From Bradyrhizobium sp. JYMT SZCCT0180 (GTDB lineage Bacteria > Pseudomonadota > Alphaproteobacteria > Rhizobiales > Xanthobacteraceae): a stretch of DNA of 64,000 bases. A program made the translations under genes and the position numbers. Positions within the stretch are counted from its first letter, which is position 1. Each line of letters starts with the position of its first letter. Location: positions 62,001 through 126,000 of the forward strand of contig NZ_JAFCLZ010000024.1 in assembly GCF_018130165.1 (NCBI RefSeq), read 5' to 3'. Of this stretch, positions 1 to 64,000 are shown piece after piece. The notes below the pieces were generated by a model that saw only the letters and a list, made by a program, of their open reading frames with translations, was not told the DNA's origin and did no database searches.

Positions 1-1629
1 CGGCAGGCGCTGCAGCGCGCCTATTCGACGTTTGCAAAGGCAGTCCCCTCGCTCAAGATCATGCTGACGACGTATTTCGGCGAGATCGGCGACAACCTGG
101 CGACCGCGTTGGCCCTCCCCGTTGCCGGGCTCCATCTCGATCTCGTTCGCGCCCCGGACCAGTTGAAGAATGTCATCGCCGGCGCCCCGAAAAATCTGAT
201 CATCTCGCTCGGCGCCATCGATGGACGCAACATCTGGCGGGCGAATCTATCCGCCACGCTTGAACGGCTCAAACCGACGATCGCCGAGCTTGGACCCGGC
301 CGGGTCCAGATCGCGCCGTCATGCTCGCTGCTCCACGTCCCGATTGACCTCGAACTGGAAACCGATTTCGATGCCGACGTGAAAAGCTGGCTTGCGTTCT
401 CGGTGCAGAAGATCAGGGAACTTGCCGTGCTCGGCCAGGCGCTCGCCGGCAACCGCGACAAGGTCGCCGACGCGCTGGCCGCGTCGGAAGCGGCAGCCGT
501 CGCCCGCGAGACATCGCCGAAGATTCACAATGCGAGCGTTGCCAAGCGCATGGCCGCGATCGACGAAAAGATGCGGCAACGTAACAACGTTTTCGCCGAA
601 CGGGCCTCCGTACAGCGATCGCGGTTCGGATTGCCGTCATTTCCCACCACCACGATCGGCTCCTTTCCCCAAACAGCCGAGGTTCGCAATGCGCGGGCGG
701 CGCACGGCAAGGGGGCGATGAGCGACGCGCAATACGAGCAGTTCCTGAAGGAGGAAACGGCGCGCGCCGTTCGCTGGCAGGAAGAGATCGGACTGGATGT
801 CCTCGTGCATGGCGAGTTCGAACGTAACGACATGGTGCAGTATTTCGGCGAGCAATTGTCAGGCTTCACCTTTACCAAGCATGGCTGGGTGCAGTCCTAC
901 GGTTCGCGTTACGTCCGCCCGCCGATCCTGTTTGGTGACGTGTCCCGTCCCGAGCCCATGACAGTCGAGTGGTGGCGCTACGCGCAGTCCCTGACCAAAA
1001 AGCCGATGAAGGCGATGCTCACCGGACCGGTGACCATCCTGAACTGGTCGTTTGTGCGCAACGACATCCCGCGCAGCCAGACCTGCCGGCAGATCGCACT
1101 CGCGATCAGGGACGAAGTCACCGACCTCGAAAAGGCCGGGGCGAAAATGATCCAGATCGACGAGGCGGCCTTGCGTGAGGGTTTGCCGTTGAGGAAGTCG
1201 CAATGGAACACTTACCTCGACTGGGCCGTGGAAAGCTTCCGCATCTGCTCGACTGGCGTTGCCGACGGGACCCAGATCCACACTCACATGTGCTACTCGG
1301 AGTTCAACGACATCATCGACGCGATCGGCGCCATGGATGCGGACGTGATTTCGATCGAAACGTCGCGCTCCAAGATGGAATTGCTCGACGCCTTCAAGAC
1401 CTACAAGTATCCCAACGAGATCGGCCCCGGCGTCTATGACATCCACTCGCCTCGCGTTCCGGAAGTCAGCGAGATGGCGGAATTGCTCTCGCTGGCGCGC
1501 AAGCGACTGACGGACGCGCAGCTCTGGATCAATCCGGATTGCGGATTGAAGACCCGGAAATGGGAAGAAGTGCGGCCGGCTCTGGTCAACATGGTTGCCG
1601 CGGCGCGCGAAATGAGGACTGCATCTTAA
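1..1629 (+). CDS. metE: Cobalamin-independent methionine synthase, C-terminal part (5' end outside window)
   Basis: The frame is open from the first base, so the N-terminus lies outside the window; 542 codons remain. MetE transfers the methyl group of 5-methyltetrahydropteroyl-triglutamate to homocysteine in the cytoplasm, the last step of methionine synthesis. The zinc and homocysteine site is visible: the HTHMCYSEF segment supplies His and Cys, ETSRSK supplies Glu, and NPDCGLKTR supplies the second Cys. The segment [12 protein letters not shown] opens the catalytic C-terminal barrel, and the remainder upstream belongs to the N-terminal barrel. The C-terminus [12 protein letters not shown] is normal. 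A strong hairpin follows the stop, so transcription probably ends here. Confidence 0.96.
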
Positions 1630-1637
1630 CGAGATAC

Positions 1638-1670
1638 GGAGCGCGCGGACTTGCCGCGCGCTCCGCTTTT
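1638..1670 (+). terminator. Rho-independent terminator after metE
   Basis: A perfect 11-bp stem (GGAGCGCGCGG / CCGCGCGCTCC) with a 5-base loop begins 8 bases after the metE stop and is followed by GCTTTT. The T-run is short, but the stem is very stable. Confidence 0.8.
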
Positions 1671-1684
1671 CAGTGAGGTCGAGG

Positions 1685-1882
1685 ATGCGATTCTGGATCG
1701 AATGCACGAGATTTGAAACCGGGCAGGCCACCCACATCAACATCGCGCTGGTCGGCAGCATGTGGCGCGACGGCGAGCGCACCGTGCTCGCCTTCGTCGG
1801 CGGCGACGGCCAGCGCATCGAGGTCACCGAGACGCCGGAAGAGATCATGGCGCTGCATCTCGGACCGCCGGCAAAGGCGTAA
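1685..1882 (+). CDS. Small hypothetical protein (65 aa)
   Basis: I do not recognise a named family. The product begins MRFWIECTRFETG and continues through a segment rich in beta-branched residues (INIALVGSMW, RTVLAFVGG), then an acidic EVTETPEEIM. It looks like a compact soluble beta-rich protein with no signal peptide or membrane segment. The ATG at 1685 is chosen; an in-frame GTG at 1673 would add four residues and lies right after the metE terminator. It ends only 6 bases before the Rieske oxygenase start, so the two may be co-transcribed. Good codon use and tight packing support a real gene. Confidence 0.6.
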   Translation: MRFWIECTRFETGQATHINIALVGSMWRDGERTVLAFVGGDGQRIEVTETPEEIMALHLGPPAKA

Positions 1883-1888
1883 CACGCG

Positions 1889-2974
1889 ATGACGGTGAGG
1901 CCGGATAATGCCTGGTCGGAAGCTTCCGTCGACCTTCGCAAGGTCGGGGCGCATCCGGATCACTGGTACCCGCTCGCGTGGTCGCACGAGGTGAAGTCCG
2001 GCCAGACTTTCGCGGCACGGTTCGCGGGCGAACCGATCGTGCTGGTGCGCCCGAAGGAGGGCGCGATCTTCGCGCTTGAGGACCGCTGCGCGCACCGCCA
2101 GGTGCCGCTGTCGAAGGGAACGGTCGATGGCTGCACCCTGCGCTGCGTCTATCACGGCTGGCGCTACGACGCGTCGGGCGACTGCGTCGACGTCCCCTAT
2201 CTCGGCAAGGGCAAGCGGCCGAACGGCGTCCGCCGTTATCCCTGCTTCGAACGCGACGGGTTGATCTTCGTATGGCCCGGCACCGGGCCTGCCGCCGCCC
2301 CCTTGCCGCAGATCGGCGCAGCCGCTGATACCGCCTACAAGACCCGGCGGTTCGGCAAGCTCGTCGCCTGCCACTACACTTTCATGCATGAGAACCTGAT
2401 GGACATGAACCATCAGTTCCTGCACCGGCGCACCACCGGAAAAGTCGTGCCGCGCTATCTCGGCAGCCGCGCCGGCGAACGCTGGATGGAGGTCGATTAC
2501 AGCTTTGCCCGGCCTGGCGAGAAGCCACCCCTTGGCGAGGCCGTCATCGTCGGCCGCCTGCGCGGCCGCGCCGGCACGGCGCGCGACCTGATGACGGTGC
2601 GCACCGAATATCCCTACCAGACCCTGCAGATGTGGACGAAGGGCGACGCGCCGGTTCTCAGCGTATGGCTCGGCTACACGCCCATCGATGCCGCGCAGCG
2701 CCGTAACCGGACCTTCGTGGTGCTGTCGGTGCGCAAACCCAGAATTCCCGGCATCCTCGATCTCGGCTGGCCGGTGCTGGCCTGGTTCACCAACCGGGTC
2801 TTTGCGGAGGATTGCGAGATCGTCGAGATGGAACAGGCCGCCCATGACGCGCAAGGCGCCGACTGGAACAGGGAAGTGTTTCCGCCGATCCATGCGCTGC
2901 GAAAATTGTTACGGGCGTGCGGGGAGCCGGGAAATAGCCCGGATGGAGCGCCGCGGAATCCGGGAAGCACGTGA
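1889..2974 (+). CDS. Rieske [2Fe-2S] aromatic-ring oxygenase alpha subunit, VanA-like
   Basis: The 361-aa protein has the Rieske cluster ligands C67-x-H69 and C86-x2-H89 (CAH...CVYH). The mononuclear iron site follows: N169, D172, H175 and H179 in ENLMDMNHQFLH. This layout matches vanillate O-demethylase and related single-component-oxygenase alpha subunits, which need a separate ferredoxin reductase; none is encoded nearby, so the electron donor must come from elsewhere. The substrate cannot be told from sequence. The last dozen residues (SPDGAPRNPGST) are encoded by a dispersed repeat starting near 2937, so the original C-terminus has probably been replaced. The gene may be co-transcribed with the small upstream gene. 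Confidence 0.9.
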   Translation: MTVRPDNAWSEASVDLRKVGAHPDHWYPLAWSHEVKSGQTFAARFAGEPIVLVRPKEGAIFALEDRCAHRQVPLSKGTVDGCTLRCVYHGWRYDASGDCVDVPYLGKGKRPNGVRRYPCFERDGLIFVWPGTGPAAAPLPQIGAAADTAYKTRRFGKLVACHYTFMHENLMDMNHQFLHRRTTGKVVPRYLGSRAGERWMEVDYSFARPGEKPPLGEAVIVGRLRGRAGTARDLMTVRTEYPYQTLQMWTKGDAPVLSVWLGYTPIDAAQRRNRTFVVLSVRKPRIPGILDLGWPVLAWFTNRVFAEDCEIVEMEQAAHDAQGADWNREVFPPIHALRKLLRACGEPGNSPDGAPRNPGST

Positions 2975-3015
2975 CGCAGCGGCATACCCCGGATTTCGCT
3001 TCCCTGCATCCGGGC
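2937..3015. repeat. Dispersed palindromic repeat overlapping the Rieske gene 3' end
   Basis: GCCCGGATGGAGCG at the left end and GCATCCGGGC at the right end form the outer arms. Inside, GCGGAATCCGGG and CCCCGGATTTCGC form inner arms around a CACGTGACGCAGCGGCAT core. It resembles the other CCGG-rich intergenic palindromes in this window. It supplies the stop codon and last residues of the upstream oxygenase gene. Confidence 0.6.
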
Positions 3016-3081
3016 GACAGCCTGCGCCTCCCCATCCGGTCTTGCCGTCAAGGCGCATGATCCGGGCCAGGGCATCGCCAT

Positions 3082-3110
3082 AAAAAAACGCGGCGTCACC
3101 GCCGCGTTTT
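3082..3110 (-). terminator. Rho-independent terminator of ftsH
   Basis: Perfect 11-bp stem AAAACGCGGCG / CGCCGCGTTTT with a 4-base loop; read on the minus strand it ends in seven T residues. It lies 22 bases beyond the ftsH stop. Being symmetric, it could also stop plus-strand transcripts. Confidence 0.85.
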
Positions 3111-3131
3111 CTATTCCAGGTGCAAACCTAC

Positions 3132-5054
<1,923 letters not shown>

Positions 5055-5156
5055 CGATCTTCCTTCGTGGCCGCGCGGATCGCGGCCTTATGTCCTTGGC
5101 AGTAAACCTTGGGTCGTCCTAGAGCAGTCAGGCGAGAATCCCCGGAGCACTGCATA

Positions 5157-5187
5157 CAATCTAGGTGGCGCCCGGGTCGATGCCAAG
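5157..5187 (-). promoter_or_regulatory. Candidate sigma-32 (RpoH) promoter for ftsH
   Basis: On the minus strand CTTGGC (5182-5187) is separated by 16 bases from CCTAGATTG (5157-5165), resembling the alphaproteobacterial heat-shock pattern CTTG...CCTATnT. FtsH is a usual RpoH target in this class. The -10 match is imperfect, so this is a suggestion. A GGCCGCG-CGGAT-CGCGGCC hairpin (about 5069-5087) lies in the presumed 5' leader. Confidence 0.35.
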
Positions 5188-5320
5188 GGAACCACGCAGG
5201 ACTATTTAGCGCATCTTAACGGGATTCCCGGTCAAATAATGGCGTAAAAATCAGCGTTTTTCGGGGGTGGTTAAGACTCCGCGCCGGTTTATGACGGGAT
5301 ATCGAGGTTTGGGCTTGCTC

Positions 5321-6349
5321 TCATCCCGGCCTGCGACGACGCGGGGGAGCCGGCTCGACGTGAATTCGACCTCCAATCAGGCTGATTGCGGCGCCCGCGA
5401 GGGTCTGTTTCAGTCTCGGCTGGCCTTCCGATACCGCCCGATCCAGCACCGCCAGCAGGACCTCGACCTTGCCGAGTTCCGCAGGCCCCTCGTGACCGAC
5501 GCGGTCGATGGCCCGCATCAGCAGCCGAAGCCGGATTTCCTCCGGCAGACCGGCAAAGGCTGACGCATCGAAGCCAAAGCGCGCGGCGTCATGGCGATCC
5601 CTCAGCGCCAGATAGCGCTCGGCGCCATCGACCAGCACTTCCAGCGCGGCATTGGCCCGCGCCAGCCGCGACGCCAGCCGCGCCAGGTTTCTGGCATCGC
5701 CGCCCTCTTCCGCCAGCGCCGGCATCAGCGCGCGTAAGCGAGGCCGCGTGTAATTGACGTCGCGATTGGTCGGATCATCGGCGAAGGCGATCCTGGCCTT
5801 GTTCAATGTCGCGATCAGTTGCGATTTCGGGACATCCAGCAACGGCCGCGCCAGCCATACGCCATCGCGTTCGCTCTGGCGCGCCATCGCCGCCAGCCCG
5901 GCGATGCCGCTGCCGCGCAGCATCCGCATCAACAATGTCTCGGCCTGGTCATCGCGGGTGTGCGCGGTGAGGATATGGGTCGCACCATCAGCGCGTGCTG
6001 CCTGCGCCAGCAGGCGATAGCGCGCCGCCCGCGCCGCAGCCGGCACGCCCGTGTTCGGCTTGGCGCCATGCCAGCGCAGCGTGCGGTGGGGCAGATCGAG
6101 ATGCCTGGCGAGCTTTTTGACGTCACGCGCCTCACGCGCGGCTTCATGCCGCAAGCCATGATCGACGGTCACCGCGATCAATCGCGGCCCGCGCTTCAGG
6201 GCACGGCGCCAGCGCGCCGCGAGCCACATCAGGGCGATGGAATCAGGTCCGCCGGAAACGGCGAGCACGATCGCGGGCGCAGCCTTCCAGTCCGCGAACA
6301 GAAGTTTCGCCTGGTTCGCCGTGATCGCGGAATGGTCGTCCTCTGCCAT
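5321..6349 (-). CDS. tilS: tRNA(Ile)-lysidine synthetase TilS
   Basis: This 342-aa ATP pyrophosphatase attaches lysine to C34 of the CAU-anticodon tRNA-Ile so that it reads AUA. The PP-loop SGGPDS is at residues 32-37, followed by the family segment VTVDHGLRHEAAREA and the HTRDDQAET motif. The C-terminal part is short relative to the E. coli enzyme, as is common in alphaproteobacteria. It lies between cpoB and ftsH, the usual position of tilS in the alphaproteobacterial tol-pal cluster. The last codons run into a GC-rich PPRRRRPG tail. Confidence 0.95.
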   Translation of the reverse strand: MAEDDHSAITANQAKLLFADWKAAPAIVLAVSGGPDSIALMWLAARWRRALKRGPRLIAVTVDHGLRHEAAREARDVKKLARHLDLPHRTLRWHGAKPNTGVPAAARAARYRLLAQAARADGATHILTAHTRDDQAETLLMRMLRGSGIAGLAAMARQSERDGVWLARPLLDVPKSQLIATLNKARIAFADDPTNRDVNYTRPRLRALMPALAEEGGDARNLARLASRLARANAALEVLVDGAERYLALRDRHDAARFGFDASAFAGLPEEIRLRLLMRAIDRVGHEGPAELGKVEVLLAVLDRAVSEGQPRLKQTLAGAAISLIGGRIHVEPAPPRRRRPG

Positions 6350-6382
6350 GGGCCGACCATAGCGTTTTCAAGCGAGGGCTGT

Positions 6383-6399
6383 CCCGCATTCGATGCGGG
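6383..6399 (-). terminator. Hairpin between cpoB and tilS
   Basis: CCCGCAT-TCG-ATGCGGG forms a perfect 7-bp stem in the 71-base gap between the cpoB stop and the tilS start. There is no T-run, so it may attenuate or protect mRNA rather than terminate. Similar arms recur inside the repeat at 32688. Confidence 0.4.
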
Positions 6400-6420
6400 T
6401 CAGGCCGAACGAGCGAAAGC

Positions 6421-7569
6421 TCAGCACTTCACCCGCTTCTGCTCGCGGTCGACGGCGGCCTTCACGCCGGCCGAGGCGCGCGGATATTTCCGTGTCACTT
6501 CGCCGAGCGCGGCGCAGGCCGCTTCCTTCTCCTTCAGCGCCGCCAGCGACTGGCCGAGCCGCAGCAGCGAGTCCGGCGCCTTTGCGGACGTGTCGAACTT
6601 GGTGGTCACGCCGAGAAAGGCCTCGGCGGCGTCGCGGTATTGCTGGCGCTGGAAGTAGCTTTCGCCGAGCCAGTATTGCGAATCCGCGATCAGGGGATCG
6701 CTCGGATATTTTTGCGCGAAGTTCTTCATGGTCTCTTCGGCGAGCGCATAATCCTTGCGCTGCATGTATCCGATGCCGAGATCGAACTCGTCCTTCGGCG
6801 TGGCCGAAGGCGGCAGCGTCGTCAGCGCGGCGCTGGCGCCGGGCGCACGCACGGGCGGCGGCGCGCCGCCGGGATCGCGCGGGCTGGTCGTCGCGAGATC
6901 GAGCGGCTCGCCCCGTCCGCGGCCGCCGGGAGCGCCGACCGGGGCCTCGTTGGGCATTGGCATCTGACCGCCACCGAGCGCGCGCGGTGCGCCGGGAGCG
7001 TTTGGATTCTGACTGGGATCGAAGGCGTCGCCGCGGCGACGGCCGGTCGCCGGCGCTGCGGCCTGCTCCTGCATGATCGGCGGCGGCGCCGCGATCTGCG
7101 GCTGCTCATAGGTCGGCTGCGCCTGCGGATAACCTTGCTGTCCCTGACCCTGCTGCCCCTGCGGATAATTCTGCTGCCCTTGCGGATAGCCCTGCTGCAC
7201 CTGGGGTTGCCGCGCCGGCGGATAGGCCTGGACCGGGGGCGGCACCGCGGCCACGCTGGGCTGGGCCGCCGGGGGCTGACCGGCAGGGGCTACGGCCGCA
7301 CCACCACCGAGCTGCCGCAGGCGCTCCTCGAGCTGGCGGTTGCGATATTGCAGTTCCTCGTTCTGGCCGGTGAGCTGCCGCAGCTGGTTCTCGAGCCGCT
7401 GGATCCGCATATCCGCATCGGCGTCGTCGGATTGCGCCTGGACCGGCGGGGAGCCTTGCGGAGAAGAGGACCACGGGAACGATATCTGTGCGAAAGAGGC
7501 CTGCGAAGACAAGGAGAGCATCGCGGCAATCGCCGCGGCGCTGATCGCATTGAGAAACCTGAATGACAT
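6421..7569 (-). CDS. cpoB: Cell-division coordinator CpoB (YbgF) of the Tol-Pal system
   Basis: The 382-aa periplasmic protein starts at MSFRFLNAIS, giving a clean signal peptide ending near SQASFAQ. The frame is open 55 codons further upstream, but that part has no ribosome site and is rejected. A trimerising coiled coil (DADMRIQRLENQLRQL onward) is followed by a long Pro/Gln/Gly linker with YPQGQQ-type repeats, then a C-terminal TPR domain (FDLGIGYMQRKDYALAEETM, ADSQYWLGESYFQRQQYRDA, PDSLLRLGQSLAALK). CpoB binds TolA and PBP1B and couples outer-membrane constriction to septal peptidoglycan synthesis. It follows pal, its conserved position. Confidence 0.95.
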   Translation of the reverse strand: MSFRFLNAISAAAIAAMLSLSSQASFAQISFPWSSSPQGSPPVQAQSDDADADMRIQRLENQLRQLTGQNEELQYRNRQLEERLRQLGGGAAVAPAGQPPAAQPSVAAVPPPVQAYPPARQPQVQQGYPQGQQNYPQGQQGQGQQGYPQAQPTYEQPQIAAPPPIMQEQAAAPATGRRRGDAFDPSQNPNAPGAPRALGGGQMPMPNEAPVGAPGGRGRGEPLDLATTSPRDPGGAPPPVRAPGASAALTTLPPSATPKDEFDLGIGYMQRKDYALAEETMKNFAQKYPSDPLIADSQYWLGESYFQRQQYRDAAEAFLGVTTKFDTSAKAPDSLLRLGQSLAALKEKEAACAALGEVTRKYPRASAGVKAAVDREQKRVKC

Positions 7570-7752
7570 TTTGCCCTGACGACGAAAATTCGGCGTGACA
7601 TCGAAAGCCGAACACATTGAGAGAGGGAGTACGCCAGAATTGTGACTGGCGTTTCCGAATCCGGAACCCGGATTTCGGTATGGTTTAGTATCAGCTTCAA
7701 AACAAGCAAGCGGCTTGGTCGGCGGGCCGTTCATCTAACCGATGCCGCCCCG

Positions 7753-7790
7753 CACAAAATAAAACCGGCGCCAGAAGGCGCCGGTTTCGA
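7753..7790 (-). terminator. Terminator after pal
   Basis: AAACCGGCGCC (7762-7772) and GGCGCCGGTTT (7777-7787) form a perfect 11-bp stem with a 4-base loop. On the minus strand it continues TTTTATTTT. It separates pal from cpoB, so cpoB must have its own promoter or depend on read-through. Confidence 0.85.
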
Positions 7791-7812
7791 AATTCCGGGA
7801 AGACGCGAAGTC

Positions 7813-8304
7813 TCAGGCGCCGGCGTTCAGCACCGTGACCGCGCGGCGGTTCTGCGACCAGCAGGAGATGTCGTTACACACGGCGACCGGGCGCTCCTTG
7901 CCGTAGGAGATCGTGCGCATGCGGTTCGGATCGACGCCACGCGAGGCGAGATAGCTCCGTACCGACTGGGCGCGCCGTGCACCGAGCGCGATGTTGTATT
8001 CGCGGGTGCCGCGCTCGTCCGCATGACCTTCGATGGTGAAGGAATAGCGGTTGTAGGTCTGCAACCACTGCGCCTGCTTTTCCAGGGTCGCGATCGCCTG
8101 CGGGCTGAGCTCGGTCTGGTCGCTCTCGAAGAACACGCGGTCGCCGACATTGACCACGAAGTCCTGCTGGCTGCCCGGGGTCGCCGCACTCGCCATCGCC
8201 CCCTCGGCGCCGACGTTCTTGTTGGCGCAAGCGCCCATCGACAGGGCCACCGCGAGTACCGCGGCCAGTTTCAATCCCTGGAGGATGCGCATCTGATGTT
8301 TCAT
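7813..8304 (-). CDS. pal: Peptidoglycan-associated lipoprotein Pal
   Basis: The 163-aa precursor starts MKHQMRILQG with GGAGG 7 bases upstream. The lipobox is LSMGAC, so the mature protein begins at a lipidated Cys in the outer membrane. The OmpA-like domain carries DRVFFESDQTEL and the peptidoglycan-binding GHADERGTREYN motif, followed by the typical RTISYGKERP. Pal binds peptidoglycan and TolB. It is normally directly downstream of tolB; here a 3.7-kb interval holding two other genes intervenes, so pal probably has its own promoter in the 290-base region upstream, where I see no clear consensus. Confidence 0.97.
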   Translation of the reverse strand: MKHQMRILQGLKLAAVLAVALSMGACANKNVGAEGAMASAATPGSQQDFVVNVGDRVFFESDQTELSPQAIATLEKQAQWLQTYNRYSFTIEGHADERGTREYNIALGARRAQSVRSYLASRGVDPNRMRTISYGKERPVAVCNDISCWSQNRRAVTVLNAGA

Positions 8305-8594
8305 TCCGGAGCCTCCACGCTCACGTTTTCCGACTGTTATCCGGTCTACAGGGCGATGGTTAAGCGAACGTTCCGTCAACCTTGATGGAACCTTGCCAGA
8401 CCCGATCAAATGCCGACAAACCGTGAAAAGCGCCCACGATGGTTAATGGTTTGTAAATGTGGCGCGACGGTGAAGGCAAGCGGGCTGAGGCCGGAATCAT
8501 CGTTTTGGGCGCCCGGCACAATGCGGTTGTGCACCGATTGGGCAGCCCTTCTGCCGCCGGACAGCAAATTCCTGCTGATTCCGGCCCGGCCGCT

Positions 8595-9329
8595 TCAGGA
8601 ACTGGGAACGATCGAGGCTCGCTCGAAGGTCGATATTTCGGCTTCCTGGAAGGCGTGAGGCGCACGCTGGAACAGCATCCGCCGCTCGAATGCGCTTGAA
8701 CGCATGATGGGAAACCGGGTCATGACGTGTTCCCGCACGGCGCGGAAGTCGGACGCCATCAATGCCACCTTGGCCAATGCGTTCGGAAACTGGCGCGGGT
8801 CGGCGATGGTCTCGTTAAGAAAGACCCGGCGATAAAACGACTGGTGCGCGGGGCGAACGAGCGCGAGCCCGGTATCGGCGTTGAAATACTCGCATGCCAG
8901 ATAGGCCAGCCGCACTGTCAAATAAGGAAGCTCCGGGAAACGCTGGGCTTTATCCGGATCTGCAACGAAACGAGCCGGATCGATGAAAACTTCGCCGCGG
9001 TCGAGGCGCGGGTGAAGAACATCGCCGAACAAATCGGTGGTGCAGGACATCCGCTGGTCGGACGTCAGGACGTGGAGACGGATCGAGCTGTAAAGTTCAC
9101 CGTCGACATAGATTCCGAACGTCCAGGCATTGGGCGCATCGTCGTAGCGATCACTGTAGCGCTCGGTTCCTGACGGCGGAATTAAATTGCCGTGCGTATA
9201 GGCCCTGTAGCGCATCAAATAGAGCTGATCTTTCGCCTCAGGCGTTTCGATGGGCCGGTAATCGACGCGGTCAAACAGCGCGCCTCCCCGCACAGCAAAC
9301 GAAGCGCGCGGTTCGGCTCCGGATTTCAT
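8595..9329 (-). CDS. FeeM-like N-acyl amino acid synthase / autoinducer-synthase-fold acyltransferase
   Basis: The sequence matches the pattern of FeeM-type long-chain N-acyl amino acid synthases, which share the LuxI/GNAT fold and use acyl-ACP as donor: LYLMRYRAY near the start, then GIYVDGELYSSIRLHV, EVFIDPARFVAD and LPYLTVRLAYLACEYFNADTGL. No signal peptide or membrane span is seen. The chosen ATG at 9329 has GGAG six bases upstream and gives 244 aa; ATG 9341 and TTG 9350 are possible alternatives. It is downstream of the GGDEF-EAL gene on the same strand with a 146-base gap, and both sit between tolB and pal. The acyl acceptor cannot be predicted. Confidence 0.7.
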   Translation of the reverse strand: MKSGAEPRASFAVRGGALFDRVDYRPIETPEAKDQLYLMRYRAYTHGNLIPPSGTERYSDRYDDAPNAWTFGIYVDGELYSSIRLHVLTSDQRMSCTTDLFGDVLHPRLDRGEVFIDPARFVADPDKAQRFPELPYLTVRLAYLACEYFNADTGLALVRPAHQSFYRRVFLNETIADPRQFPNALAKVALMASDFRAVREHVMTRFPIMRSSAFERRMLFQRAPHAFQEAEISTFERASIVPSS

Positions 9330-9475
9330 CTCGTACTCCATCACTTCCAAACAACCTCAGCGAGTACGAAAAACTTAACAGCTCCTTAACAAAATTGCAA
9401 AGCTATCGACACGTTAGGGTTAACCTTTGCGGCCTTCGCGCCCGTAAAATTACGGAGCAATTACGGGAAGTTGTA

Positions 9476-11806
9476 TCAGGCAATCGAGCGCGACGGCACC
9501 ACGACCAGCGGTTCGTCCGGCGAACGGCGGCCGTGGGAAGCATTCAGCAACTGGCGAACCCGAACCGACGGGACCGGCCGGCTGAACAGATAGCCTTGCG
9601 CCTCGGTCACCGTGCCATCGGTGCTGATCAATTCGAGTTGTTCGTTGGTCTCGATGCCCTCGACCACGACCGACATGCCGAGATCGGCCGAGAGCCGCGC
9701 CACGCCCCGCAGCAATGTCAGCGGACGATCAGTATCGATGCCTTCGAGGAAGGAACGGTCGATCTTCACTTTCTGCAGTGGGAAGTTGTGCAGATAGCTC
9801 AGGCTCGAATAGCCGGTGCCGAAATCGTCCAGCGAGATCCGCACGCCGAGCGAATGCAGTTGCGACAGCACATCATGAGTCAGCTGCGTGTTGCGCAACA
9901 ACGAGGATTCGGTGATCTCGATTTCGAGCCGGTGCGCCGGCAGGCCGGAGACCTCGAGCGCGTAGCGGACTTCGCTCAGCACGTCGCGCTGATGGAATTG
10001 CTGCGGCGAGAAGTTGACGGCGACGCTGACGGCCTCGGGCCACTTCATGCACTCCATGCAGGCCTTGCGCAAAATCCAGCGGCCGAGATCGACGATCAGG
10101 CCCATATCCTCGGCGACCGGAATGATATCGATCGGCGATACCGTGCCGCGGACCGGATGATTCCAGCGCAGCAGCGCCTCGCAGGTCGCGATCTTGCCGG
10201 ACTTGATATTGACCAGCGGCTGATAGAACAGCTCGAACTCCTCGTTCGCCAGCGCCTTGCGCAGGTCGAGTTCAAGGATGCGGCGCGCTTCGACGGTTTG
10301 GGCCATCTCGTCGCGGAAGAAGCAGAAGGTGCCGCGGCCATCGGCCTTGGCGCGGTACAGCGCCATGTCGGCATTCTTCAGCAGCGTATCCGCGCTGACC
10401 CCGGGAGAGGTCATGGCGATGCCGACGCTGGCGCCGATCTCGACCAGATGATTGTCGATCTTGTAGCGCTCGCTCAGCCGGTCGACGATGCGCCGGGCGA
10501 GACCTGCTGCGTCCTCGTGGGAATGAATGTCCTGCTGGAACACCACGAATTCGTCGCCGCCAAACCGCGCCACGAAGTCCTCGGGACGCAACATCTCGCG
10601 CAGCCGGCCGGCAACCGCGCACAACAACTGATCGCCGCAGGGATGACCCAGCGTGTCGTTGACCTGCTTGAATTGATCGAGGTCGACGAACAGCAGCGCC
10701 GACAACCTGTCGGCGCCTTGCTGAATGGCCAGCAGGCGCCCAATTTCGTCGCGGAAATTGACCCGGTTGGGAAGCTCGGTGAGTTCGTCGTAACGCGCGA
10801 GATGGCTGATCTTGGCTTCCGCGTCGCGCCGCTCGGTGATGTCTTCGAGCAATACCACCGCGCCTCCGCCCGCCATCGGCTGGAACGTCCATGACAGGGA
10901 CCGGTTGCGCGTAAAGTCGGGATCGGTCGTGATCATGTCCCGCGCCTGCGAGCTCTCGATTTCCGACAGGATCATGCTGCCGCTCGCATTCGAAATCGAA
11001 CCGGAGGCGACGCAGGCTGCAATAATGTCGGACGCACTGGCGGCACCCTGCACCGAATCGTCAGGCAGGCTCATCATCTCGCTGAAGCGGTGGTTCATGA
11101 CCGCAAGGCGGCCGTCAGCGCCGAACATGCACAGCCCGTGCGGCATGTTGTTCAACGCGGTATCGAACTGGCCGGCCAGCGCCGCCTCGCGCTCGCGCGC
11201 CATCAGCGCCTGCATGAATATTCTGTGCAGATTGGCCGAAATTTGTATGACCGCCACGAGGAATGCCGCGCACAGCACCGACATGGCCATGTAATAGGGC
11301 GTGCCACGCAATGCCAGCGCGATGACGGTTGAACCGAAGCAAAGGTAAGCCTGCAGCTGGAATATCCATTGCCGTCCATAGGCCCTGCCCGCACCGCCCG
11401 CCACGAATCCGGTGGTTGTGGACAGACAAATCATATGGGCGACGGCGTCGTCGGAGACCAGCAGGGTGGTGCAGCACCAGATGCCGACCGCGGCGGCCTG
11501 GATGATCGCCCCGATCTGATGCCGGCTCTTCCACCGCGCAGCTTCATCGGCGGTCAGCGTCGCTTTGCGTGTATCGTACCGCCGCAAGTCGAACGCCCGG
11601 AGGGCGGCGGCGAAGACGAGAAGCGCGACACACGCCCAGATGAGCGGTTCTCCCGTCTTCAGCGCGGTCACGGCCGCCGCAACGGCGCCGAAGAAAAGAC
11701 CCGTGAGCAGCGGAGCGCGGGTTTCGAACAGCGAATCGATCAGCGCCGCGCGAAGATACGGCGACATCTTCTGATCGGACTCTCCGTTCTGGTTTGCGAG
11801 CTGCAT
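9476..11806 (-). CDS. Membrane PAS-GGDEF-EAL cyclic-di-GMP protein
   Basis: The 776-aa protein has about six N-terminal membrane segments (roughly 32-48, 53-71, 101-118, 122-138, 151-167 and 171-192), then a PAS domain at about 210-325. The diguanylate cyclase domain has an intact GGDEF at 416-420 and an inhibitory-site RPED (407-410) exactly five residues upstream. The phosphodiesterase domain begins near 515 with the EALLRW motif at 543-548 and continues through DDFGTGYSSLSYL. Both active sites look intact, so it may make and degrade c-di-GMP. The start has no strong ribosome site; M14 (11767) is an alternative. It lies 173 bases downstream of tolB. Confidence 0.93.
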   Translation of the reverse strand: MQLANQNGESDQKMSPYLRAALIDSLFETRAPLLTGLFFGAVAAAVTALKTGEPLIWACVALLVFAAALRAFDLRRYDTRKATLTADEAARWKSRHQIGAIIQAAAVGIWCCTTLLVSDDAVAHMICLSTTTGFVAGGAGRAYGRQWIFQLQAYLCFGSTVIALALRGTPYYMAMSVLCAAFLVAVIQISANLHRIFMQALMAREREAALAGQFDTALNNMPHGLCMFGADGRLAVMNHRFSEMMSLPDDSVQGAASASDIIAACVASGSISNASGSMILSEIESSQARDMITTDPDFTRNRSLSWTFQPMAGGGAVVLLEDITERRDAEAKISHLARYDELTELPNRVNFRDEIGRLLAIQQGADRLSALLFVDLDQFKQVNDTLGHPCGDQLLCAVAGRLREMLRPEDFVARFGGDEFVVFQQDIHSHEDAAGLARRIVDRLSERYKIDNHLVEIGASVGIAMTSPGVSADTLLKNADMALYRAKADGRGTFCFFRDEMAQTVEARRILELDLRKALANEEFELFYQPLVNIKSGKIATCEALLRWNHPVRGTVSPIDIIPVAEDMGLIVDLGRWILRKACMECMKWPEAVSVAVNFSPQQFHQRDVLSEVRYALEVSGLPAHRLEIEITESSLLRNTQLTHDVLSQLHSLGVRISLDDFGTGYSSLSYLHNFPLQKVKIDRSFLEGIDTDRPLTLLRGVARLSADLGMSVVVEGIETNEQLELISTDGTVTEAQGYLFSRPVPSVRVRQLLNASHGRRSPDEPLVVVPSRSIA

Positions 11807-11979
11807 TTCGGGTGTACGCCGTCCTGTTCGGGTGCGTAGTCTTACCCTTTGCAGATGAAGTCTTTCTGAGGGAATATCGTTACCAAGACGTTGCTTTCGG
11901 TTTCAGGCTGCAGAAATCCGCCTGATAAATCAGCGCGCTAGGCAATGTTTGCCGATTAACGCCCCAACCCGTGGAACGC

Positions 11980-13356
11980 TCAGGACAACAGCGGAGACCA
12001 TGCCGGATCGGAGGCGAAGCCGGGGGTCGGGACCCGCAGCTCGTTGCGCCCGGAGATATCGACGGTGAACAATGAAGGGCCGCTGTTGCCGCCGGGCTCG
12101 CGGAAGAACATCAGCACCCTGCCGTTCGGCGCAAAGGTCGGGCCTTCGTTGTGGAAGCCCGAAGTGAGAATGCGTTCGCCCGATCCGTCCGGCTTCATGA
12201 TGCCGATCGCGAACTGACCACCACCCTGCTTGGTGAAGGCGATGTAGTCGCCGCGCGGCGACCACACCGGCGTCGAATAGCTGCCCTCCTGGAACGAAAT
12301 GCGCTGCGCCCCGCCGCCGGTCGCCGGCATCACATAGATCTGCGGCTTGCCGCCGCGATCGGACTCAAAACAGATGCGGGCGCCGTCCGGCGAATAGGAC
12401 GGCGAGGTGTCGATCGCCGGCGTGTCGGTCAGCCGCGTCGTCGATTTCGAGCGCAGGTCCATCACGAACAGATTCGAATTGCCGCCCTGCTGCAGGCTCA
12501 TGATGACGCGCTGGCCGTCCGGCGAGAAGCGCGGCGAGAACGACATGCCCGGGAAGTTGCCGACGATCTCGCGCTGCCCGGTCTCGATGTTGAACAAATA
12601 GACGCGCGGGTCGCCCTGCCCGAACTCCATATAGGTGATTTCCTGGGTCGACGGCGAAAACCGCGGCGTCAGCACCAGGTCGGCGCCGCGCGTCAGATAT
12701 TTCACGTTGGCGCCGTCCTGATCCATCAAGGCCAGCCGCTTGACGCGGCGTTCCTTGGAGCCGCTCTCGTCGACGAACACCACGCGGCTGTCGAAGTAGC
12801 CCTTTTCGCCGGTCAGGCGCTCGTAGATCTGGTCGGAGATGATGTGGGCGATCCGGCGCCAGTATTCCGGCGAGGTGAAATATTGCTGGCCGGTGAGCTG
12901 CTGGCCGGTGTTGACGTCCCAGAGCCGGAATTCGGCCTTGAGACGGCCGTCGCCCTGCCGCGTCATGCGGCCGGTCACCAGCGCCTGCGCGTTGATGGTT
13001 TTCCAGTTTTGGAAGCTCGGTGCCGCGTCGATGTTGATGGTCTTTTCGACGTAGGCCGCCTGGTCGATCGGCGCGAACAGACCGCTGCGCTTGAGGTTGT
13101 TGGTGATGACCTGCGTGACGCCGACGCCGACCTCGGCGTCCGCCGGTGTGCCGGCGGCGAAATTCGGGATCGCGATGGGGAGCGGCGTGAATTCGCCCTC
13201 GGGCACAATGATGCGTTTCGGCGCCTGGCCGAAGGCGCGCTGGCCGCCCATCAGCAGGCCCGCTGACGCCATCCCGGTAATGATCTGCCGGCGGCTCGGG
13301 CGAAACAGCATGTTCGGCAATCCATCTTTGTCAGTCATCGCTTCGACTTTGCTCAT
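11980..13356 (-). CDS. tolB: Tol-Pal system periplasmic protein TolB
   Basis: The 458-aa precursor has an unusually long leader containing [16 protein letters not shown], which resembles a twin-arginine signal, with cleavage near RAFGQ-A. The mature part has the N-terminal TolB domain followed by a six-bladed propeller with repeated [11 protein letters not shown] and [11 protein letters not shown]-type blades. TolB links Pal to the inner-membrane TolQRA complex. It follows tolA with a 41-base gap. Starts at MSKVEAM or MTDKDG (13338) are both possible. Confidence 0.96.
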
Positions 13357-13397
13357 ATCCGTGATTGCCGGGAGGTGACCACCAAATTACAAAAGCT

Positions 13398-14375
13398 TCA
13401 GGTCTTCTGTTCGGTGAACACCGGCGCAAAATATTTCCATTCCTCGAAAAACGCCGCAGGCAGCTTGTACGGCTGGCATTCGATGATCGCGCGCAACGCG
13501 CTCTCCTGATAGACGCGCAAATACGGCGTTGCCGGCGTTCCTTCCGGAACCGGCATTCCCTCGAGCGTACCGTCGCGCTTCAGGCGGATCGCAAACGCCG
13601 CTTCCGGCTTCTGCGACTCGATGCCGCCATAGGGCTTCTTCCAGCATCGCTCGACCTGCTGCTTGAACATCGATCCCCAGGTCGCGGAGTTGTCTGCGGC
13701 TGTGCCCTTGGCGGTGCCCAGGGCGGCATTCGAATTCAAGGTGTCGCCGGTCGCGGCCTTTCGCGACGGGTCCCGCTTGTCGAGCAGCGCTGCGATACTG
13801 ACCAACGGATCTTCCGTCTTGGCCTTGGCATCCGCTTTGGCTTTCGCCTCGGCTTCGGCCTTGGCTTTCGCCTCTGCCTTGGCCTTCGCTTCCGCCTTGG
13901 CTTTTGCCCTCGCCTCAGCCTTGGCCTTTGCCTCCGCCTCTGCGTTCGCCTTCATCATCTCTTCCGCGATCGGATCGACCTTGGGCGGATCGGGCTTCTT
14001 GTCCGGCTTCGGCTCTTCCTTTGCCTTTTCGGCAACCTTCGGCGGGTCCGGTTTTTTCTCAACCGGCTTCTCTTCCGCCTTGGGCGGCGCCATTTCGGTG
14101 ATCACAGGCGCCTTCTCGGTCACCTTGCCGACCGCGTCTTCGAGCGGCTTGGCCTCGGCAACCTTGTCCACCAGCGGCTTCGGATTTTCCTTCTTGCCGG
14201 TCTTCTGGCCGGCCATGACCTTGGCGAGCTGGTCAGGGGAAATGACATCGACGGCGACCGATTCCTCCGGCGTCATCTCGTAAGCCTTGGTCGAGAACGA
14301 CACCAGTCCGTACCCCAGCACGAGGACGTGCAGGGCGACCGACGCAGCCAGTGTCTTGTCGATCTTGAGCTTCAC
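13398..14375 (-). CDS. tolA: TolA, inner-membrane bridge of the Tol-Pal system
   Basis: A GTG start preceded by GGAAAG at 6 bases gives 325 aa. One N-terminal membrane anchor (LAASVALHVLVLGYGLVSF) is followed by a Lys/Pro/Ala linker and a long alanine-lysine-glutamate helix (AEAKAKAEARAKAKAEAK type) and then the C-terminal TolA-III domain, WGSMFKQQVERCWKKP to the end, with two Cys residues. TolA spans the periplasm to reach TolB and Pal under the force of TolQR. The C-terminal domain is closely similar to a separate secreted protein encoded at 36889-37374. Confidence 0.95.
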   Translation of the reverse strand: MKLKIDKTLAASVALHVLVLGYGLVSFSTKAYEMTPEESVAVDVISPDQLAKVMAGQKTGKKENPKPLVDKVAEAKPLEDAVGKVTEKAPVITEMAPPKAEEKPVEKKPDPPKVAEKAKEEPKPDKKPDPPKVDPIAEEMMKANAEAEAKAKAEARAKAKAEAKAKAEAKAKAEAEAKAKADAKAKTEDPLVSIAALLDKRDPSRKAATGDTLNSNAALGTAKGTAADNSATWGSMFKQQVERCWKKPYGGIESQKPEAAFAIRLKRDGTLEGMPVPEGTPATPYLRVYQESALRAIIECQPYKLPAAFFEEWKYFAPVFTEQKT

Positions 14376-14457
14376 TTAAGTCTTTCCGCTCCGCTCACGT
14401 ACGTTTCTCGCTCCGCTCGCGCACTTCAGCTTCCACCCCGTGCGAATACGCTGGCGC

Positions 14458-14931
14458 TCACGAGCCCTGCTCGGGGACGATCACGATGTTCGCCTTGAAC
14501 CCCGCGGTCCGAATATAACCCAACAATTTCATCATATCTGTGTAACAGACGTCTTTATCGCCGCGCAGATAGACCACGCTCTCGGCCTCCGACCGGGTTT
14601 CCCTTATAGCCTTGATTTTGGGCAACAAGTCGGCGGCAGGGATCAATGTATCCCCCAGATATAGTTCGACATTCGAGTTGCAGGCGCCGCCGGTGCGCTT
14701 GACCGACAGCGTCAATGGCGGGGCGTTCGACGCCAGCGACTTGCCGCCGCTGGCGACCGGCAAATCGATATCGATGGTCGAGGTCATCAGGGGCGCGGCC
14801 ACCATGAAGATGATCAAGAGCACCAGCATCACGTCCACCATCGGCGTGACGTTGATCTCCGCCATCACGGCGGCGCGTCGCCGGCCGCGGCGTCCACCGC
14901 CACCTGCCGAACCTGCCATGTTCATCGCCAT
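14458..14931 (-). CDS. tolR: TolR, ExbD-family proton-channel subunit
   Basis: The 157-aa protein has a Gly/Arg-rich N-terminus, then the ExbD motif EINVTPMVDVMLVLLIIFMV with the membrane-embedded Asp needed for proton flow. The periplasmic part continues with DIDLPVASGG and ends IVPEQGS. It partners TolQ to energise TolA. It lies 93 bases after tolQ; that gap contains most of a palindromic repeat. Confidence 0.96.
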   Translation of the reverse strand: MAMNMAGSAGGGGRRGRRRAAVMAEINVTPMVDVMLVLLIIFMVAAPLMTSTIDIDLPVASGGKSLASNAPPLTLSVKRTGGACNSNVELYLGDTLIPAADLLPKIKAIRETRSEAESVVYLRGDKDVCYTDMMKLLGYIRTAGFKANIVIVPEQGS

Positions 14932-14985
14932 GATCGGATGCCCACAATGCTCACGATTGACCGCTCCTCACGCCGTTTATCCGGG

Positions 14986-15030
14986 GCATGATCTGGTCCG
15001 AAAACCGGTTTCCACTTTTCGGGATCATGC
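14986..15030. repeat. GCATGATC palindromic repeat between tolQ and tolR
   Basis: A 45-bp element with GCATGATC at the left and GGATCATGC at the right, around a CCGAAAACCGGTTTCCACTT core. It belongs to the same family as the triple array at 15830-15999 and the element at 32688. The tolQ stop codon (TGA) is formed by the GCATGATC arm. Confidence 0.85.
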
Positions 15031-15798
15031 CCGCTCGTCGATCTGGCGCGACAGGATCGCTGAAAATTCGTCGGCGAACCCCTCCAGCCGCTGGGCCTGC
15101 CGGTTCACCTCGGAGATGAACTTATTGTAGAAAATAGTCGCCGGAATGGCAGCGATAAGGCCGATCGCCGTGGCAAACAGCGCCTCCGCGATACCAGGCG
15201 CCACCACCGCCAGCGAGGTGTTCTTCGAGGCCGCGATCGACTGGAAGCTCGACATGATGCCCCAGACGGTTCCGAACAGGCCGACGAACGGCCCGGCCGA
15301 GCCGACCGTGGCCAGCACCAGAAGCCGCCGTTCCAGCCGCTCCACTTCACGGGCGATGGAGACGTTCATCACCTTCTCGATCCGCATCTGCAGGCCGGCA
15401 AAGGACCTGGTCTGGCTCTCGAACGAACGTTTCCATTCGCGCATCGCCGCGACAAAGCACGCTGCCATGGATTGGGTCGGCTTGGCGGAGAGCGAGCGGT
15501 AAAGCTCCTCGATCGATTGCCCGGACCAGAACGCCTGTTCGAAACGGTCCATCGCGCGCTTGGTGCGCGCATAGAGAAAGATCTTGTCGATGGCGATCGC
15601 CCAGACCCAGACCGAACAGGCGAGCAGCCCCATCATCACTGATTTGACGACCCAGTGCGCCTGCAGGAACAGCGAAATCAGCGACACGTCTGACGCGGCC
15701 AGCGACAGCGATTGCGTTTCGACCTGTTGGGCGCTGGCGGACGAAGCCGTTGCCAGAAGGCAGGCCAGCGTCACGAACTGCAGGAATCTCCGGATCAC
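15025..15798 (-). CDS. tolQ: TolQ, MotA/ExbB-family proton-channel subunit
   Basis: TolQ forms the inner-membrane proton channel with TolR. The family body starts at LISLFLQAHWVVKSVMMGLL and includes LLVLATVGSAGPFVGLFGTVWGI and the membrane pair GIAEALFATAIGLIAAIPA. I use GTG at 15798, with GAGAGG upstream, giving 257 aa; the frame is open 25 codons further, but that part is translated palindromic repeat. The resulting N-terminus (VIRRFLQFVTLACLLATASSASAQ) looks like a cleavable signal peptide, which is not usual for TolQ. It is the first gene of tolQRAB, and the promoter must lie in or beyond the repeat array. Confidence 0.93.
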   Translation of the reverse strand: MIRRFLQFVTLACLLATASSASAQQVETQSLSLAASDVSLISLFLQAHWVVKSVMMGLLACSVWVWAIAIDKIFLYARTKRAMDRFEQAFWSGQSIEELYRSLSAKPTQSMAACFVAAMREWKRSFESQTRSFAGLQMRIEKVMNVSIAREVERLERRLLVLATVGSAGPFVGLFGTVWGIMSSFQSIAASKNTSLAVVAPGIAEALFATAIGLIAAIPATIFYNKFISEVNRQAQRLEGFADEFSAILSRQIDERA

Positions 15799-15829
15799 CA
15801 GATCAAATCCTCTCAATGCTCTCGTTTGG

Positions 15830-15999
15830 GCATGACCCTCTTCGGAAAACCGGTTTCCACGTTTCCGGATCATGCTCTATCTCTTGTTTGGAGCATGATC
15901 CTTTCGGAAAACCGGGTCCCACTTTTCCGGATCATGCTCTGTCTCTTGTTTGGAGCATGATCTTTTCGGAAAACCGGGTCCCACTTTTCCGGATCATGC
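15830..15999. repeat. Tandem array of three GCATGATC palindromes upstream of tolQ
   Basis: Units at 15830-15875, 15893-15937 and 15955-15999 each read GCATGA(T/C)C...TCGGAAAACCGG...CACTTTTCCGGATCATGC and are separated by 17-base spacers sharing CTCTTGTTTGGA. The period is about 62 bases. Each unit can form a long imperfect hairpin. Confidence 0.9.
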
Positions 16000-16001
16000 T
16001 C

Positions 16002-16296
16002 CTTCCCAAATTCCTCCGGGAGCGACTGGCTGCCGGTTCCACAGCCGCGCATCGGGCGCGGCGAAAATTGCGCCAGCGCGAGAGCCTCATTGGTGTCGCA
16101 TGGGGGGCCCGTCCAAAGCCGGGTCCTGCTTCCCCTGCCAACGTGTCAAAACGAGGGCTATCCGCGCGTCTTTACGTCCCTAACCAGACGCTAATCTTGG
16201 TTAATGCGAGGTTACCAAAGGACAATTTGACTGCCGGAAATCAAGGCAGGCCGGGCGGTTACGGGGGCTGGAACCGGGTTCCCGGACAAGTGGCCC
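16002..16296. other. Gene-poor intergenic stretch
   Basis: No open frame with a ribosome site or recognisable protein was found. The segment is GC-rich and lies between the palindrome array and the next repeat. I see no RNA gene signature. Confidence 0.5.
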
Positions 16297-16418
16297 GTCA
16301 TCCCCGCGCAGGCGGGGATCCAGTACGCCGCGGCTTATCGGATCTATCACTGGCGCCTCTGGAATACTGGGTCACCCGCCCCCCGTGCGCAATTGCGCAC
16401 TCGGGCGGGTGACGACAA
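16297..16418. repeat. Dispersed repeat with CATCCCCGC...GCGGGGATCCAGTACGCCG
   Basis: The left part (CCCCGCGCAGGCGGGG) is a hairpin followed by ATCCAGTACGCCGCGG; the right end has CACCCGCC...GGGCGGGTGACGACA around an inner GTGCGCAATTGCGCAC palindrome. The same left half and the GTGATAAATC/GGTCAAGCC type core occur at 43062-43160. Confidence 0.75.
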
Positions 16419-16960
16419 CTGAATATGTCGTCGCATTCTCGCGACGCATTGCGCCCGAGCTTTGCCAGAAACTTCCCGCCCTCTTATCGAGAGGGCGCAG
16501 GGAAGACCGGGTGCGCGCTGCACCCGCGGTCTCGCGTGCGGTTTGCACAAAACAAATGCACACGAGCATACAGGGCAGCGGTGAACACCCGGCCTTCCCT
16601 GCGCAGTGGCTTTACGGCTTATGCCGTGATCTCCCCGGAGACGAGTTCTTTGTTGACTCCGTCGCTGCCGGTTCAGCTCGCGCTTCTCCGGCAACTTGAC
16701 GCCGGCAACGGGCGCCAGGACCACACGGTTTTGCCGTACGCTTATCCACGCCCATCGTCTCAGCGCAAACCAGCGTCCACCGCAACCCGCCCAACGTCCG
16801 TGACGACGGCCGACGCCCTTCTGAGTAGGACGGGATGGCCAAATATATGCACCTGATTTTCATTCTGTTAAACAGAAATATTTTTTATTTCGGGGCTTGA
16901 CACGATTTCTTTAAATCAGAACTGATTTGCCCGTCGGGTCGATTTGTCGCGCCCCCTGCA
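16419..16960. repeat. Conserved non-coding repeat-like element (about 540 bp)
   Basis: Open frames here, such as one reading NFPPSYREGAGKTGCALHPR, resemble the spurious frames that recur at many intergenic sites in Bradyrhizobium genomes. None has a proper ribosome site and they overlap on both strands. The right end is AT-rich (TTAAACAGAAATATTTTTTA) and contains TTGACACGATTTC, then AACTGATTTGCCCGTCGGG, which I also associate with this repeated element. I regard it as a mobile or structured repeat of unknown role, not a gene. Confidence 0.5.
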
Positions 16961-17022
16961 CGAGATCGTGCTTGCGCGAGGAGCGACGCAGCTCCCAGCG
17001 CGTCCCTGCGCAAACGCTTTGC

Positions 17023-17790
17023 TCAGGCGGAAATCTTCGGCTGCGGGCAGTTCGTCAATCGCGCCGGCATGCCGACGGCAGTGCATCCGGCCGGCACGTC
17101 TTGCTCGATGAGCGCGCCGGCGCCGATCTTGGCGAAGTCGCCGATGCTTACGTCGCCCAGGATCGTGGCGCCGGTGCTGAGCAGCACGCCGCGGCCGATC
17201 CGCGGCGCGCGGCCCGGCATTGCCTGTTTCCGGCCGATGGTGACGTTTTGCAGGATCGTCACCTCGTCGCCGATGACAGCGAAGGCGCCGACGATGATGC
17301 CGGTCGCGTGATCGAGAAACACCGAGGTGCCGATCGAGGCGGAAGGGTGAATGCTGACCTGAAGCGAATCCGACGACAGGCTTTGTAACAACAGGGCGAG
17401 GTCGGTTCGCTCGTGACGCCAGAGCCAGTTGGACACGCGCCAGGCCTGCAGCGCGACGTAGCCCTTGAAGTTGAGCAGCGGCGGCAGCAGCCCTTTGGTC
17501 GCAGGATCGTGAACGGCAATGCTTTGCAGATCGCGGCTCGCCGCGTCGATCAGGTCGGGCGCGGCGTGAAAGGCCTCACGGGCCACGCGTGCGAACAACT
17601 CGCGGTCATCAGCGGTCTTGCCGAGCCGTTCGCCGATCTGATGGGCGAGCGCGCGACTGAAATCGGCATGATCGAGGATCGCTGACGACAGCGAAGCGCC
17701 GAACAGCGGATCGCTGGCGAGGACGCTTTCGGCCTCGCGGCGGAGGGATCGCCAGAGCTGGTCGACTGGTGCAATTGCGTTCTGCGTCAT
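17023..17790 (-). CDS. Serine O-acetyltransferase (CysE-like)
   Basis: The 255-aa protein starts MTQNAIAPVD with GGGG nine bases upstream; the longer open frame lacks a ribosome site. The N-terminal helical SAT domain (WRSLRREAESVLASDPLFG) is followed by the left-handed beta-helix hexapeptide repeats (VSIHPSASIG, AVIGDEVTILQNVTIGRK, VLLSTGATILGDVSIGDFAKIGAGAL). The expected FLDHATGIIVG catalytic segment is present. It acetylates serine from acetyl-CoA to begin cysteine synthesis. No cysK neighbour is present, so it could be a secondary SAT copy. Confidence 0.87.
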   Translation of the reverse strand: MTQNAIAPVDQLWRSLRREAESVLASDPLFGASLSSAILDHADFSRALAHQIGERLGKTADDRELFARVAREAFHAAPDLIDAASRDLQSIAVHDPATKGLLPPLLNFKGYVALQAWRVSNWLWRHERTDLALLLQSLSSDSLQVSIHPSASIGTSVFLDHATGIIVGAFAVIGDEVTILQNVTIGRKQAMPGRAPRIGRGVLLSTGATILGDVSIGDFAKIGAGALIEQDVPAGCTAVGMPARLTNCPQPKISA

Positions 17791-17958
17791 CGCCATTGGC
17801 CCCAAATGTAGCATCGGCGCGAATATAGGCAGTCCAGGGAACTCCGCCAGTACAAAGCAGCGTCGCTTCTGGCCGGTTGCGGGCAATGGCGCAGCACCCG
17901 ATATTGGCGGCAGCCGGCCATCTTTCATCTTCGGTGCGCTGTGCGGAGGCGGCCCCGG

Positions 17959-18477
17959 ATGGAATCAGTGATCGATATCCGCCCATTCAAGATCGACGAT
18001 GCGGAGCATGTGCGAGACCTGTTTGTCAGGGTCAATCGGCTGTTGGCGCCGCCTCCGATGAAGCTGGCATTTGAAGACTATATCGCGGCTTCTCTCAGGG
18101 AAGAGATCGATCAGATCGACAGCTATTACGGCAGAAAGCTGGGCGGCTTCTGGGTAGCGGTCGAGGGAGAGAAAGTCGTCGGAATGTTTGGACTTGAGCC
18201 ATCATCGATAGACGCGATGGAGCTTCGCCGCATGTACGTTGAGCCCGATGCCCGTCGTCAGGGCATCGCACGAAGAATGCTGGGTTTCGCGGAAGACGAG
18301 TGCCGACGACGTAACCGGTTCCGGATGGACTTGAGCACTTCAGAGTTACAGGGCGATGCCCTGTTGCTCTATCGAAACGCCGGATATCAATTGGTCCGCG
18401 AAGAGGTCGCCATCGCGGCCAGCAACAAGACGCTGGGCGGCGGAATTCGCCGTTTCCATTTCACCAAACTACTTTGA
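17959..18477 (+). CDS. GNAT-family N-acetyltransferase
   Basis: The 172-aa protein starts at ATG 17959 (MESVIDIRPFKID); a GTG at 17941 is also in frame. The acetyl-CoA site is recognisable: MELRRMYVEPDARRQGIARRML contains the RxxGxA loop. Then comes ALLLYRNAGYQ, the typical C-terminal strand-helix. The substrate is unknown. It is divergent from cysE-like with 168 bases between the starts, so the two may share a control region. Confidence 0.85.
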   Translation: MESVIDIRPFKIDDAEHVRDLFVRVNRLLAPPPMKLAFEDYIAASLREEIDQIDSYYGRKLGGFWVAVEGEKVVGMFGLEPSSIDAMELRRMYVEPDARRQGIARRMLGFAEDECRRRNRFRMDLSTSELQGDALLLYRNAGYQLVREEVAIAASNKTLGGGIRRFHFTKLL

Positions 18478-18518
18478 GCCGGCGACGGCAGATGCAACGT
18501 CAGGCCGGCAACAGCAAA

Positions 18519-18549
18519 CCGCCCGTCTGTGCTGATCACAAACGGGCGG
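18519..18549. terminator. Hairpin between convergent genes
   Basis: CCGCCCGT and ACGGGCGG pair, with inner TGTG/CACA pairing around a CTGAT loop. It lies between the convergent acetyltransferase and DUF2852 genes and could stop transcription from either side, although no long T-run follows. Confidence 0.55.
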
Positions 18550-18626
18550 CTCGTTAGCCTTCAGGCGCTATGGGGGCACATCGCCCGAGGCGTTAGCTCA
18601 CGACTTGAAGTTCAGCCCTTCGAGTT

Positions 18627-19112
18627 TCAGCTTTGCGGCTGATCGTTCGGCGGGGTCGGGCGCGGCTTGTGCTGCGCCATGAACTGGTCGAACTCTTCCT
18701 TGTCCTTGGCGTGACGCAGGCGATCGAGGAAGTCGCGGAATTCGACCTGCTCTTCCTCGAGGCGCCGCAGCGTTTCGGTGCGGTATTCGTCGAAGGCGCG
18801 GTTGCCGCTCGAGGGCGGGCCGAAACCACCGAAGCCGAAACCACGGCGCTCCATGCGGCCGCGCATACGGTCCATCTTGTACTGCATCCGCTCCATCTTG
18901 TTCTGCCAGCGATCCTGATGACTCCAGCAACCCATTTTTCTGCTCCCTAGTGTGAAAAAGAGAAGGGCAAGCCCAATCGGCCACCAGATGATGAAGCCGA
19001 GGATGGTTACGGCGATCCAGCCGGGATGCCAGGGGCTATCCAGCATATGCGGGGGCCGACTGGTTTCTTCAGCGGGGCCGCGCCATCGATTGACATCTGC
19101 GGTGTAGGCCAT
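18627..19112 (-). CDS. DUF2852 membrane protein
   Basis: The 161-aa protein has a single hydrophobic segment (WIAVTILGFIIWWPIGLALLFF), a basic Met/Arg-rich coiled region (MERMQYKMDRMRGRMERR), a GFGFGGFGPP stretch and an acidic helical C-terminus (FDEYRTETLRRLEEEQVEFRDFLDRL). This is the DUF2852 layout, common in Rhizobiales and of unknown function. ATG 19112 has GGAG six bases upstream; 19124 is also possible. The upstream region contains a palindrome also found at the neighbouring TetR gene, suggesting repression by that regulator. Confidence 0.85.
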   Translation of the reverse strand: MAYTADVNRWRGPAEETSRPPHMLDSPWHPGWIAVTILGFIIWWPIGLALLFFTLGSRKMGCWSHQDRWQNKMERMQYKMDRMRGRMERRGFGFGGFGPPSSGNRAFDEYRTETLRRLEEEQVEFRDFLDRLRHAKDKEEFDQFMAQHKPRPTPPNDQPQS

Positions 19113-19146
19113 TTCCCTCTCCATGACGGCGATCACGCCGTTGTGA

Positions 19147-19192
19147 ATGTAAATAACATTTACATACCTAAACCATCCACGTTTTTTGTCAA
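19147..19192 (-). promoter_or_regulatory. Promoter and TetR-type operator of the DUF2852 gene
   Basis: ATGTAAA-TAACA-TTTACAT (19147-19165) is a perfect 7+7 inverted repeat. A TTGACA -35 box lies at 19187-19192 on the minus strand, and the palindrome covers the -10/start region. The same half-sites with the same 5-base spacer occur at the TetR gene start. Confidence 0.7.
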
Positions 19193-19218
19193 GCGGGCGG
19201 CAAGCGGCCGCCGTTAAA

Positions 19219-19947
19219 TTATTTTGGAGAGCCCCAAGGACCAGCCGGCGGAACCGGCGGCGGACCTGGTGGCTTGGGGTCTGCGGGGTCCTTCGCGGCA
19301 GGCCTTCGATCGGTCGGGAAACCGAGACCGCGCAGATAAATCAGCACTTCGGCTTCCAGGAGATCTTCGGCCGACATCGGCAGCTTGCGGCGCGCCGCAT
19401 CGCCCCGCGCGAACAGCGACGCCACGCCGTGCGACATCGACCAGATGTGCAAGGCCATCATCATCGCCGGCGGCCGCGGCATGCCCGGCGGCACCAGCGC
19501 GGCGAGACGCTCGGCCGCCGCCCTGATCACGGCGAAGGCGCGTTCGCTCGCCGCCTGCAGTGTCGGACTAAGATCGACTGGAAGGCCGGATTCGAACATC
19601 GCCGAGTAGAACGCCGGCTCATTGCGCGCGAAGGCGAGATAGGCTTTGCCGAGCCGCTCGAACGCCGTGACGGTGTCGGGTCGGCCGTCGTCCCAGGCTT
19701 GCAGCAAGAGCGCCTCGAACTGCTCGAAGCCGCGCTGCGCGATCGAGGACAGCAATTCATCGCGGTCGCGAAAATGCCGGTAAGGCGCCGCCGGGCTGAC
19801 GCCGGCCATGCGCGCGGCATCGGCAAAGGTGAAGCCGGCCGCGCCCTTTTCGGCGATCAGGCCGAGCGCCGCCTGCAGCAGCGCCTCTTTCAGATTGCCG
19901 TGATGATAGCCGCGCTCGGGGCGGCGGGGTTCTTTGCGCCAACTCAT
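19219..19947 (-). CDS. TetR/AcrR-family transcriptional regulator
   Basis: The 242-aa protein has the N-terminal signature GYHHGNLKEALLQAALGLIAEKG and the helix-turn-helix FTFADAARMAGVSPAAPYRHFRDRDELL. The ligand domain contains ALHIWSMSHGVASLF, seen in the WHG-type TetR C-terminal family. The last 25 residues are proline rich. Its start codon lies inside a palindrome (19939-19971) that shares half-sites with the DUF2852 promoter, pointing to autoregulation and control of that neighbour. The ligand is unknown. Confidence 0.93.
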   Translation of the reverse strand: MSWRKEPRRPERGYHHGNLKEALLQAALGLIAEKGAAGFTFADAARMAGVSPAAPYRHFRDRDELLSSIAQRGFEQFEALLLQAWDDGRPDTVTAFERLGKAYLAFARNEPAFYSAMFESGLPVDLSPTLQAASERAFAVIRAAAERLAALVPPGMPRPPAMMMALHIWSMSHGVASLFARGDAARRKLPMSAEDLLEAEVLIYLRGLGFPTDRRPAAKDPADPKPPGPPPVPPAGPWGSPK

Positions 19948-19971
19948 GTGAAAGGCTTTTACATGAGTTGG
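19939..19971. promoter_or_regulatory. Operator overlapping the TetR start codon
   Basis: CCAACTCATGT and ACATGAGTTGG form 11-bp arms around GAAAGGCTTTT. The core ATGTGAA-AGGCT-TTTACAT differs by one base from the 7-5-7 pattern at 19147-19165. Confidence 0.7.
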
Positions 19972-20125
19972 CTATAAAGGTCACTTATTTTGGGCGTTCA
20001 GGAAGGTTAACGGGCCGAAATGCGTTGTGGAAGCGGCCCCGCCGCGCCCCTGCAAGCGCGCGCTTCGTTCGTCTCGCCCCGTATAGGACGGGAAGAGAGC
20101 GATCCCGAGAGAAGGTTCCGGCGCT

Positions 20126-20551
20126 TTACCGCGCCTTGTGCGCATTTCCCTTCTGCAACTCCTCGAAGCCTTTGGCTGCCTGCTGCACTTCCTCCGAGAA
20201 ATCGGCCATCTCCTGCACCTGGCGGATTTCGATGATCTCGTTCTCCGAAGCCGGGCACTTCTTGGCCCAGGCGATCGCCTCCTCGCGCGACTTGACGTCG
20301 ATCATCCAGTAGCCGCCGAGCACTTCCTTGGCCTCGGTGAACGGACCGTCGGTGACGATGGGCTTGCCTGACGCGAACGACACCCGCGCGCCCATCGACG
20401 GCGGGTGCAACCCGTCGAGCGCGATCAGGACTCCGGCTTCACTCAGCGCCTCATTGTATTTCATCATCGCCGTGACGCGCTCGGGATCGAGTTGCACATC
20501 CGGCGCCGCTGTCTCATAGCCCAGGGGGATCATCAGCATCATGAATCGCAT
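20126..20551 (-). CDS. YciI/DGPF-family protein
   Basis: The 141-aa protein begins MRFMMLMIPLGYE and has the family motif TDGPFTEAKEVLGGYWMIDVKSREEAIAWAKKCP. This YCII-related fold is a dimeric ferredoxin-like barrel, and genes of this type commonly neighbour ECF42 sigma factors; no sigma gene is adjacent here. A second family member lies just upstream (20736) and a third at 32288. The biochemical role is unknown. Confidence 0.9.
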   Translation of the reverse strand: MRFMMLMIPLGYETAAPDVQLDPERVTAMMKYNEALSEAGVLIALDGLHPPSMGARVSFASGKPIVTDGPFTEAKEVLGGYWMIDVKSREEAIAWAKKCPASENEIIEIRQVQEMADFSEEVQQAAKGFEELQKGNAHKAR

Positions 20552-20595
20552 GGTGGTTCCTTCATATGTTCGAAGCGGAGTCCGATCTCACCTCC

Positions 20596-20721
20596 GTCAT
20601 TCCCCGATGCGCAATTGCGCATCTGGGGATGCGCCGTAAGGCGCAGGCCCGGAATCCATCAGGCCGCATGTTTTGTCGGCCGATGGATTCCGGGCTCGCG
20701 CTACGCGCGCCCCGGAATGAC
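20596..20721. repeat. Dispersed palindromic repeat, CATTCCCCGATGCGCAATTGCGC type
   Basis: The outer arms are GTCATTCC and GGAATGAC. Inside are GATGCGCAATTGCGCATC, a GCGCCGTAAGGCGC hairpin and GGAATCCATC...GATGGATTCC arms. It fills the gap between two YciI genes. Confidence 0.8.
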
Positions 20722-20735
20722 GAGAGGAGAGAGCA

Positions 20736-21152
20736 TCATTTCTTTCCAGCCTGCGCGCGCAGGCGATCTTCCTGCTCGCGCAGTTCGGGGGTGAACGCCT
20801 CGCCAAAATCCTCGGCCGCGAACACCTGGCGGATTTCGATCTCGGCGCCGCCGTCGAACGGCGCGCGCTTCATCCACGCGATCGCCTCGTCGAGCGATTT
20901 GGCGTTGATCAGCCAGAAGCCGGCGACGAGATCGCTGGTCAGGGGGAACGGCCCTCTGACGGCACTGCCCTCTCCGCCCTGATATTTGACCCGCGCGCCC
21001 TTCGAAGACGGATGCAGGCCCTCGCCGGCCTCCATCATGCCGGCCTTGACCAGTTCCTCGTTGAACTTGCCCATCGCGGTCAGCATATCCGTACTCGGCA
21101 TCACGCCGGCTTCGGTATCCTTGCTGGCCTTCACAATCACCATGAATCGCAT
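20736..21152 (-). CDS. YciI/DGPF-family protein
   Basis: The 138-aa protein starts MRFMVIVKASKDTE at 21152 with GGAG seven bases upstream; the longer open frame is rejected. The family motif is degenerate (VRGPFPLTSDLVAGFWLINAKSLDEAIAWMKRAPF). It is a divergent paralogue of the gene downstream. The pair may form an operon split by a repeat. Confidence 0.88.
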   Translation of the reverse strand: MRFMVIVKASKDTEAGVMPSTDMLTAMGKFNEELVKAGMMEAGEGLHPSSKGARVKYQGGEGSAVRGPFPLTSDLVAGFWLINAKSLDEAIAWMKRAPFDGGAEIEIRQVFAAEDFGEAFTPELREQEDRLRAQAGKK

Positions 21153-21281
21153 CGTTTCGCTCCGTTTTGTCGGACTGGCCGGTCGGCCGGTACCATCGCT
21201 CGTCAACATGACGAACCGGGTTTTGCGGCACCGACATGGCTTCCGAAATTATTTTGGAGGTAATGGTCCCATCAAACACCG

Positions 21282-21384
21282 CACCCTCATCCTGAGGAAG
21301 CCGCGAAGCGGCCGTCTCGAAGGATGGCCGCATCGGGGCTTCATGGTTCGAGACGCGCCTGCGGCGCTCCTCACCATGAGGGTG
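21282..21384. repeat. Dispersed repeat with CACCCTCATCCTGAGGAAG
   Basis: CACCCTCAT at the left and ATGAGGGTG at the right are the outer arms, with CTCGAAGGATG and GGTTCGAGACGCGCCTGCGGCGC inside. This is a very common rhizobial intergenic palindrome. Confidence 0.85.
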
Positions 21385-21405
21385 TGTCCTGTGGAGCCCG
21401 GTCCC

Positions 21406-21774
21406 CTACCCCTGCTGTTTGACGAATGCGCCGTTCTGATAGGTCGCGCCGAAATAGACGTCGATGCGCCTGATCCTGTCGCCCGCAAAAGCGAAGAACT
21501 CCGTATTGCGGAAACTCTTGCCTTCCCTGGCGACACATCGATAGGTCACGAACGCCGCCTCGCCCTCGACCATGATCGCTTCGAGATCCTGTCGTTCGAT
21601 CCAGTCGCTGTTCTGCCAGCACCGCGCGAAATAGCTCGCCTTGTCGATTTCGTCGTCATAGGGGCTGGTGAATCGGAAATCATCGGTGAACGCGGACTCG
21701 ACCGCCGCGCGGTCGTTCGCCAAATAGGCGGCGAACAGGTTGCGGATGATCCCGGTCTTGCTTGCGGAACTCAT
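21406..21774 (-). CDS. NTF2-like / SnoaL-fold protein
   Basis: The 122-aa protein (MSSASKTGIIRNLFAAYLANDRAAVESAFTDDFRF...) has the helical start and the FTSPYDDEIDKASYFARCW segment of SnoaL-like ketosteroid-isomerase-fold proteins. These have diverse or no catalysis. The start codon follows the GST stop without a gap, so the two are very likely translated from one message. Confidence 0.8.
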   Translation of the reverse strand: MSSASKTGIIRNLFAAYLANDRAAVESAFTDDFRFTSPYDDEIDKASYFARCWQNSDWIERQDLEAIMVEGEAAFVTYRCVAREGKSFRNTEFFAFAGDRIRRIDVYFGATYQNGAFVKQQG

Positions 21775-22428
21775 TCAGCGCTCCTTCGGCACCATACTGA
21801 AATAGGGCTCGGCCTCCTTCAGCACCCGTGCGAATGACGGCCGCGCCTTCAGTCGTTCGAGATAGGCGGCGAGGTTTGTTTCGCCGTCGCCGAACGGCAG
21901 CGCCATGCTGCCGTAGAACAGCGACGGCGCCGCGGCGCAGTCGGCGAGGCCGAAATCATCGCCCATCGCCCAGGCTCCGCCGGCCATCTGCCGGTCGATC
22001 ATCGCGTATGAAGTGCGCAGCTGCGCCCGCGCCTCCTCGACGCCGTGGGGGTCCTTCTTCCCTTCAGGGCGAAGCCGGTCGAGCATGATCTTCTGCATCG
22101 GCAGGTGCACATAGAGATCGTAGAAGCGGTCGCGCAGCCGGGTCTGCAGGGCCTCGTCAGCGTCAGCCGGAAGCAATCGCGTGCGTCCGGGATAATGGCG
22201 ATCGAGATATTCGATCACGATGCTCGATTCCGGGACGATCTCGCCCCTGGCATCGTCCTGCAGCACCGGAAATTTTCCGATTCCCCACAGTTGCAGCAGC
22301 GCGGCGCGTTCGGCCGGATTGCCGAGATCGACCAGCTTCGGCGTGAACGGGACGCCGTTCTCATAGAGCGCAATCAGCGCCTTCCAGCAGAATGATGACA
22401 GCGGGTGGAAATGCAGGGTCAGTGACAT
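21775..22428 (-). CDS. Glutathione S-transferase family protein
   Basis: The 217-aa protein has the thioredoxin-fold N-terminus (LTLHFHPLSSFCWKALIALYENG, then KFPVLQDDARGEIVPESSIVIEYLDRHYPG) with the conserved P and ES binding pair, and an all-helical C-terminus with GDDFGLADCAAAPSLFYGS. The likely catalytic residue is in the SSFCWK turn. It is expected to conjugate or reduce electrophiles with glutathione. It is coupled to the downstream SnoaL gene. Confidence 0.92.
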   Translation of the reverse strand: MSLTLHFHPLSSFCWKALIALYENGVPFTPKLVDLGNPAERAALLQLWGIGKFPVLQDDARGEIVPESSIVIEYLDRHYPGRTRLLPADADEALQTRLRDRFYDLYVHLPMQKIMLDRLRPEGKKDPHGVEEARAQLRTSYAMIDRQMAGGAWAMGDDFGLADCAAAPSLFYGSMALPFGDGETNLAAYLERLKARPSFARVLKEAEPYFSMVPKER

Positions 22429-22497
22429 CTAAGCTCCGGATGTTGAGGCACGCCAGCAAGACGAACCAGGGTTTGGCCAACCGACATTTGCGGCGAA

Positions 22498-23049
22498 CTA
22501 TTTCGAAGCTGCCGGCGCGTAGCGCAGGATCACGATCCCGGTCGACAACGCCCGGCTGTCCAGCAGCTTCAGCCTGGTCCGCGCGCCCTGCTTGAACAAC
22601 GGCGTTCCGCCGCCAAGGACAATCGGGTTCAGCGCGATGCGGAATTCGTCGATCACGCCGTGCGGGATCAGGTGCGAAGCCAGATCGGCGCTGCCGAACA
22701 GAAAGATATCCTTCGGCGCATCGCGCTTCAATTTGGTGACGGTGTCGGCCACTTCGCCCGCGAACATCCGCGTGTTGTTCCAACCGGATTGTTTCAGCGT
22801 GCGCGAGAACACGTATTTCGGCGCCGCATTCATGAAGTCAGCGACTTCGCCGGTCGCCTTCGGCCAATGGTTCGCCATCAGCTCATAGGTGACGCGGCCG
22901 AACAGCAATCCGCCGGCGGCGTTGAGCTGCTCGATCGACAATCGCTCCAGTTCCTCGCCCCAGACGTCTTCATGCCAGGAGATGTCCCGGTTCGGCCCTT
23001 CGACGAAGCCGTCCAGCGTCATCAGGTTCCACATGATCAGCTTTGCCAT
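22498..23049 (-). CDS. Dihydrofolate reductase-fold (RibD C-terminal-like) oxidoreductase
   Basis: The 183-aa protein begins MAKLIMWNLMTLDGFVEGP, the typical opening of the RibD_C/DHFR-like family, followed by GGLLFGRVTYELMANHWP and DIFLFGSADLASHLIPHGVIDEFRIALNPIVLGGGTPLF. It should bind NADPH, but the substrate is unknown and it is not a housekeeping DHFR. It is divergent from an HxlR regulator with a 94-base intergenic region, the usual arrangement for a target of that regulator. Confidence 0.9.
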   Translation of the reverse strand: MAKLIMWNLMTLDGFVEGPNRDISWHEDVWGEELERLSIEQLNAAGGLLFGRVTYELMANHWPKATGEVADFMNAAPKYVFSRTLKQSGWNNTRMFAGEVADTVTKLKRDAPKDIFLFGSADLASHLIPHGVIDEFRIALNPIVLGGGTPLFKQGARTRLKLLDSRALSTGIVILRYAPAASK

Positions 23050-23076
23050 CTCTGCGCTCCCTTAACTGATTGCGAT

Positions 23077-23111
23077 TTGCAACTGGTTGTATCCTGAGAC
23101 AACCGGTGCAA
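23077..23111. promoter_or_regulatory. Inverted repeat between the DHFR-like and HxlR genes
   Basis: CTGGTTGT-ATCCTGAG-ACAACCGG (23083-23106) is nearly perfect and extends outward as TTGCAA...TTGCAA-like flanks. Position and symmetry suit an HxlR operator controlling both divergent genes. Confidence 0.6.
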
Positions 23112-23143
23112 TATTGCAAGCAGTTTTTTCGGGGACGAATTCC

Positions 23144-23638
23144 ATGACCGACGATCAACGCTCCGGCTGCCCGATCAACCTCACGCTGGAAGTGGTCGGC
23201 GACAAATGGAGCCTGCTCATCATCCGCGACATGATGTTCGGCAACCGGCGGCATTTTCGCGAGCTATTGACCAAGTCCGAGGAAGGCATCTCCTCCAACA
23301 TCCTCGCCGACCGGCTGAAGACGTTGCTCGACGCCGACATCATCACCCGCGAGGACGATCCCAGCCACAAGCAGAAGGGAATCTATTCGCTGACCGAACA
23401 GGGCATCGAATTGCTGCCGGTCCTCGCGCAGATGGCAGCCTGGGGTTACAAATATCTCCCGGTTTCCGAAGAACTCGGCATCCGCGCCAGGCTACTCAGC
23501 GAGGGTGGGCCCAAAATGTGGGCAGAGTTCATGGACGAGTTGCGCGAGTCGCATCTTGGCGTTGCCAGACGCAAGAAGGGGCCGTCGGTCGGTGAACGGC
23601 TCCAGGCGGCGTATGAAAGTGTCGTCAACCGGACATAA
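23144..23638 (+). CDS. HxlR-family winged-helix regulator
   Basis: The 164-aa protein starts MTDDQRSGCPINLTLEVVGDKWSLLIIRDMMFG. It has the invariant Cys near the N-terminus (CPI) and the winged-helix segment RRHFRELLTKSEEGISSNILADRLKTL. HxlR/YodB-type proteins often sense electrophiles or oxidants through this Cys. The in-frame TTG at 23087 is rejected because it overlaps the putative operator. It probably represses itself and the divergent DHFR-like gene. Confidence 0.93.
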   Translation: MTDDQRSGCPINLTLEVVGDKWSLLIIRDMMFGNRRHFRELLTKSEEGISSNILADRLKTLLDADIITREDDPSHKQKGIYSLTEQGIELLPVLAQMAAWGYKYLPVSEELGIRARLLSEGGPKMWAEFMDELRESHLGVARRKKGPSVGERLQAAYESVVNRT

Positions 23639-23912
23639 CGTTCAAAAAGCTCAAGAATTTTGCTCCGTATGAATACGTAGGCCGGCAGGCACTGTCGGAG
23701 GCATTCACTCTGCCCATCAACGTGCACACACGACAAATTATCGCGATGGATGAAGGCGCACAGGAAGTTCACACCGGAGAGCGCGTCGCACGAATTTCAT
23801 CAGGCGAAACATTGGCGAGCGAGAATGGTTTACCGTTGATAAACGGGTATCTGCAACTTTTTCCCGAGTGAATTATTACAGCCCATTTTTTTCAAAAAGC
23901 GCGGAGCCTCAT

Positions 23913-25580
23913 GTGTTCAATCTGCTAAAGAAAGCAAACACCCAAAGCGCGCTTGCCCAAGCCGCTGCCATCAACAAGTCGCAGGCCGTGATCGAGTTCA
24001 AGCTCGACGGCACCATCGTCACCGCGAACCCGAATTTTCTCGGCGCCGTGGGCTACACCCTGGCCGAAATCCAGGGCAAGCATCACGGCATGTTCGTCGA
24101 TCCGGCCGAGCGCGAGAGCGCGGCCTATCGCGAATTCTGGGCGCGGCTGAACCGGGGTGAATTCCAGGCGGCGCAATACAAGCGGTTCGGCAAGGGCGGC
24201 CGCGAGATCTGGATCCAGGCGTCCTACAATCCCATTCTCGATAGCGGCGGCAAGCCGGTCGGGGTCATCAAGTTCGCGACCGACATTACGGCGCAAAAGA
24301 TCCACAGCATGGAGGACGCCGGCAAGATCGCGGCGCTCAGCCGGGCCCAGGCCGTGATCGAATTCAACATGGACGGCACCATCGTCACCGCCAACGAGAA
24401 TTTCCTCGGCGCGGTCGGTTACCCGCTCGATGAGATCCAGGGCAAGCACCACAGCATGTTCGTGGTCCCGGAAGATCGCGACAGCGCGGCCTATCGCGAG
24501 TTCTGGGCACGGCTGAACCGCGGCCAGTACGAAGCCGCCGAATACAAGCGCCTCGGCAAGGGCGGCAAGGAAATCTGGATCCTCGCCAGCTACAATCCGA
24601 TCCTCAACGAGGCCGGCAAGCCGTTCAAGGTGGTCAAGTTCGCCACCGACGTCACCGCGCAGAGGCTGAAAGCCGCCGACAATGACGGCCAGATCGCCGC
24701 GATCGTAAAGTCGCAGGCCGTGATCGAATTCAACATGGACGGCACCATCCGCACCGCCAATCCGAATTTCTGCGCCGCGCTCGGCTATTCGCTACCCGAA
24801 ATCCAGGGCAAGCATCACGGCATGTTCGTCGAGCCGAACGAGCGTAACGCGCCAGCGTATCGCGAATTCTGGGAAACCCTCAACCGCGGCCAGTATCAGG
24901 CGGCGGAATACAAGCGGATCGCCAAGGGCGGCCGCGAGATCTGGATCCAGGCGTCCTACAATCCGATCCTCGACCTCAACGGCAAGCCGTTCAAGGTGGT
25001 GAAATACGCGACCGACATCACCGCCCAGGCGATCGCGCGCAAGAAGGCCGAAAACGCCCGCGGCCTGATCGAGTCGGTAGCGGCGGGCAGCGAGGAGATG
25101 AGCGCCTCGATCCGGGAAATCTCCGAGACCATGACCAAGTCCAAGGCGAATGCCGCGAACGCGACCGCCCGGGTCGACGCCGCGGACGCGCAAGCTGTGA
25201 AACTCAGCGCCGCTTCGCAGGCCATGAGCGGGATCGTCGAGCTGATCGGCAACATCACCGGACAGATCAACCTTCTGGCGCTGAACGCCACCATCGAATC
25301 GGCGCGGGCGGGCGAAGCGGGCCGCGGCTTTGCCGTGGTGGCCTCCGAGGTCAAGAACCTCGCCAATCAGGCCAAGCACGCCACCGACACGATCTCGAAG
25401 GAGATCGAACAGCTCAACGGCGTCGCCAGCGAGGTCGTGGGCTCGCTCACGGCCATCAAGGAGGCGATCGCCAGCGTCAACGAGTTCATCGCTTCCACGG
25501 CGGCTGCCGTGGAAGAACAGAGCGCCGTCACATCGGACATGTCGTCCAACATGCAGCGCGCCTCCGCGGAATTGGCCTGA
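23913..25580 (+). CDS. Soluble triple-PAS methyl-accepting chemotaxis protein
   Basis: A GTG start with GGAG six bases upstream gives 555 aa; the frame is open from 23868. Three near-identical PAS domains of about 122 residues (each with QAVIEF.(L/M)DGTI.TAN.NF, GKHH.MFV, AYREFW and EIWI.ASYNPI) are followed by one MCP signalling domain with [32 protein letters not shown]. No membrane span exists, so it senses a cytoplasmic or redox/energy cue, perhaps through haem or flavin. A terminator follows. No che genes are nearby. Confidence 0.93.
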
Positions 25581-25647
25581 TACGGGACCGCCAGCCCCTC
25601 GTATCGGTTCAATCAGCCTTCGGGAGCCATCCCGAAGGCGAGCTTAA

Positions 25648-25690
25648 CCGGCACCGCAGGCGCAGAAGCCGGCGGTGCCGGCTTTTTTTG
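25648..25690 (+). terminator. Terminator after the triple-PAS chemoreceptor
   Basis: CCGGCACCGC (25648-25657) pairs perfectly with GCGGTGCCGG (25672-25681), followed by CTTTTTTTG. It sits between the convergent chemoreceptor and cupin genes. Confidence 0.88.
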
Positions 25691-25705
25691 GGCTTCGGCG
25701 TTCGC

Positions 25706-26089
25706 TCAGACCTGCACCCACCGCCGCGTCACTTCCGTTGACCCCTCCACCGTGGCCTCGAAGATTGGCGACGCCAGTACGGCGTGGATGTGCAGCATGT
25801 CTGTGCCGGAATTGCGGAAGCCGTGCAGTTGCCCGGCCGGAACGATCAGGGATTGCCCCGATGTGACGATGCTGTGTTCCCCGCCGAGCCACATTTCGGC
25901 TTCGCCCTCGCGCACGGTGAGCACCTCCTCTACGGGGTGCGAATGCGTCGGGGCGCCGGCGCCGGGCGCGATCCATTGCTCGAAAATGCACAAATGCCTG
26001 GCGCCGTTGCGCGCCGAAACCAGCATGCGGGTTTCCACGCCCAGCCGCCATTGCTCCGGTGGCATATCCCTGACGTCAACCACCATCAT
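25706..26089 (-). CDS. Cupin-domain protein
   Basis: The 127-aa protein has both cupin motifs: GAGAPTHSHPVEEVLTVREGEAEMWLG (metal ligands H, H, E) and VPAGQLHGFRNSG (third His). It is a single-domain metal-binding barrel with no signal peptide. The substrate is unknown. It is convergent with the chemoreceptor. Confidence 0.88.
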   Translation of the reverse strand: MMVVDVRDMPPEQWRLGVETRMLVSARNGARHLCIFEQWIAPGAGAPTHSHPVEEVLTVREGEAEMWLGGEHSIVTSGQSLIVPAGQLHGFRNSGTDMLHIHAVLASPIFEATVEGSTEVTRRWVQV

Positions 26090-26242
26090 TGCCGGACCCT
26101 TTCGGTTGCCGTGACCTCGCGTGGTTTGAGAACGTGCGCCGGATGCGGCGCAGCATGCAAGCGCGGGCTAGCGGCAGGTTCGAGACACAATGAACGGCGT
26201 GGGGTATAGAGCGAAAGAATCAATCACCAGCGGACCTCCTCC

Positions 26243-27031
26243 ATGCCTCCTTCCCTATCAAAAGTCGCACTCGTCACCGGCGCCGCGCGCGGTATCGGGC
26301 TTGCGACCGCAAAACGCTTTCTCGCCGATGGCTGGCGCGTGGCGCTGCTCGACATCGAGGGCGAATTGCTGCGTGGCGCGGTCGCGGCGCTGGCCGATCC
26401 CGACAACACGCTGGCGCTGCATTGCGACGTCAGCGATGCCGGCGCGGTGGCCTCGGCGATGGCAAATGTGATCGGGCGTTTTGGGCGGCTCGATGCGCTG
26501 GTCAACAATGCCGGCGTCGCGGTGTTCGCGCCGCTGCTCGAGACATCGGACGAGGACTGGAACCGGATCCTCGCGGTCAATCTCACCGGGCCGTTTATCT
26601 GCACCAAGGCCGCCGCGCCCCTGATGCGCGAACATGGCGGCGGCGCAGTGGTCAACATCACCTCGATCTCGGCGGTGCGCGCCTCGACGCTGCGCTCGGC
26701 CTACGGCACCAGCAAAGCGGGGCTTGCACATCTGACAAAGCAGCTCGCGGTCGAACTGGCTTCGCTCGGCATCCGCGTCAACGCCGTCGCGCCCGGCCCG
26801 GTCGAGACCGCGATGGCGAAGGCAGTTCATACCCCGGAAATCCGCGCCGATTACCACGACGCCATTCCGCTCAACCGTTACGGCCTCGAAGAAGAACTGG
26901 CGGAAGCGATATTCTTCCTGTGCAGCGACCGCTCCAGCTACATCACCGGGCAGGTGCTGGCCGTCGACGGCGGTTTTGATGCCGCCGGCATCGGCTTGCC
27001 GACGCTGCGCGGGGAACGAAGGAACGGCTGA
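26243..27031 (+). CDS. Short-chain dehydrogenase/reductase
   Basis: The 262-aa protein has the cofactor loop TGAARGIG, the NNAG motif (LVNNAGVAVF), the catalytic Ser in NITSISAVRAS and the YxxxK pair in YGTSK, then PGPVETAM. The acidic residue in LLDIEGE after the second strand suggests NAD(H). The substrate is unknown. The ribosome site is weak. Confidence 0.93.
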   Translation: MPPSLSKVALVTGAARGIGLATAKRFLADGWRVALLDIEGELLRGAVAALADPDNTLALHCDVSDAGAVASAMANVIGRFGRLDALVNNAGVAVFAPLLETSDEDWNRILAVNLTGPFICTKAAAPLMREHGGGAVVNITSISAVRASTLRSAYGTSKAGLAHLTKQLAVELASLGIRVNAVAPGPVETAMAKAVHTPEIRADYHDAIPLNRYGLEEELAEAIFFLCSDRSSYITGQVLAVDGGFDAAGIGLPTLRGERRNG

Positions 27032-27069
27032 CTAAGCCTTGCCGGGGGCGCCAACGCTGACTAATTCAA

Positions 27070-27091
27070 CAGCTCCGGGACGAAGGAGCTG
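27070..27091 (+). promoter_or_regulatory. Hairpin sequestering the ribosome site of the downstream gene
   Basis: CAGCTCC (27070-27076) pairs perfectly with GGAGCTG (27085-27091). The right arm contains the AGGAG ribosome-binding sequence located just before ATG 27095, so the folded RNA would hide it. Confidence 0.5.
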
Positions 27092-27094
27092 CAC

Positions 27095-27532
27095 ATGCGA
27101 ATGGCGCTCATCAAGGCAATTGTTGTTGCGGCGACGCTGTGCGCTGCGGTTTCACCTGTTCGCGCCGAGGTGCGCATCCTCGCCAGCCCCGGCGGACAGG
27201 TCGGCCCGTTTCTCGACCTGTTCGAGCGCCTGCGCGCGTCCGGCGAGCGCGTCGTGATCGACGGGCCATGCCTGTCGGCCTGCACGCTGGTGCTGAGCAC
27301 GGTGCCGAACGAACGCATCTGCGTGACGCGCCGCGCGGTGCTCGGCTTCCACGGCGCGCGGTCGATCGACCGCCGCGGCCGGATGTATGCCGAACCGGAA
27401 GCGTCGCAGGCGGTGCTGGAGGCCTATCCGGAGCCGGTCCGTAACTGGATCAGCCGCCGCGGCGGATTGACGTCGCGGATGTTGTTGCTGCGCGGGCGCG
27501 AACTCGCCGCGATTTACCCGTCGTGCAGGTGA
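27095..27532 (+). CDS. Secreted ClpP/crotonase-like (COG3904-type) periplasmic protein
   Basis: The 145-aa precursor has a signal peptide (MRMALIKAIVVAATLCAAVSPVRA). The mature part has SPGGQVGPFLDLFERLR, then GERVVIDGPCLSACTLVLSTVP and RRAVLGFHGA. This order matches COG3904 periplasmic proteins related to ClpP, where a Ser in the SAC motif occupies the nucleophile position. The two Cys residues flanking that Ser may form a disulphide. Activity is untested. The start is preceded by AGGAG inside a hairpin. Confidence 0.7.
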   Translation: MRMALIKAIVVAATLCAAVSPVRAEVRILASPGGQVGPFLDLFERLRASGERVVIDGPCLSACTLVLSTVPNERICVTRRAVLGFHGARSIDRRGRMYAEPEASQAVLEAYPEPVRNWISRRGGLTSRMLLLRGRELAAIYPSCR

Positions 27533-27549
27533 AGGATTTGTAGCGCCCC

Positions 27550-27638
27550 GTAGGGTGGGCAAAGCGCAAGCGTGCCCACCAATCCTTGCGCGACGTAGAG
27601 GGTGGGCACGGCGCAAGTGCGCCTTTGCCCACCCTACA
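27550..27638. repeat. GTAGGGTGGGCAAAGC inverted repeat
   Basis: GTAGGGTGGGCAAAGCGCAAG at the left and GCGCCTTTGCCCACCCTAC at the right form long arms, with GTGCCCACC and GGTGGGCAC inside. This is a characteristic intergenic repeat of Bradyrhizobium and relatives. Confidence 0.92.
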
Positions 27639-27655
27639 ACGTCAAATACCCACCG

Positions 27656-28072
27656 TCATGACTGCATATCTGCCGGGCAGTTGACCATCCAGGGCGTGCC
27701 GAACTTGTCGACGCACATGCCGAAACCATTGGAGAAAAAGGTCTTGGCAAACGGCATCTTCACGGTGCCGCCATCGGCCAATGCCTTGAAGCGGCGCTCG
27801 GCGTCGGCGGGGTTCTCGACTTGAAGCGCGACCGCAAAACCCTGCGGCTGATGGAAGTCGCCGGGAAATGCATCGGAGGCCATCACCACCTCGCCGTCGA
27901 CCGTGAAACTGGCGTGCATGATCTTCTTCTTCCATTCCGCCGGGGTCGGCATATCGGCCGGCCCGCCTTCATAGCGCATCATCGCGTCAATCTTGGCGCC
28001 GAGCACTTTTTCATAATACTTCAGTGCTTCCTCGCAATTTCCGTTGAAGAACAGATAGGGATTGACCTGCAT
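27656..28072 (-). CDS. VOC-family (PhnB-like) protein
   Basis: The 138-aa protein begins MQVNPYLFFNGNCEEALKYYEKVLGAKI, the PhnB-like glyoxalase-fold opening. It continues with HASFTVDGEVVMASDAFPG and ends FGTPWMVNC. Such proteins are typically dimers with variable metal sites and unknown substrate. It is first in position, with the SRPBCC and DoxX genes upstream on the same strand; a repeat separates it from SRPBCC. Confidence 0.9.
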   Translation of the reverse strand: MQVNPYLFFNGNCEEALKYYEKVLGAKIDAMMRYEGGPADMPTPAEWKKKIMHASFTVDGEVVMASDAFPGDFHQPQGFAVALQVENPADAERRFKALADGGTVKMPFAKTFFSNGFGMCVDKFGTPWMVNCPADMQS

Positions 28073-28109
28073 CGTTGGCTCCTTGGGTTATCGATACTCT
28101 CTCGTCCGT

Positions 28110-28246
28110 TCCCCGGATGCGGCGCAGCGCGTTCAGGATCGCGCTTCGCGCGACTCCGACGTTGCGCCGCTGATCCGGGGTCCATTCTGTCCGTGGGTCC
28201 CGGCTCTGCGGAGCAGCGTTACACGCTGCACCGCGTCCGGGACACG
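28110..28246. repeat. Composite palindromic repeat (two hairpins)
   Basis: The first hairpin runs from CCCCGGATGCGGCGCAGCGC to GCCGCTGATCCGGGGTCC. The second runs from GGGTCCCGGCTCTGCGGAGC to GCTGCACCGCGTCCGGGAC. The same pair, in opposite orientation, is at 35582-35736, and a related pair at 56552-56676. Confidence 0.88.
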
Positions 28247-28263
28247 ATCCATTTCTCCTCAGC

Positions 28264-28800
28264 TCATTTCTCGGTGAGCTTCTTCAGATTGGCAAGACCA
28301 GTCTCGAAATCCCTGCCGATCATGCGGTCCAGGTTCATGAACACCTGCATCACCTTGGACAGGAACACGGCGGGCCCGGTCATCGTCCAGGTCAGATGGG
28401 TAGCATCGCCCTGCGGCAGCATTGTGAATTCGGCGGTGTTGTGACCTTCGAACGGCTTGAAGAAATCGAGCTTGATGAGGATCCTCGAGGGCACTGACGT
28501 TTCGAGGATTTCCATGCGGCCGGACCCGACATTCTTGTTGCCGTCCCAGGCATAGACCGCGCCCTTGCCGCTGTCGGCGCCGCCATAGGTGCGCTTCAGC
28601 GCGGGATCCCTGTCCTCGTAGGGCGACCAGCTGCGCCATTGGTGAAAATCGTTGATCAGCGGAAATATCCGGTCCGCCGGCGCCTTGATGCTGATCGCGC
28701 GCTGGACCTGGAACGTATCCGGCTTGGTCGCGGCCAGAATCAGCATCGCGGCGATGGCAATCGCCAGTACGACGGCGACGATGGCAATGATGTCGAGCAT
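28264..28800 (-). CDS. SRPBCC-family protein with membrane anchor
   Basis: The 178-aa protein has an N-terminal membrane helix (IIAIVAVVLAIAIAAMLILAA) and a START-like SRPBCC domain with VQRAISIKAPADRIFPLINDFHQWRSWSPYE and HLTWTMTGPAVFLSKVMQVFMNLDRMIGRDFE. Such proteins bind hydrophobic ligands. It is 24 bases downstream of the DoxX gene and probably in one operon with it. Confidence 0.88.
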   Translation of the reverse strand: MLDIIAIVAVVLAIAIAAMLILAATKPDTFQVQRAISIKAPADRIFPLINDFHQWRSWSPYEDRDPALKRTYGGADSGKGAVYAWDGNKNVGSGRMEILETSVPSRILIKLDFFKPFEGHNTAEFTMLPQGDATHLTWTMTGPAVFLSKVMQVFMNLDRMIGRDFETGLANLKKLTEK

Positions 28801-28824
28801 GTCAGTCTCCGTACGGGCTGGTGA

Positions 28825-29259
28825 TTATGATGCAAGTCGGCGGCGGAAAGGAATGAAATTGCGCAAGGCCGGATCGCGCAGCCACAGCCCACCCCATACC
28901 ATCAGGCCGAGATAAAGCCCGAACAGCGTGTGGGTAAACAGCGGGCTATCGATCCGGACATGGGATGCCATCGCGCCGCCGAGATAACCGGTCAGCAGGA
29001 TGGCGCCGAGGATCGAGGTCGGCGGCACCGAATACAGCACCGTGCAGACGATGGTGATGATGCCGAGGCCGCGCGCCAGCGTTTCGCTCGAACCATAACC
29101 CATCTTGTCCATCGTTTCCGTGACGACCGGCCACGGTACCAGCTTGATGGCGCCGTCGAACAGCAGGAACACGATGACCAGGCCGGAGAGAATACGGCCG
29201 GTCAAGCGGGCAGTTTTGGCGACCGGCGCGGGCTCGGCAATCGCAGACATGGTGGACAT
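28825..29259 (-). CDS. DoxX-family membrane protein
   Basis: The 144-aa protein has four membrane helices: ILSGLVIVFLLFDGAIKL, LARGLGIITIVCTVLYSV, ILGAILLTGYLGGAMASHV and HTLFGLYLGLMVWGGLWL. The pattern matches small DoxX/DoxD-like proteins, whose role is generally unclear. It heads the DoxX-SRPBCC pair. Confidence 0.88.
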   Translation of the reverse strand: MSTMSAIAEPAPVAKTARLTGRILSGLVIVFLLFDGAIKLVPWPVVTETMDKMGYGSSETLARGLGIITIVCTVLYSVPPTSILGAILLTGYLGGAMASHVRIDSPLFTHTLFGLYLGLMVWGGLWLRDPALRNFIPFRRRLAS

Positions 29260-29576
29260 GGCTTTCTCCTGTCATTTGCACAATTCCAGGACGAACGAGC
29301 CTGACGTAAACAGACAGGCGGGCCGAACTTTTTTTAGGGCCGCAGCTCACGCCGCATAAGCAATCGGAGGAGGGCCGCATGAATCGACGGAGCATCCGCC
29401 AACGCAGTCTCTGGCGAGGGCATCTCTGATCGAGATGGCACACATCACCATGGCCGATTTCATGCGTGCGATCAGCGACATGCGATTGAAATAACCGCGC
29501 GCCTGGCACGAACCTTTCATCGCGAAGGCGCGACTAACGGCTGTCAATCGAAACAGCCACCCCGGCAAAACCCATC
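29260..29576. other. Gene-poor stretch upstream of the globin relic
   Basis: No convincing gene. A 16-codon frame at 29379 has a strong ribosome site (GGAGGAGG) and a 19-codon frame (MAHITMADFMRAISDMRLK) starts at 29435; neither has other support. Confidence 0.4.
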
Positions 29577-29798
29577 CATTCTGGAGCACGACCAATGTCC
29601 TGCGAACAAAAGACGCTTGTCAAAACAACCCGGCCTGAGGACTCGATGTCCTACGCCATGATCGTCATCGGCGGCGGTGTCGGAAATCTCGCCGCAGCGA
29701 TTTATTCTGCTGTTGCAAACGGCCTGCGTCGCGTCCTGACTGCACAAGCGCCGGCGAGGGAACGCCATCTCCCGGCTGCATATTCTCAGCAGGGTTAA
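29577..29798 (+). pseudogene. Relic: globin 5' end joined to a TrxB-like flavoprotein fragment
   Basis: Bases 29577-29630 repeat the ribosome site and first codons of the intact globin gene (29883-29935), with one extra A before ATG; the reading is MSCEQKTLVKTT against MTPDQKALVKTT. The frame then continues into MIVIGGGVGNLAAAIYSAVANGLRRVL, resembling the FAD-binding start of thioredoxin-reductase-like proteins. It stops after 67 codons. Most likely a decayed duplication followed by a fusion or deletion. Expression as a small protein cannot be excluded. Confidence 0.55.
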
Positions 29799-29899
29799 TT
29801 GCGATCGCAGCTTCCGCGCAGCTTTTGATAGCGAAAGCACGACCAACAAAATTCATCGAAGACCAATCATTGCAGAGTCATTCATTCTGGAGCACGACC

Positions 29900-30325
29900 A
29901 TGACCCCCGACCAGAAAGCGCTTGTCAAAACAACCTGGAGCCTCGTGGTCCCGATCGCCGATACCGCCGCGACATTGTTCTACGGCCGGCTGTTCGAAAT
30001 CGACCCCTCGACGCGCCCCATGTTCAAGAGCACCGACATGCCGGAGCAGCGCAAGAAGCTGATGCAGGCACTGGCGACCGTGATCGGCGGTCTCGATAAT
30101 CTCGCGCCGCTGATCCCGGTGCTGGAAACGCTCGGCAGGAAACATGTCGCGTACGGCGTCCTCGACAAGCATTACGACTCGGTCGGCGCCGCATTGCTTT
30201 GGACGCTCGAACAGGGCCTGCAAACCGCGTGGACACCGCCTGTGCAGGACGCCTGGATCGCGGCATACACGGCGGTTGCCGGCGTGATGCGCAATGCGGC
30301 GAAGACGGTTCCGAACGCCGCATGA
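29900..30325 (+). CDS. Single-domain globin (Vitreoscilla-type)
   Basis: The 141-aa protein starts MTPDQKALVKTTW with GGAG seven bases upstream. The globin landmarks are present: FYGRLF (B helix Tyr), MFKSTD (CD1 Phe), PEQRKKLMQAL (E helix, Gln at the distal site), and RKHVAYGV with the proximal His. It should bind O2 or NO at haem b. It lacks the reductase domain of flavohaemoglobins. A degenerate copy of its 5' end lies 300 bases upstream. Confidence 0.93.
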   Translation: MTPDQKALVKTTWSLVVPIADTAATLFYGRLFEIDPSTRPMFKSTDMPEQRKKLMQALATVIGGLDNLAPLIPVLETLGRKHVAYGVLDKHYDSVGAALLWTLEQGLQTAWTPPVQDAWIAAYTAVAGVMRNAAKTVPNAA

Positions 30326-30406
30326 CCGGCGCCGCTGCTGCTTGTCGAACCTCGGGCGAGGTTGAGGCGACATAAGTCGGTTCATCTCGAACGAGAGTGG
30401 AAGGAC

Positions 30407-30703
30407 ATGGATCTGCAATTGGAGCTCGATTCGATCCTGATCGCCCTGCGCGGCGCAAGCCTCGAAGAGCAAGCGGAGATCGGTCGGGGCGATCTGGCGT
30501 CCCTGCTTCATGTCGCGCCGACGCAACTGGTCGACAAGATCATCAAGATGGCGGGGCGCGACAACCGGGTCAGGAATGCGCTCGCCGCGTCACGGTATTA
30601 TTGCGGCCTTGGAAAGACGATTTGCGACAAGATTGATTCGGTGGTGAGCGCGCCGTTTCCAGCGGCGCTTCAGCCCAGGCGGAAACCGTCGTCGAGGCGC
30701 TAG
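30407..30703 (+). CDS. Hypothetical protein (98 aa)
   Basis: I do not recognise a family. The product starts MDLQLELDSILIALRGASLEEQAEIGRGDLASLLHV and has an alpha-helical appearance with KIIKMAGRDNRVRNALAASRYY. The C-terminus is basic (PRRKPSSRR). It follows the globin on the same strand by 81 bases, so a shared transcript is possible. ATG 30407 has GGAAGG close upstream; an earlier in-frame start exists at 30362. Confidence 0.5.
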   Translation: MDLQLELDSILIALRGASLEEQAEIGRGDLASLLHVAPTQLVDKIIKMAGRDNRVRNALAASRYYCGLGKTICDKIDSVVSAPFPAALQPRRKPSSRR

Positions 30704-30919
30704 CTATCGGTCCTGCTTTCCAATTCCATCCACGCAATCGGACCAGGCAACGCAGAACAACGTGAACACGAAGGTGTTCCAGCTTGGCTGGATGTCGCAC
30801 CACGCCGCCACGAAGGGGACGGGCAAAGCGAACAGAAGCGGCCGGGCGATCCAGCGCAGGCAGAAAAATCTCGCGCTGGCAGGTTCGCCGAAAGCGACTT
30901 TTCGCAAAGTATCGATCAT
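30704..30919 (-). CDS. Putative small membrane protein (71 aa)
   Basis: Starting at MIDTLRKVAFGEP, it has two hydrophobic stretches, ARPLLFALPVPFVAAW and WNTFVFTLFCVAWSD. No family is recognised. It is convergent with the 98-aa gene, sharing the stop region. The sequence is plausible but the gene is supported only by its composition. Confidence 0.4.
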   Translation of the reverse strand: MIDTLRKVAFGEPASARFFCLRWIARPLLFALPVPFVAAWCDIQPSWNTFVFTLFCVAWSDCVDGIGKQDR

Positions 30920-31016
30920 CACGAGCCCGTGCTCCACCGTTGCCGATTGGTCGCGGGGCGTTTGGGCGCGGTTCAAATCCGGGAGGCCGGATGGCCTGAC
31001 GCCGCGCGGAACGAGG

Positions 31017-32291
31017 CTATTTCCCGGCCTTGGCGCCGCGGGGCTGGCTGTCGCGCATCAGGCGGTCGAGATGCATGCGGATGTGGGCGGCTTCGGCCGA
31101 GGTGTTGGCCAGTGCGATGGCGCGGTCGAAGGCGACACGGGCTTCGTCGTTGCGCCCGAGCTGCATCAGGAAGGCGCCGCGCACGCCGAAGTAATGAAAG
31201 TAATTCGACAGCCGCGTCGCCAGCGGCTCGATCATGTCAAGCGCAGCTTCGGGACCCTTCACCTTCGAAACCGCGACCGCACGATTCAGCGTGACCACAG
31301 GCGACGGCTGCATGATCTCAAGCGCGCCGTACAGCAGATCGATCTGGGTCCAGTCGGTATCCTCGGGCTTTTCGGCGCGGGCATGCAGGGCGGATATCGC
31401 CGCCTGAATTTGATAGGGCCCGCTGCGGCGATGGCGCATCGCCTTGTCGATCAGCGCCAGCCCCTCGGCGATCATCTTGCTATTCCACAGCGTGCGATCC
31501 TGATCGTCGAGCAGGATCACGGCGCCGTCGGCATCGAACCGCGCCGCGGCGCGGGCGTGCTGCAGCAACAACAGCGCGGTCAGCCCCATGATCTCGGGCT
31601 CGCTCTGGAACAGCCGCAGCAACAGCCGCGCCAGCCGGATCGCCTCCTCGCACAGCGGGCTGCGGATCTCGGCGGTATCGCCGCTCGCCGAATAGCCCTC
31701 GTTGAAGATCAGGTAGATCATCGCGGCTACCGCAGCCAGCCGTTCGGTGCGCTCCACCGCGCCCGGGGTCTCGAACGGCACATCGGCGTCCGCGACGCGG
31801 GCTTTGGCGCGGGTGATGCGCTGCTCCATCGCGGCCTCCGAAACCAGGAAGGCGCGCGCGATCTGCTTGACGGTCAAACCCGAGACGATGCGCAGCGCCA
31901 GCGCGATCTGCTGCGTCGCCGGCAAATCCGGATGGCAGCAGATGAACAGCAGCCGCAGAATGTCGTCGCGGTAATGCGAGCCGTCGAGCCGCTCGGCAAG
32001 CTGCTCCTCGGCGTCTTCGGTGTCCGAGATCGCGTGGTCGTCCTCGGGCAGCGGCTCCTGCTTGCGGCCTCGCCTGATGTCGTCGATCGCGACGTTGCGC
32101 CCGACCATGATCAGCCACGCCGCGGGGTCGCGCGGCGGGCCGTTCTGCGGCCAGCTCTTCAGCGCCCGCAGGCAGGCGTTCTGGAAGGCTTCCTCGGCGG
32201 TATCGAGATTACGGAAATAGCGCAGCAGCGCGCCGACCGCCTGGGGGCGCGCCGAGGTCAGCGCGCTATCGATCCAGGCGGTGTCGGTCAT
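31017..32291 (-). CDS. ECF42-type RNA polymerase sigma factor with C-terminal TPR-like domain
   Basis: The 424-aa protein has sigma-2 near the N-terminus (LRYFRNLDTAEEAFQNACLRALKSWPQNGPPRDPAAWLIMVGRNVAIDDIRRGR), sigma-4 (LALRIVSGLTVKQIARAFLVSEAAMEQRITRAKARV), and a long C-terminal region (ALIDKAMRHRRSGPYQIQAAISALHARAEKP onward) typical of the ECF42/DUF6596 group. In that group the C-terminal extension is needed for function and no anti-sigma is encoded. The gene overlaps the upstream YciI/DGPF gene by 4 bases (ATGA), the family's usual partner. Confidence 0.93.
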   Translation of the reverse strand: MTDTAWIDSALTSARPQAVGALLRYFRNLDTAEEAFQNACLRALKSWPQNGPPRDPAAWLIMVGRNVAIDDIRRGRKQEPLPEDDHAISDTEDAEEQLAERLDGSHYRDDILRLLFICCHPDLPATQQIALALRIVSGLTVKQIARAFLVSEAAMEQRITRAKARVADADVPFETPGAVERTERLAAVAAMIYLIFNEGYSASGDTAEIRSPLCEEAIRLARLLLRLFQSEPEIMGLTALLLLQHARAAARFDADGAVILLDDQDRTLWNSKMIAEGLALIDKAMRHRRSGPYQIQAAISALHARAEKPEDTDWTQIDLLYGALEIMQPSPVVTLNRAVAVSKVKGPEAALDMIEPLATRLSNYFHYFGVRGAFLMQLGRNDEARVAFDRAIALANTSAEAAHIRMHLDRLMRDSQPRGAKAGK

Positions 32292-32656
32292 TTCGGGGCG
32301 CTCCCGGGTGTGAAATGGCCAACCGGACGGATTTCATAGGCGCCGCCGGGATTGGCCTTGCCGAGATCGCGCGCGACGTCGAGCGCCGCGTCGAGATTCT
32401 CGCAATCGACGACATAGAAGCCGAGCAACTGCTCCTTGGTCTCGGCATAGGGGCCGTCGATCACGACCGGCGGATCGTCCTTGCGCAAGGTGGTCGCCGA
32501 CGTGGTCGGCAACAGCCGCGCCACCGGGCCGAGCCGGCCCTGCTTGGTGAGCTTGTCCTGCACGACCCGCAGTTTGGTCATGACCGCGGCGTCCTGCTCC
32601 TTGGTCCAGGAACCCGTGAAGTCTTCGTCGTGGTAGCAAAGGATGGCGTACAGCAT
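32288..32656 (-). CDS. YciI/DGPF protein paired with the ECF42 sigma factor
   Basis: The 122-aa protein begins MLYAILCYHDEDF and has the full motif VIDGPYAETKEQLLGFYVVDCENLDAALDVARDLG. It is the first gene of the pair and overlaps the sigma gene by ATGA, implying translational coupling. DGPF proteins are frequent targets or partners of ECF42 factors; the molecular role is unknown. Confidence 0.94.
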   Translation of the reverse strand: MLYAILCYHDEDFTGSWTKEQDAAVMTKLRVVQDKLTKQGRLGPVARLLPTTSATTLRKDDPPVVIDGPYAETKEQLLGFYVVDCENLDAALDVARDLGKANPGGAYEIRPVGHFTPGSAPK

Positions 32657-32687
32657 GCGACCCGCATCTCCGTTCTCTGTTGAAGAG

Positions 32688-32755
32688 GCATGATCCTATC
32701 GGAAAACCGGAGCCCATCCCGCATCAAGTGCGGGACAGGCTTTACCGGATCATGC
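32688..32755. repeat. GCATGATC palindrome with a nested hairpin
   Basis: The outer arms GCATGATCC...GGATCATGC and GGAAAACCGG match the tolQ-region units, but the centre is replaced by TCCCGCATCAAGTGCGGGA, itself a hairpin related to the one at 6383. It is upstream of the YciI-sigma pair. Confidence 0.85.
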
Positions 32756-32954
32756 CTAGGACGAACGATTATGCCTGTAGCCGACAGGGGAGCGAAAGAA
32801 ATTTTCGAATGTTCCGCGCGCTGTCAGGGACGGACAATCGGCGCAGGCGGCGGATTGAAATGCCGGCAGGTGCATGACAGCCATGACCGCGGCCGGAATC
32901 ACGGTGAATTTGGCCGTTGGTATCTCCCTTGCTTGGTGAAAGGAGGCTAGAGGA

Positions 32955-33011
32955 ATGGTTCAATCCATCAGACGGTCACGCTGCGTGGCGATACGAAGGG
33001 AAAATCAATGA
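32955..33011 (+). CDS. Possible 18-codon leader peptide overlapping the reductase start
   Basis: MVQSIRRSRCVAIRRENQ is preceded by AAAGGAGG at 8 bases, a stronger ribosome site than that of the next gene. Its TGA stop overlaps the following ATG as ATGA. It is very basic. It may couple translation to, or regulate, the hydroxyacid reductase; it could also be chance. Confidence 0.45.
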   Translation: MVQSIRRSRCVAIRRENQ

Positions 33012-33973
33012 AAAAAGGGGCGCTTGCGCTGCTCGTGCGTGGCGGGACCGATAACTGGGCAGCGTCGCGGTGGATGAAGCGGTTTGGCGACGTCTGCCCG
33101 GATCGCTCCATAGTGGAGATGCCGGATCCCTTGTTCGACCCGGCCGAGGTCCATTATGCCGCGGTGTGGAAGCCGAAGCCCGGGGAGCTCGCCGCTTTCA
33201 GGAATTTGCGTATCATCTTCAATCTCGGCGCCGGCGTCGATGCGCTGATGGTGGATTCCACGCTGCCCGACGTGCCGCTGGTGCGGGTCGCGGTCCCCGA
33301 TTTGACCGAGCGGATGACCGAATATGTCGTGCTGCACGCGCTGATGCATCACCGGCAGGAGCTTTATCTGCGCGAGAGCCAGCGGGTGAAGCGCTGGTCG
33401 CCGCAGCCGCAATGGGCGGCGGGCGCGATCACGGTCGGCATCATGGGGCTGGGTGCGCTGGGCGCCCATGCCGCCGGCGTCCTCAAGCATGTCGGCTTCA
33501 AGGTCGTGGGCTGGAGCCGCAGCCCCAAGGAGATCGCCGGCGTCCCCTGCTTTCACGGTGAGCAGCAACTGGACACGTTCCTGCGGCAGACCGACATTTT
33601 GGTCAGCCTGCTGCCGCTAACGACGGATACGCGCGGTATCCTCAATCGCGCCGTGTTCGAAAAACTCAACCGCTCAAGCCCAATGGGCGCGCCGGTGCTG
33701 ATCAATGCCGGCCGCGGGGCTTCGCAGAACGAGGCGGACATTTTGAGCTGCCTGGAAGACGGCACGCTCGGCGGCGCCTCGCTCGACGTCTACGTCACCG
33801 AACCGCTGCCCGCCGACAGCCCGTTCTGGACCCATCCGAAGGTGGTGCTGACCCCGCACAACGCCGCCGACACCGATCCCGAGGAAATCTCGAAATACGT
33901 CGCGCGCCAGATCGAAAACTTCGAAGCCGGCGGCGCGCTGGAGAATGTGGTGGATCGCAAGCAGGGGTACTGA
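33008..33973 (+). CDS. D-2-hydroxyacid dehydrogenase, glyoxylate/hydroxypyruvate reductase A type
   Basis: The 321-aa protein has the NAD(P) fold TVGIMGLGALGAHAAGVLKHVGFKVVGWSRSPK with the GxGxxG-like loop and the basic residue (WSRS) expected for NADPH. The segments INAGRGASQNEADILSCLEDG and LTPHNAADTDPEE carry the catalytic Arg/Glu/His region. GhrA-type enzymes reduce glyoxylate and hydroxypyruvate. The start overlaps a possible leader peptide. It is flanked by repeats on both sides. Confidence 0.9.
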   Translation: MKKGALALLVRGGTDNWAASRWMKRFGDVCPDRSIVEMPDPLFDPAEVHYAAVWKPKPGELAAFRNLRIIFNLGAGVDALMVDSTLPDVPLVRVAVPDLTERMTEYVVLHALMHHRQELYLRESQRVKRWSPQPQWAAGAITVGIMGLGALGAHAAGVLKHVGFKVVGWSRSPKEIAGVPCFHGEQQLDTFLRQTDILVSLLPLTTDTRGILNRAVFEKLNRSSPMGAPVLINAGRGASQNEADILSCLEDGTLGGASLDVYVTEPLPADSPFWTHPKVVLTPHNAADTDPEEISKYVARQIENFEAGGALENVVDRKQGY

Positions 33974-33978
33974 TCACT

Positions 33979-34102
33979 GTCGTCCCGGCCTTGAGCCGGG
34001 ACCCATAACCACCGGCGATTATTGGTTGGCACGCTGATCGTTATCTTCCTTTTCCAGCAACATCCGCCGCGGCGTATGGGTCCCGGCGTTCGCCGGGACG
34101 AC
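33979..34102. repeat. GTCGTCCCGGC...GCCGGGACGAC inverted repeat
   Basis: GTCGTCCCGGCCTTGAGCCGGGACCCAT is mirrored by ATGGGTCCCGGCGTTCGCCGGGACGAC; each end is a hairpin. It lies between the convergent reductase and TetR genes and probably also acts as a transcription stop. Confidence 0.85.
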
Positions 34103-34109
34103 ACCGGTG

Positions 34110-34805
34110 CTAACCCCGCACCATTACATCCACCGCGCCGTTCACCAGCGTTTCCAGTTCCGTGCGCGGGATCTGGGCGCGGGCGCGGATTGCGATGGTG
34201 TGGATGGTCGCCGACGCGAGATTCGCCAGCACTTGCGGATCGGCGGAGGCGGGCAGTTCGCCGCGCTCCTGGGCGATCTTGAACAGCCGCGCAAAGAATC
34301 GATCCATCTCGCCGAGGCCGCTGACCACCAGGGCGCGGATATCAGGGTCGAACACCGCTTCCGAGGTCGCAGTCATGACCGTGAAGCAGCCGCGCGGGCC
34401 GTCCTCGCCCGACAGATACATGTCGAGCGCGATGCCGTAGATCCGAAGCAGCATCGGCCGCAGCGGCATGTCGGCCGCGAAGGCCTCGCCCATCCGCGCG
34501 CGGGCGCGGTTGCGGTAACTCTCATAGGTCTTCTTGTAGAGCTCGCGCTTGTCGCCGAACGCGCCATAGAGGCTCGGCCGGTTCATGCCGGTGGCGGCGC
34601 TGAGATCGTCGAGCGAGGTCGCGGCAAAGCCGTCCTTCCAGAACACGTCGAGCGCGCGGGACAGCGCCACGTCGGGCTCATACGCGCGCGGCCGCCCACG
34701 GCGCTTCGGCGGGACTCCGCCGGCCGCGGGCTGCGGCTTCGCAGGCTCGGTCTTCGCCTTGGGCCGAGCGCGCGGCGGCAGCGGCGGATTTCTTTTTTGT
34801 ACCAT
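34110..34805 (-). CDS. TetR/AcrR-family regulator
   Basis: The 231-aa protein has a basic, proline-rich N-terminal extension of about 40 residues (PPRARPKAKTEPAKPQPA...PKRRGRPRAYEPD) before the HTH region ALDVFWKDGFAATSLDDLSAATGMNRPSLYGAFGDKRELY. The C-terminal domain includes GPRGCFTVMTATSEAV. It is divergent from a glutathione transferase, which is its likely target. Confidence 0.93.
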   Translation of the reverse strand: MVQKRNPPLPPRARPKAKTEPAKPQPAAGGVPPKRRGRPRAYEPDVALSRALDVFWKDGFAATSLDDLSAATGMNRPSLYGAFGDKRELYKKTYESYRNRARARMGEAFAADMPLRPMLLRIYGIALDMYLSGEDGPRGCFTVMTATSEAVFDPDIRALVVSGLGEMDRFFARLFKIAQERGELPASADPQVLANLASATIHTIAIRARAQIPRTELETLVNGAVDVMVRG

Positions 34806-34819
34806 CTTGCAAATAATCC

Positions 34820-34852
34820 TTGACGCTTATTTATACGAAGCGGTACATAAAT
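34820..34852 (+). promoter_or_regulatory. Promoter/operator between TetR and GST
   Basis: TTGACG (34820-34825) and TACATA (34844-34849) can serve as -35 and -10 with an 18-base spacer. The inverted half-sites ATTTATAC and GTACATAAAT overlap the -10, as expected for a TetR operator. Confidence 0.5.
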
Positions 34853-34925
34853 CAAGCTCAGCCGTCGCGACCGTCTGAACCCGAGCGTGAAACCCCAAAA
34901 CTGAACCCCACAGGGAGATTCGACC

Positions 34926-35570
34926 ATGGACCTTTATTTCTCGCCCCTCGCCTGCTCGATGGCAACCAGGATCGCGCTGTATGAGGCCGGCAGCCAGGCC
35001 AACTTCATCGAGGTCGACCCCAAGACCAAACGCGTGCTGAAGGACGATTCGGATTTCTACGCGGTCAATCCGCTCGGCCTCGTCCCCGTGGTGCGGACCG
35101 ACGACGGCGTGACGCTGACCGAGAACGCCGCGATCCTGCAGCACGTCGCCGAGCGGTTGTCCGATTCCAATATCGGCGCCAGACCCGGCATCGAACGCTC
35201 GAAGCTGCAACAATGGCTGTGCTTCATCGGTACCGAACTGCACAAGGGCCTGTTCACGCCGCTGCTCGGCAAGACCGTGCCGGCGGAGGTCAAGACCTAT
35301 ACGCTGGAGCGGTATCTATCGCGTCTCGACTACCTCAACAAATATCTCGAGGGGCGCGAATTCGTGCTCGACCATTTCAGCGTGGCGGACGCTTATCTCA
35401 CCACCGTGCTGAACTGGAGCATCGCAACCCCGATGATCGACTTTTCGAAATATCCAGCCGTGAAGGATTATCTCGAGCGGATGAAGAAGCGGCCGAGCGT
35501 GGCCAAGGCGCTGGCTGAAGAGTTCGACCTCTACAAGGCCGAGATCGCGCGCCACAAGGCGGCGGCGTAA
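34926..35570 (+). CDS. Glutathione S-transferase (beta-class-like)
   Basis: The 214-aa protein starts MDLYFSPLACSMATRIALYEAG, the beta-class pattern with the catalytic Cys in LACS. The binding segment LGLVPVVRTDDGVTLTENAAILQHVA and the C-terminal LDHFSVADAYLTTVLNW follow. It should conjugate electrophiles with glutathione. It is divergent from a TetR gene. Confidence 0.94.
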   Translation: MDLYFSPLACSMATRIALYEAGSQANFIEVDPKTKRVLKDDSDFYAVNPLGLVPVVRTDDGVTLTENAAILQHVAERLSDSNIGARPGIERSKLQQWLCFIGTELHKGLFTPLLGKTVPAEVKTYTLERYLSRLDYLNKYLEGREFVLDHFSVADAYLTTVLNWSIATPMIDFSKYPAVKDYLERMKKRPSVAKALAEEFDLYKAEIARHKAAA

Positions 35571-35581
35571 GGCAAGTCTCG

Positions 35582-35736
35582 CGTCCCGGACGCGGTGCAG
35601 CACCTCTTCGGTGATGCACCGCAGAGCCGGGACCCATCTCGCCAGGCAACATGGACCCCGGATCAGCAGCGCATCACCATAGCGCGTCGAAGACGCGCGT
35701 GAACGCGCTAATGGCGCTGTGCAGCATCCGGGGAAC
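35582..35736. repeat. Composite palindromic repeat (inverse copy of 28110-28246)
   Basis: GTCCCGGACGCGGTGCAG...GCAGAGCCGGGACCC is the first hairpin, and GGACCCCGGATCAGCAGCGC...GTGCAGCATCCGGGG the second. The order and strand are the reverse complement of the copy at 28110. Confidence 0.88.
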
Positions 35737-35754
35737 GCACCCGCACCACCAACC

Positions 35755-36330
35755 TCATTTCGCCAGCAAGCGCGCCTGCATATCCACCATCGCCTGCCCG
35801 AACACTCTGGTATCGTCGAGCGCGCGCGCCAGCACCAGCGCGCCCTGAATGGTCAGCAGCGCATCCTCGGAGCGCCGCCGCGCAACGCCTGCACTGAATC
35901 CGGCGCGCCGCAGCGTCTGCGCCAGCGCATCGTTCCAGCGGCTGAAATAATCCTGCACCTGCGAGCTGAAAATATCCCGCGATGCCCCGAGCGCAATCAC
36001 GCCGACCAGGCAGACGCGGTTGCCGGAGCGGAAATAGCGGTCGACACAAGCGGTCATGTCGGCAATCGCCTGTGCGGGATCATTGGAGTTGCGCAGGACT
36101 GCGAAGATATTGACCTCGAACCAGTGGTCGATCTCGGCCAAGACTTCCGCGGCCATCTGCGCTTTGCCGTCGGGGAAGAAATGATAGAGGCTGCCCTTCC
36201 CCAGGCCCGTGGCCTTGCCGATCAGCGCCAGCGTCGCGCCTTCATAGCCGTGCCTGCGGAACACCTCCGAGATCAGCGGCAACAGGTCGGCGCGTTCGGA
36301 AACGGTTTTGGCTATAGTTCCCTTGGCCAT
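35755..36330 (-). CDS. TetR/AcrR-family regulator
   Basis: The 191-aa protein has the HTH ISEVFRRHGYEGATLALIGKATGLGKGSLYHFFPDGKAQMA and a C-terminal domain with VCLVGVIALGASRDIFSSQVQDYFSRW. It starts 7 bases after the DUF1348 stop, so both form one operon under the palindromic site at 36840. Confidence 0.93.
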   Translation of the reverse strand: MAKGTIAKTVSERADLLPLISEVFRRHGYEGATLALIGKATGLGKGSLYHFFPDGKAQMAAEVLAEIDHWFEVNIFAVLRNSNDPAQAIADMTACVDRYFRSGNRVCLVGVIALGASRDIFSSQVQDYFSRWNDALAQTLRRAGFSAGVARRRSEDALLTIQGALVLARALDDTRVFGQAMVDMQARLLAK

Positions 36331-36337
36331 GGCTCCG

Positions 36338-36805
36338 CTAGAACGGGCTGTCGCTCAAGCCCGCGACATCCGCCGGACGCGGTCCGGGCGCAGCCCAGTG
36401 AAAGCGCCGGTCTTTCTCGGCTATCTCGATATCGTTGATGCTGGCCTCGCGCCGGCGCATCAGGCCATGCTCGTCGAACTCCCATTGCTCATTGCCGTAG
36501 GAGCGATGCCACTGCCCGGCAGCGTCGTGCCACTCATATTGAAAGCGCACCGCGATGCGGTTGGCGTCGAACGCCCAGAGATCCTTGATCAGGCGATACT
36601 CATGTTCCTTCGCCCATTTGCGGGTCAGGAATTCGACGATCGCCGCGCGGCCGTGGAAAAATTCCGCGCGGTTACGCCAAGTACTGTCCTCGGTATAGGC
36701 CAGCGAGACGCGCACCGGATCGCGCGAATTCCAGGCATCCTCCGCCATGCGGGCTTTCTGCGCGGCGGTTTCGCGGGTGAACGGCGGCAAGGGCGGACGC
36801 GACAT
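36338..36805 (-). CDS. DUF1348 / NTF2-like protein
   Basis: The 155-aa protein ([56 protein letters not shown]) matches DUF1348 closely, including [30 protein letters not shown]. The fold is SnoaL/NTF2-like; function is unknown. GGAG is eight bases before the ATG. It is the first gene of an operon with a TetR regulator. Confidence 0.92.
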
Positions 36806-36839
36806 CGGGCGATCTCCAGCATCTGAACAGAGTCAGAGA

Positions 36840-36857
36840 CTGTACCGATCGGTACAG
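36840..36857. promoter_or_regulatory. Perfect 18-bp TetR operator palindrome
   Basis: CTGTACCGATCGGTACAG is perfectly symmetric, lies 35 bases before the DUF1348 start, and is preceded on the minus strand by a TTGACT -35-like box. It fits a TACCGA-type TetR site and would autoregulate the DUF1348-tetR operon. Confidence 0.8.
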
Positions 36858-36888
36858 AGAGTCAAGCCTGACGAGTCAGATCAGGGCG

Positions 36889-37374
36889 TCAGCAGCCCCG
36901 GCAGATCGAAGGCGTGCGGGAATTGAACAAGGCGTCCGCACCTTTCCGGTCGAATTTCGCTTTATCTTCAGGGCTCATTTTCGTTTTATCTTCGGTGAAG
37001 ACCGGGGTGAAGAGTTTCCACTCCTCATAATATTCGATCGGCAACTTGTATGGTTGGCAAGCGTTGAGCGCTTTGATTGCGCTCTTCTGATACGCCGTAA
37101 CAGAGTCCGAGTTGGCGGGGCTCTCTGCCACCGGCTGCTCGGCCAGCGCCCCATCTCGCGTCAGGCTGATCTTGAAGGCGGCCTCGACCTTCGCCGCCGG
37201 GTCACCACCAACAGGCTTGAGCCAACATTTCGCCACTTGATTCCTGAACATCGGCCCCCAGACGTGAGCATGCGTTTCCTTGCGTTCGGCCGCCGACACC
37301 GGAACGAGAACGGGCATCAATGCGATTCCGATGAGACCGATCCTCAACACCCGGAATCCAGTTCCAACAGACAT
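36889..37374 (-). CDS. Secreted stand-alone TolA C-terminal-domain protein
   Basis: The 161-aa precursor has a signal peptide (FRVLRIGLIGIALMPVLVPVSA) and then a domain closely similar to the TolA C-terminus encoded at 13398: WGPMFRNQVAKCWLKPVGG, VEAAFKISLTRDGAL, AYQKSAIKALNACQPYKLP and EEWKLFTPVFTE. The two Cys residues are conserved. It lacks the membrane anchor and helical domain of TolA, and adds a 30-residue tail ending CRGC. ATG 37374 has GGAG eight bases upstream; 37380 is also in frame. It follows ybgC by about 30 bases and is likely in the same operon. It may bind TolB/Pal or CpoB without force transmission. Confidence 0.88.
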   Translation of the reverse strand: MSVGTGFRVLRIGLIGIALMPVLVPVSAAERKETHAHVWGPMFRNQVAKCWLKPVGGDPAAKVEAAFKISLTRDGALAEQPVAESPANSDSVTAYQKSAIKALNACQPYKLPIEYYEEWKLFTPVFTEDKTKMSPEDKAKFDRKGADALFNSRTPSICRGC

Positions 37375-37406
37375 CGACATGTCTCCAACAATTCAGCGAC
37401 AGACCA

Positions 37407-37856
37407 TCAATCCAGATCGGCCTTCAGCAGCTGCCGGAGCGATTTCGGGATCGGCTGCGCCCTGCCCTCGCAGATGAACGCGACGCGCACCTTGGCGGTG
37501 ACCAGCGCTTCCGCGCCGCGCCGCACTTCCTGCGCCAGCGTGATCGAGGCGCCCTTCACCGCAATCGGCCAGGTCACCACGTCGAGCAGATCGTCCATCC
37601 GAGCCGGGCGCAGGAAGTCGATCTCCATCGATCGCACCACGAACGCAAAACCCGGCGTCTCCGCCTGCGCCTGCTCGAACAGCGCATGCTGATCGGCGCC
37701 CATCAGCCGCAGGTGGTTGGTGCGGCCACGTTCCATGAAGCGCAGATAATTGGCGTGATAGACGATGCCGGAGAAATCCGTGTCCTCGTAATAGACGCGG
37801 ACCTGCATGTGATGGCGGCCGTCGCGGACCGCGCCGTCGATGTGGGGTAAAGTCAA
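37407..37856 (-). CDS. ybgC: Tol-Pal-associated acyl-CoA thioesterase YbgC
   Basis: The 149-aa hotdog-fold protein starts at TTG with GAGGG six bases upstream. VRVYYEDTDFSGIVYHANYLRFMERGR contains the catalytic Asp and His of the YbgC family. Family members hydrolyse acyl-CoA thioesters. It normally precedes tolQ directly; here tolQ is 21.6 kb away and the next gene is the TolA C-domain protein. Confidence 0.95.
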   Translation of the reverse strand: MTLPHIDGAVRDGRHHMQVRVYYEDTDFSGIVYHANYLRFMERGRTNHLRLMGADQHALFEQAQAETPGFAFVVRSMEIDFLRPARMDDLLDVVTWPIAVKGASITLAQEVRRGAEALVTAKVRVAFICEGRAQPIPKSLRQLLKADLD

Positions 37857-37925
37857 TTGCGGCCCTCGATCGCCTGGAAAGCCATCGTTTTGCGCAAAAT
37901 CCGCCTGCTGCGCAAGCGTAGCAAA

Positions 37926-38837
37926 CTACGCCACAGCCGGCGCCTGCCCGCCCAGCGTCACCAGCACGATCTCCGGGGGAACGCCGATGCGGAACGGCAT
38001 GATGCTGCAGCCGAGGCCACCGGAGACGACGATGTCGTGCTTCATGCGGATGTGGCCATAAGCGAGCCGCTGGCCGGACGGTGCAACCGGCGACCAGCCC
38101 AGCAAGCGCACCTGACCGCCATGGGTATGGCCGGAGAGTTGCAGGGACACCCGCTCCGGGACGCGCTTGGCGATGTCGGGCTCATGCGCCAGCAGAATGA
38201 CCGGCGCGTCATCGGTGACCTTCGCGAGCGTGGCGCCGAGATCGTCGACGCCGACCCGCCGCACCGGCCTGAAACGGCGTGCCGGGAAATACGCCAGCTG
38301 ATCGCCAAGGCCAGCCAGCCAGAATGGCCGCCCGTCCTTGGTGAGGCGCTTGGCGTCGTTGTCGTAAACCGGGATACCTGACGCCTCCAGCGCGCGGCGG
38401 GCGAAGGTGTGCCCCTTGCCTTCGCGTTGCACTTCCTTGTCATCCCACCAATCGTGATTGCCGAGAATGGCGTGCACGCCGAGCGGGGCCTTCAGCCCGG
38501 CCAGCACTGGCGCCCATTCGCTCGCCGGTATGAAGCGCGTTACCTTGCGATGGCCGGCCACGTAATCGCCGAGCATGACGATGACGTCGGCCTTCAGGGC
38601 GTTGGTTCGTTCAACGATGCCCTGGATGCGATCGAGCGACATCCAGGGATCGCAGGCGTGCAGATCGGTGATGACGGCGATCTTGAGCTTGAGATCGGTG
38701 GGCCATTGCGGCGGCGCAAGGTTGTAGCTGACGACGCGAAGCTGCAGCGCAGGTTCGGAGAATCCGTAGGCCGTGGTCGTGACGCCGAGGGCGCCCAATC
38801 CACCAAAGAGTCGAAAGAAATGTCGGCGTGAAATCAT
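37926..38837 (-). CDS. Tat-exported metallophosphoesterase
   Basis: The 303-aa protein starts MISRRHFFRLFGGLGALGVTTTAYG, a twin-arginine signal. The dimetal motifs are ITDLHACDPW, VMLGDYVAG, LGNHDWWDD, LAHEPDIA and SGHTHGGQVRL, as in YaeI/calcineurin-like phosphoesterases. The substrate is unknown. It lies between ybgC and the DUF6869 gene. Confidence 0.94.
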   Translation of the reverse strand: MISRRHFFRLFGGLGALGVTTTAYGFSEPALQLRVVSYNLAPPQWPTDLKLKIAVITDLHACDPWMSLDRIQGIVERTNALKADVIVMLGDYVAGHRKVTRFIPASEWAPVLAGLKAPLGVHAILGNHDWWDDKEVQREGKGHTFARRALEASGIPVYDNDAKRLTKDGRPFWLAGLGDQLAYFPARRFRPVRRVGVDDLGATLAKVTDDAPVILLAHEPDIAKRVPERVSLQLSGHTHGGQVRLLGWSPVAPSGQRLAYGHIRMKHDIVVSGGLGCSIMPFRIGVPPEIVLVTLGGQAPAVA

Positions 38838-38928
38838 GGCTGGTCAATCGTGATGCATCGCAAACATGGGCGGGTATTGGGCCGGAATTGGGGTGCGTTT
38901 GTGCAGATCGTCAGCAGTCGCATTAAGG

Positions 38929-39799
38929 TTACCTCCTGTTCTCTCCGACCAGCGCGTCGAGCCGGGCCCTCAATTCGTCGGAGGCGCGATAGTACCAGAC
39001 GCCGCCCAAAAGATCTCGAAAACGGTCGCTGGCGTGCGCCTCGCGCTCGATGCGGTCGATGGTTTCCATGCTGATGACATCCTCGAGCGGACCGGCGGCG
39101 AGCAGCGAAAGCAGCGCCGGATTGGTCTCGATCTCGAGGATCGCGACGATCAGATCGATCGCCCTGTCCGGATCCTCACCACGCAATTCGCTCTCATAAT
39201 CCATCATCGCAAAGAAATTGTCATCGCGGTCGCAGTCGGATTTCGAATGTTGTTCGACCCAGGCGCGAGCCAGCTCCGGCAGCGTCATGGCTTCGCACTC
39301 AAGCGGCTGTTTTGGGGTCCGTCGCGCGATGTCGTCGGCCTTCCAGCCCTTGAGGTCGGCGATCGCCTGGATGCGTTGCTTCAACGGCTTGTTTGGACCG
39401 AGCAGAATGCCGCCGAGCAGCCAGCGCAGCCGGGCATTATCCTTCGCCTCGGCCCTCGATCCGCTCGATCACGCTTTCGCCGTGGGCATACATCAGCGAC
39501 ATCATGAACTTTTCATTGAGCTGCATCACGGTCGGCTTGTCGGATTCACTGCGCAGCACTTCGAGTGCAAGATCGAGCGCGCGATCCGGCTTGCGGTGCG
39601 GCAGATGATCGAAATAGAGCTTGGCCGCCCAGGCGCCGGAGGTCTGGTCGCGCTTGCTCAGCCGCTGCAGCACAGCCCACAATGAGGCCAGTTCGCCGAC
39701 CGGCATCGCGTTGAGGAAGGTGTCGGTATCGTCGGGCGTGCCCAGTTCCGGCGCCGCCGCGACAACGGCCAGCACCTTGGCGTCTTCGGTCGATTTCAT
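38929..39799 (-). pseudogene. Frameshifted tandem DUF6869 gene
   Basis: Two reading frames (39799 to 39437, then up to 38929) join perfectly if one C is removed from the CCC run at 39453-39455. Translation then reads ERIE-AEAKDNARLRWLLGGILLG and continues into KQRIQAIADLKGW. Each half has a DUF6869-like pattern (PDRALDLALEVL and PDRAIDLIVAILEIE; then a GESVIERIE or GPLEDVISMETIDRIE segment), so the restored 290-aa protein holds two copies. Function is unknown. The break may be real, a sequencing error or strain-specific. ATG 39799 has GGAG upstream. Confidence 0.75.
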
Positions 39800-39903
39800 C
39801 TGGCACTCCACGGCAAAAACAGCCGGTCCCGCGCGATGCGCGCGCCGCCGACTTGTTGATGTTTCCTGTTAGTGCGTGATTGGGGCGATCCGGTTCGATC
39901 GCG

Positions 39904-40953
39904 TTAGTCGTCGCTGTCGCTGCCGCCGAACAAGCCGAACTGCGCCGGATCGCGGGCGGGTTCGGCGAGGCCGAGATGCTTGAAGGCGTGCGAGGTCAAC
40001 AGCCGGCCGCGCGGGGTGCGCTGCAGGTAACCACACTGGATCAGGAACGGCTCGATGATGTCCTCGATCGCATCGCGCGGCTCCGACAGCGCCGCCGCCA
40101 TGGTCTCCACGCCGACCGGACCGCCGCCATAGTTCAGCGCGATGGTCGAAAGATAGCGCCGGTCCATCGCATCGAGGCCGGCGGCATCGACTTCGAGCGC
40201 ACTCAGCGCGTGGTCGGCGATGGCGCGGTCGACGGAGCTGGCGTCCGCGGCGGACGCAAAATCCCGCACCCGGCGCAGCAGCCGACCGGCGATGCGCGGC
40301 GTGCCGCGGGCGCGGCGTGCGATCTCGTTGGCGCCGTCAGGCGTCATACCGATGTTGAGCACTCGGGCGCCGCGGGTGACAATCTTCTCCAGCTCTTCCA
40401 CGGTGTAGAAATTCAGCCGCACCGGAATGCCGAAGCGATCGCGCAGCGGATTGGTGAGCAGGCCCGCGCGCGTCGTGGCGCCGACCAGGGTGAATTTCGC
40501 CAGCTCGATTTTTACCGATCGCGCCGCCGGGCCCTCACCGATGATGAGATCGAGCTGAAAGTCCTCCATCGCGGGATAGAGCACTTCCTCGACCGCCGGG
40601 CTGAGGCGATGGATTTCGTCGATGAACAGGACATCGCGCTCTTCGAGATTGGTCAGCAGCGCTGCGAGGTCGCCGGCCTTGGCGATCACAGGTCCGGAAG
40701 TGGCGCGAAAGCCGACGCCGAGTTCACGCGCCACGATCTGCGCCAGCGTGGTCTTGCCGAGGCCGGGAGGGCCGACGAACAGCACGTGATCCAGCGCCTC
40801 GCCGCGCTTGCGCGCCGCCTCGATGAAGATCGACAAATTCTTGCGCGCTTGCGCCTGGCCGACGAACTCCGACAGCAATTGCGGGCGAAGCGCGGTATCG
40901 CCGACATCGTCGCTGCGGCGCTCGGGGGTGACGATGCGGGAGGGCGTGTTCAT
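39904..40953 (-). CDS. ruvB: Holliday-junction branch-migration ATPase RuvB
   Basis: The 349-aa AAA+ motor has Walker [10 protein letters not shown] at 61-69, Walker B FIDEIHR, the sensor region [19 protein letters not shown] and the C-terminal winged helix ([25 protein letters not shown]). With RuvA it drives branch migration; RuvC cleaves. The start overlaps the upstream membrane gene by ATGA, and its first codons (MNTPSR) are duplicated at that gene's start. Confidence 0.98.
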
Positions 40954-40962
40954 GCGGTAGTT
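40928..40962. repeat. 35-bp duplication, copy at the ruvB start
   Basis: This segment covers the ATGA overlap and first codons of ruvB. It matches 41470-41504 at 33 of 35 positions. Confidence 0.85.
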
Positions 40963-41495
40963 CTAGCACGATGCAGGGGTTTCGCGAGCCACCAGCACAG
41001 GCTGGTTGGAACGATCGCCAGCACGGCGAGGACCGCTGACAGCGTCAGCGCCTGTCGTGCAGACCGGACGTCCGGCAAAATCACGGCCGATGATTCCGAG
41101 GGCACCAAAAATATGCCGAATACGACGAAACCGGCGACGGCAATGGCCGCGGCGAGCCATGCCATCCAGATCATGTTGATGCCGCCATAGACCGCCGCCA
41201 ATGCGAATATCAGGCCGGCAGCGACCGCTGGCAGAAACGCCGCGAGCATCGTTGCGAGTGCGAGCAGCACGATCGCGACAGAGACGATGGTGCGCAGCGC
41301 TTCGAGTTCGAGAAGCGCGAGAAACATTTGCAGCAGCGCGGCTCCGAATCCGACCACGATCAGCGAAATCAGCGCTGCAAGGGTCAGCGGTCCAGCAATC
41401 GAAAAAATCAGGACGATGCCGATCGCGCGCGCGAAACGTCCGGCAACGGCGCCTGCCGAATAGTCGCGCGTGACGTTGCGGGAGGGCGTGTTCAT
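40950..41495 (-). CDS. Hypothetical membrane protein between ruvA and ruvB
   Basis: The 181-aa protein has about five hydrophobic helices ([78 protein letters not shown] and [20 protein letters not shown]). No family is recognised. The first residues MNTPSRNVT copy those of RuvB, and the gene overlaps both neighbours by ATGA, so it appears inserted through duplication of the ruvB junction. Confidence 0.7.
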
Positions 41496-41504
41496 GCGGT
41501 CGTT
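41470..41504. repeat. 35-bp duplication, copy at the membrane-gene start
   Basis: Second copy of the ruvB-start segment. Both copies encode the end TTA-stop of an upstream gene, ATGA, and MNTPSR. Confidence 0.85.
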
Positions 41505-41809
41505 TTCGGAAACAATGGCCGGAAAAACGACCGTTCATAGCGGATGAAGCAGCGCGTCCGTTTTGCAAAGGCGACCGCCTTCTGGCAGTCGGGATCGGTG
41601 CTGGCATCCTTGCGGTACTGTTCGTAGGCCGCGAGGCTTGGAAAGCTGAACATCGCCAAAGCGACGTCGCTCTCGCCTTCGGATGGCAGAAAGTAGCCGT
41701 GATGGACGCCGCCGAACCGCGGCAGCAGCTCCAGCCACATCGCGCCATAAGCCTCGAAGTCAGCGAGCTTGTCCGGATCGAGCTGGTACCGCAGATAACA
41801 CGTAATCAT
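41492..41809 (-). CDS. NIPSNAP-family protein
   Basis: The 105-aa protein begins MITCYLRYQLDPDKLADFEAYGAMWLELLPRFGGVHHGYFLP, the NIPSNAP ferredoxin-like pattern, with a second half ALAMFSFPSLAAYEQYRKDA. The role is unknown. It overlaps the downstream membrane gene by ATGA and follows ruvA by 25 bases. Confidence 0.88.
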   Translation of the reverse strand: MITCYLRYQLDPDKLADFEAYGAMWLELLPRFGGVHHGYFLPSEGESDVALAMFSFPSLAAYEQYRKDASTDPDCQKAVAFAKRTRCFIRYERSFFRPLFPKTTA

Positions 41810-41834
41810 TTTATGATGCTCCTGCGCAGTTCGC

Positions 41835-42452
41835 TCACTTCGCGAGTTCTTTCAGGCCCAACCGGATCAGCTGCGCTGTTTCCGCATTCTCGCCGGCGCT
41901 GCGCGAGGCGGAGGCAATGGCGGCTGCGGCCTGCGGCTGGCCGTAACCGAGATTGACCAGCGCCGAGATAGCGTCGGTGACCGGGCGCGGCGCGCGATCA
42001 TTGTCGATGGCGCCGGACAGATGCACCAGCGCCGGATCGACGCTGGCGAATGCCGGCGCCTTGTCCTTCAATTCGGTGACGATGCGTTCGGCGACTTTCG
42101 GCCCGACGCCGGGCGTGCGCGTCACCGCGGCCTTGTCGCGCAGTGCGATCGCGTTCGCAAGCTCGGCCGGCGGCAAGGTCGAGAGCACCGCCAGCGCCAC
42201 CTTGGCGCCGACGCCCTGCACGGTCTGCAAGAGGCGGAACCATTCGCGCTCGATGTCGCCGCGAAAACCGAACAGCTTGATCTGGTCTTCGCGCACATAA
42301 GTCTCGATCGACAGCACCGCGGCCTCGCCGGGCGCGGGCAGCGCCTGCAGCGTGCGCGCCGAGCAATGTACCTGATAGCCGACACCACCGACGTCGAGGA
42401 TCACGTAGTCCTCGCCGTAGGAATCGATCAGGCCTTTCAGTTTGCCGATCAT
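41835..42452 (-). CDS. ruvA: Holliday-junction DNA-binding protein RuvA
   Basis: The 205-aa protein begins [31 protein letters not shown] (OB-fold domain I), has the helix-hairpin-helix domain II ([17 protein letters not shown] and [19 protein letters not shown]) and a C-terminal RuvB-binding domain ([18 protein letters not shown]). It overlaps ruvC by ATGA. Confidence 0.97.
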
Positions 42453-42976
42453 AGGCCCGCCACCTTCAGCCGCAGGGCCGTGCTGGCGCGGTGGTGGGCG
42501 TGCGTGATCGCGATCGCCAGCGCGTCGGCGGCGTCGGCGGATTTCGGCTCGGCCTTCGGCAGCAGGATTTTCAGCATCACCGCGATCTGGTTCTTGTCGG
42601 CATGACCGGCGCCGACCACGGTTTTCTTGACCTGGTTGGGCGCGTATTCGGCAACCGATATGCCGAACATCGCCGGCGCCAGCATGGCGACGCCGCGCGC
42701 CTGGCCGAGTTTCAGCGTCGCAACGCCGTCCTTGTTGACAAAAGTCTGTTCGACCGCGGCCTCCATCGGGCTGTAGTCGCCGAGCACGGCGGCGAGGCCT
42801 TCATGGATCGCGAGCAGCCGGCTCGCCAGCGGCTGATCGTCCGGCGGCTCCACCGAGCCGCAGCCGATGAAGACCAGCCGGTTGCCCTCGGTCTCGATCA
42901 CGCCCCAGCCGGTGCGGCGCAGGCCGGGGTCGATACCGATAATCCGGACGGGTTGGCGAATCGGAGGAGATGTCAT
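42449..42976 (-). CDS. ruvC: Holliday-junction resolvase RuvC
   Basis: The 175-aa endonuclease has the first acidic motif [14 protein letters not shown], the catalytic Glu in [11 protein letters not shown] and the C-terminal acidic pair [18 protein letters not shown]. It cuts four-way junctions held by RuvAB. It is the first ruv gene of the run and overlaps ruvA by ATGA. Confidence 0.97.
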
Positions 42977-43061
42977 GGCCTGTGATAACGCCAGAGCACC
43001 GTGAACGAAACATAAAGAGAACGGTCATCCCCTGCCCAGGTCGGCGTACCCACCATCAATT

Positions 43062-43160
43062 GTCATCCCCGCGAAGGCGGGGATCCAGTACGCCGGGAAG
43101 CCTGTGATAAATCGTAACTGCCCGGAGTACTGGATCGCCCGGTCAAGCCGGGCGACGACA
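43062..43160. repeat. Dispersed repeat (CATCCCCGC...GCCGGGCGACGACA)
   Basis: TCATCCCCGCGAAGGCGGGGATCC forms one hairpin and CGCCCGGTCAAGCCGGGCG another. AGTACGCCGGGAAG and CCGGAGTACTGG lie between. Related to the element at 16297. It lies between yebC and ruvC. Confidence 0.85.
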
Positions 43161-43192
43161 GCGGAGTTTGGAGCGGCGTCGCGAGCCCAGGC

Positions 43193-43939
43193 CTACCCGC
43201 CCATCTTCGCCATCAGCGCGTCCGAGACCTCGAAATTGGCGTAGACGTTCTGCACGTCGTCGTGCTCGTTCAAATGGTCGATCAGCTTGAGCAGCTTCTC
43301 GCCGGTCTCGTCGTCCACCGGCACGGTGTTCTGCGGCTTCCAGGTCAGCGCCGCCTTGCGGGCCTCGCCGAATTTCGCTTCCAGCGCCTTGGCGACCTCG
43401 CGGAACGTTTCCTTGGAGGCATAGATTTCGTGGCCGTTCTCGCTCGAAATCACGTCGTCGGCGCCGGCTTCGATCGCGGCATCCAGCATCGCATCGTCGG
43501 AGGCGACCTTGGCGTCGTATTCGATGATGCCGGTGTGATCGAACATGAAGGAAACCGATCCGGTTTCGCCGAGGTTGCCGCCGGACTTGGTGAAGTAGGA
43601 GCGGATATCGGAAGCCGCGCGGTTGCGGTTGTCGGTCAGCGCCTCGACGATGACAGCGACGCCGCCGGGGCCGTAGCCCTCGTAGCGGATCTCGTCGTAG
43701 TTCTCGCCCTCGCCGCCGCTCGCCTTCTTCACGGCGCGCTCGATCGAATCCTTCGACATGTTTTCCTGGCGGGCGGAAATGATCGCCGCGCGCAGCCGGG
43801 CGTTCATCGCGGGATCAGGCTGGCCCATCTTGGCCGAGACCGTGATTTCCCGCGCCAGCTTGCCGAACAGTTTCGACTTCTGGGCATCCTGCCGCCCCTT
43901 GCGGTGCATGATGTTCTTGAATTGGGAATGGCCGGCCAT
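43193..43939 (-). CDS. yebC: YebC/TACO1-family regulator or translation factor
   Basis: The 248-aa protein starts [25 protein letters not shown], the unmistakable family opening (26 upstream in-frame codons rejected). [31 protein letters not shown] and [22 protein letters not shown] follow. The family was annotated as transcriptional regulators, and members are now linked to relief of ribosome stalling. It precedes ruvC, its classical position. Confidence 0.96.
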
Positions 43940-44141
43940 GCGGGGTCTCTTGGATTCGTTCGTGAGCGGATTTGGATGAAAACGCGGCCTTATAGGCCGA
44001 CAACCGGCCAAAATCAAAGATTCCAGGCCCGTTTTGGTACTTAAGTAGTGCCCGCAAGATGGAATATCAGGCAGTTGTTAACCATGACTTCATGCCCGGA
44101 TGAGAGGATGCGCCCCACATTCTCAACTTTTAAGAGCCCTC

Positions 44142-45899
44142 ATGGCGTTCGGTTTATTTCGAAAGCGAGAGCCGGAAGCGACCGCGGCTGCCGTCGAGCT
44201 TAAGGTTCCGGCGGTTGTGGCTGCGACCGACGCGCCCGCGCCCGAAGGCGATTCAGCCAAGGAAATCCTGGAGCTGCTGGAACTCGAACTCGGCGGCATG
44301 ATCCGCCAGCTCGAACGCGCGGCCCATTCGGTCGCCGGCGGCGCCGAGGCCACCGCGGCGACGCTGACCACCATCCGCCACCGCACCGATGCCCTGACCG
44401 GCCGCACCACCGCGGCCCAGAGCACCGCGACCACTTTCTCGCAGGCCGCCGACAAATTCACCCATTCGGCCCAGGGCATCGGCGAGCAGGTGCGCGATGC
44501 CGGCAAGCTCGCCGACCAGGCCAGCGAGGCCGCCCGCGAAGCCAGCGCCAATGTGGACCGGCTGCGCGAATCGTCCGCGGCGATCGGCAATGTCGTCAAT
44601 CTGATCGCGCAGATCGCGCGGCAGACCACGCTGCTGGCCCTCAATTCGACCATCGAGGCGGCGCGCGCCGGCGAAGCCGGACGCGGCTTTGCCGTCGTCG
44701 CCACCGAGGTGAAGGCGCTTGCGGTGCAGACCCAGAACGCCACCGAGGAAATCACCAGAAAGATCGAAGCGCTGCAGCGCGACGCCGCCGGCTCGGTCGA
44801 CGCCGTGCATCGGATTTCGCAGGCGATCGAATTGATCCGGCCGGTGTTCGACAACGTCAACGGCGCGGTTGCCGAGCAAAGCCAGACCACCGGCGAAATG
44901 TCCGACAATGCCGCCTCCGCCTCGCGCTTCATCGTCTCGGTCGGCGAAAGCGCCACCGAGATCGATGTTGCGACCAAGGAAGCCGAAGCGCATGGCGAAA
45001 GCGTCGCCAACGCCGGCCGCGCGGTCACGACCTTTGCGCAGAAGCTCAAATCGCGTTGCGCGGTGCTGCTGCGCCAAAGCGAGCGCCAGGGCCAGCGCAA
45101 ACAGGAAAAGCTGCCCTGCAGCCTCCAAATCGAAATCCAGACCCCGCGCGGCCTGATCACGGCGCCGGTCTACGAGATTTCAATCGACGGCATTCTGATC
45201 AGCGGTCCCGACGCGGAGAAGCTGGCGCCAAACCAGAGCCTCGACGCCACGCTGCCGGATATCGGCGCCTGCAAAATTCGCGTCAGCGAGCGTACCAAGG
45301 CCGGCGCACAGGCGCAGTTCGAGCGGCCGGACGCCGCTTTGCGCGAGGCGATCGAAGACAAATTGTGGGCGATCCACGACGAGAACACCGAATTCGTCAC
45401 GCGCGCCATGGAAGCAGGCGCCGCGCTGACCAGGATTTTCGAGCAGGGCGTCACCAGCGGCGCGATCTCGATGGAAGACATGTTCGACACCAGCTATGTC
45501 GAAATCCAAGGCAGCAACCCGGTGCAGTACCGCACCAGGATCCTTGACTGGGCGGACCGCGCGCTGCCGCCGTTCCAGGAAGCTTTCCTCGCCAAAGACA
45601 AGCGCATGGCGTTCTGCGCGATGATTGACCAGAACGGCTATCTGCCGGTTCACAACAAGATCTATTCACACCCGCAGCGGCCCGGCGACGTCACCTGGAA
45701 CACCGCCAACAGCCGCAACCGCCGCATCTTCAACGATCCCGCAGGCCTTGCCGCCGGCCGCAACCAGCGTGCCTATCTGGTGCAGAGCTACGCCCGCGAC
45801 ATGGGCAACGGCAACACCGTGATGATGCGCGAGATCGACGTGCCGATCCGCGTCAAGGGCCGTCACTGGGGCGGCTTCCGTACGGCGTACAGGCTCTAA
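44142..45899 (+). CDS. Soluble chemoreceptor with PilZ-like middle and C-terminal sensor domain
   Basis: The 585-aa protein has no membrane span. The MCP signalling helices come first ([33 protein letters not shown] at about 170-200). A PilZ-like domain follows near 330-410 (RKQEKLPCSLQIEIQTPRG, YEISIDGILISG), with the c-di-GMP-binding Arg motif degenerate. The C-terminal region (MFDTSYVEIQGSNPVQYRTRILDWAD to WGGFRTAYRL) is shared with the next gene and looks like a Cache-like sensor. This order is the reverse of ordinary transducers. Confidence 0.88.
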   Translation: MAFGLFRKREPEATAAAVELKVPAVVAATDAPAPEGDSAKEILELLELELGGMIRQLERAAHSVAGGAEATAATLTTIRHRTDALTGRTTAAQSTATTFSQAADKFTHSAQGIGEQVRDAGKLADQASEAAREASANVDRLRESSAAIGNVVNLIAQIARQTTLLALNSTIEAARAGEAGRGFAVVATEVKALAVQTQNATEEITRKIEALQRDAAGSVDAVHRISQAIELIRPVFDNVNGAVAEQSQTTGEMSDNAASASRFIVSVGESATEIDVATKEAEAHGESVANAGRAVTTFAQKLKSRCAVLLRQSERQGQRKQEKLPCSLQIEIQTPRGLITAPVYEISIDGILISGPDAEKLAPNQSLDATLPDIGACKIRVSERTKAGAQAQFERPDAALREAIEDKLWAIHDENTEFVTRAMEAGAALTRIFEQGVTSGAISMEDMFDTSYVEIQGSNPVQYRTRILDWADRALPPFQEAFLAKDKRMAFCAMIDQNGYLPVHNKIYSHPQRPGDVTWNTANSRNRRIFNDPAGLAAGRNQRAYLVQSYARDMGNGNTVMMREIDVPIRVKGRHWGGFRTAYRL

Positions 45900-46019
45900 T
45901 ACCTTTGCCGTAGTGCGCTCTCAGGCAAGACGCCAGGCGCGAATCACGTTCTAGACTAGGATTGGAGCGCGCTCGCCGCGGTGGGCCGATCATCGGCCGT
46001 GACTGGAGAAAGCTCGAAC

Positions 46020-47444
46020 ATGTCCTTTGTGCAGCGTGCGGTCCTGGACACTCAATCCAACCAGTCACTTGCCGAACGATTGATTGACCAGCTTGCCGAC
46101 CGCATCGGCGGTCTCGGCGTGGAGCTTGCCGACATCGCCGGCAACGTCCAGGAGGTCGCAAGCCGCGTCGCGAACCAGTCGGACCGGTTCCATCACTTGC
46201 AGAAGACGGCCCAGACGATGGTCTCGGCCAACCGCGACATCGCCAACGCATCGCAGGCGGTACAATCGACCACGTCCGCGGCCGTCGGTGAGATCGTTCA
46301 GTCGCGCAGCGCCGTGGATACGGCCGTCAACCACATCGCCGAACTCGTCGAAGCGGTCGGCCGCATCGAGGCCCGGCTCAGCGCCGTCGGCTCGGCGCTG
46401 TCGCAGGTTGCAAAAGTTTCCGGCACGATCGAGGCGATCGCGAAGCAGACCAACTTGCTGGCGCTCAATGCCACGATCGAGGCGGCGCGCGCCGGAACCG
46501 CCGGCCGCGGCTTTGCCGTGGTCGCGAGCGAAGTGAAGAGCCTCGCGGAAGGAACGCGCCAGGCCACGCAGCAGATTGCCGATACCGTGCGCGATCTCGA
46601 CGGCCAGATCGGCAGCCTGATCGGCGAGAGCAGCGACGCCTCGCTGCGCGCCAAGAGCGCCGGTGAAGGCGCGCTGCAGATCAGCGGCATCATCGCGCGC
46701 GTGCACCAGGGCATCGCATCCGTAGGCTATGAGATCGACGGCGTCGCCAAAGCCGCGACGTCCAATCTCGGCCATTGCGACCGCGTGATCGAGGAACTCG
46801 GCCAGCTTGCCCAAGGCGTCGATCTGTCTTCCAGCGAGCTGAAGCAGGCCGACGGTCGGGTGGCGAAGCTGCTCGAATTGTCGGAAGGCCTGATCGAGCT
46901 GATCGCCGACAGCGGCGTCGAGACGGCGGATGCGCCGTTGATCCGCGTGGTGATGGATACCGCAAAGCAGATTTCCGACGCGTTCGAGGCCGCCGTCGCG
47001 CGCGGCGAGATCACCGTCGAGCAGTTGATGGACGAGAAATACCGCGAAATCGCAGGGACTGATCCGAAGCAATATCTGACCGACTATGTCGCCTTCACCG
47101 ACCGCGTCCTGCCTTCCATCCAGGATCCGGTCCAGAAGAGCGATCCGCGCATCGTATTCTGCGTGGCCTGGGCCAAGGGCGGCTATCTGCCGACCCACAA
47201 TCCGAACTACCGCCTGCCACAGGGGCCCGACCCGGTCTGGAACAACGCCAATTGCCGCAACCGCCGCCTGTTCAGCGATCGCGCGGTGAAGAAGGTGGCG
47301 GCGAACACAAAACCGTTCCTGCTGCAGACCTACCGCCGCGACATGGGCGGCGGCAATTTCGTGCTGATGAAGGACCTCTCCTCGCCCATCCACGTGCGCG
47401 GCCGCCATTGGGGCGCCTTCCGCATGGGCTTCCGGCAGAGCTAG
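46020..47444 (+). CDS. Soluble chemoreceptor with C-terminal sensor domain
   Basis: The 474-aa protein has the MCP hairpin ([33 protein letters not shown]) at about 140-175 and the same C-terminal sensor region as its neighbour ([32 protein letters not shown] to [11 protein letters not shown]). The PilZ-like insert is absent. It starts [10 protein letters not shown] with GGAG upstream. The two genes are tandem paralogues; a fragment of a third C-terminus lies at 48054. Confidence 0.9.
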
Positions 47445-47687
47445 ATGCGGTCGTTCGGCGCGCTATCGGCGGTACACCGCAGGGTGCAGACACAAAATCG
47501 CGAAAACAACCCCATGCAAAGATAGAATGTGGGGCGGGCTGGTAGCAGCCGTGCCGATTGTGTCCGGCCCAGACAACCGCTTTCATGCGCATCACGGGCT
47601 TAAGTCGGGTATCGCGCCGGGTCCGAAATGGGCCATAACCGGAAGGATGCTTCGAGGAGCAAAAAAGCAGAAGAGCTTGCCAAGCAA

Positions 47688-47960
47688 TCAGCGCGCGCCC
47701 TTTTCGCTCTGAAATTTTCGCATAGCGCTTACGATGTTTTCTTTCGGATTATCTGGACAATATCGGTCTAGCCAAACAAACATCTCTTCGATTTCCGCTG
47801 GGCGTCTCCCCAGAAATCCGCCGATGACTTTGACATCGAGCTTCGCCCTGCTCATCAAATGCGATTCGCAGGTCGTATAATCAGATAGAGCACGATCCGT
47901 CATCGAAGCGCCGCCGATAACAGCGAGATAAACTGCCGTCCGCATCCATGCGCGTCTCAT
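47688..47960 (-). CDS. Small secreted hypothetical protein (90 aa)
   Basis: Starting MRRAWMRTAVYLAVIGGAS with AGGGGA six bases upstream, the product has a signal-peptide-like N-terminus. The mature part has two Cys residues (TTCESHL and DRYCPDN) that could pair, as in small helical periplasmic proteins. No family is assigned. The longer frame upstream is rejected because it runs through non-coding DNA and the ppk2 start. Confidence 0.6.
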   Translation of the reverse strand: MRRAWMRTAVYLAVIGGASMTDRALSDYTTCESHLMSRAKLDVKVIGGFLGRRPAEIEEMFVWLDRYCPDNPKENIVSAMRKFQSEKGAR

Positions 47961-48053
47961 CAGCAATCCCCTACTCAGCTCGGATTGGAGTGGTTCAATA
48001 GGGCTCAAATGCGGCCAGTTCCAAGAATGGGGCCGTTCGAGCGGAGATCTGCC

Positions 48054-48086
48054 TGGGGCGCCTACCGCATGGGTTTTCGGCAATCG
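48054..48086 (+). pseudogene. Relic of a chemoreceptor 3' end
   Basis: The translation WGAYRMGFRQS matches the last residues [11 protein letters not shown] of the preceding chemoreceptor, but the frame has no MCP upstream and no stop at the same place. It is consistent with a third tandem copy deleted down to its tail. Confidence 0.6.
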
Positions 48087-48198
48087 GGGCCGCAGCGGCA
48101 TGCGCCGCTGGCGCGCTGTCACACCACTGACATGCGCATTTGAAACTAACGGTGATGCTGTGCATTTCCTTTTGCGCTTCCCCGGGCGGAGTACCTCG

Positions 48199-49119
48199 AT
48201 GACCGAAAAACCAGTCAATGGCTCGATCCATGATCGCATCCACGCGGAAATGATGGACAGTTTCGACGAGGAACTGGAACTCGAGATCGACGACGACCGC
48301 CTCGATGCGCTGACCAACGAATTCGAAGGCCATTCCGCCGAGGAAACCGTCGACCGCCGGCTTTATTTCAAGGAGCTGTTCCGCCTGCAGGGCGAATTGG
48401 TGAAGCTGCAGAGCTGGGTGCAGCACCAGAAGCTGAAAGTGGTTGTCATCTTCGAGGGACGCGATTCCGCCGGCAAGGGCGGCGTCATCAAGCGTATCAC
48501 GCAGCGGCTGAACCCGCGGATCTGCCGGGTGGCCGCACTGCCGGCGCCGAGCGAGCGCGAACGCACCCAATGGTATTTCCAGCGTTACGTCTCGCATCTG
48601 CCGGCCGGCGGCGAGATCGTGCTGTTCGACCGCAGCTGGTACAACCGCGCCGGCGTCGAGCGGGTGATGGGATTTTGCAGCGAAGCCGACGTCGAGGAAT
48701 TCTTCCGCTCGGTGCCGGAATTCGAACGCATGCTGGTGCGCTCCGGCATCATCCTGATCAAATACTGGTTCTCGATCACCGACGAGGTACAGCATCTGCG
48801 TTTCACGATGCGGATCCACGATCCCCTGAAGCAGTGGAAGCTGAGCCCGATGGACGTGGAAGCGCGCAGCCGCTGGGAGCAGTACACCAAGGCAAAGGAA
48901 GCGATGCTGGAGCGCACCCATATTGCCGAAGCGCCGTGGCATCTGGTCGAGGCCGTCGACAAGAAGAGGGCGCGGCTGAACTGCATCGCCCATCTGCTTG
49001 AACAGATCCCCTACAACGAGGTCCCGCAGGCCCCGGTCATCCTGCCGGCGCGCGTGCGCAATCCGGATTACCAGCGCGGCCCGGTCCCGCCGGAGATGTA
49101 CGTGCCGGCGCGTTACTGA
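48199..49119 (+). CDS. ppk2: Polyphosphate kinase 2 (PPK2 family)
   Basis: The 306-aa protein starts MTEKPVNGSIHDR with GGAG seven bases upstream. Walker A EGRDSAGKG is at 86-94, Walker B IVLFDRSWYNRAGVERVMGF follows, and the family ends QIPYNEVP. PPK2 enzymes transfer phosphate between polyphosphate and nucleotides. Whether it prefers NDP or NMP is not decidable here. The acidic N-terminal extension (DEELELEIDDDR) is usual for rhizobial PPK2. Confidence 0.95.
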   Translation: MTEKPVNGSIHDRIHAEMMDSFDEELELEIDDDRLDALTNEFEGHSAEETVDRRLYFKELFRLQGELVKLQSWVQHQKLKVVVIFEGRDSAGKGGVIKRITQRLNPRICRVAALPAPSERERTQWYFQRYVSHLPAGGEIVLFDRSWYNRAGVERVMGFCSEADVEEFFRSVPEFERMLVRSGIILIKYWFSITDEVQHLRFTMRIHDPLKQWKLSPMDVEARSRWEQYTKAKEAMLERTHIAEAPWHLVEAVDKKRARLNCIAHLLEQIPYNEVPQAPVILPARVRNPDYQRGPVPPEMYVPARY

Positions 49120-49168
49120 GCGCATACCGCTAATCCGGCAACCCGCCTCCGGACCGTTGGACCGGAAT

Positions 49169-49813
49169 CTAGCGCAGGCCTGCGGGCAATTCGAAGCCCT
49201 TGTACTCGCGCAGCAGCATCGCCTTGAGCACCGGCGTTTCCGGCCTGGCGTCGGGCCCGGGCACCGGATTGCTGTCCGCCTTGATGAAGTCCGGCGGCGT
49301 CCCCGGCAATTTGTAGAGATTGAAGCCGTTCCGCCGCACCGCGAAATCGGCCTGCAGATAGCCGTCCGCCATCATGCTGCCGGCGGGCGCGAGGTAGAAG
49401 CCGTCCTCACGATAAGGCCCGAGCATCGAATAGGTCTTCGAGCCTTTCCGGACGCCGCTGAGCTGACTGCTCAACCTGACCAATTCGGTTTCGCTGCCGT
49501 CGATGTTCACATAGACCCGGCGCAGCGGCAGTTCGGCAGCGTCCTGCGTCACCACGCTGACGAGCACGAGCACATGCCTGGCGAGCGCGCGGTGTTCCTC
49601 GGGACTGGAAGCCCAGGAGAAGTCCACCGAGGATCCTCGTGCGGCGCCCTTCGGCGCGACCTTCGCCGTGTTGATCGCGGACTTCTCCAGCCGCCCGGTC
49701 ATGTCTTCCAGCGATACCGGGTCCTGCGATACCGGGCGCTGGGTGAGCTTTTGCGCGGACGCCGCCTGCGACAGCAGCAACGCCAGCAGGATAACCAGAA
49801 ACCTTTGCATCAC
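49169..49813 (-). CDS. Secreted hypothetical protein (214 aa)
   Basis: The N-terminus MMQRFLVILLALLLSQAASAQ is a signal peptide; the start may be M1 or M2. The mature part is beta-rich (RRVYVNIDGSETELVRLSSQL, YREDGFYLAPAGSMMADGYLQADFAVRRNGFNLYKLP). No family is recognised. It follows ymdB on the same strand by 18 bases and may be co-transcribed with ymdB and fau. Confidence 0.7.
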   Translation of the reverse strand: MMQRFLVILLALLLSQAASAQKLTQRPVSQDPVSLEDMTGRLEKSAINTAKVAPKGAARGSSVDFSWASSPEEHRALARHVLVLVSVVTQDAAELPLRRVYVNIDGSETELVRLSSQLSGVRKGSKTYSMLGPYREDGFYLAPAGSMMADGYLQADFAVRRNGFNLYKLPGTPPDFIKADSNPVPGPDARPETPVLKAMLLREYKGFELPAGLR

Positions 49814-49831
49814 ACCTTCTCGTAAGCCGGT

Positions 49832-50659
49832 TCAGTGGCCGGTCCAAAATCCCGGCACCGCCGGCTCCAGCCTGCCGCCCGCCCGCACTGGCGCTATTCG
49901 CAGCGCCAGCCCGGTGGCATCGTCGGTTTCGACCGCGACGCCACTTAGTGTCGCCACACCGAAGGCCGGTTCGAATCGGCCGGAGGGAATGCCGGTGACG
50001 AAACGATGCAGCGGCTCTTCCTTCTGCATGCCGATGATCGAATCGTAATCGCCGGTCATCCCGGCGTCGCTCATATAGGCGGTGCCGCCTGATAGCACCT
50101 GGTGATCCGCGGTGGGCACATGGGTATGGGTGCCGACCACGAGGCTGGCGCGGCCGTCGCAGAAAAATCCCATGCCCTGTTTCTCGCTGGTGGCCTCGCC
50201 ATGGAAATCGACCACGATGGCGTCGGCGGCCTCGCGCAGCGGACAGGCGTCGAGTTCCTTGCCGACCGCGTTGAAGGGATCGTTGAGCGGCTCCATGAAG
50301 ACGCGGCCCATCGCGTTGATGACCAGCGCGCGCTTGCCGTTCTTGGTGTCGATCAGCGCGGCGCCGCGGCCCGGCGTATGGCGCGGAAAGTTCAAGGGGC
50401 GGATCAGGCGCGGCGCGCGCTCGATGAACACCAGCGCCTCCTTCTGATTCCAGGCGTGGTTGCCGAGCGTGACCGCATCCGCACCGGCGTCGAGGAAATC
50501 CTGATAGATCGCCTCGGTGATCCCGAAGCCGCCTGCCGCGTTCTCGCCGTTGACGATGACGAGATCGAGCGACCAGTCGCGGACCATGCCGGGGAGATGC
50601 TCGGAAATAGCGGTGCGGCCGGTCTTGCCGACGACGTCACCGATGAAGAGGATGCGCAA
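49832..50659 (-). CDS. ymdB: YmdB-family metallophosphoesterase (TIGR00282)
   Basis: The 275-aa protein has MRILFIGDVVGKTGR, VIVNGENAAGGFGITEAIYQDFLDAGADAVTLGNHAWNQKEAL, IVVDFHGEATSEKQGMGFFCDGRASLVVGTHTHVPTADHQVL. This is the YmdB family, in which some members hydrolyse 2',3'-cyclic nucleotides. It starts 3 bases after fau's stop, so both are in one operon. No signal peptide is present. Confidence 0.93.
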   Translation of the reverse strand: MRILFIGDVVGKTGRTAISEHLPGMVRDWSLDLVIVNGENAAGGFGITEAIYQDFLDAGADAVTLGNHAWNQKEALVFIERAPRLIRPLNFPRHTPGRGAALIDTKNGKRALVINAMGRVFMEPLNDPFNAVGKELDACPLREAADAIVVDFHGEATSEKQGMGFFCDGRASLVVGTHTHVPTADHQVLSGGTAYMSDAGMTGDYDSIIGMQKEEPLHRFVTGIPSGRFEPAFGVATLSGVAVETDDATGLALRIAPVRAGGRLEPAVPGFWTGH

Positions 50660-50662
50660 AAT

Positions 50663-51238
50663 TCAGCTCCGGAAATCGAACACTTTCTTTTCCGTTAGCA
50701 CATAATCCAGCGCCACGTCGTGCGGCTGCGCCGGAACCGCCTTTATTTGCTGCACGGCAAACGCAGCGCCGACGGCGACAATGGCTTTCGCCTTGCGCAG
50801 ATGCTCCAGCGTAAAATCGTAATGTCCGGCGCCATAGCCGATCCGGTGCCCGGCGGCGTCGAACGCCGCCAGCGGCACCAGCATGATGTCGGGAATGAGC
50901 TCGGCGGCGGCCGGTGACGGCTCGGGAATGCCGAGTGGCCCGAGCATCAGCCGATCGTTCCCGGACCACGCACGGAAGGCAAGCGACTTGCCACGCGCCA
51001 TCACCGCCGGCAGCGCCAGCCTGGCGCCTGCTTCCGCGAGCTTGCGCATCAAGGGTGCCGGGTCGATCTCGTTGCGGATTGGCGAATAGCCCGACACGAC
51101 CATGCCCGGCGTGATCTCAAACGGCAGTCCGCGCTTGGCGAGAGCTTGCGCGGCAGCCGCGCGCTGCTCGTCGCTCAATGCATCGCGCTTTGCCAAAGCG
51201 GCAGCGCGAAGGTCTGCTTTCGAAGCACTTGCCGTCAT
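50663..51238 (-). CDS. fau: 5-formyltetrahydrofolate cyclo-ligase
   Basis: The 191-aa protein starts MTASASKADLRAAALAKRDALS; 95 further in-frame codons lie in the 6S RNA region and are rejected. The family motifs are SPIRNEIDPAPLMRKL and the ATP-binding PLAAFDAAGHRIGYGAGHYDFTLE. It converts 5-formyl-THF to 5,10-methenyl-THF. It sits downstream of a 6S RNA, a widely conserved pairing. Confidence 0.93.
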   Translation of the reverse strand: MTASASKADLRAAALAKRDALSDEQRAAAAQALAKRGLPFEITPGMVVSGYSPIRNEIDPAPLMRKLAEAGARLALPAVMARGKSLAFRAWSGNDRLMLGPLGIPEPSPAAAELIPDIMLVPLAAFDAAGHRIGYGAGHYDFTLEHLRKAKAIVAVGAAFAVQQIKAVPAQPHDVALDYVLTEKKVFDFRS

Positions 51239-51389
51239 GCAGCGTTCTGTTCCGCCGAACATCGCCCGCGAAGACGGACGAAGCGAAAGTTGCAGGGCCT
51301 GGGTGGTGAAGCCGGTAGAGTAAAAGCTCGACGCAAAAATCAACCGAAACAAAGTGCGAAGCCGCAGTGGCCGTTGAAGCGCTCGATCC

Positions 51390-51540
51390 CGGAGTTCCCT
51401 ACGAAAGTAGGTGGGCACCATATGACCGGATCCACGGACCCGGCCAGGGACAGTTCCCTGAAGGATCGATAAGGCCCCGGGGATATATGGCTCCTGACGC
51501 GCGACGCAGCTTCGCCCACCCAATGTAGGCGTTAAAGGTC
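51390..51540 (-). ncRNA. ssrS: 6S RNA (SsrS)
   Basis: On the minus strand CCTACATTGGGTGGGC near the 5' end pairs with GCCCACCT and GTAGG near the 3' end. An apical hairpin CAGGGA-ACTG-TCCCTG lies inside GGGGCC...GGCCGGG arms. This long, interrupted stem with an internal open region matches 6S RNA, which sequesters the housekeeping RNA polymerase. Position upstream of fau and downstream of zapA agrees with the alphaproteobacterial arrangement. End points are approximate. Confidence 0.75.
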
Positions 51541-51650
51541 CAATCCGCCAGCGCTAAGGCGCGATACACAAGCGAATGAGTTGCCATCCTCCCCCGTGGG
51601 GACCCCTCGGAATCGCACCGGTGTCATCGCTTCTCGGCTGCTCTTTGCCA

Positions 51651-51684
51651 TTGACACCGAATTAATTTGTATATACAATATAAT
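51651..51684 (+). promoter_or_regulatory. brnTA promoter and operator
   Basis: TTGACA (51651-51656) and TACAAT (51674-51679) are 17 bases apart, near consensus. TTGTATATACAA (51667-51678) is a perfect palindrome over the -10, a likely BrnA/BrnT site. Transcription would start close to the GTG at 51687, making the first gene leaderless or nearly so. Confidence 0.7.
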
Positions 51685-51686
51685 CT

Positions 51687-51940
51687 GTGGAGATCATTTG
51701 GGCCGAGCCGAAGCGCCTTGCAAATCTCGTCAAGCACGGGATGGACTTCGCAGACCTCAATGAAAAGTTCTTCGATCGGGCGTTTGTGCTTCCGGCGTTC
51801 AGGAATCGCCACCGCGCCATCGGATCCGCGGAGTCATCTGCGTCGTCTTCGCGTACTACGGCAAGGAGGCCATCAGCATCATCAGCATGCGCCCCGCCAG
51901 CAGCGATGAGAGGAAGGCATATGAGGAAAGCCGCCGCTAA
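51687..51940 (+). pseudogene. brnT: BrnT-like toxin, frameshifted
   Basis: The N-terminus VEIIWAEPKRLANLVKHGMDFADLNEKFFD is BrnT-like. After about RHRAIG the family sequence continues only in another frame: RIRGVICVVFAYYGKEAISIISMRPASSDERKAYEESRR-stop. A net loss of one base (or a 4-base deletion) near 51820 explains this. BrnT is an RNase toxin; the break should inactivate it. Confidence 0.7.
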
Positions 51941-52220
51941 GAAACGCCCTTCCAAGAAGGGCTACACTGCGAGCGACATGCGCGCAGTCAGTGACAATCC
52001 GGAATGGACGAAGGAGGACTTCGCGAAAGCCCGCCCCTTCTATGAGGTCTTTCCGGAACTGCGCAGAGGGCGAGGCCCGAATAAGGCGCCGACCAAGAAG
52101 CCCGTCTCTATCCGACTAAGCCCGGAAGTGATCGATCACTTCAAGCGTGGTGGGCCGGGTTGGCAGAGCAGGATTGATGAGGCTCTGGTCAAGGTTGTGA
52201 GGCGCAAAGCCGCCGGCTAG
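51921..52220 (+). CDS. brnA: BrnA-like antitoxin
   Basis: The 99-aa protein starts MRKAAAKKRPSKKGYTASDM inside the brnT 3' end, the normal overlap. It has DNPEWTKEDFAKARPFYEVFPEL and the C-terminal ribbon-helix-helix-like KKPVSIRLSPEVIDHFKRGGPGWQSRIDEALVKVV, as in BrnA. It binds BrnT and represses the operon. The gene is intact although its toxin is broken. Confidence 0.85.
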   Translation: MRKAAAKKRPSKKGYTASDMRAVSDNPEWTKEDFAKARPFYEVFPELRRGRGPNKAPTKKPVSIRLSPEVIDHFKRGGPGWQSRIDEALVKVVRRKAAG

Positions 52221-52264
52221 GCCGAGCCCGGTAAGCTTTGCCAGGCGGGGCGACAAGAAAACCA

Positions 52265-52648
52265 TCACCCGATCGCGACGCCGCCGCCGATGGTGCGGTT
52301 CAGCATCTGCGTGGTCTTTTCGATGCGGTCGGCCGCGGCATTGAGCGCGTTGGCGACCGCGGTCTGCGTCACCCGGGCGCGATCGGTGGCTGCGACGCGC
52401 ACTTTGCGCAAGGCTTCGAGTTCTTCCTCGAGCGCACGGATGCGATGGTTGGCATCGAGCAGTTCGTCGCACACGGTCAGCGCCGCCATCACGGTAAGCC
52501 GCGCATCGCCGATCTCGCCGAACTTGCCGCGCAGCGATTCGACGCGCGTTTCCAGGCTCTCGGCGAGCTTGAGCAGGCGCACTTCCTGCCCTTCCTCGCA
52601 GGCCATGCGGTACTGCCGGCCGTTGATGGTGACGTTGATGTGGCTCAT
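52265..52648 (-). CDS. zapA: Cell-division protein ZapA
   Basis: The 127-aa protein (MSHINVTINGRQYRMACEEGQEVRLLKLAESLETRV) has the ZapA N-terminal beta region, followed by the helical segment VMAALTVCDELLDANHRIRALEEELEAL. It cross-links FtsZ filaments. It overlaps the upstream DUF4164 gene by ATGA. The usual downstream neighbour, 6S RNA, is displaced by brnTA. Confidence 0.92.
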   Translation of the reverse strand: MSHINVTINGRQYRMACEEGQEVRLLKLAESLETRVESLRGKFGEIGDARLTVMAALTVCDELLDANHRIRALEEELEALRKVRVAATDRARVTQTAVANALNAAADRIEKTTQMLNRTIGGGVAIG

Positions 52649-52965
52649 GAGCTTTCTCCGGCGTCCAGCACGGCGCGGATGGTGCCGATCGCGGCGTCGA
52701 GTTTTTCCGATATCTCGCGGTTGGTGCGCTCCAGCCGCCGGGTCTTCACCAGCGAGCCGTCGAGTTCGTCGGCGAGGCGCGAGCGGTCGGCGCCGAGTGC
52801 CTGGATCCGGCTCGCCAGTTCATTCTCGTCGCGGTCGGCATCACGCCGCCGCTCGGCCGCAGCTTCCAGCGCATCCAGCGCCGCCATCAGCCGCCTTGTT
52901 GCAGCGTCGATGTCGGCAAAGGCGAGCTCGGGGTTGCCGGCCCCGTTGGCGGGACGATCGCTCAT
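52645..52965 (-). CDS. DUF4164 coiled-coil protein
   Basis: The 106-codon frame starts MSDRPANGAGNPELAFADIDAATRRLMAALDALEAAAERR and is almost all coiled coil (ELASRIQALGADRSRLADELDGSLVKTRRLERTNREISEKL). DUF4164 genes precede zapA in Rhizobiales and may be division related (ZapB-like in shape). The longer upstream start at 53007 is rejected. Confidence 0.85.
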   Translation of the reverse strand: MSDRPANGAGNPELAFADIDAATRRLMAALDALEAAAERRRDADRDENELASRIQALGADRSRLADELDGSLVKTRRLERTNREISEKLDAAIGTIRAVLDAGESS

Positions 52966-53250
52966 GAGAGACAGCGCGCACCTTCGGTTAAGCCGGCCGC
53001 ACAGCAAAATCTGCGGTTCGGCAAGCGGTTAGGCCGCTAAATTTACGTGGCAAGCGAGGACAGCGCAACGCCCGCGCGAAGCTATGCACCGCTAAGCAAC
53101 TTTTAGCACCGGATCGGCGTTTCCTCGCCTTGGACTCCGGGAATTGAGGTGCTATCCAGCCCAGACTTCCCGTAGCCAAAGCCCTCGTATCGCGGCCTTT
53201 CCCGGTTCGCACCCCGCAACCAAGCACCTCATTTCAGGCGGATTTTCATC

Positions 53251-55233
53251 ATGACGCAGGTCGATCATTCCCGTATGGCCAATGCGATCCGTGGCCTCGC
53301 CATGGATGCCGTCGAGAAGGCGAAATCCGGTCATCCCGGCCTGCCGATGGGCGCCGCCGACATCGCGACCGTGCTGTTCACCCAGTTCCTGAAATTCGAC
53401 GCCGCCGAGCCGAAGTGGCCGGACCGCGACCGTTTTGTCCTCTCGGCCGGGCACGGCTCGATGCTGCTGTATGCGCTGCTGTACCTGACCGGCAACAAGG
53501 ACATGACGCTCGACCAGATCCGGAATTTCCGCCAGCTCGGATCGCTGACGCCGGGTCACCCCGAGAACTTCCACACCAAGGGCATCGAGACCACGACGGG
53601 CCCGCTCGGCCAGGGCATCGCGACCTCGGTCGGCATGGCGCTGGCGGAGAAGATGCTCGCCGCCGAGTTCGGCAAGAAGGTGGTCGGCCATCACACCTAT
53701 GTGCTCGCCTCCGACGGCGACCTGATGGAAGGCGTGTCGCAGGAAGCGATCGCGATGGCCGGGCACTGGAAGCTCAACAAGCTGATCGTGCTGTATGACG
53801 ACAACGGCATTTCGATCGACGGCCCGACTTCGATCGCCGATTCGGTCGACCAGGTGAAGCGCTTCAAGTCGGCCGGCTGGGCCGCCGAACTGATCGACGG
53901 CCATGATCCGAAGGCGATCGCAGCCGCCATCACCCGCGCTCAGAAATCCAACAAGCCGTCGCTGATCGCCTGCAAGACCACGATCGGCTTCGGCGCGCCG
54001 ACCCGCGCCGGCACCGCAAAGGCCCATGGCGAAGCGCTCGGCGCCGAAGAACTGAAGGGCGCCAAGGAAAAGCTCGGCATCTCGCTCGAGCCGTTCTCGG
54101 TGCCTGACGACGTCCTGAAGGCGTGGCGCGCCGCCGGCAGCCGCGGCGCCGCCGCGCGCCAGGAATGGGAAAGTGTCTTCGGCGAACTGGGTCCGCGCAA
54201 GCGCGCCGAGTTCGAGCGCCGGCTGCGCCATGAGCGCCCGGCCTCGCTCGCCAAGGCGCTGCGCGACCACAAGAAGAAGCTGCTCGAGACGCCGCAGAAC
54301 GTCGCGACCCGGAAATCCTCGGAATCGGCGATCGAGGCGATCGTCGGCGCAATGCCGATGGAATTCCTCGCCGGCTCGGCCGATCTGACCGGCTCCAACA
54401 ACAACAAGGCGAAATCGGCTGTCGCATTCTCAGCCAAGACGCCGAAGGGCCGCTTCATCCATTACGGCATCCGCGAGCACGGCATGGCCGCGGCCATGAA
54501 CGGCGTCTTCCTGCATGGCGGTTTTGCGCCCAATGGCGCCACCTTCCTGGTGTTCACCGATTACGCGCGTCCTGCGATGCGGCTCGCGGCGCTGATGGGC
54601 GCGGGCGTCGTCTATGTCATGACCCATGATTCGATCGGGCTTGGCGAAGACGGACCAACGCATCAGCCGGTCGAGCATCTGGCGGCGCTGCGCGCGATTC
54701 CCAACATGCGCGTGTTCCGGCCCTGCGACGCCGTCGAGGTCGCCGAATGCTGGGAGCTCGCGCTCAACCGCATCGACGGCCCGACGGTGCTGGCGCTGAC
54801 CCGCCAGAACCTGCCGCAATTGCGCACCACTGCCCCATCAGACAATCCCTGCAGCCACGGCGCCTATGAATTGGTCGCCGCGCAAGGCGAGGCAAAGGTC
54901 TCGCTGTTCGCCTCCGGCTCCGAGGTCGAGATCGCGGTCGCCGCCCAGAAGCAGTTGGCCGAACGCGGCATCGCGTCGCGGGTGGTTTCGGTGCCCTCGC
55001 TCGAATTGCTGCTGGCTCAGCCGGCCGACCGCCAGAAGGCTGTCATCGGCAACGCGCCGGTCAAGATCGCGATCGAGGCCGCGGTGCGCTGGGGCTGGGA
55101 CGCCCTGATCGGCCAGGATGGTGAATTCATAGGCATGCACGGCTTCGGCGCCAGCGCGCCCGCCAAGGACCTTTACAAGCACTTCGGCATTACTGCCGAG
55201 GCTGTAGTTAACGCCGCCCTGAAGCGCCTCTAG
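53251..55233 (+). CDS. tkt: Transketolase
   Basis: The 660-aa thiamine-diphosphate enzyme has [13 protein letters not shown] near the N-terminus, the ThDP motif [14 protein letters not shown] at about 153-166, [11 protein letters not shown] with N185, the catalytic region with [14 protein letters not shown] and the C-terminal [16 protein letters not shown]. It transfers two-carbon units between ketose and aldose phosphates in the pentose-phosphate and Calvin cycles. It heads the plus-strand run tkt-gap-pgk-fba and is divergent from zapA/DUF4164. Confidence 0.97.
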
Positions 55234-55242
55234 GTGCCCGTT

Positions 55243-55283
55243 TCCGAAGTTCGCGCGCCATTTTCGGCCCTGCGAACTTCGGA
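55243..55283 (+). terminator. Inverted repeat downstream of tkt
   Basis: TCCGAAGTTCGC and GCGAACTTCGGA form a perfect 12-bp stem with a 17-base loop. There is only ACACAAAA after it, so it may be a weak stop or processing hairpin. Confidence 0.5.
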
Positions 55284-55445
55284 CACAAAAGGGCAGTAGA
55301 CGACAGTTAACTTTGGTGTGCCGCTTATCGAAGTTCCTGACCGTGCTCTGCGCAACCATTGCAGGAACTTCAACTCGGCGACGCGCTGCTGACGGTTGAG
55401 CTTGTTGGCAAAAAGGTCTACCTAAAAGCTCATCTTGACCGTTCT

Positions 55446-55500
55446 CGCCCGGCAGAACCGGGCGATCCGCCGTAAGCACCGCCGTGGAACCTCTCCACGG
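55446..55500 (+). other. Two hairpins in the gap leader
   Basis: CGCCCGG-CAGAA-CCGGGCG (55446-55464) and CCGTGGA-ACCTC-TCCACGG (55482-55500) sit just before the gap ribosome site. They may stabilise or attenuate the message. Nothing else is seen in this 299-base gap. Confidence 0.5.
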
Positions 55501-55532
55501 GGGTGACACCAGCTATTAAAGGAGAAACGAGC

Positions 55533-56540
55533 ATGGCAATCCGGGTCGCGATCAACGGATTTGGCCGCATCGGCCGCAACATCTTGCGGGCGATTGCGGA
55601 GTCCGGCCGCAAGGATATCGAAGTCGTAGGCATCAACGATCTCGGCCCGGTCGAGACCAACGCCCATCTGCTGCGTTTCGATTCCGTGCATGGCCGTTTC
55701 CCCGGCACCGTGACCGTCGACGGCGACTCGATCAACCTCGGCAATGGCAAGATCAAGGTTTCCTCCGAGCGCGATCCGTCGAAACTGCCGTGGAAGGAAC
55801 TCGGCGTCGACATCGCGATGGAATGCACCGGCATCTTCAGCGCCAAGGCCAAGGCCACTGCGCATCTGACCGCCGGCGCCAAGCGCGTGCTGGTTTCCGC
55901 GCCGTCGGATGGCGCCGACGCCACGATCGTCTACGGCGTCAATCACGACAAGCTGACCCGCGACCACCTCGTGGTCTCCAACGGTTCCTGCACCACCAAC
56001 TGCCTCGCCCCGATCGCCAAGGTCCTGAACGACACCGTCGGTATCGAAACCGGCTTCATGACCACGATCCACGCCTATACCGGCGACCAGCCGACACTCG
56101 ACACCCTGCACAGCGACCTCTATCGCGGCCGTGCGGCAGCGATGTCGATGATCCCGACCTCCACCGGTGCCGCCAAGGCGATCGGCCTCGTGCTGCCCGA
56201 GCTTCAGGGCAAGCTCGACGGCGTTGCGATCCGTGTGCCGACCCCGAACGTCTCGGTGGTCGATCTCAAGATCGTCGCCAAGCGCGCCACCGACGTGAAG
56301 GAAATCAACGAAGCGATGAAGCGCGCTTCCGAGCAGGAGCTGAAGGGCATTTTGGGCTACACCACCGCGCCCAACGTCTCGATCGACTTCAACCACGATC
56401 CGCACTCGTCCACCTTCCATGTGGACCAGACCAAGGTGCAGAACGGCACGCTGGTGCGGGTGATGTCCTGGTACGACAATGAATGGGGTTTCTCCAACCG
56501 CATGGGCGACACCGCCGTGGCGATGGGGAAGCTGCTGTAA
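55533..56540 (+). CDS. gap: Glyceraldehyde-3-phosphate dehydrogenase
   Basis: The 335-aa protein starts [16 protein letters not shown] with AAAGGAG eight bases upstream. The catalytic Cys is C153 in [10 protein letters not shown]36 in GINDLGP suggests an NAD preference. [11 protein letters not shown] and [12 protein letters not shown] follow. It works in glycolysis and gluconeogenesis. Confidence 0.97.
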
Positions 56541-56551
56541 GCTTACGTCTC

Positions 56552-56676
56552 GTGTCCCGGACGCGGTGCAGCGTGTCTTCACGCTGCTCCGCAGAGCCGG
56601 GACCCATACCGCGACCAGCCCAACCATGGGTCCCGGTTCTGCATAGCGGCGCTTCGCGCCGCAGTGCACCCGGGAC
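56552..56676. repeat. Composite repeat between gap and pgk
   Basis: GTCCCGGACGCGGTGCAGCG...GCTCCGCAGAGCCGGGACCCAT is one hairpin, and ATGGGTCCCGGTTCTGC...GCAGTGCACCCGGGAC the second. It ends 12 bases before the pgk start. Confidence 0.88.
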
Positions 56677-56688
56677 AAGAGACCCCCA

Positions 56689-57888
56689 ATGACAAAATCA
56701 TTCCGCACCCTCGATGATCTGTCCGCCGATGTCGGCGGTAACGTTGCGCTGGTTCGCGTCGACTTCAACGTGCCGATGGCGAATGGCCAAGTGACCGACG
56801 ATACACGCCTGCGTGCAGCCATCCCGACCATCAAGGAATTGCAGGCCAAGAACGCCGCTGTCGTCCTGATGGCCCATTTCGGTCGCCCAAAGGGCAAGGT
56901 CGTGCCGGATATGAGCCTGAAGGCCGTGGTCGCGCCGCTTTCAAAGCTGCTCGGCACAGAAGTGAAATTCTGCGACGATCTCGACACGCCGTATCTGGCG
57001 ACGGAAAACCTCAAGCCCGGCGAAGTCATGCTGCTGGAGAATTTGCGCTTCAAGGCGGGTGAGGAAGCCAACGATCCGAAGTTCGTCGATGTTCTCCAGC
57101 ATTGCGGCGACTACTTCGTCAACGATGCCTTCTCCGCAGCGCACCGCGCCCATGCCTCGACCGAAGGGCTCGGTCACGTGCTTTGGTCCTGCGCCGGCCG
57201 CACCATGCAGGCCGAACTCGACGCGCTCGGCAAGGCGCTGGAAGCGCCAACCCATCCCGTCATCGCGATCATCGGCGGCGCCAAGGTGTCGACCAAGATC
57301 GATCTTCTGGAAAACCTGGTGACAAAAGTCGACGCGCTCGTCATTGGCGGCGGCATGGCCAATACCTTCCTGCACGCGCAGGGCGTCGGCGTCGGCAAAT
57401 CGCTGGCGGAAAAGGATCTGGCGGCGACCGCGCTGCGGATCATGGAAAAGGCCGAGGCCGCCAACTGCGCCATCATCCTGCCCGTGGACGCCGTGGTCGC
57501 CTATCATTTCGCCGCCAATTCGCCCTCGCACGCCTACGGCCTCGACGCCATTCCGGCCGACGGCATGATCCTCGACGTCGGCCCGCAATCGATTGCGCGG
57601 ATCCACGCCGCGATCGACGACGCCGCGACGCTGGTCTGGAACGGCCCGCTCGGCGCCTTCGAAATGACGCCGTTCGACCGCGGCACCATGGTGTCGGCCA
57701 GGCACGCCGCCGAGCGCACCAAGGCCAAAAAGCTGATCTCGGTCGCGGGCGGCGGCGACACCGTCGCGGCCCTGAACCAGGCCGGCGTGGCCGGCGATTT
57801 TTCCTATGTTTCGACCGCGGGCGGCGCGTTTCTTGAATGGATGGAGGGGAAACCCCTGCCCGGCGTCGAAGTTCTAAAAGTTCGCTAG
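56689..57888 (+). CDS. pgk: Phosphoglycerate kinase
   Basis: The 399-aa protein has VALVRVDFNVPMANGQVTDDTRL, MAHFGRPKGK, the ATP-side GGAKVSTKIDLLENL and VAGGGDTVAALNQAG near the end. It interconverts 1,3-bisphosphoglycerate and 3-phosphoglycerate. The ribosome site is weak and overlaps the end of the preceding repeat. Confidence 0.97.
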   Translation: MTKSFRTLDDLSADVGGNVALVRVDFNVPMANGQVTDDTRLRAAIPTIKELQAKNAAVVLMAHFGRPKGKVVPDMSLKAVVAPLSKLLGTEVKFCDDLDTPYLATENLKPGEVMLLENLRFKAGEEANDPKFVDVLQHCGDYFVNDAFSAAHRAHASTEGLGHVLWSCAGRTMQAELDALGKALEAPTHPVIAIIGGAKVSTKIDLLENLVTKVDALVIGGGMANTFLHAQGVGVGKSLAEKDLAATALRIMEKAEAANCAIILPVDAVVAYHFAANSPSHAYGLDAIPADGMILDVGPQSIARIHAAIDDAATLVWNGPLGAFEMTPFDRGTMVSARHAAERTKAKKLISVAGGGDTVAALNQAGVAGDFSYVSTAGGAFLEWMEGKPLPGVEVLKVR

Positions 57889-57946
57889 TACCTTCAACTG
57901 ACAGCAGATGAGCGCTTAGGGCGCTGTAAATACAAGGAGAATTCGG

Positions 57947-59014
57947 ATGGCTCGGATTACGTTGCGTCAATTGCTCGACCACGCGGCGGAGCATGATTAC
58001 GGCGTGCCGGCCTTCAACATCAACAATATGGAGCAGGCGCTCGCGATCATGGAGGCCGCCTCCAGCCTCGATGCGCCCGTCATCATCCAGGCCTCGCGCG
58101 GCGCGCGCTCCTACGCCAATGACATCATGCTCAAGCACATGATGGACGCAGTCACCGAAATCTATCCGCAGATCCCGGTCTGCGTGCATCTCGATCACGG
58201 CAATGCTCCTGACACCTGCATGACCGCGATCCAGGCCGGCTTCACGTCGGTGATGATGGACGGTTCGCTGAAAGCCGACGGCAAGACGCCCGGCGATTGG
58301 GATTACAATGTCGGCGTCACCAAAACCGTCACCGGCATGGCCCATCTCGGCGGCATCTCGGTGGAAGGCGAACTCGGCGTGCTCGGCTCGCTCGAAACCG
58401 GCATGGGCGACAAGGAAGACGGCCACGGCGCCGAGGGTAAATTGTCGCACGACCAGCTGCTGACCAACCCGGACGAGGCGGTAAAATTCGTCCAGGAGAC
58501 CAAGGTCGACGCCCTGGCGATCGCGATGGGCACCTCGCACGGCGCCTACAAGTTCACCCGCAAGCCCGACGGCGACATCCTCGCCATGAACGTGATCGAG
58601 GAGATCCATCGCAAGCTGCCGAACACGCATCTGGTGATGCATGGATCGTCCTCGGTGCCGCAGGACCTGCAGGAAATCATCAACGCCAACGGCGGCAAGA
58701 TGAAGCCGACCTGGGGCGTGCCGGTTTCCGAGATCCAGCGCGGCATCAAGCACGGCGTGCGCAAGATCAACATCGACACCGACAACCGCATGGCGATGAC
58801 CGGACAGATCCGCAAGGTTCTGAAGGACAATCCGGAAGAGTTCGACCCGCGCAAATATCTCAAGCCGGCGATGGAAGCGATGACCAAGCTGTGCAAGCAG
58901 CGGCTGCAGGAATTCAACACCGCGGGCCAGGCCAGCAAGATCAAGAAGGTGCTGACCACGGCCGAAATGGCCAAGCGCTACAGCAAGGGCGAGCTTGACC
59001 CGAAGGTCGCCTGA
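57947..59014 (+). CDS. fba: Class II fructose-bisphosphate aldolase (Calvin-cycle subtype)
   Basis: The 355-aa zinc aldolase starts [27 protein letters not shown] with GGAG nine bases upstream. The catalytic Asp and zinc His are in HLDHG (81-85); further ligands lie in EGELGVLG and the MHGSSSVP region. [10 protein letters not shown] identifies the CbbA/TIGR01521 type. It is followed by a class I aldolase. Confidence 0.95.
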
Positions 59015-59124
59015 GACAGCGCCAACCCGCCGCGGAGGCTGCCGGCCGCGACGAACGTTTTCTAGGCAATTGCCCGAGAACCGCCTATTTTGGTTTGCAA
59101 GGCAGGTGTCTGGAGAACGGATCG

Positions 59125-60150
59125 ATGAATCTCGCTGACCTCAACAAGGTCGCCCTCGCCATGGTCACGCCGGGCAAGGGCGTACTCGCCGCCGACGAAT
59201 CCTCCGGTACGATCAAGAAGCGCTTCGACGCCATCAGCGTCGAATCGACCGAGGAGACGCGCCGCGACTACCGGGAAATGCTGTTTCGCTCGCAGGAGGC
59301 GATGAGCAAGTACGTCTCAGGCGTCATCCTCTATGACGAAACCATCTGGCAGAATGCCAAGGACGGCACCCCGCTGGTCAAGCTGATCGAGCAGTCCGGC
59401 GCCATCCCCGGCATCAAGGTGGATGAGGGCACCCAGGGCTTGCCGGGCTGCCCCGGCGAACTGATCACGGCCGGGCTCGACAAGCTCGCCGAGCGCCTGA
59501 AGAAGTATTACGAGCGCGGCGCACGGTTCGCCAAATGGCGGGCGGTGATCGACATCGGCCAGAACATCCCCACCATGACCGCGATCCATGTCAACGCGCA
59601 TGCGCTCGCCCGTTATGCCGCGCTGTGCCAGCAGGCGCAGATCGTGCCGATCGTCGAGCCGGAAGTGTTGATGGACGGCGATCACGACATCGACCGCTGC
59701 TACGACGTAACCCAGCGCGTCCTCAACAAGACATTCCAGGAATTGCGGGTCCAGCGCGTCGCGCTGGAGGGCATGATCCTGAAACCCAACATGGCGATCG
59801 CAGGCAAGAAAAGCGCAAAGCCATCGCCCGTTGAAGAGGTCGCGGAGAAGACCATCCGGCTGTTGAAGAGCTGCGTTCCGGCGGCCGTGCCCGGCATCGC
59901 CTTCCTTTCCGGCGGACAGTCCGACGAGGATGCGACCGCGCATCTCAATGCCATGAACCGGATCGGCGGCCTGCCCTGGCGGCTGACCTTCTCCTACGGC
60001 CGCGCGCTGCAGGCGGCGCCGCAAAAGGCGTGGTCGGGCAAGGCCGAGAACGTCGCGGCCGGCCAGCGCGCATTCACGCACCGGGCGCGGATGAATGCGC
60101 TGGCGAGCAAGGGTGAGTGGGACGCCGGCCTGGAAAAGAAGGTCGCATAG
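59125..60150 (+). CDS. Class I fructose-bisphosphate aldolase
   Basis: The 341-aa protein starts MNLADLNKVALAMVTPGKGVLAADESSGTIKKRF, the class I opening. The Schiff-base Lys is K220 in EGMILKPNM; K138 in KWR and E179/E181 in VEPE are the expected neighbours. It needs no metal. The adjacent class II gene performs the same reaction. Confidence 0.95.
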   Translation: MNLADLNKVALAMVTPGKGVLAADESSGTIKKRFDAISVESTEETRRDYREMLFRSQEAMSKYVSGVILYDETIWQNAKDGTPLVKLIEQSGAIPGIKVDEGTQGLPGCPGELITAGLDKLAERLKKYYERGARFAKWRAVIDIGQNIPTMTAIHVNAHALARYAALCQQAQIVPIVEPEVLMDGDHDIDRCYDVTQRVLNKTFQELRVQRVALEGMILKPNMAIAGKKSAKPSPVEEVAEKTIRLLKSCVPAAVPGIAFLSGGQSDEDATAHLNAMNRIGGLPWRLTFSYGRALQAAPQKAWSGKAENVAAGQRAFTHRARMNALASKGEWDAGLEKKVA

Positions 60151-60152
60151 CA

Positions 60153-60860
60153 TTGGCCGCCAAACCCGTTCCGCAGCGCCCGGTGCCGCGCCTCTATCTC
60201 GCGACGCCGGTCGTGGACGACCCGTCGCAGCTCATCGCCGGCCTCCCCGGCCTGCTCGCCGCGGCCGACGTCGCCGCAGTGCTGCTGCGGCTGCGCGAGA
60301 CCGACCAGCGCACCATGATCTCGCGGATCAAGGCGCTGGCGCCCCCGGTCCAGGACGGCGGCGCAGCGCTGCTGCTGGACGGCCATGTCGAGCTGGTGGC
60401 CCGCGGCGGCGCCGATGGCGCGCATCTGACCGGGTTAGCTGCCATCGAAGACGCCTTCCCTTCCCTGAAGCCCGATCGCATCGCCGGCGTCGGCGGCCTC
60501 GCCACGCGGCACGATTCGATGGCCGCGGGCGAAGCAGGTGCGGACTACGTGCTGTTCGGTGAGCCCGACGCCAAGGGCGAGCGGCCCTCGGCGGAGGCGA
60601 TCGCCGAGCGCCTGCAATGGTGGGATGAATTGTTCGAACCGCCCTGCGTCGGCTATGCGGCCTCATGCGAGGAGGCCCGTGAATTTGCCGCTGCGGGTGC
60701 GGATTTCGTGCTGGTCGGCGATTTCGTCTGGGCCGATCCGCGCGGGCCCGAGGCGGCGCTGATCGATATCGAACAGGCGATCACGCAAGCGCACGCCGCC
60801 GCGTTTGGAAAAAGCAAGAGCACGGACGACACCACCGAGCAGACGACCGGACGGGGATAG
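60153..60860 (+). CDS. ThiE-like thiamine-phosphate synthase superfamily protein
   Basis: A TTG start (60153) preceded by AGAAGG gives 235 aa, beginning right after the class I aldolase stop; GTG 60183 is an alternative. The barrel features are RLYLATPVVDD, ALLLDGHVELVARGGADGAHLTG, RIAGVGGLATRHDSMAAGEAGADYVLFGEPD. The pattern is ThiE-like, but the substrate-binding segments are divergent, so it may not make thiamine phosphate. Confidence 0.75.
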   Translation: MAAKPVPQRPVPRLYLATPVVDDPSQLIAGLPGLLAAADVAAVLLRLRETDQRTMISRIKALAPPVQDGGAALLLDGHVELVARGGADGAHLTGLAAIEDAFPSLKPDRIAGVGGLATRHDSMAAGEAGADYVLFGEPDAKGERPSAEAIAERLQWWDELFEPPCVGYAASCEEAREFAAAGADFVLVGDFVWADPRGPEAALIDIEQAITQAHAAAFGKSKSTDDTTEQTTGRG

Positions 60861-60868
60861 CGCCGGAC

Positions 60869-62011
60869 ATGAGACTGCTGCGTCCGATATCGATCCTTGG
60901 CTGCTGCCTGATGGCGGCGGCCGGCGCATCGGCGCAGATCTCGCTGACGCCGCCCGCAGCGCAAACGCCCGCGCCGGCCAGCAAGCCGGCCGCCAAGAAA
61001 GAGGCGCCCAACGCGGCGACCAAAGAGACTTCCAAGGATGCTTCGAAGGATACTTCCAAGGAGGCCCCGAAGCCGAAGGCGCCCGCTGTCGCCAAGAAGC
61101 CTGCGGCCACGCCCAAGCCGGCCGCGACGCCCACTCCGACAGCTTCACCGACGCCCAGTTTTGACGATCCCAATGTCGATCTCGTCTACGGCGCCTATCA
61201 GCGCGGCCTCTACAAGACCGCGCTCGATCTGGCGCTGACGCGGGCGCAATATGCCGGCGACGCCAAGGCGATGACGATGATCGGCGAACTCTACTCCGGC
61301 GCCCTCGGCGTCAAGCGCGACTATGCGAAAGCCATCGAATGGTACCAGCGCGCCGCCGACGCTGGCGACCGCGAGGGCATGTTTGCGCTGGCGATGATGA
61401 AGCTTTCCGGCCGCGGCGGCCCGGTCAACCGCGAGCAAGCCGTCAAGCTGCTGGCTTCCGCCGCCAAGCTCGGCAGTCCCAAGGCGGCGTATAACCTGGC
61501 GCTGCTGTATCTCGACGGGCAGACACTGCCGCAGGACGTGAAACGTTCCGCCGAATTGCTGCGGATCGCAGCCGACGCCGGCAATCCGGAAGCGCAATAC
61601 GCGCTCGCGACCTTCTACAAGGAAGGCACCGGCGTGCCCAAGGACCTCGACAAGGCGGTGCGCCTGCTGCAGGCCGCGTCGCTGGCCGACAATGTCGATG
61701 CCGAGGTCGAATACGCGATCGCGCTCTATAACGGGACCGGCACGCCGAAGAACGAGGCCGCCGGGGTGGCGCTGCTCCGCAAGGCGGCCCGGCAAAACAG
61801 CCCGATTGCGCAGAACCGCCTCGCCCGCGTGCTGGTCAGTGGACAGGGCGCGCCGGTCGACAAGGTCGAGGCCCTGAAATGGCACATTGTCGCCAAGACC
61901 GCCGGCAAGGGCGATCCGATGCTGGACGAGGCGCTTGCGAGCCTCAGTCCCGAGGACCGCGCCAAGGCCCAGGAGGCCGCCCGCAAATGGATCGGCAACG
62001 ACAAGAAATGA
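60869..62011 (+). CDS. Secreted Sel1-repeat protein
   Basis: The 380-aa protein has a signal peptide (MRLLRPISILGCCLMAAAGASAQ), an Ala/Pro/Lys/Thr-rich linker (about 30-95) and about six Sel1-like TPR repeats (AKAIEWYQRAADAGDREGMFALAMMKLSGRG, AVKLLASAAKLGSPKAAYNLALLYLDGQ, ...). Such proteins act as scaffolds, often in the periplasm or envelope. It starts 8 bases after the ThiE-like gene and is probably co-transcribed. Confidence 0.9.
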   Translation: MRLLRPISILGCCLMAAAGASAQISLTPPAAQTPAPASKPAAKKEAPNAATKETSKDASKDTSKEAPKPKAPAVAKKPAATPKPAATPTPTASPTPSFDDPNVDLVYGAYQRGLYKTALDLALTRAQYAGDAKAMTMIGELYSGALGVKRDYAKAIEWYQRAADAGDREGMFALAMMKLSGRGGPVNREQAVKLLASAAKLGSPKAAYNLALLYLDGQTLPQDVKRSAELLRIAADAGNPEAQYALATFYKEGTGVPKDLDKAVRLLQAASLADNVDAEVEYAIALYNGTGTPKNEAAGVALLRKAARQNSPIAQNRLARVLVSGQGAPVDKVEALKWHIVAKTAGKGDPMLDEALASLSPEDRAKAQEAARKWIGNDKK

Positions 62012-62073
62012 CGCCTTGACGGCGACACATCGTCAGGGCACCCAGTCCCTCACCCCTTAGCTCAGCCCTTGGG

Positions 62074-62092
62074 CGGCATTGGCCGTTTTTTT
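62074..62092 (+). terminator. Weak hairpin plus T-run after the Sel1 gene
   Basis: CGGC-ATTG-GCCG is followed by seven T residues. The stem is only 4 bp. Confidence 0.4.
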
Positions 62093-62117
62093 CACCTCAA
62101 CCCGTAAGCCTCGCATC

Positions 62118-62906
62118 ATGCTGCATTCAGCCCTTATCAACGTCATGGTGAAAGCCGCGCGCAACGCCGGCCGCAGCCTCAAGCGCGACCTCGGCGAGAT
62201 CGAGCATCTGCAGGTGTCGCTCAAGGGGCCGGCGAATTTCGTCACCAAGGCCGACAAGCGAGCCGAGGAACTGCTCTATGCGGATCTGACCAAGTCGCGG
62301 CCGGGTTACGGCTTCATCGGCGAGGAAGGCGGCACCCGCGAAGGCGCCGACAAGAGCCACACCTGGATCGTCGATCCCCTGGACGGCACGACGAACTTCC
62401 TGCACGGCATTCCGCAATTCGCGATCTCGATCGGCCTGCAGCGCGAAGGCGTCATCATTGCCGGCGTGATCTACAATCCGGCCAATGACGAGCTCTACAT
62501 CGCCGAGCGCGGCAAGGGCGCCTTCCTCAACGAGCAGCGGCTGCGCGTCGCCAACCGCCGCAAGCTCGACGAATGCGTGATCGGCTGCGGGCTGCCGCAT
62601 ATCGGACGCGGCGATCTTGCCCAGTCGCGGCAGGAAATGACCGCGATCCAGGAAAAGGTCGCAGGCCTTCGAAGGTTCGGAGCTGCCTCGCTCGACATGG
62701 CCTTCGTCGCCGCCGGCCGCCTCGACGGCTATTGGGAGCGCAATCTGCAGCCATGGGATATGGCGGCCGGACAGATCATGATCCGCGAGGCCGGCGGCGT
62801 CGTGTCAGGCATGGCGGGGGATGATGACCCGCTCACGACCGGTCACCTGATCTGCGGCAACGAGTTCGTGCACAAAGAGCTGGTGAAGATTCTGAAGCCG
62901 CTGTAA
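62118..62906 (+). CDS. suhB: Inositol monophosphatase-family phosphatase
   Basis: The 262-aa protein has the metal site GEEGG (68-72), DPLDGTTN (86-93) and WDMAAG (213-218), all intact. It starts MLHSALINVMVKAARNAGRSL; the ribosome site is weak. Family members dephosphorylate inositol phosphates or other sugar phosphates, and SuhB also has a role in rRNA transcription. It is convergent with the RND gene. Confidence 0.93.
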   Translation: MLHSALINVMVKAARNAGRSLKRDLGEIEHLQVSLKGPANFVTKADKRAEELLYADLTKSRPGYGFIGEEGGTREGADKSHTWIVDPLDGTTNFLHGIPQFAISIGLQREGVIIAGVIYNPANDELYIAERGKGAFLNEQRLRVANRRKLDECVIGCGLPHIGRGDLAQSRQEMTAIQEKVAGLRRFGAASLDMAFVAAGRLDGYWERNLQPWDMAAGQIMIREAGGVVSGMAGDDDPLTTGHLICGNEFVHKELVKILKPL

Positions 62907-62957
62907 CGGCGCTGGAGCCTGCCGGTCGAGGCGGCAGGCCGGTGTGGCGAATGATCG

Positions 62958-64000
62958 CTACTCCGCGGCCCTCGGCGCCGCCTGCGCCGGCTTCGCTTCC
63001 GTCACCTTCTCCCGATCGCCGGCAAGGAACCTCTGCACCACGACGAAGAACGCCGGCACCATCAGCAGCGCCAGGATCACGACCGCGATCATACCGCCCA
63101 TCACGCTGGTGCCGAGCGCCTGCTGGCTGGCGCCGCCGGCGCCGGTCGCGATCACCATCGGCAGCACGCCGCAAACGAAGGCGAGACCGGTCATCAGGAT
63201 CGGGCGGAAACGCAAGGTGCAGGCTTCGATCGTCGCCTCAATCAGCGGCTTGCCTTGCGCGCGCAGCTCCTTGGCAAACTCGATGATCAGAATGGCGTCT
63301 TTCGCGGCCAGTCCGATGATGGTGATCAGGGCGACGGTGAAGTAAACGTCGTTCGGCAGGCCGCGCAACGACGCGGCCAGCACTGAGCCGAAGATGCCGA
63401 GCGGCACCGTCAGCAGCACGGCGAGTGGAATGGTCCAGCTTTCATAGAGCGCCGCCAGACACAGGAACACCACCAGCGCCGACAGGCCAAGCAGGAACGG
63501 CGCCTGCGAGCCCGAGAGCTTTTCCTGCAGCGATTGTCCGGTCCACTCGTAGCCGAAGCCGCGCGGCAGCTTGCCCGCGAGCCGCTCCATCTCGGCGATG
63601 GCATCGCCCGAGGTGAAGCCGGGCTTGGCTTCGCCGCTGATGCGGACCGCCGGATAGTAGTTGAAGCCGGCGATCTGCGTCGGCCCCTTCGACCATTCGA
63701 CGGAGGCGAACGAAGACAGTGGCACCAGCTGGCCGCGGCTGTTCTTGACGTTGTAGTTCAGGATGTCGTCGGCATTCATGCGGCTGCCGCGGTCGGCCTG
63801 CACGATCACGCGCTGCATCCGGCCCCGGTTCGGGAAGTCGTTGATGTAGTTCGAGCCGAGATTGGTCGAGATGGTGTTGTTGATGTCCTCGAAAGTGACG
63901 CCGAACGCGCCGGCCTTTTCGCGGTCGATCATCAGATTGACCTGCGGACCCGGCGGCAGGCCTTCGACATAGACCTTTTGCAGCACGCGGCTGGCATTGG
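62958..64000 (-). CDS. RND efflux pump inner-membrane subunit, C-terminal part (5' end outside window)
   Basis: The frame runs off the right edge; about 347 codons are present. It matches the AcrB/MexB second half: VYVEGLPPGPQVNLMIDREKAGAFGVTFEDINNTI, NSRGQLVPLSSFASVEW, then membrane segments around LGLSALVVFLCLAALYESW, VALITIIGLAAKDAILIIEFAKELR and MTGLAFVCGVLPMVIATGAG. HAE1-type pumps expel drugs with a membrane-fusion protein and outer-membrane channel, presumably encoded further right. Confidence 0.95.
   Translation of the reverse strand, partial: NASRVLQKVYVEGLPPGPQVNLMIDREKAGAFGVTFEDINNTISTNLGSNYINDFPNRGRMQRVIVQADRGSRMNADDILNYNVKNSRGQLVPLSSFASVEWSKGPTQIAGFNYYPAVRISGEAKPGFTSGDAIAEMERLAGKLPRGFGYEWTGQSLQEKLSGSQAPFLLGLSALVVFLCLAALYESWTIPLAVLLTVPLGIFGSVLAASLRGLPNDVYFTVALITIIGLAAKDAILIIEFAKELRAQGKPLIEATIEACTLRFRPILMTGLAFVCGVLPMVIATGAGGASQQALGTSVMGGMIAVVILALLMVPAFFVVVQRFLAGDREKVTEAKPAQAAPRAAE

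Follow-up and report, generated by a model that had tools for sequence, protein, structure and literature searches.

We analysed a stretch of 64,000 nucleotides (the window) from Bradyrhizobium sp. JYMT SZCCT0180, which belongs to a genus of soil bacteria and legume symbionts. The window holds a small gene next to ybgC, whose product resembles the C-terminal domain (domain III) of TolA. The gene, the parts of its product and the genes to which it is compared are as follows.

36889..37380, minus strand: complete gene with an ATG start, encoding an exported-looking, stand-alone TolA-III-like protein of 163 aa (ORF reading, BLASTP, alignment A1)
37288..37380, minus strand: predicted signal peptide, residues 1-31, with presumed cleavage near S-A/A (residues 29-31) (sequence, alignment A1)
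36988..37269, minus strand: TolA domain III-like domain, residues 38-131 (BLASTP; AlphaFold with Foldseek and VIA matches to TolA-III)
36922..36987, minus strand: variable linker, residues 132-153, of low model confidence (alignment A1, AlphaFold, dN/dS)
36892..36921, minus strand: conserved C-terminal tail, residues 154-163, ending S-I-C-R-G-C and then TGA (alignment A1, dN/dS)
37407..37856, minus strand: ybgC, acyl-CoA thioesterase (TIGR02799, 156.7 bits)
36338..36805, minus strand: DUF1348 gene, the usual ybgC neighbour in the genus (PF07080; genus ybgC loci)
36868..37405, no strand: segment of 538 bp absent from the near relative G012 (comparison of relatives)
13398..14375, minus strand: full-length TolA with anchor, domain II and domain III (TIGR02794, 95.4 bits)
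15025..15873, minus strand: tolQ, 21.5 kb from ybgC (identified by reading)
11980..13356, minus strand: TolB (identified by reading and by its position after tolA)

A preliminary description of this DNA had placed the gene at 36889-37374. A gene does lie at this site, but its start codon is at 37380, and the description had omitted a C-terminal extension of 30 residues that follows the TolA-like domain and ends in SICRGC. The reported position next to ybgC was correct: the ybgC stop codon is 26 bp upstream of the start of the gene, and the two are probably on one transcript. The site is not where tolQ normally begins, as had been supposed, since tolQ is 21.5 kb away and DUF1348 usually follows ybgC in the genus (see below). 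Full-length tolA is located after tolQ and tolR, and the stand-alone gene lies outside this tolQRA operon. The G+C content of the gene is 0.569, compared to 0.62-0.65 in ybgC, DUF1348 and tolA.

The 163-aa protein consists of the signal peptide, the domain and the tail only; the transmembrane anchor and domain II of TolA are absent, in agreement with the preliminary description. Its N-terminus resembles a cleavable signal peptide, and A30 and A31 at the presumed cleavage site are invariant in all 14 rows of the alignment of syntenic members (alignment A1). This agrees with the signal peptide proposed earlier, and the protein is probably exported, judging by its sequence.

The previously noted match to the TolA C-terminus over about 90 residues was confirmed by BLASTP, and the motifs quoted for it are present. 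Residues 37-133 aligned to the last 97 residues of the window TolA with 50/97 identities (52%) and an E-value of 8e-34. A search of the whole genome with the protein returned the protein itself, TolA (E 1.8e-29) and one distant TolA-like frame on another contig (G000:C7:215561-215824). This frame has about 400 codons with a long N-terminal part, and its domain is 33% identical (E 1.3e-7); weaker second TolA-like matches of this distant-paralogue kind were seen in most of 60 sampled genus genomes. Scans of the 163-aa protein against Pfam, NCBIfam and PADLOC gave no match, nor did PDB sequence searches with the protein alone or with a profile, and TolA-III was reached in the PDB by fold comparison only. 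The AlphaFold model, built from 11 sequences, was of good quality over approximately residues 40-130, apart from a drop at 51-70 (block means 74 and 79). It was poor in the signal and in the final 30 residues, and pLDDT was below 50 in 60 of the 163 residues. Foldseek placed 6s3w (the TolA-III/TolB complex), 2x9a and 1lr0 in its top rows with a probability of 1.00 and a best E-value of 1.2e-3 (6s3w), none being at or below 0.001. When VIA realigned Foldseek's own match list, 4g7x, 2x9a and 1lr0 scored Z 10.4-10.5 over 88-93 residues. The best PDB matches were TolA-III structures from Pseudomonas, Vibrio and others, and TonB structures ranked below them. The predicted fold is therefore closest to solved TolA-III structures, which bears out the structural match on which the preliminary reading depended. 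Pfam TonB_2 (PF13103), the TonB C-terminal domain, was matched weakly by nine of the 14 syntenic members (best E 0.008) and not by the window protein itself, and with the lower rank of the TonB folds this places the protein closer to TolA-III.

The likeness to domain III of TolA (TIGR02794) extends to individual residues. Of the domain columns, 51 show conservation in 95% or more of 96 TolA rows; the 14 syntenic proteins retain 35-40 of these 51, compared to 5-14 identities in the other 45 columns. Both domain cysteines, the three tryptophans and the end-strand residues F124 and F128 are retained in 14/14 and P126 in 12/14. In contrast to TolA, the gene product lacks the anchor and domain II, is encoded outside the tol operon and carries the 30-residue, ICRGC-bearing extension. 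The window TolA ends three residues past TE, as ...FTEQKT, whereas the stand-alone protein continues from the end strand into the linker and the ICRGC tail, so that the tail adjoins the presumed binding edge.

The preliminary description had made one-domain homologues next to ybgC in relatives a check on its reading, and such genes do occur in some relatives: there are 14 syntenic members among 265 genus genomes. In protein searches of these genomes at E<=1e-20, a threshold at which more divergent copies could be missed, short stand-alone ORFs besides the true TolA were found in 16/265, the source genome included, and all 16 have a TolA match as well. Searching 295 genomes across the family added one further stand-alone ORF, in another genus (G124). 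The named carriers are Bradyrhizobium jicamae SZCCT0349, B. uaiense, B. macuxiense, B. ivorense, B. viridifuturi, B. pachyrhizi and B. altum. All 14 syntenic genes, the one in the window included, lie in a single interval between ybgC and a GST gene. The order is ybgC-gene-DUF1348 in the window, ybgC-DUF1348-gene-GST in twelve genomes and ybgC-gene-GST in G392. The three other stand-alone TolA-III ORFs (G446, G375 and G124) are in unrelated neighbourhoods. The one in G375 (L100:9582-10076) adjoins an IS110-type transposase gene. A TolA-like paralogue also lies in the region of the G446 ORF (L099:1169-3815), and its last residues occur again as a second, partial copy 1.4 kb further along. A search of a plasmid collection for the gene gave no match. 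A single-sequence scan of genome contigs returned 62 pattern matches, none of them a relative; an alignment-based query of the contigs did recover relatives.

From a 60-genome sample of the genus we took the 30 best ybgC loci and surveyed 1.5 kb around each. No stand-alone TolA-III gene was present within this distance at 28 of the 30 loci, and DUF1348 follows ybgC in 25 of these 28 gene-free loci. Two or three ybgC matches were seen in a number of genus genomes, and two ybgC-like frames are adjacent in G044 (L062:7260-8482) and several others. In the near relative G012, 11 bp stand in place of the 538 bp that contain the gene, and the flanking DNA is 93-95% identical to the window except for the TetR/DUF1348 part, at 90%. 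A second near relative, G460, likewise lacks the gene at the site. The gene was thus gained in the source lineage, or lost in the relatives, as a unit. Given its rarity and its absence from the site in near relatives, it is dispensable for Tol-Pal.

Phylogenetic analysis placed the 14 syntenic proteins in one clade (98/89), separate from the group that holds the window TolA and other TolA proteins of the same genus. The thinned tree comprised 41 TolA and 17 stand-alone rows over a short alignment of 96 columns, with three rows on very long branches. A quicker tree of 113 rows recovered the same cluster of 14 proteins with an SH-aLRT of 90. The TolA rows nearest to the clade were mostly from other genera of the family, with weak support, one being named Bradyrhizobium sp. 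NFR13, and the stem between the clade and TolA is long (0.38 plus 0.42). Since the alignment has 96 columns and the branches are long, we are unsure of the attachment point of the clade; a single origin of all 17 stand-alone proteins was not rejected (p-AU 0.395). A partial duplication of the local tolA was rejected on the basis of the separate clade and the gene order in relatives, and the data do not point to a recent copy of it.

Selection was estimated from pairwise Nei-Gojobori dN/dS as a ratio of sums over related pairs of the 12 closer members. The ratio was 0.49 in the signal region, 0.29 in the domain, 0.33 in the linker and 0.059 in the last ten residues, based on 66, 66, 56 and 59 of 66 pairs, respectively, the rest being undefined or out of range. 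Median dS ranged from 0.50 to 0.92 across the four regions, with 0.79 in the domain and 0.66 in the tail. The gene is intact and under purifying selection, and its last ten residues are the most constrained part of the protein. The suggestion that the gene is a remnant of a partial tol duplication does not hold, given an intact gene under purifying selection, a clade of its own and an empty site in G012.

The shared C-terminal tail is the strongest new point of this analysis. SICRGC ends 13 of the 14 syntenic members (alignment A1). The tail is absent from the remaining one, G392, and from the three non-syntenic stand-alone proteins; no frameshifted tail was found in any frame behind the G392 gene. 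We looked for the tail elsewhere with the pattern I-C-R-G-C followed by a stop codon or by TGG (which code TRR also allows), and used the reversed pattern as a control. The source genome has nine matches, compared to none for the control. Eight of the nine are ends of open frames (loci L181-L185 and L187-L189), namely the stand-alone TolA-III gene and seven others. These eight exported-looking tail ORFs fall into five sequence clusters: the stand-alone TolA-III protein, two VasI-like short proteins, a FecR-domain protein, a GHRQPR-type protein and three Gly/Ser-rich proteins. Five of the seven others passed a crude signal rule, and the two failures appear signal-bearing by eye. One genome therefore has a common C-terminal motif on unrelated proteins that look exported by the crude rule. 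Chance occurrence of the tail was ruled out by the control counts, and a DNA repeat was ruled out because the tail codons vary synonymously.

The tail also recurs in other genomes of the family. In 149 genomes of the family there were 147 matches, 15 of them ending in TGG, versus 7 for the control; the seven genus genomes within this sample had 52 versus 1, with 6-9 per genome. The 239 class genomes from outside the family gave 58 matches, 20 with a stop codon, versus 9 for the control. Of these 58, 14 were one identical 18-mer ending in TGG, which is possibly a conserved non-coding site. The outside-family loci examined yielded one ORF of at least 40 aa with the tail, which has no signal. Outside the one family, a clear excess of the tail is not seen in the class sample. 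Pooling the tail loci, which are not a random sample, gave 114 distinct sites, of which 19 end in TGG, 17 have no 40-aa ORF and 78 are ORFs, 77 of these from the family. By the crude rule, 69/77 family tail ORFs have a signal-like N-terminus, compared to 99/217 coding-like ORFs that are 80-330 aa long; when only starts within the first 60 residues were allowed, the numbers were 61/77 versus 56/217. Stand-alone TolA-III proteins account for 13 of the 77, all passing the rule. The 77 ORFs form 16 clusters, six with more than one member, and 11 of the 16 representatives pass the rule. The consensus ahead of the tail is acidic and then L-[DN]-x-[KR]-[ILV]-[KNR]-[SN]. A search with the C-terminal 61 residues of one tail protein, tail included, found a relative in 39/40 genus genomes, and among the matches listed all but two reach residue 61. 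The 30 loci retained from this search all end in ICRGC; 20 further chosen loci, mostly weaker, gave ICRGC 18 times and VCRGC and ICHGC once each.

The occurrence of the tail on exported-looking proteins that are otherwise unrelated points to an independent function, as a tag that serves docking, thiol modification or the binding of a metal. Sorting signals of the CTERM type are built of three parts: a motif, a transmembrane segment and a basic end. In the ICRGC tail, by contrast, neither a hydrophobic helix nor a basic end follows the motif, cysteine is the last residue, and no clear excess is seen outside one family in our sample. The tail resembles PEP-CTERM, GlyGly-CTERM and MYXO-CTERM, as these are presented in excerpts of the respective papers (PMC1569441, PMC3237569, PMC11980579), in being one short C-terminal homology region on many unrelated exported proteins per genome; MYXO-CTERM likewise has an invariant cysteine. 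Such motifs have marked sorting or anchoring systems before. Searches of Pfam, NCBIfam and the open-licence PMC literature returned no description of the tail. We tentatively propose, while giving it somewhat less than an even chance, that Bradyrhizobium and its relatives use an undescribed tag of about 12-15 residues, with I-C-R-G-C at the C-terminus, on exported proteins, and that a dedicated machinery recognises, anchors or modifies the terminal cysteines. The TolA-III protein would be one tagged member, its TolB-type peptide-binding domain being placed by that machinery. If so, an enzyme or receptor for ICRGC remains to be found, and tail-bearing Bradyrhizobium are amenable to laboratory manipulation. 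We compared 20 tail loci in six genomes, including all seven other loci of the source genome, and found no candidate partner gene. The neighbours that tail loci have in common either belong to loci that correspond between genomes or come from generic families (for example a short-chain dehydrogenase, 6/20).

A somewhat doubtful but serious alternative is that the tail, rather than being a sorting tag, is a site of metal binding or thiol redox chemistry that appeared on several proteins. The CxxC arrangement agrees with it, and no cysteines other than those of the tail occur in the presumed mature region of 17/17 proteins of the GHRQPR cluster and 13/14 of a second tail cluster. However, the I, R and G and the preceding basic stretch recur with the cysteines at the extreme end of unrelated proteins, and with one VCRGC and one ICHGC there are few variants, a constraint that a simple CxxC does not require.

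For the protein as a whole, we favour, at slightly below even confidence, the reading that it is exported, has no anchor, and combines a TolA-III-like peptide-binding domain with ICRGC, a cysteine tag specific to the lineage, at the C-terminus. The tail would fix the location or linkage of the protein via docking, thiol modification or metal binding, and the same may apply to the other proteins that carry it. TolA-III has one firmly established partner, TolB, which would be the first candidate partner of the exported domain. In excerpts of the structural papers, TolA-III binds the disordered N-terminus of TolB by parallel strand addition, which displaces the C-terminal helix in Pseudomonas TolA (PMC7066135, PMC8928145). 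Strand addition with TolB is also covered in part of PMC4339652, according to which changing D418 and K420 to proline, in the last strand of TolA from E. coli, abolishes TolB binding and gives a tol phenotype. The preliminary description was right to name TolB among the contacts of TolA-III; it also named CpoB, which the cited parts of PMC8928145 and PMC7391070 place on domain II, and Pal, which is disputed, since TolA-III did not bind Pal in vitro (PMC7391070, in part), while PMC2821528 (in part) cites earlier in vivo work in favour of a contact with Pal. Close to where mature TolB of the window presumably begins (KRIIVPEG), there is a hydrophobic triplet like the TolA box as given in an excerpt of PMC7066135. 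With this triplet and an end strand that is mostly kept, a TolB-binding, force-free domain is the most direct reading, and TolB binding by the stand-alone domain is plausible. The protein has no membrane helix and so cannot pass on proton-motive force; any effect on Tol-Pal would be passive, as a competitor, buffer or adaptor. The affinity of TolA-III for TolB is weak (Kd 40-200 uM in an excerpt of PMC7391070), so a competitor would need to be abundant. No natural free TolA-III domain was described in the open-licence PMC literature searched, excerpts of PMC12204202 included, and such a domain would permit a direct test of Tol-Pal tuning by a soluble competitor.

Recruitment of the domain outside Tol-Pal, as a peptide-binding module for another exported partner, possibly a tail-bearing protein, is rather unlikely. 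It would account for the long stem away from TolA (0.38 plus 0.42), the sporadic distribution, the gene's own context with ybgC or DUF1348 and the company of other tail proteins, but the neighbours have no common theme and no partner was found in the neighbourhoods compared.

Less likely still is the switch on Tol-Pal first proposed for this gene, in which, under some condition, Tol-Pal activity falls because TolA and the free domain compete for TolB. Soluble TolA domains reportedly disturb the envelope. The protein retains the end-strand residues and most TolA-conserved positions, and the window TolB retains its triplet. Colicin N and phage g3p compete with TolB for one site on TolA, as stated in part of PMC4339652; competition at the TolA-TolB strand-addition site is an established means of disturbing Tol and would be common to both cases, with colicin and phage proteins occupying TolA and the stand-alone protein occupying TolB. 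A decoy leaves unexplained the tail, whose constraint exceeds that of the binding domain; the copy was not found in most of the genus in the 265-genome search and the ybgC survey; and domain II, on which CpoB binds (PMC8928145, PMC7391070, in part), is absent here. Decay of a functionless fragment of a partial tolA duplication is very improbable, since the gene, although small, patchy and of lower G+C (0.569 vs 0.62-0.65), is intact in 14 genomes in one interval, with low dN/dS (0.29 in the domain, 0.059 in the tail), a conserved signal peptide and tail, and a clade apart from the window TolA group.

Elsewhere in the window, pal is split from tolB by two intervening frames (8595-11806, by reading), one of 776 aa resembling a GGDEF/EAL protein and an acyltransferase-like one of 251 aa. 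A tolB-pal distance of about 5 kb is likewise seen in many relatives.
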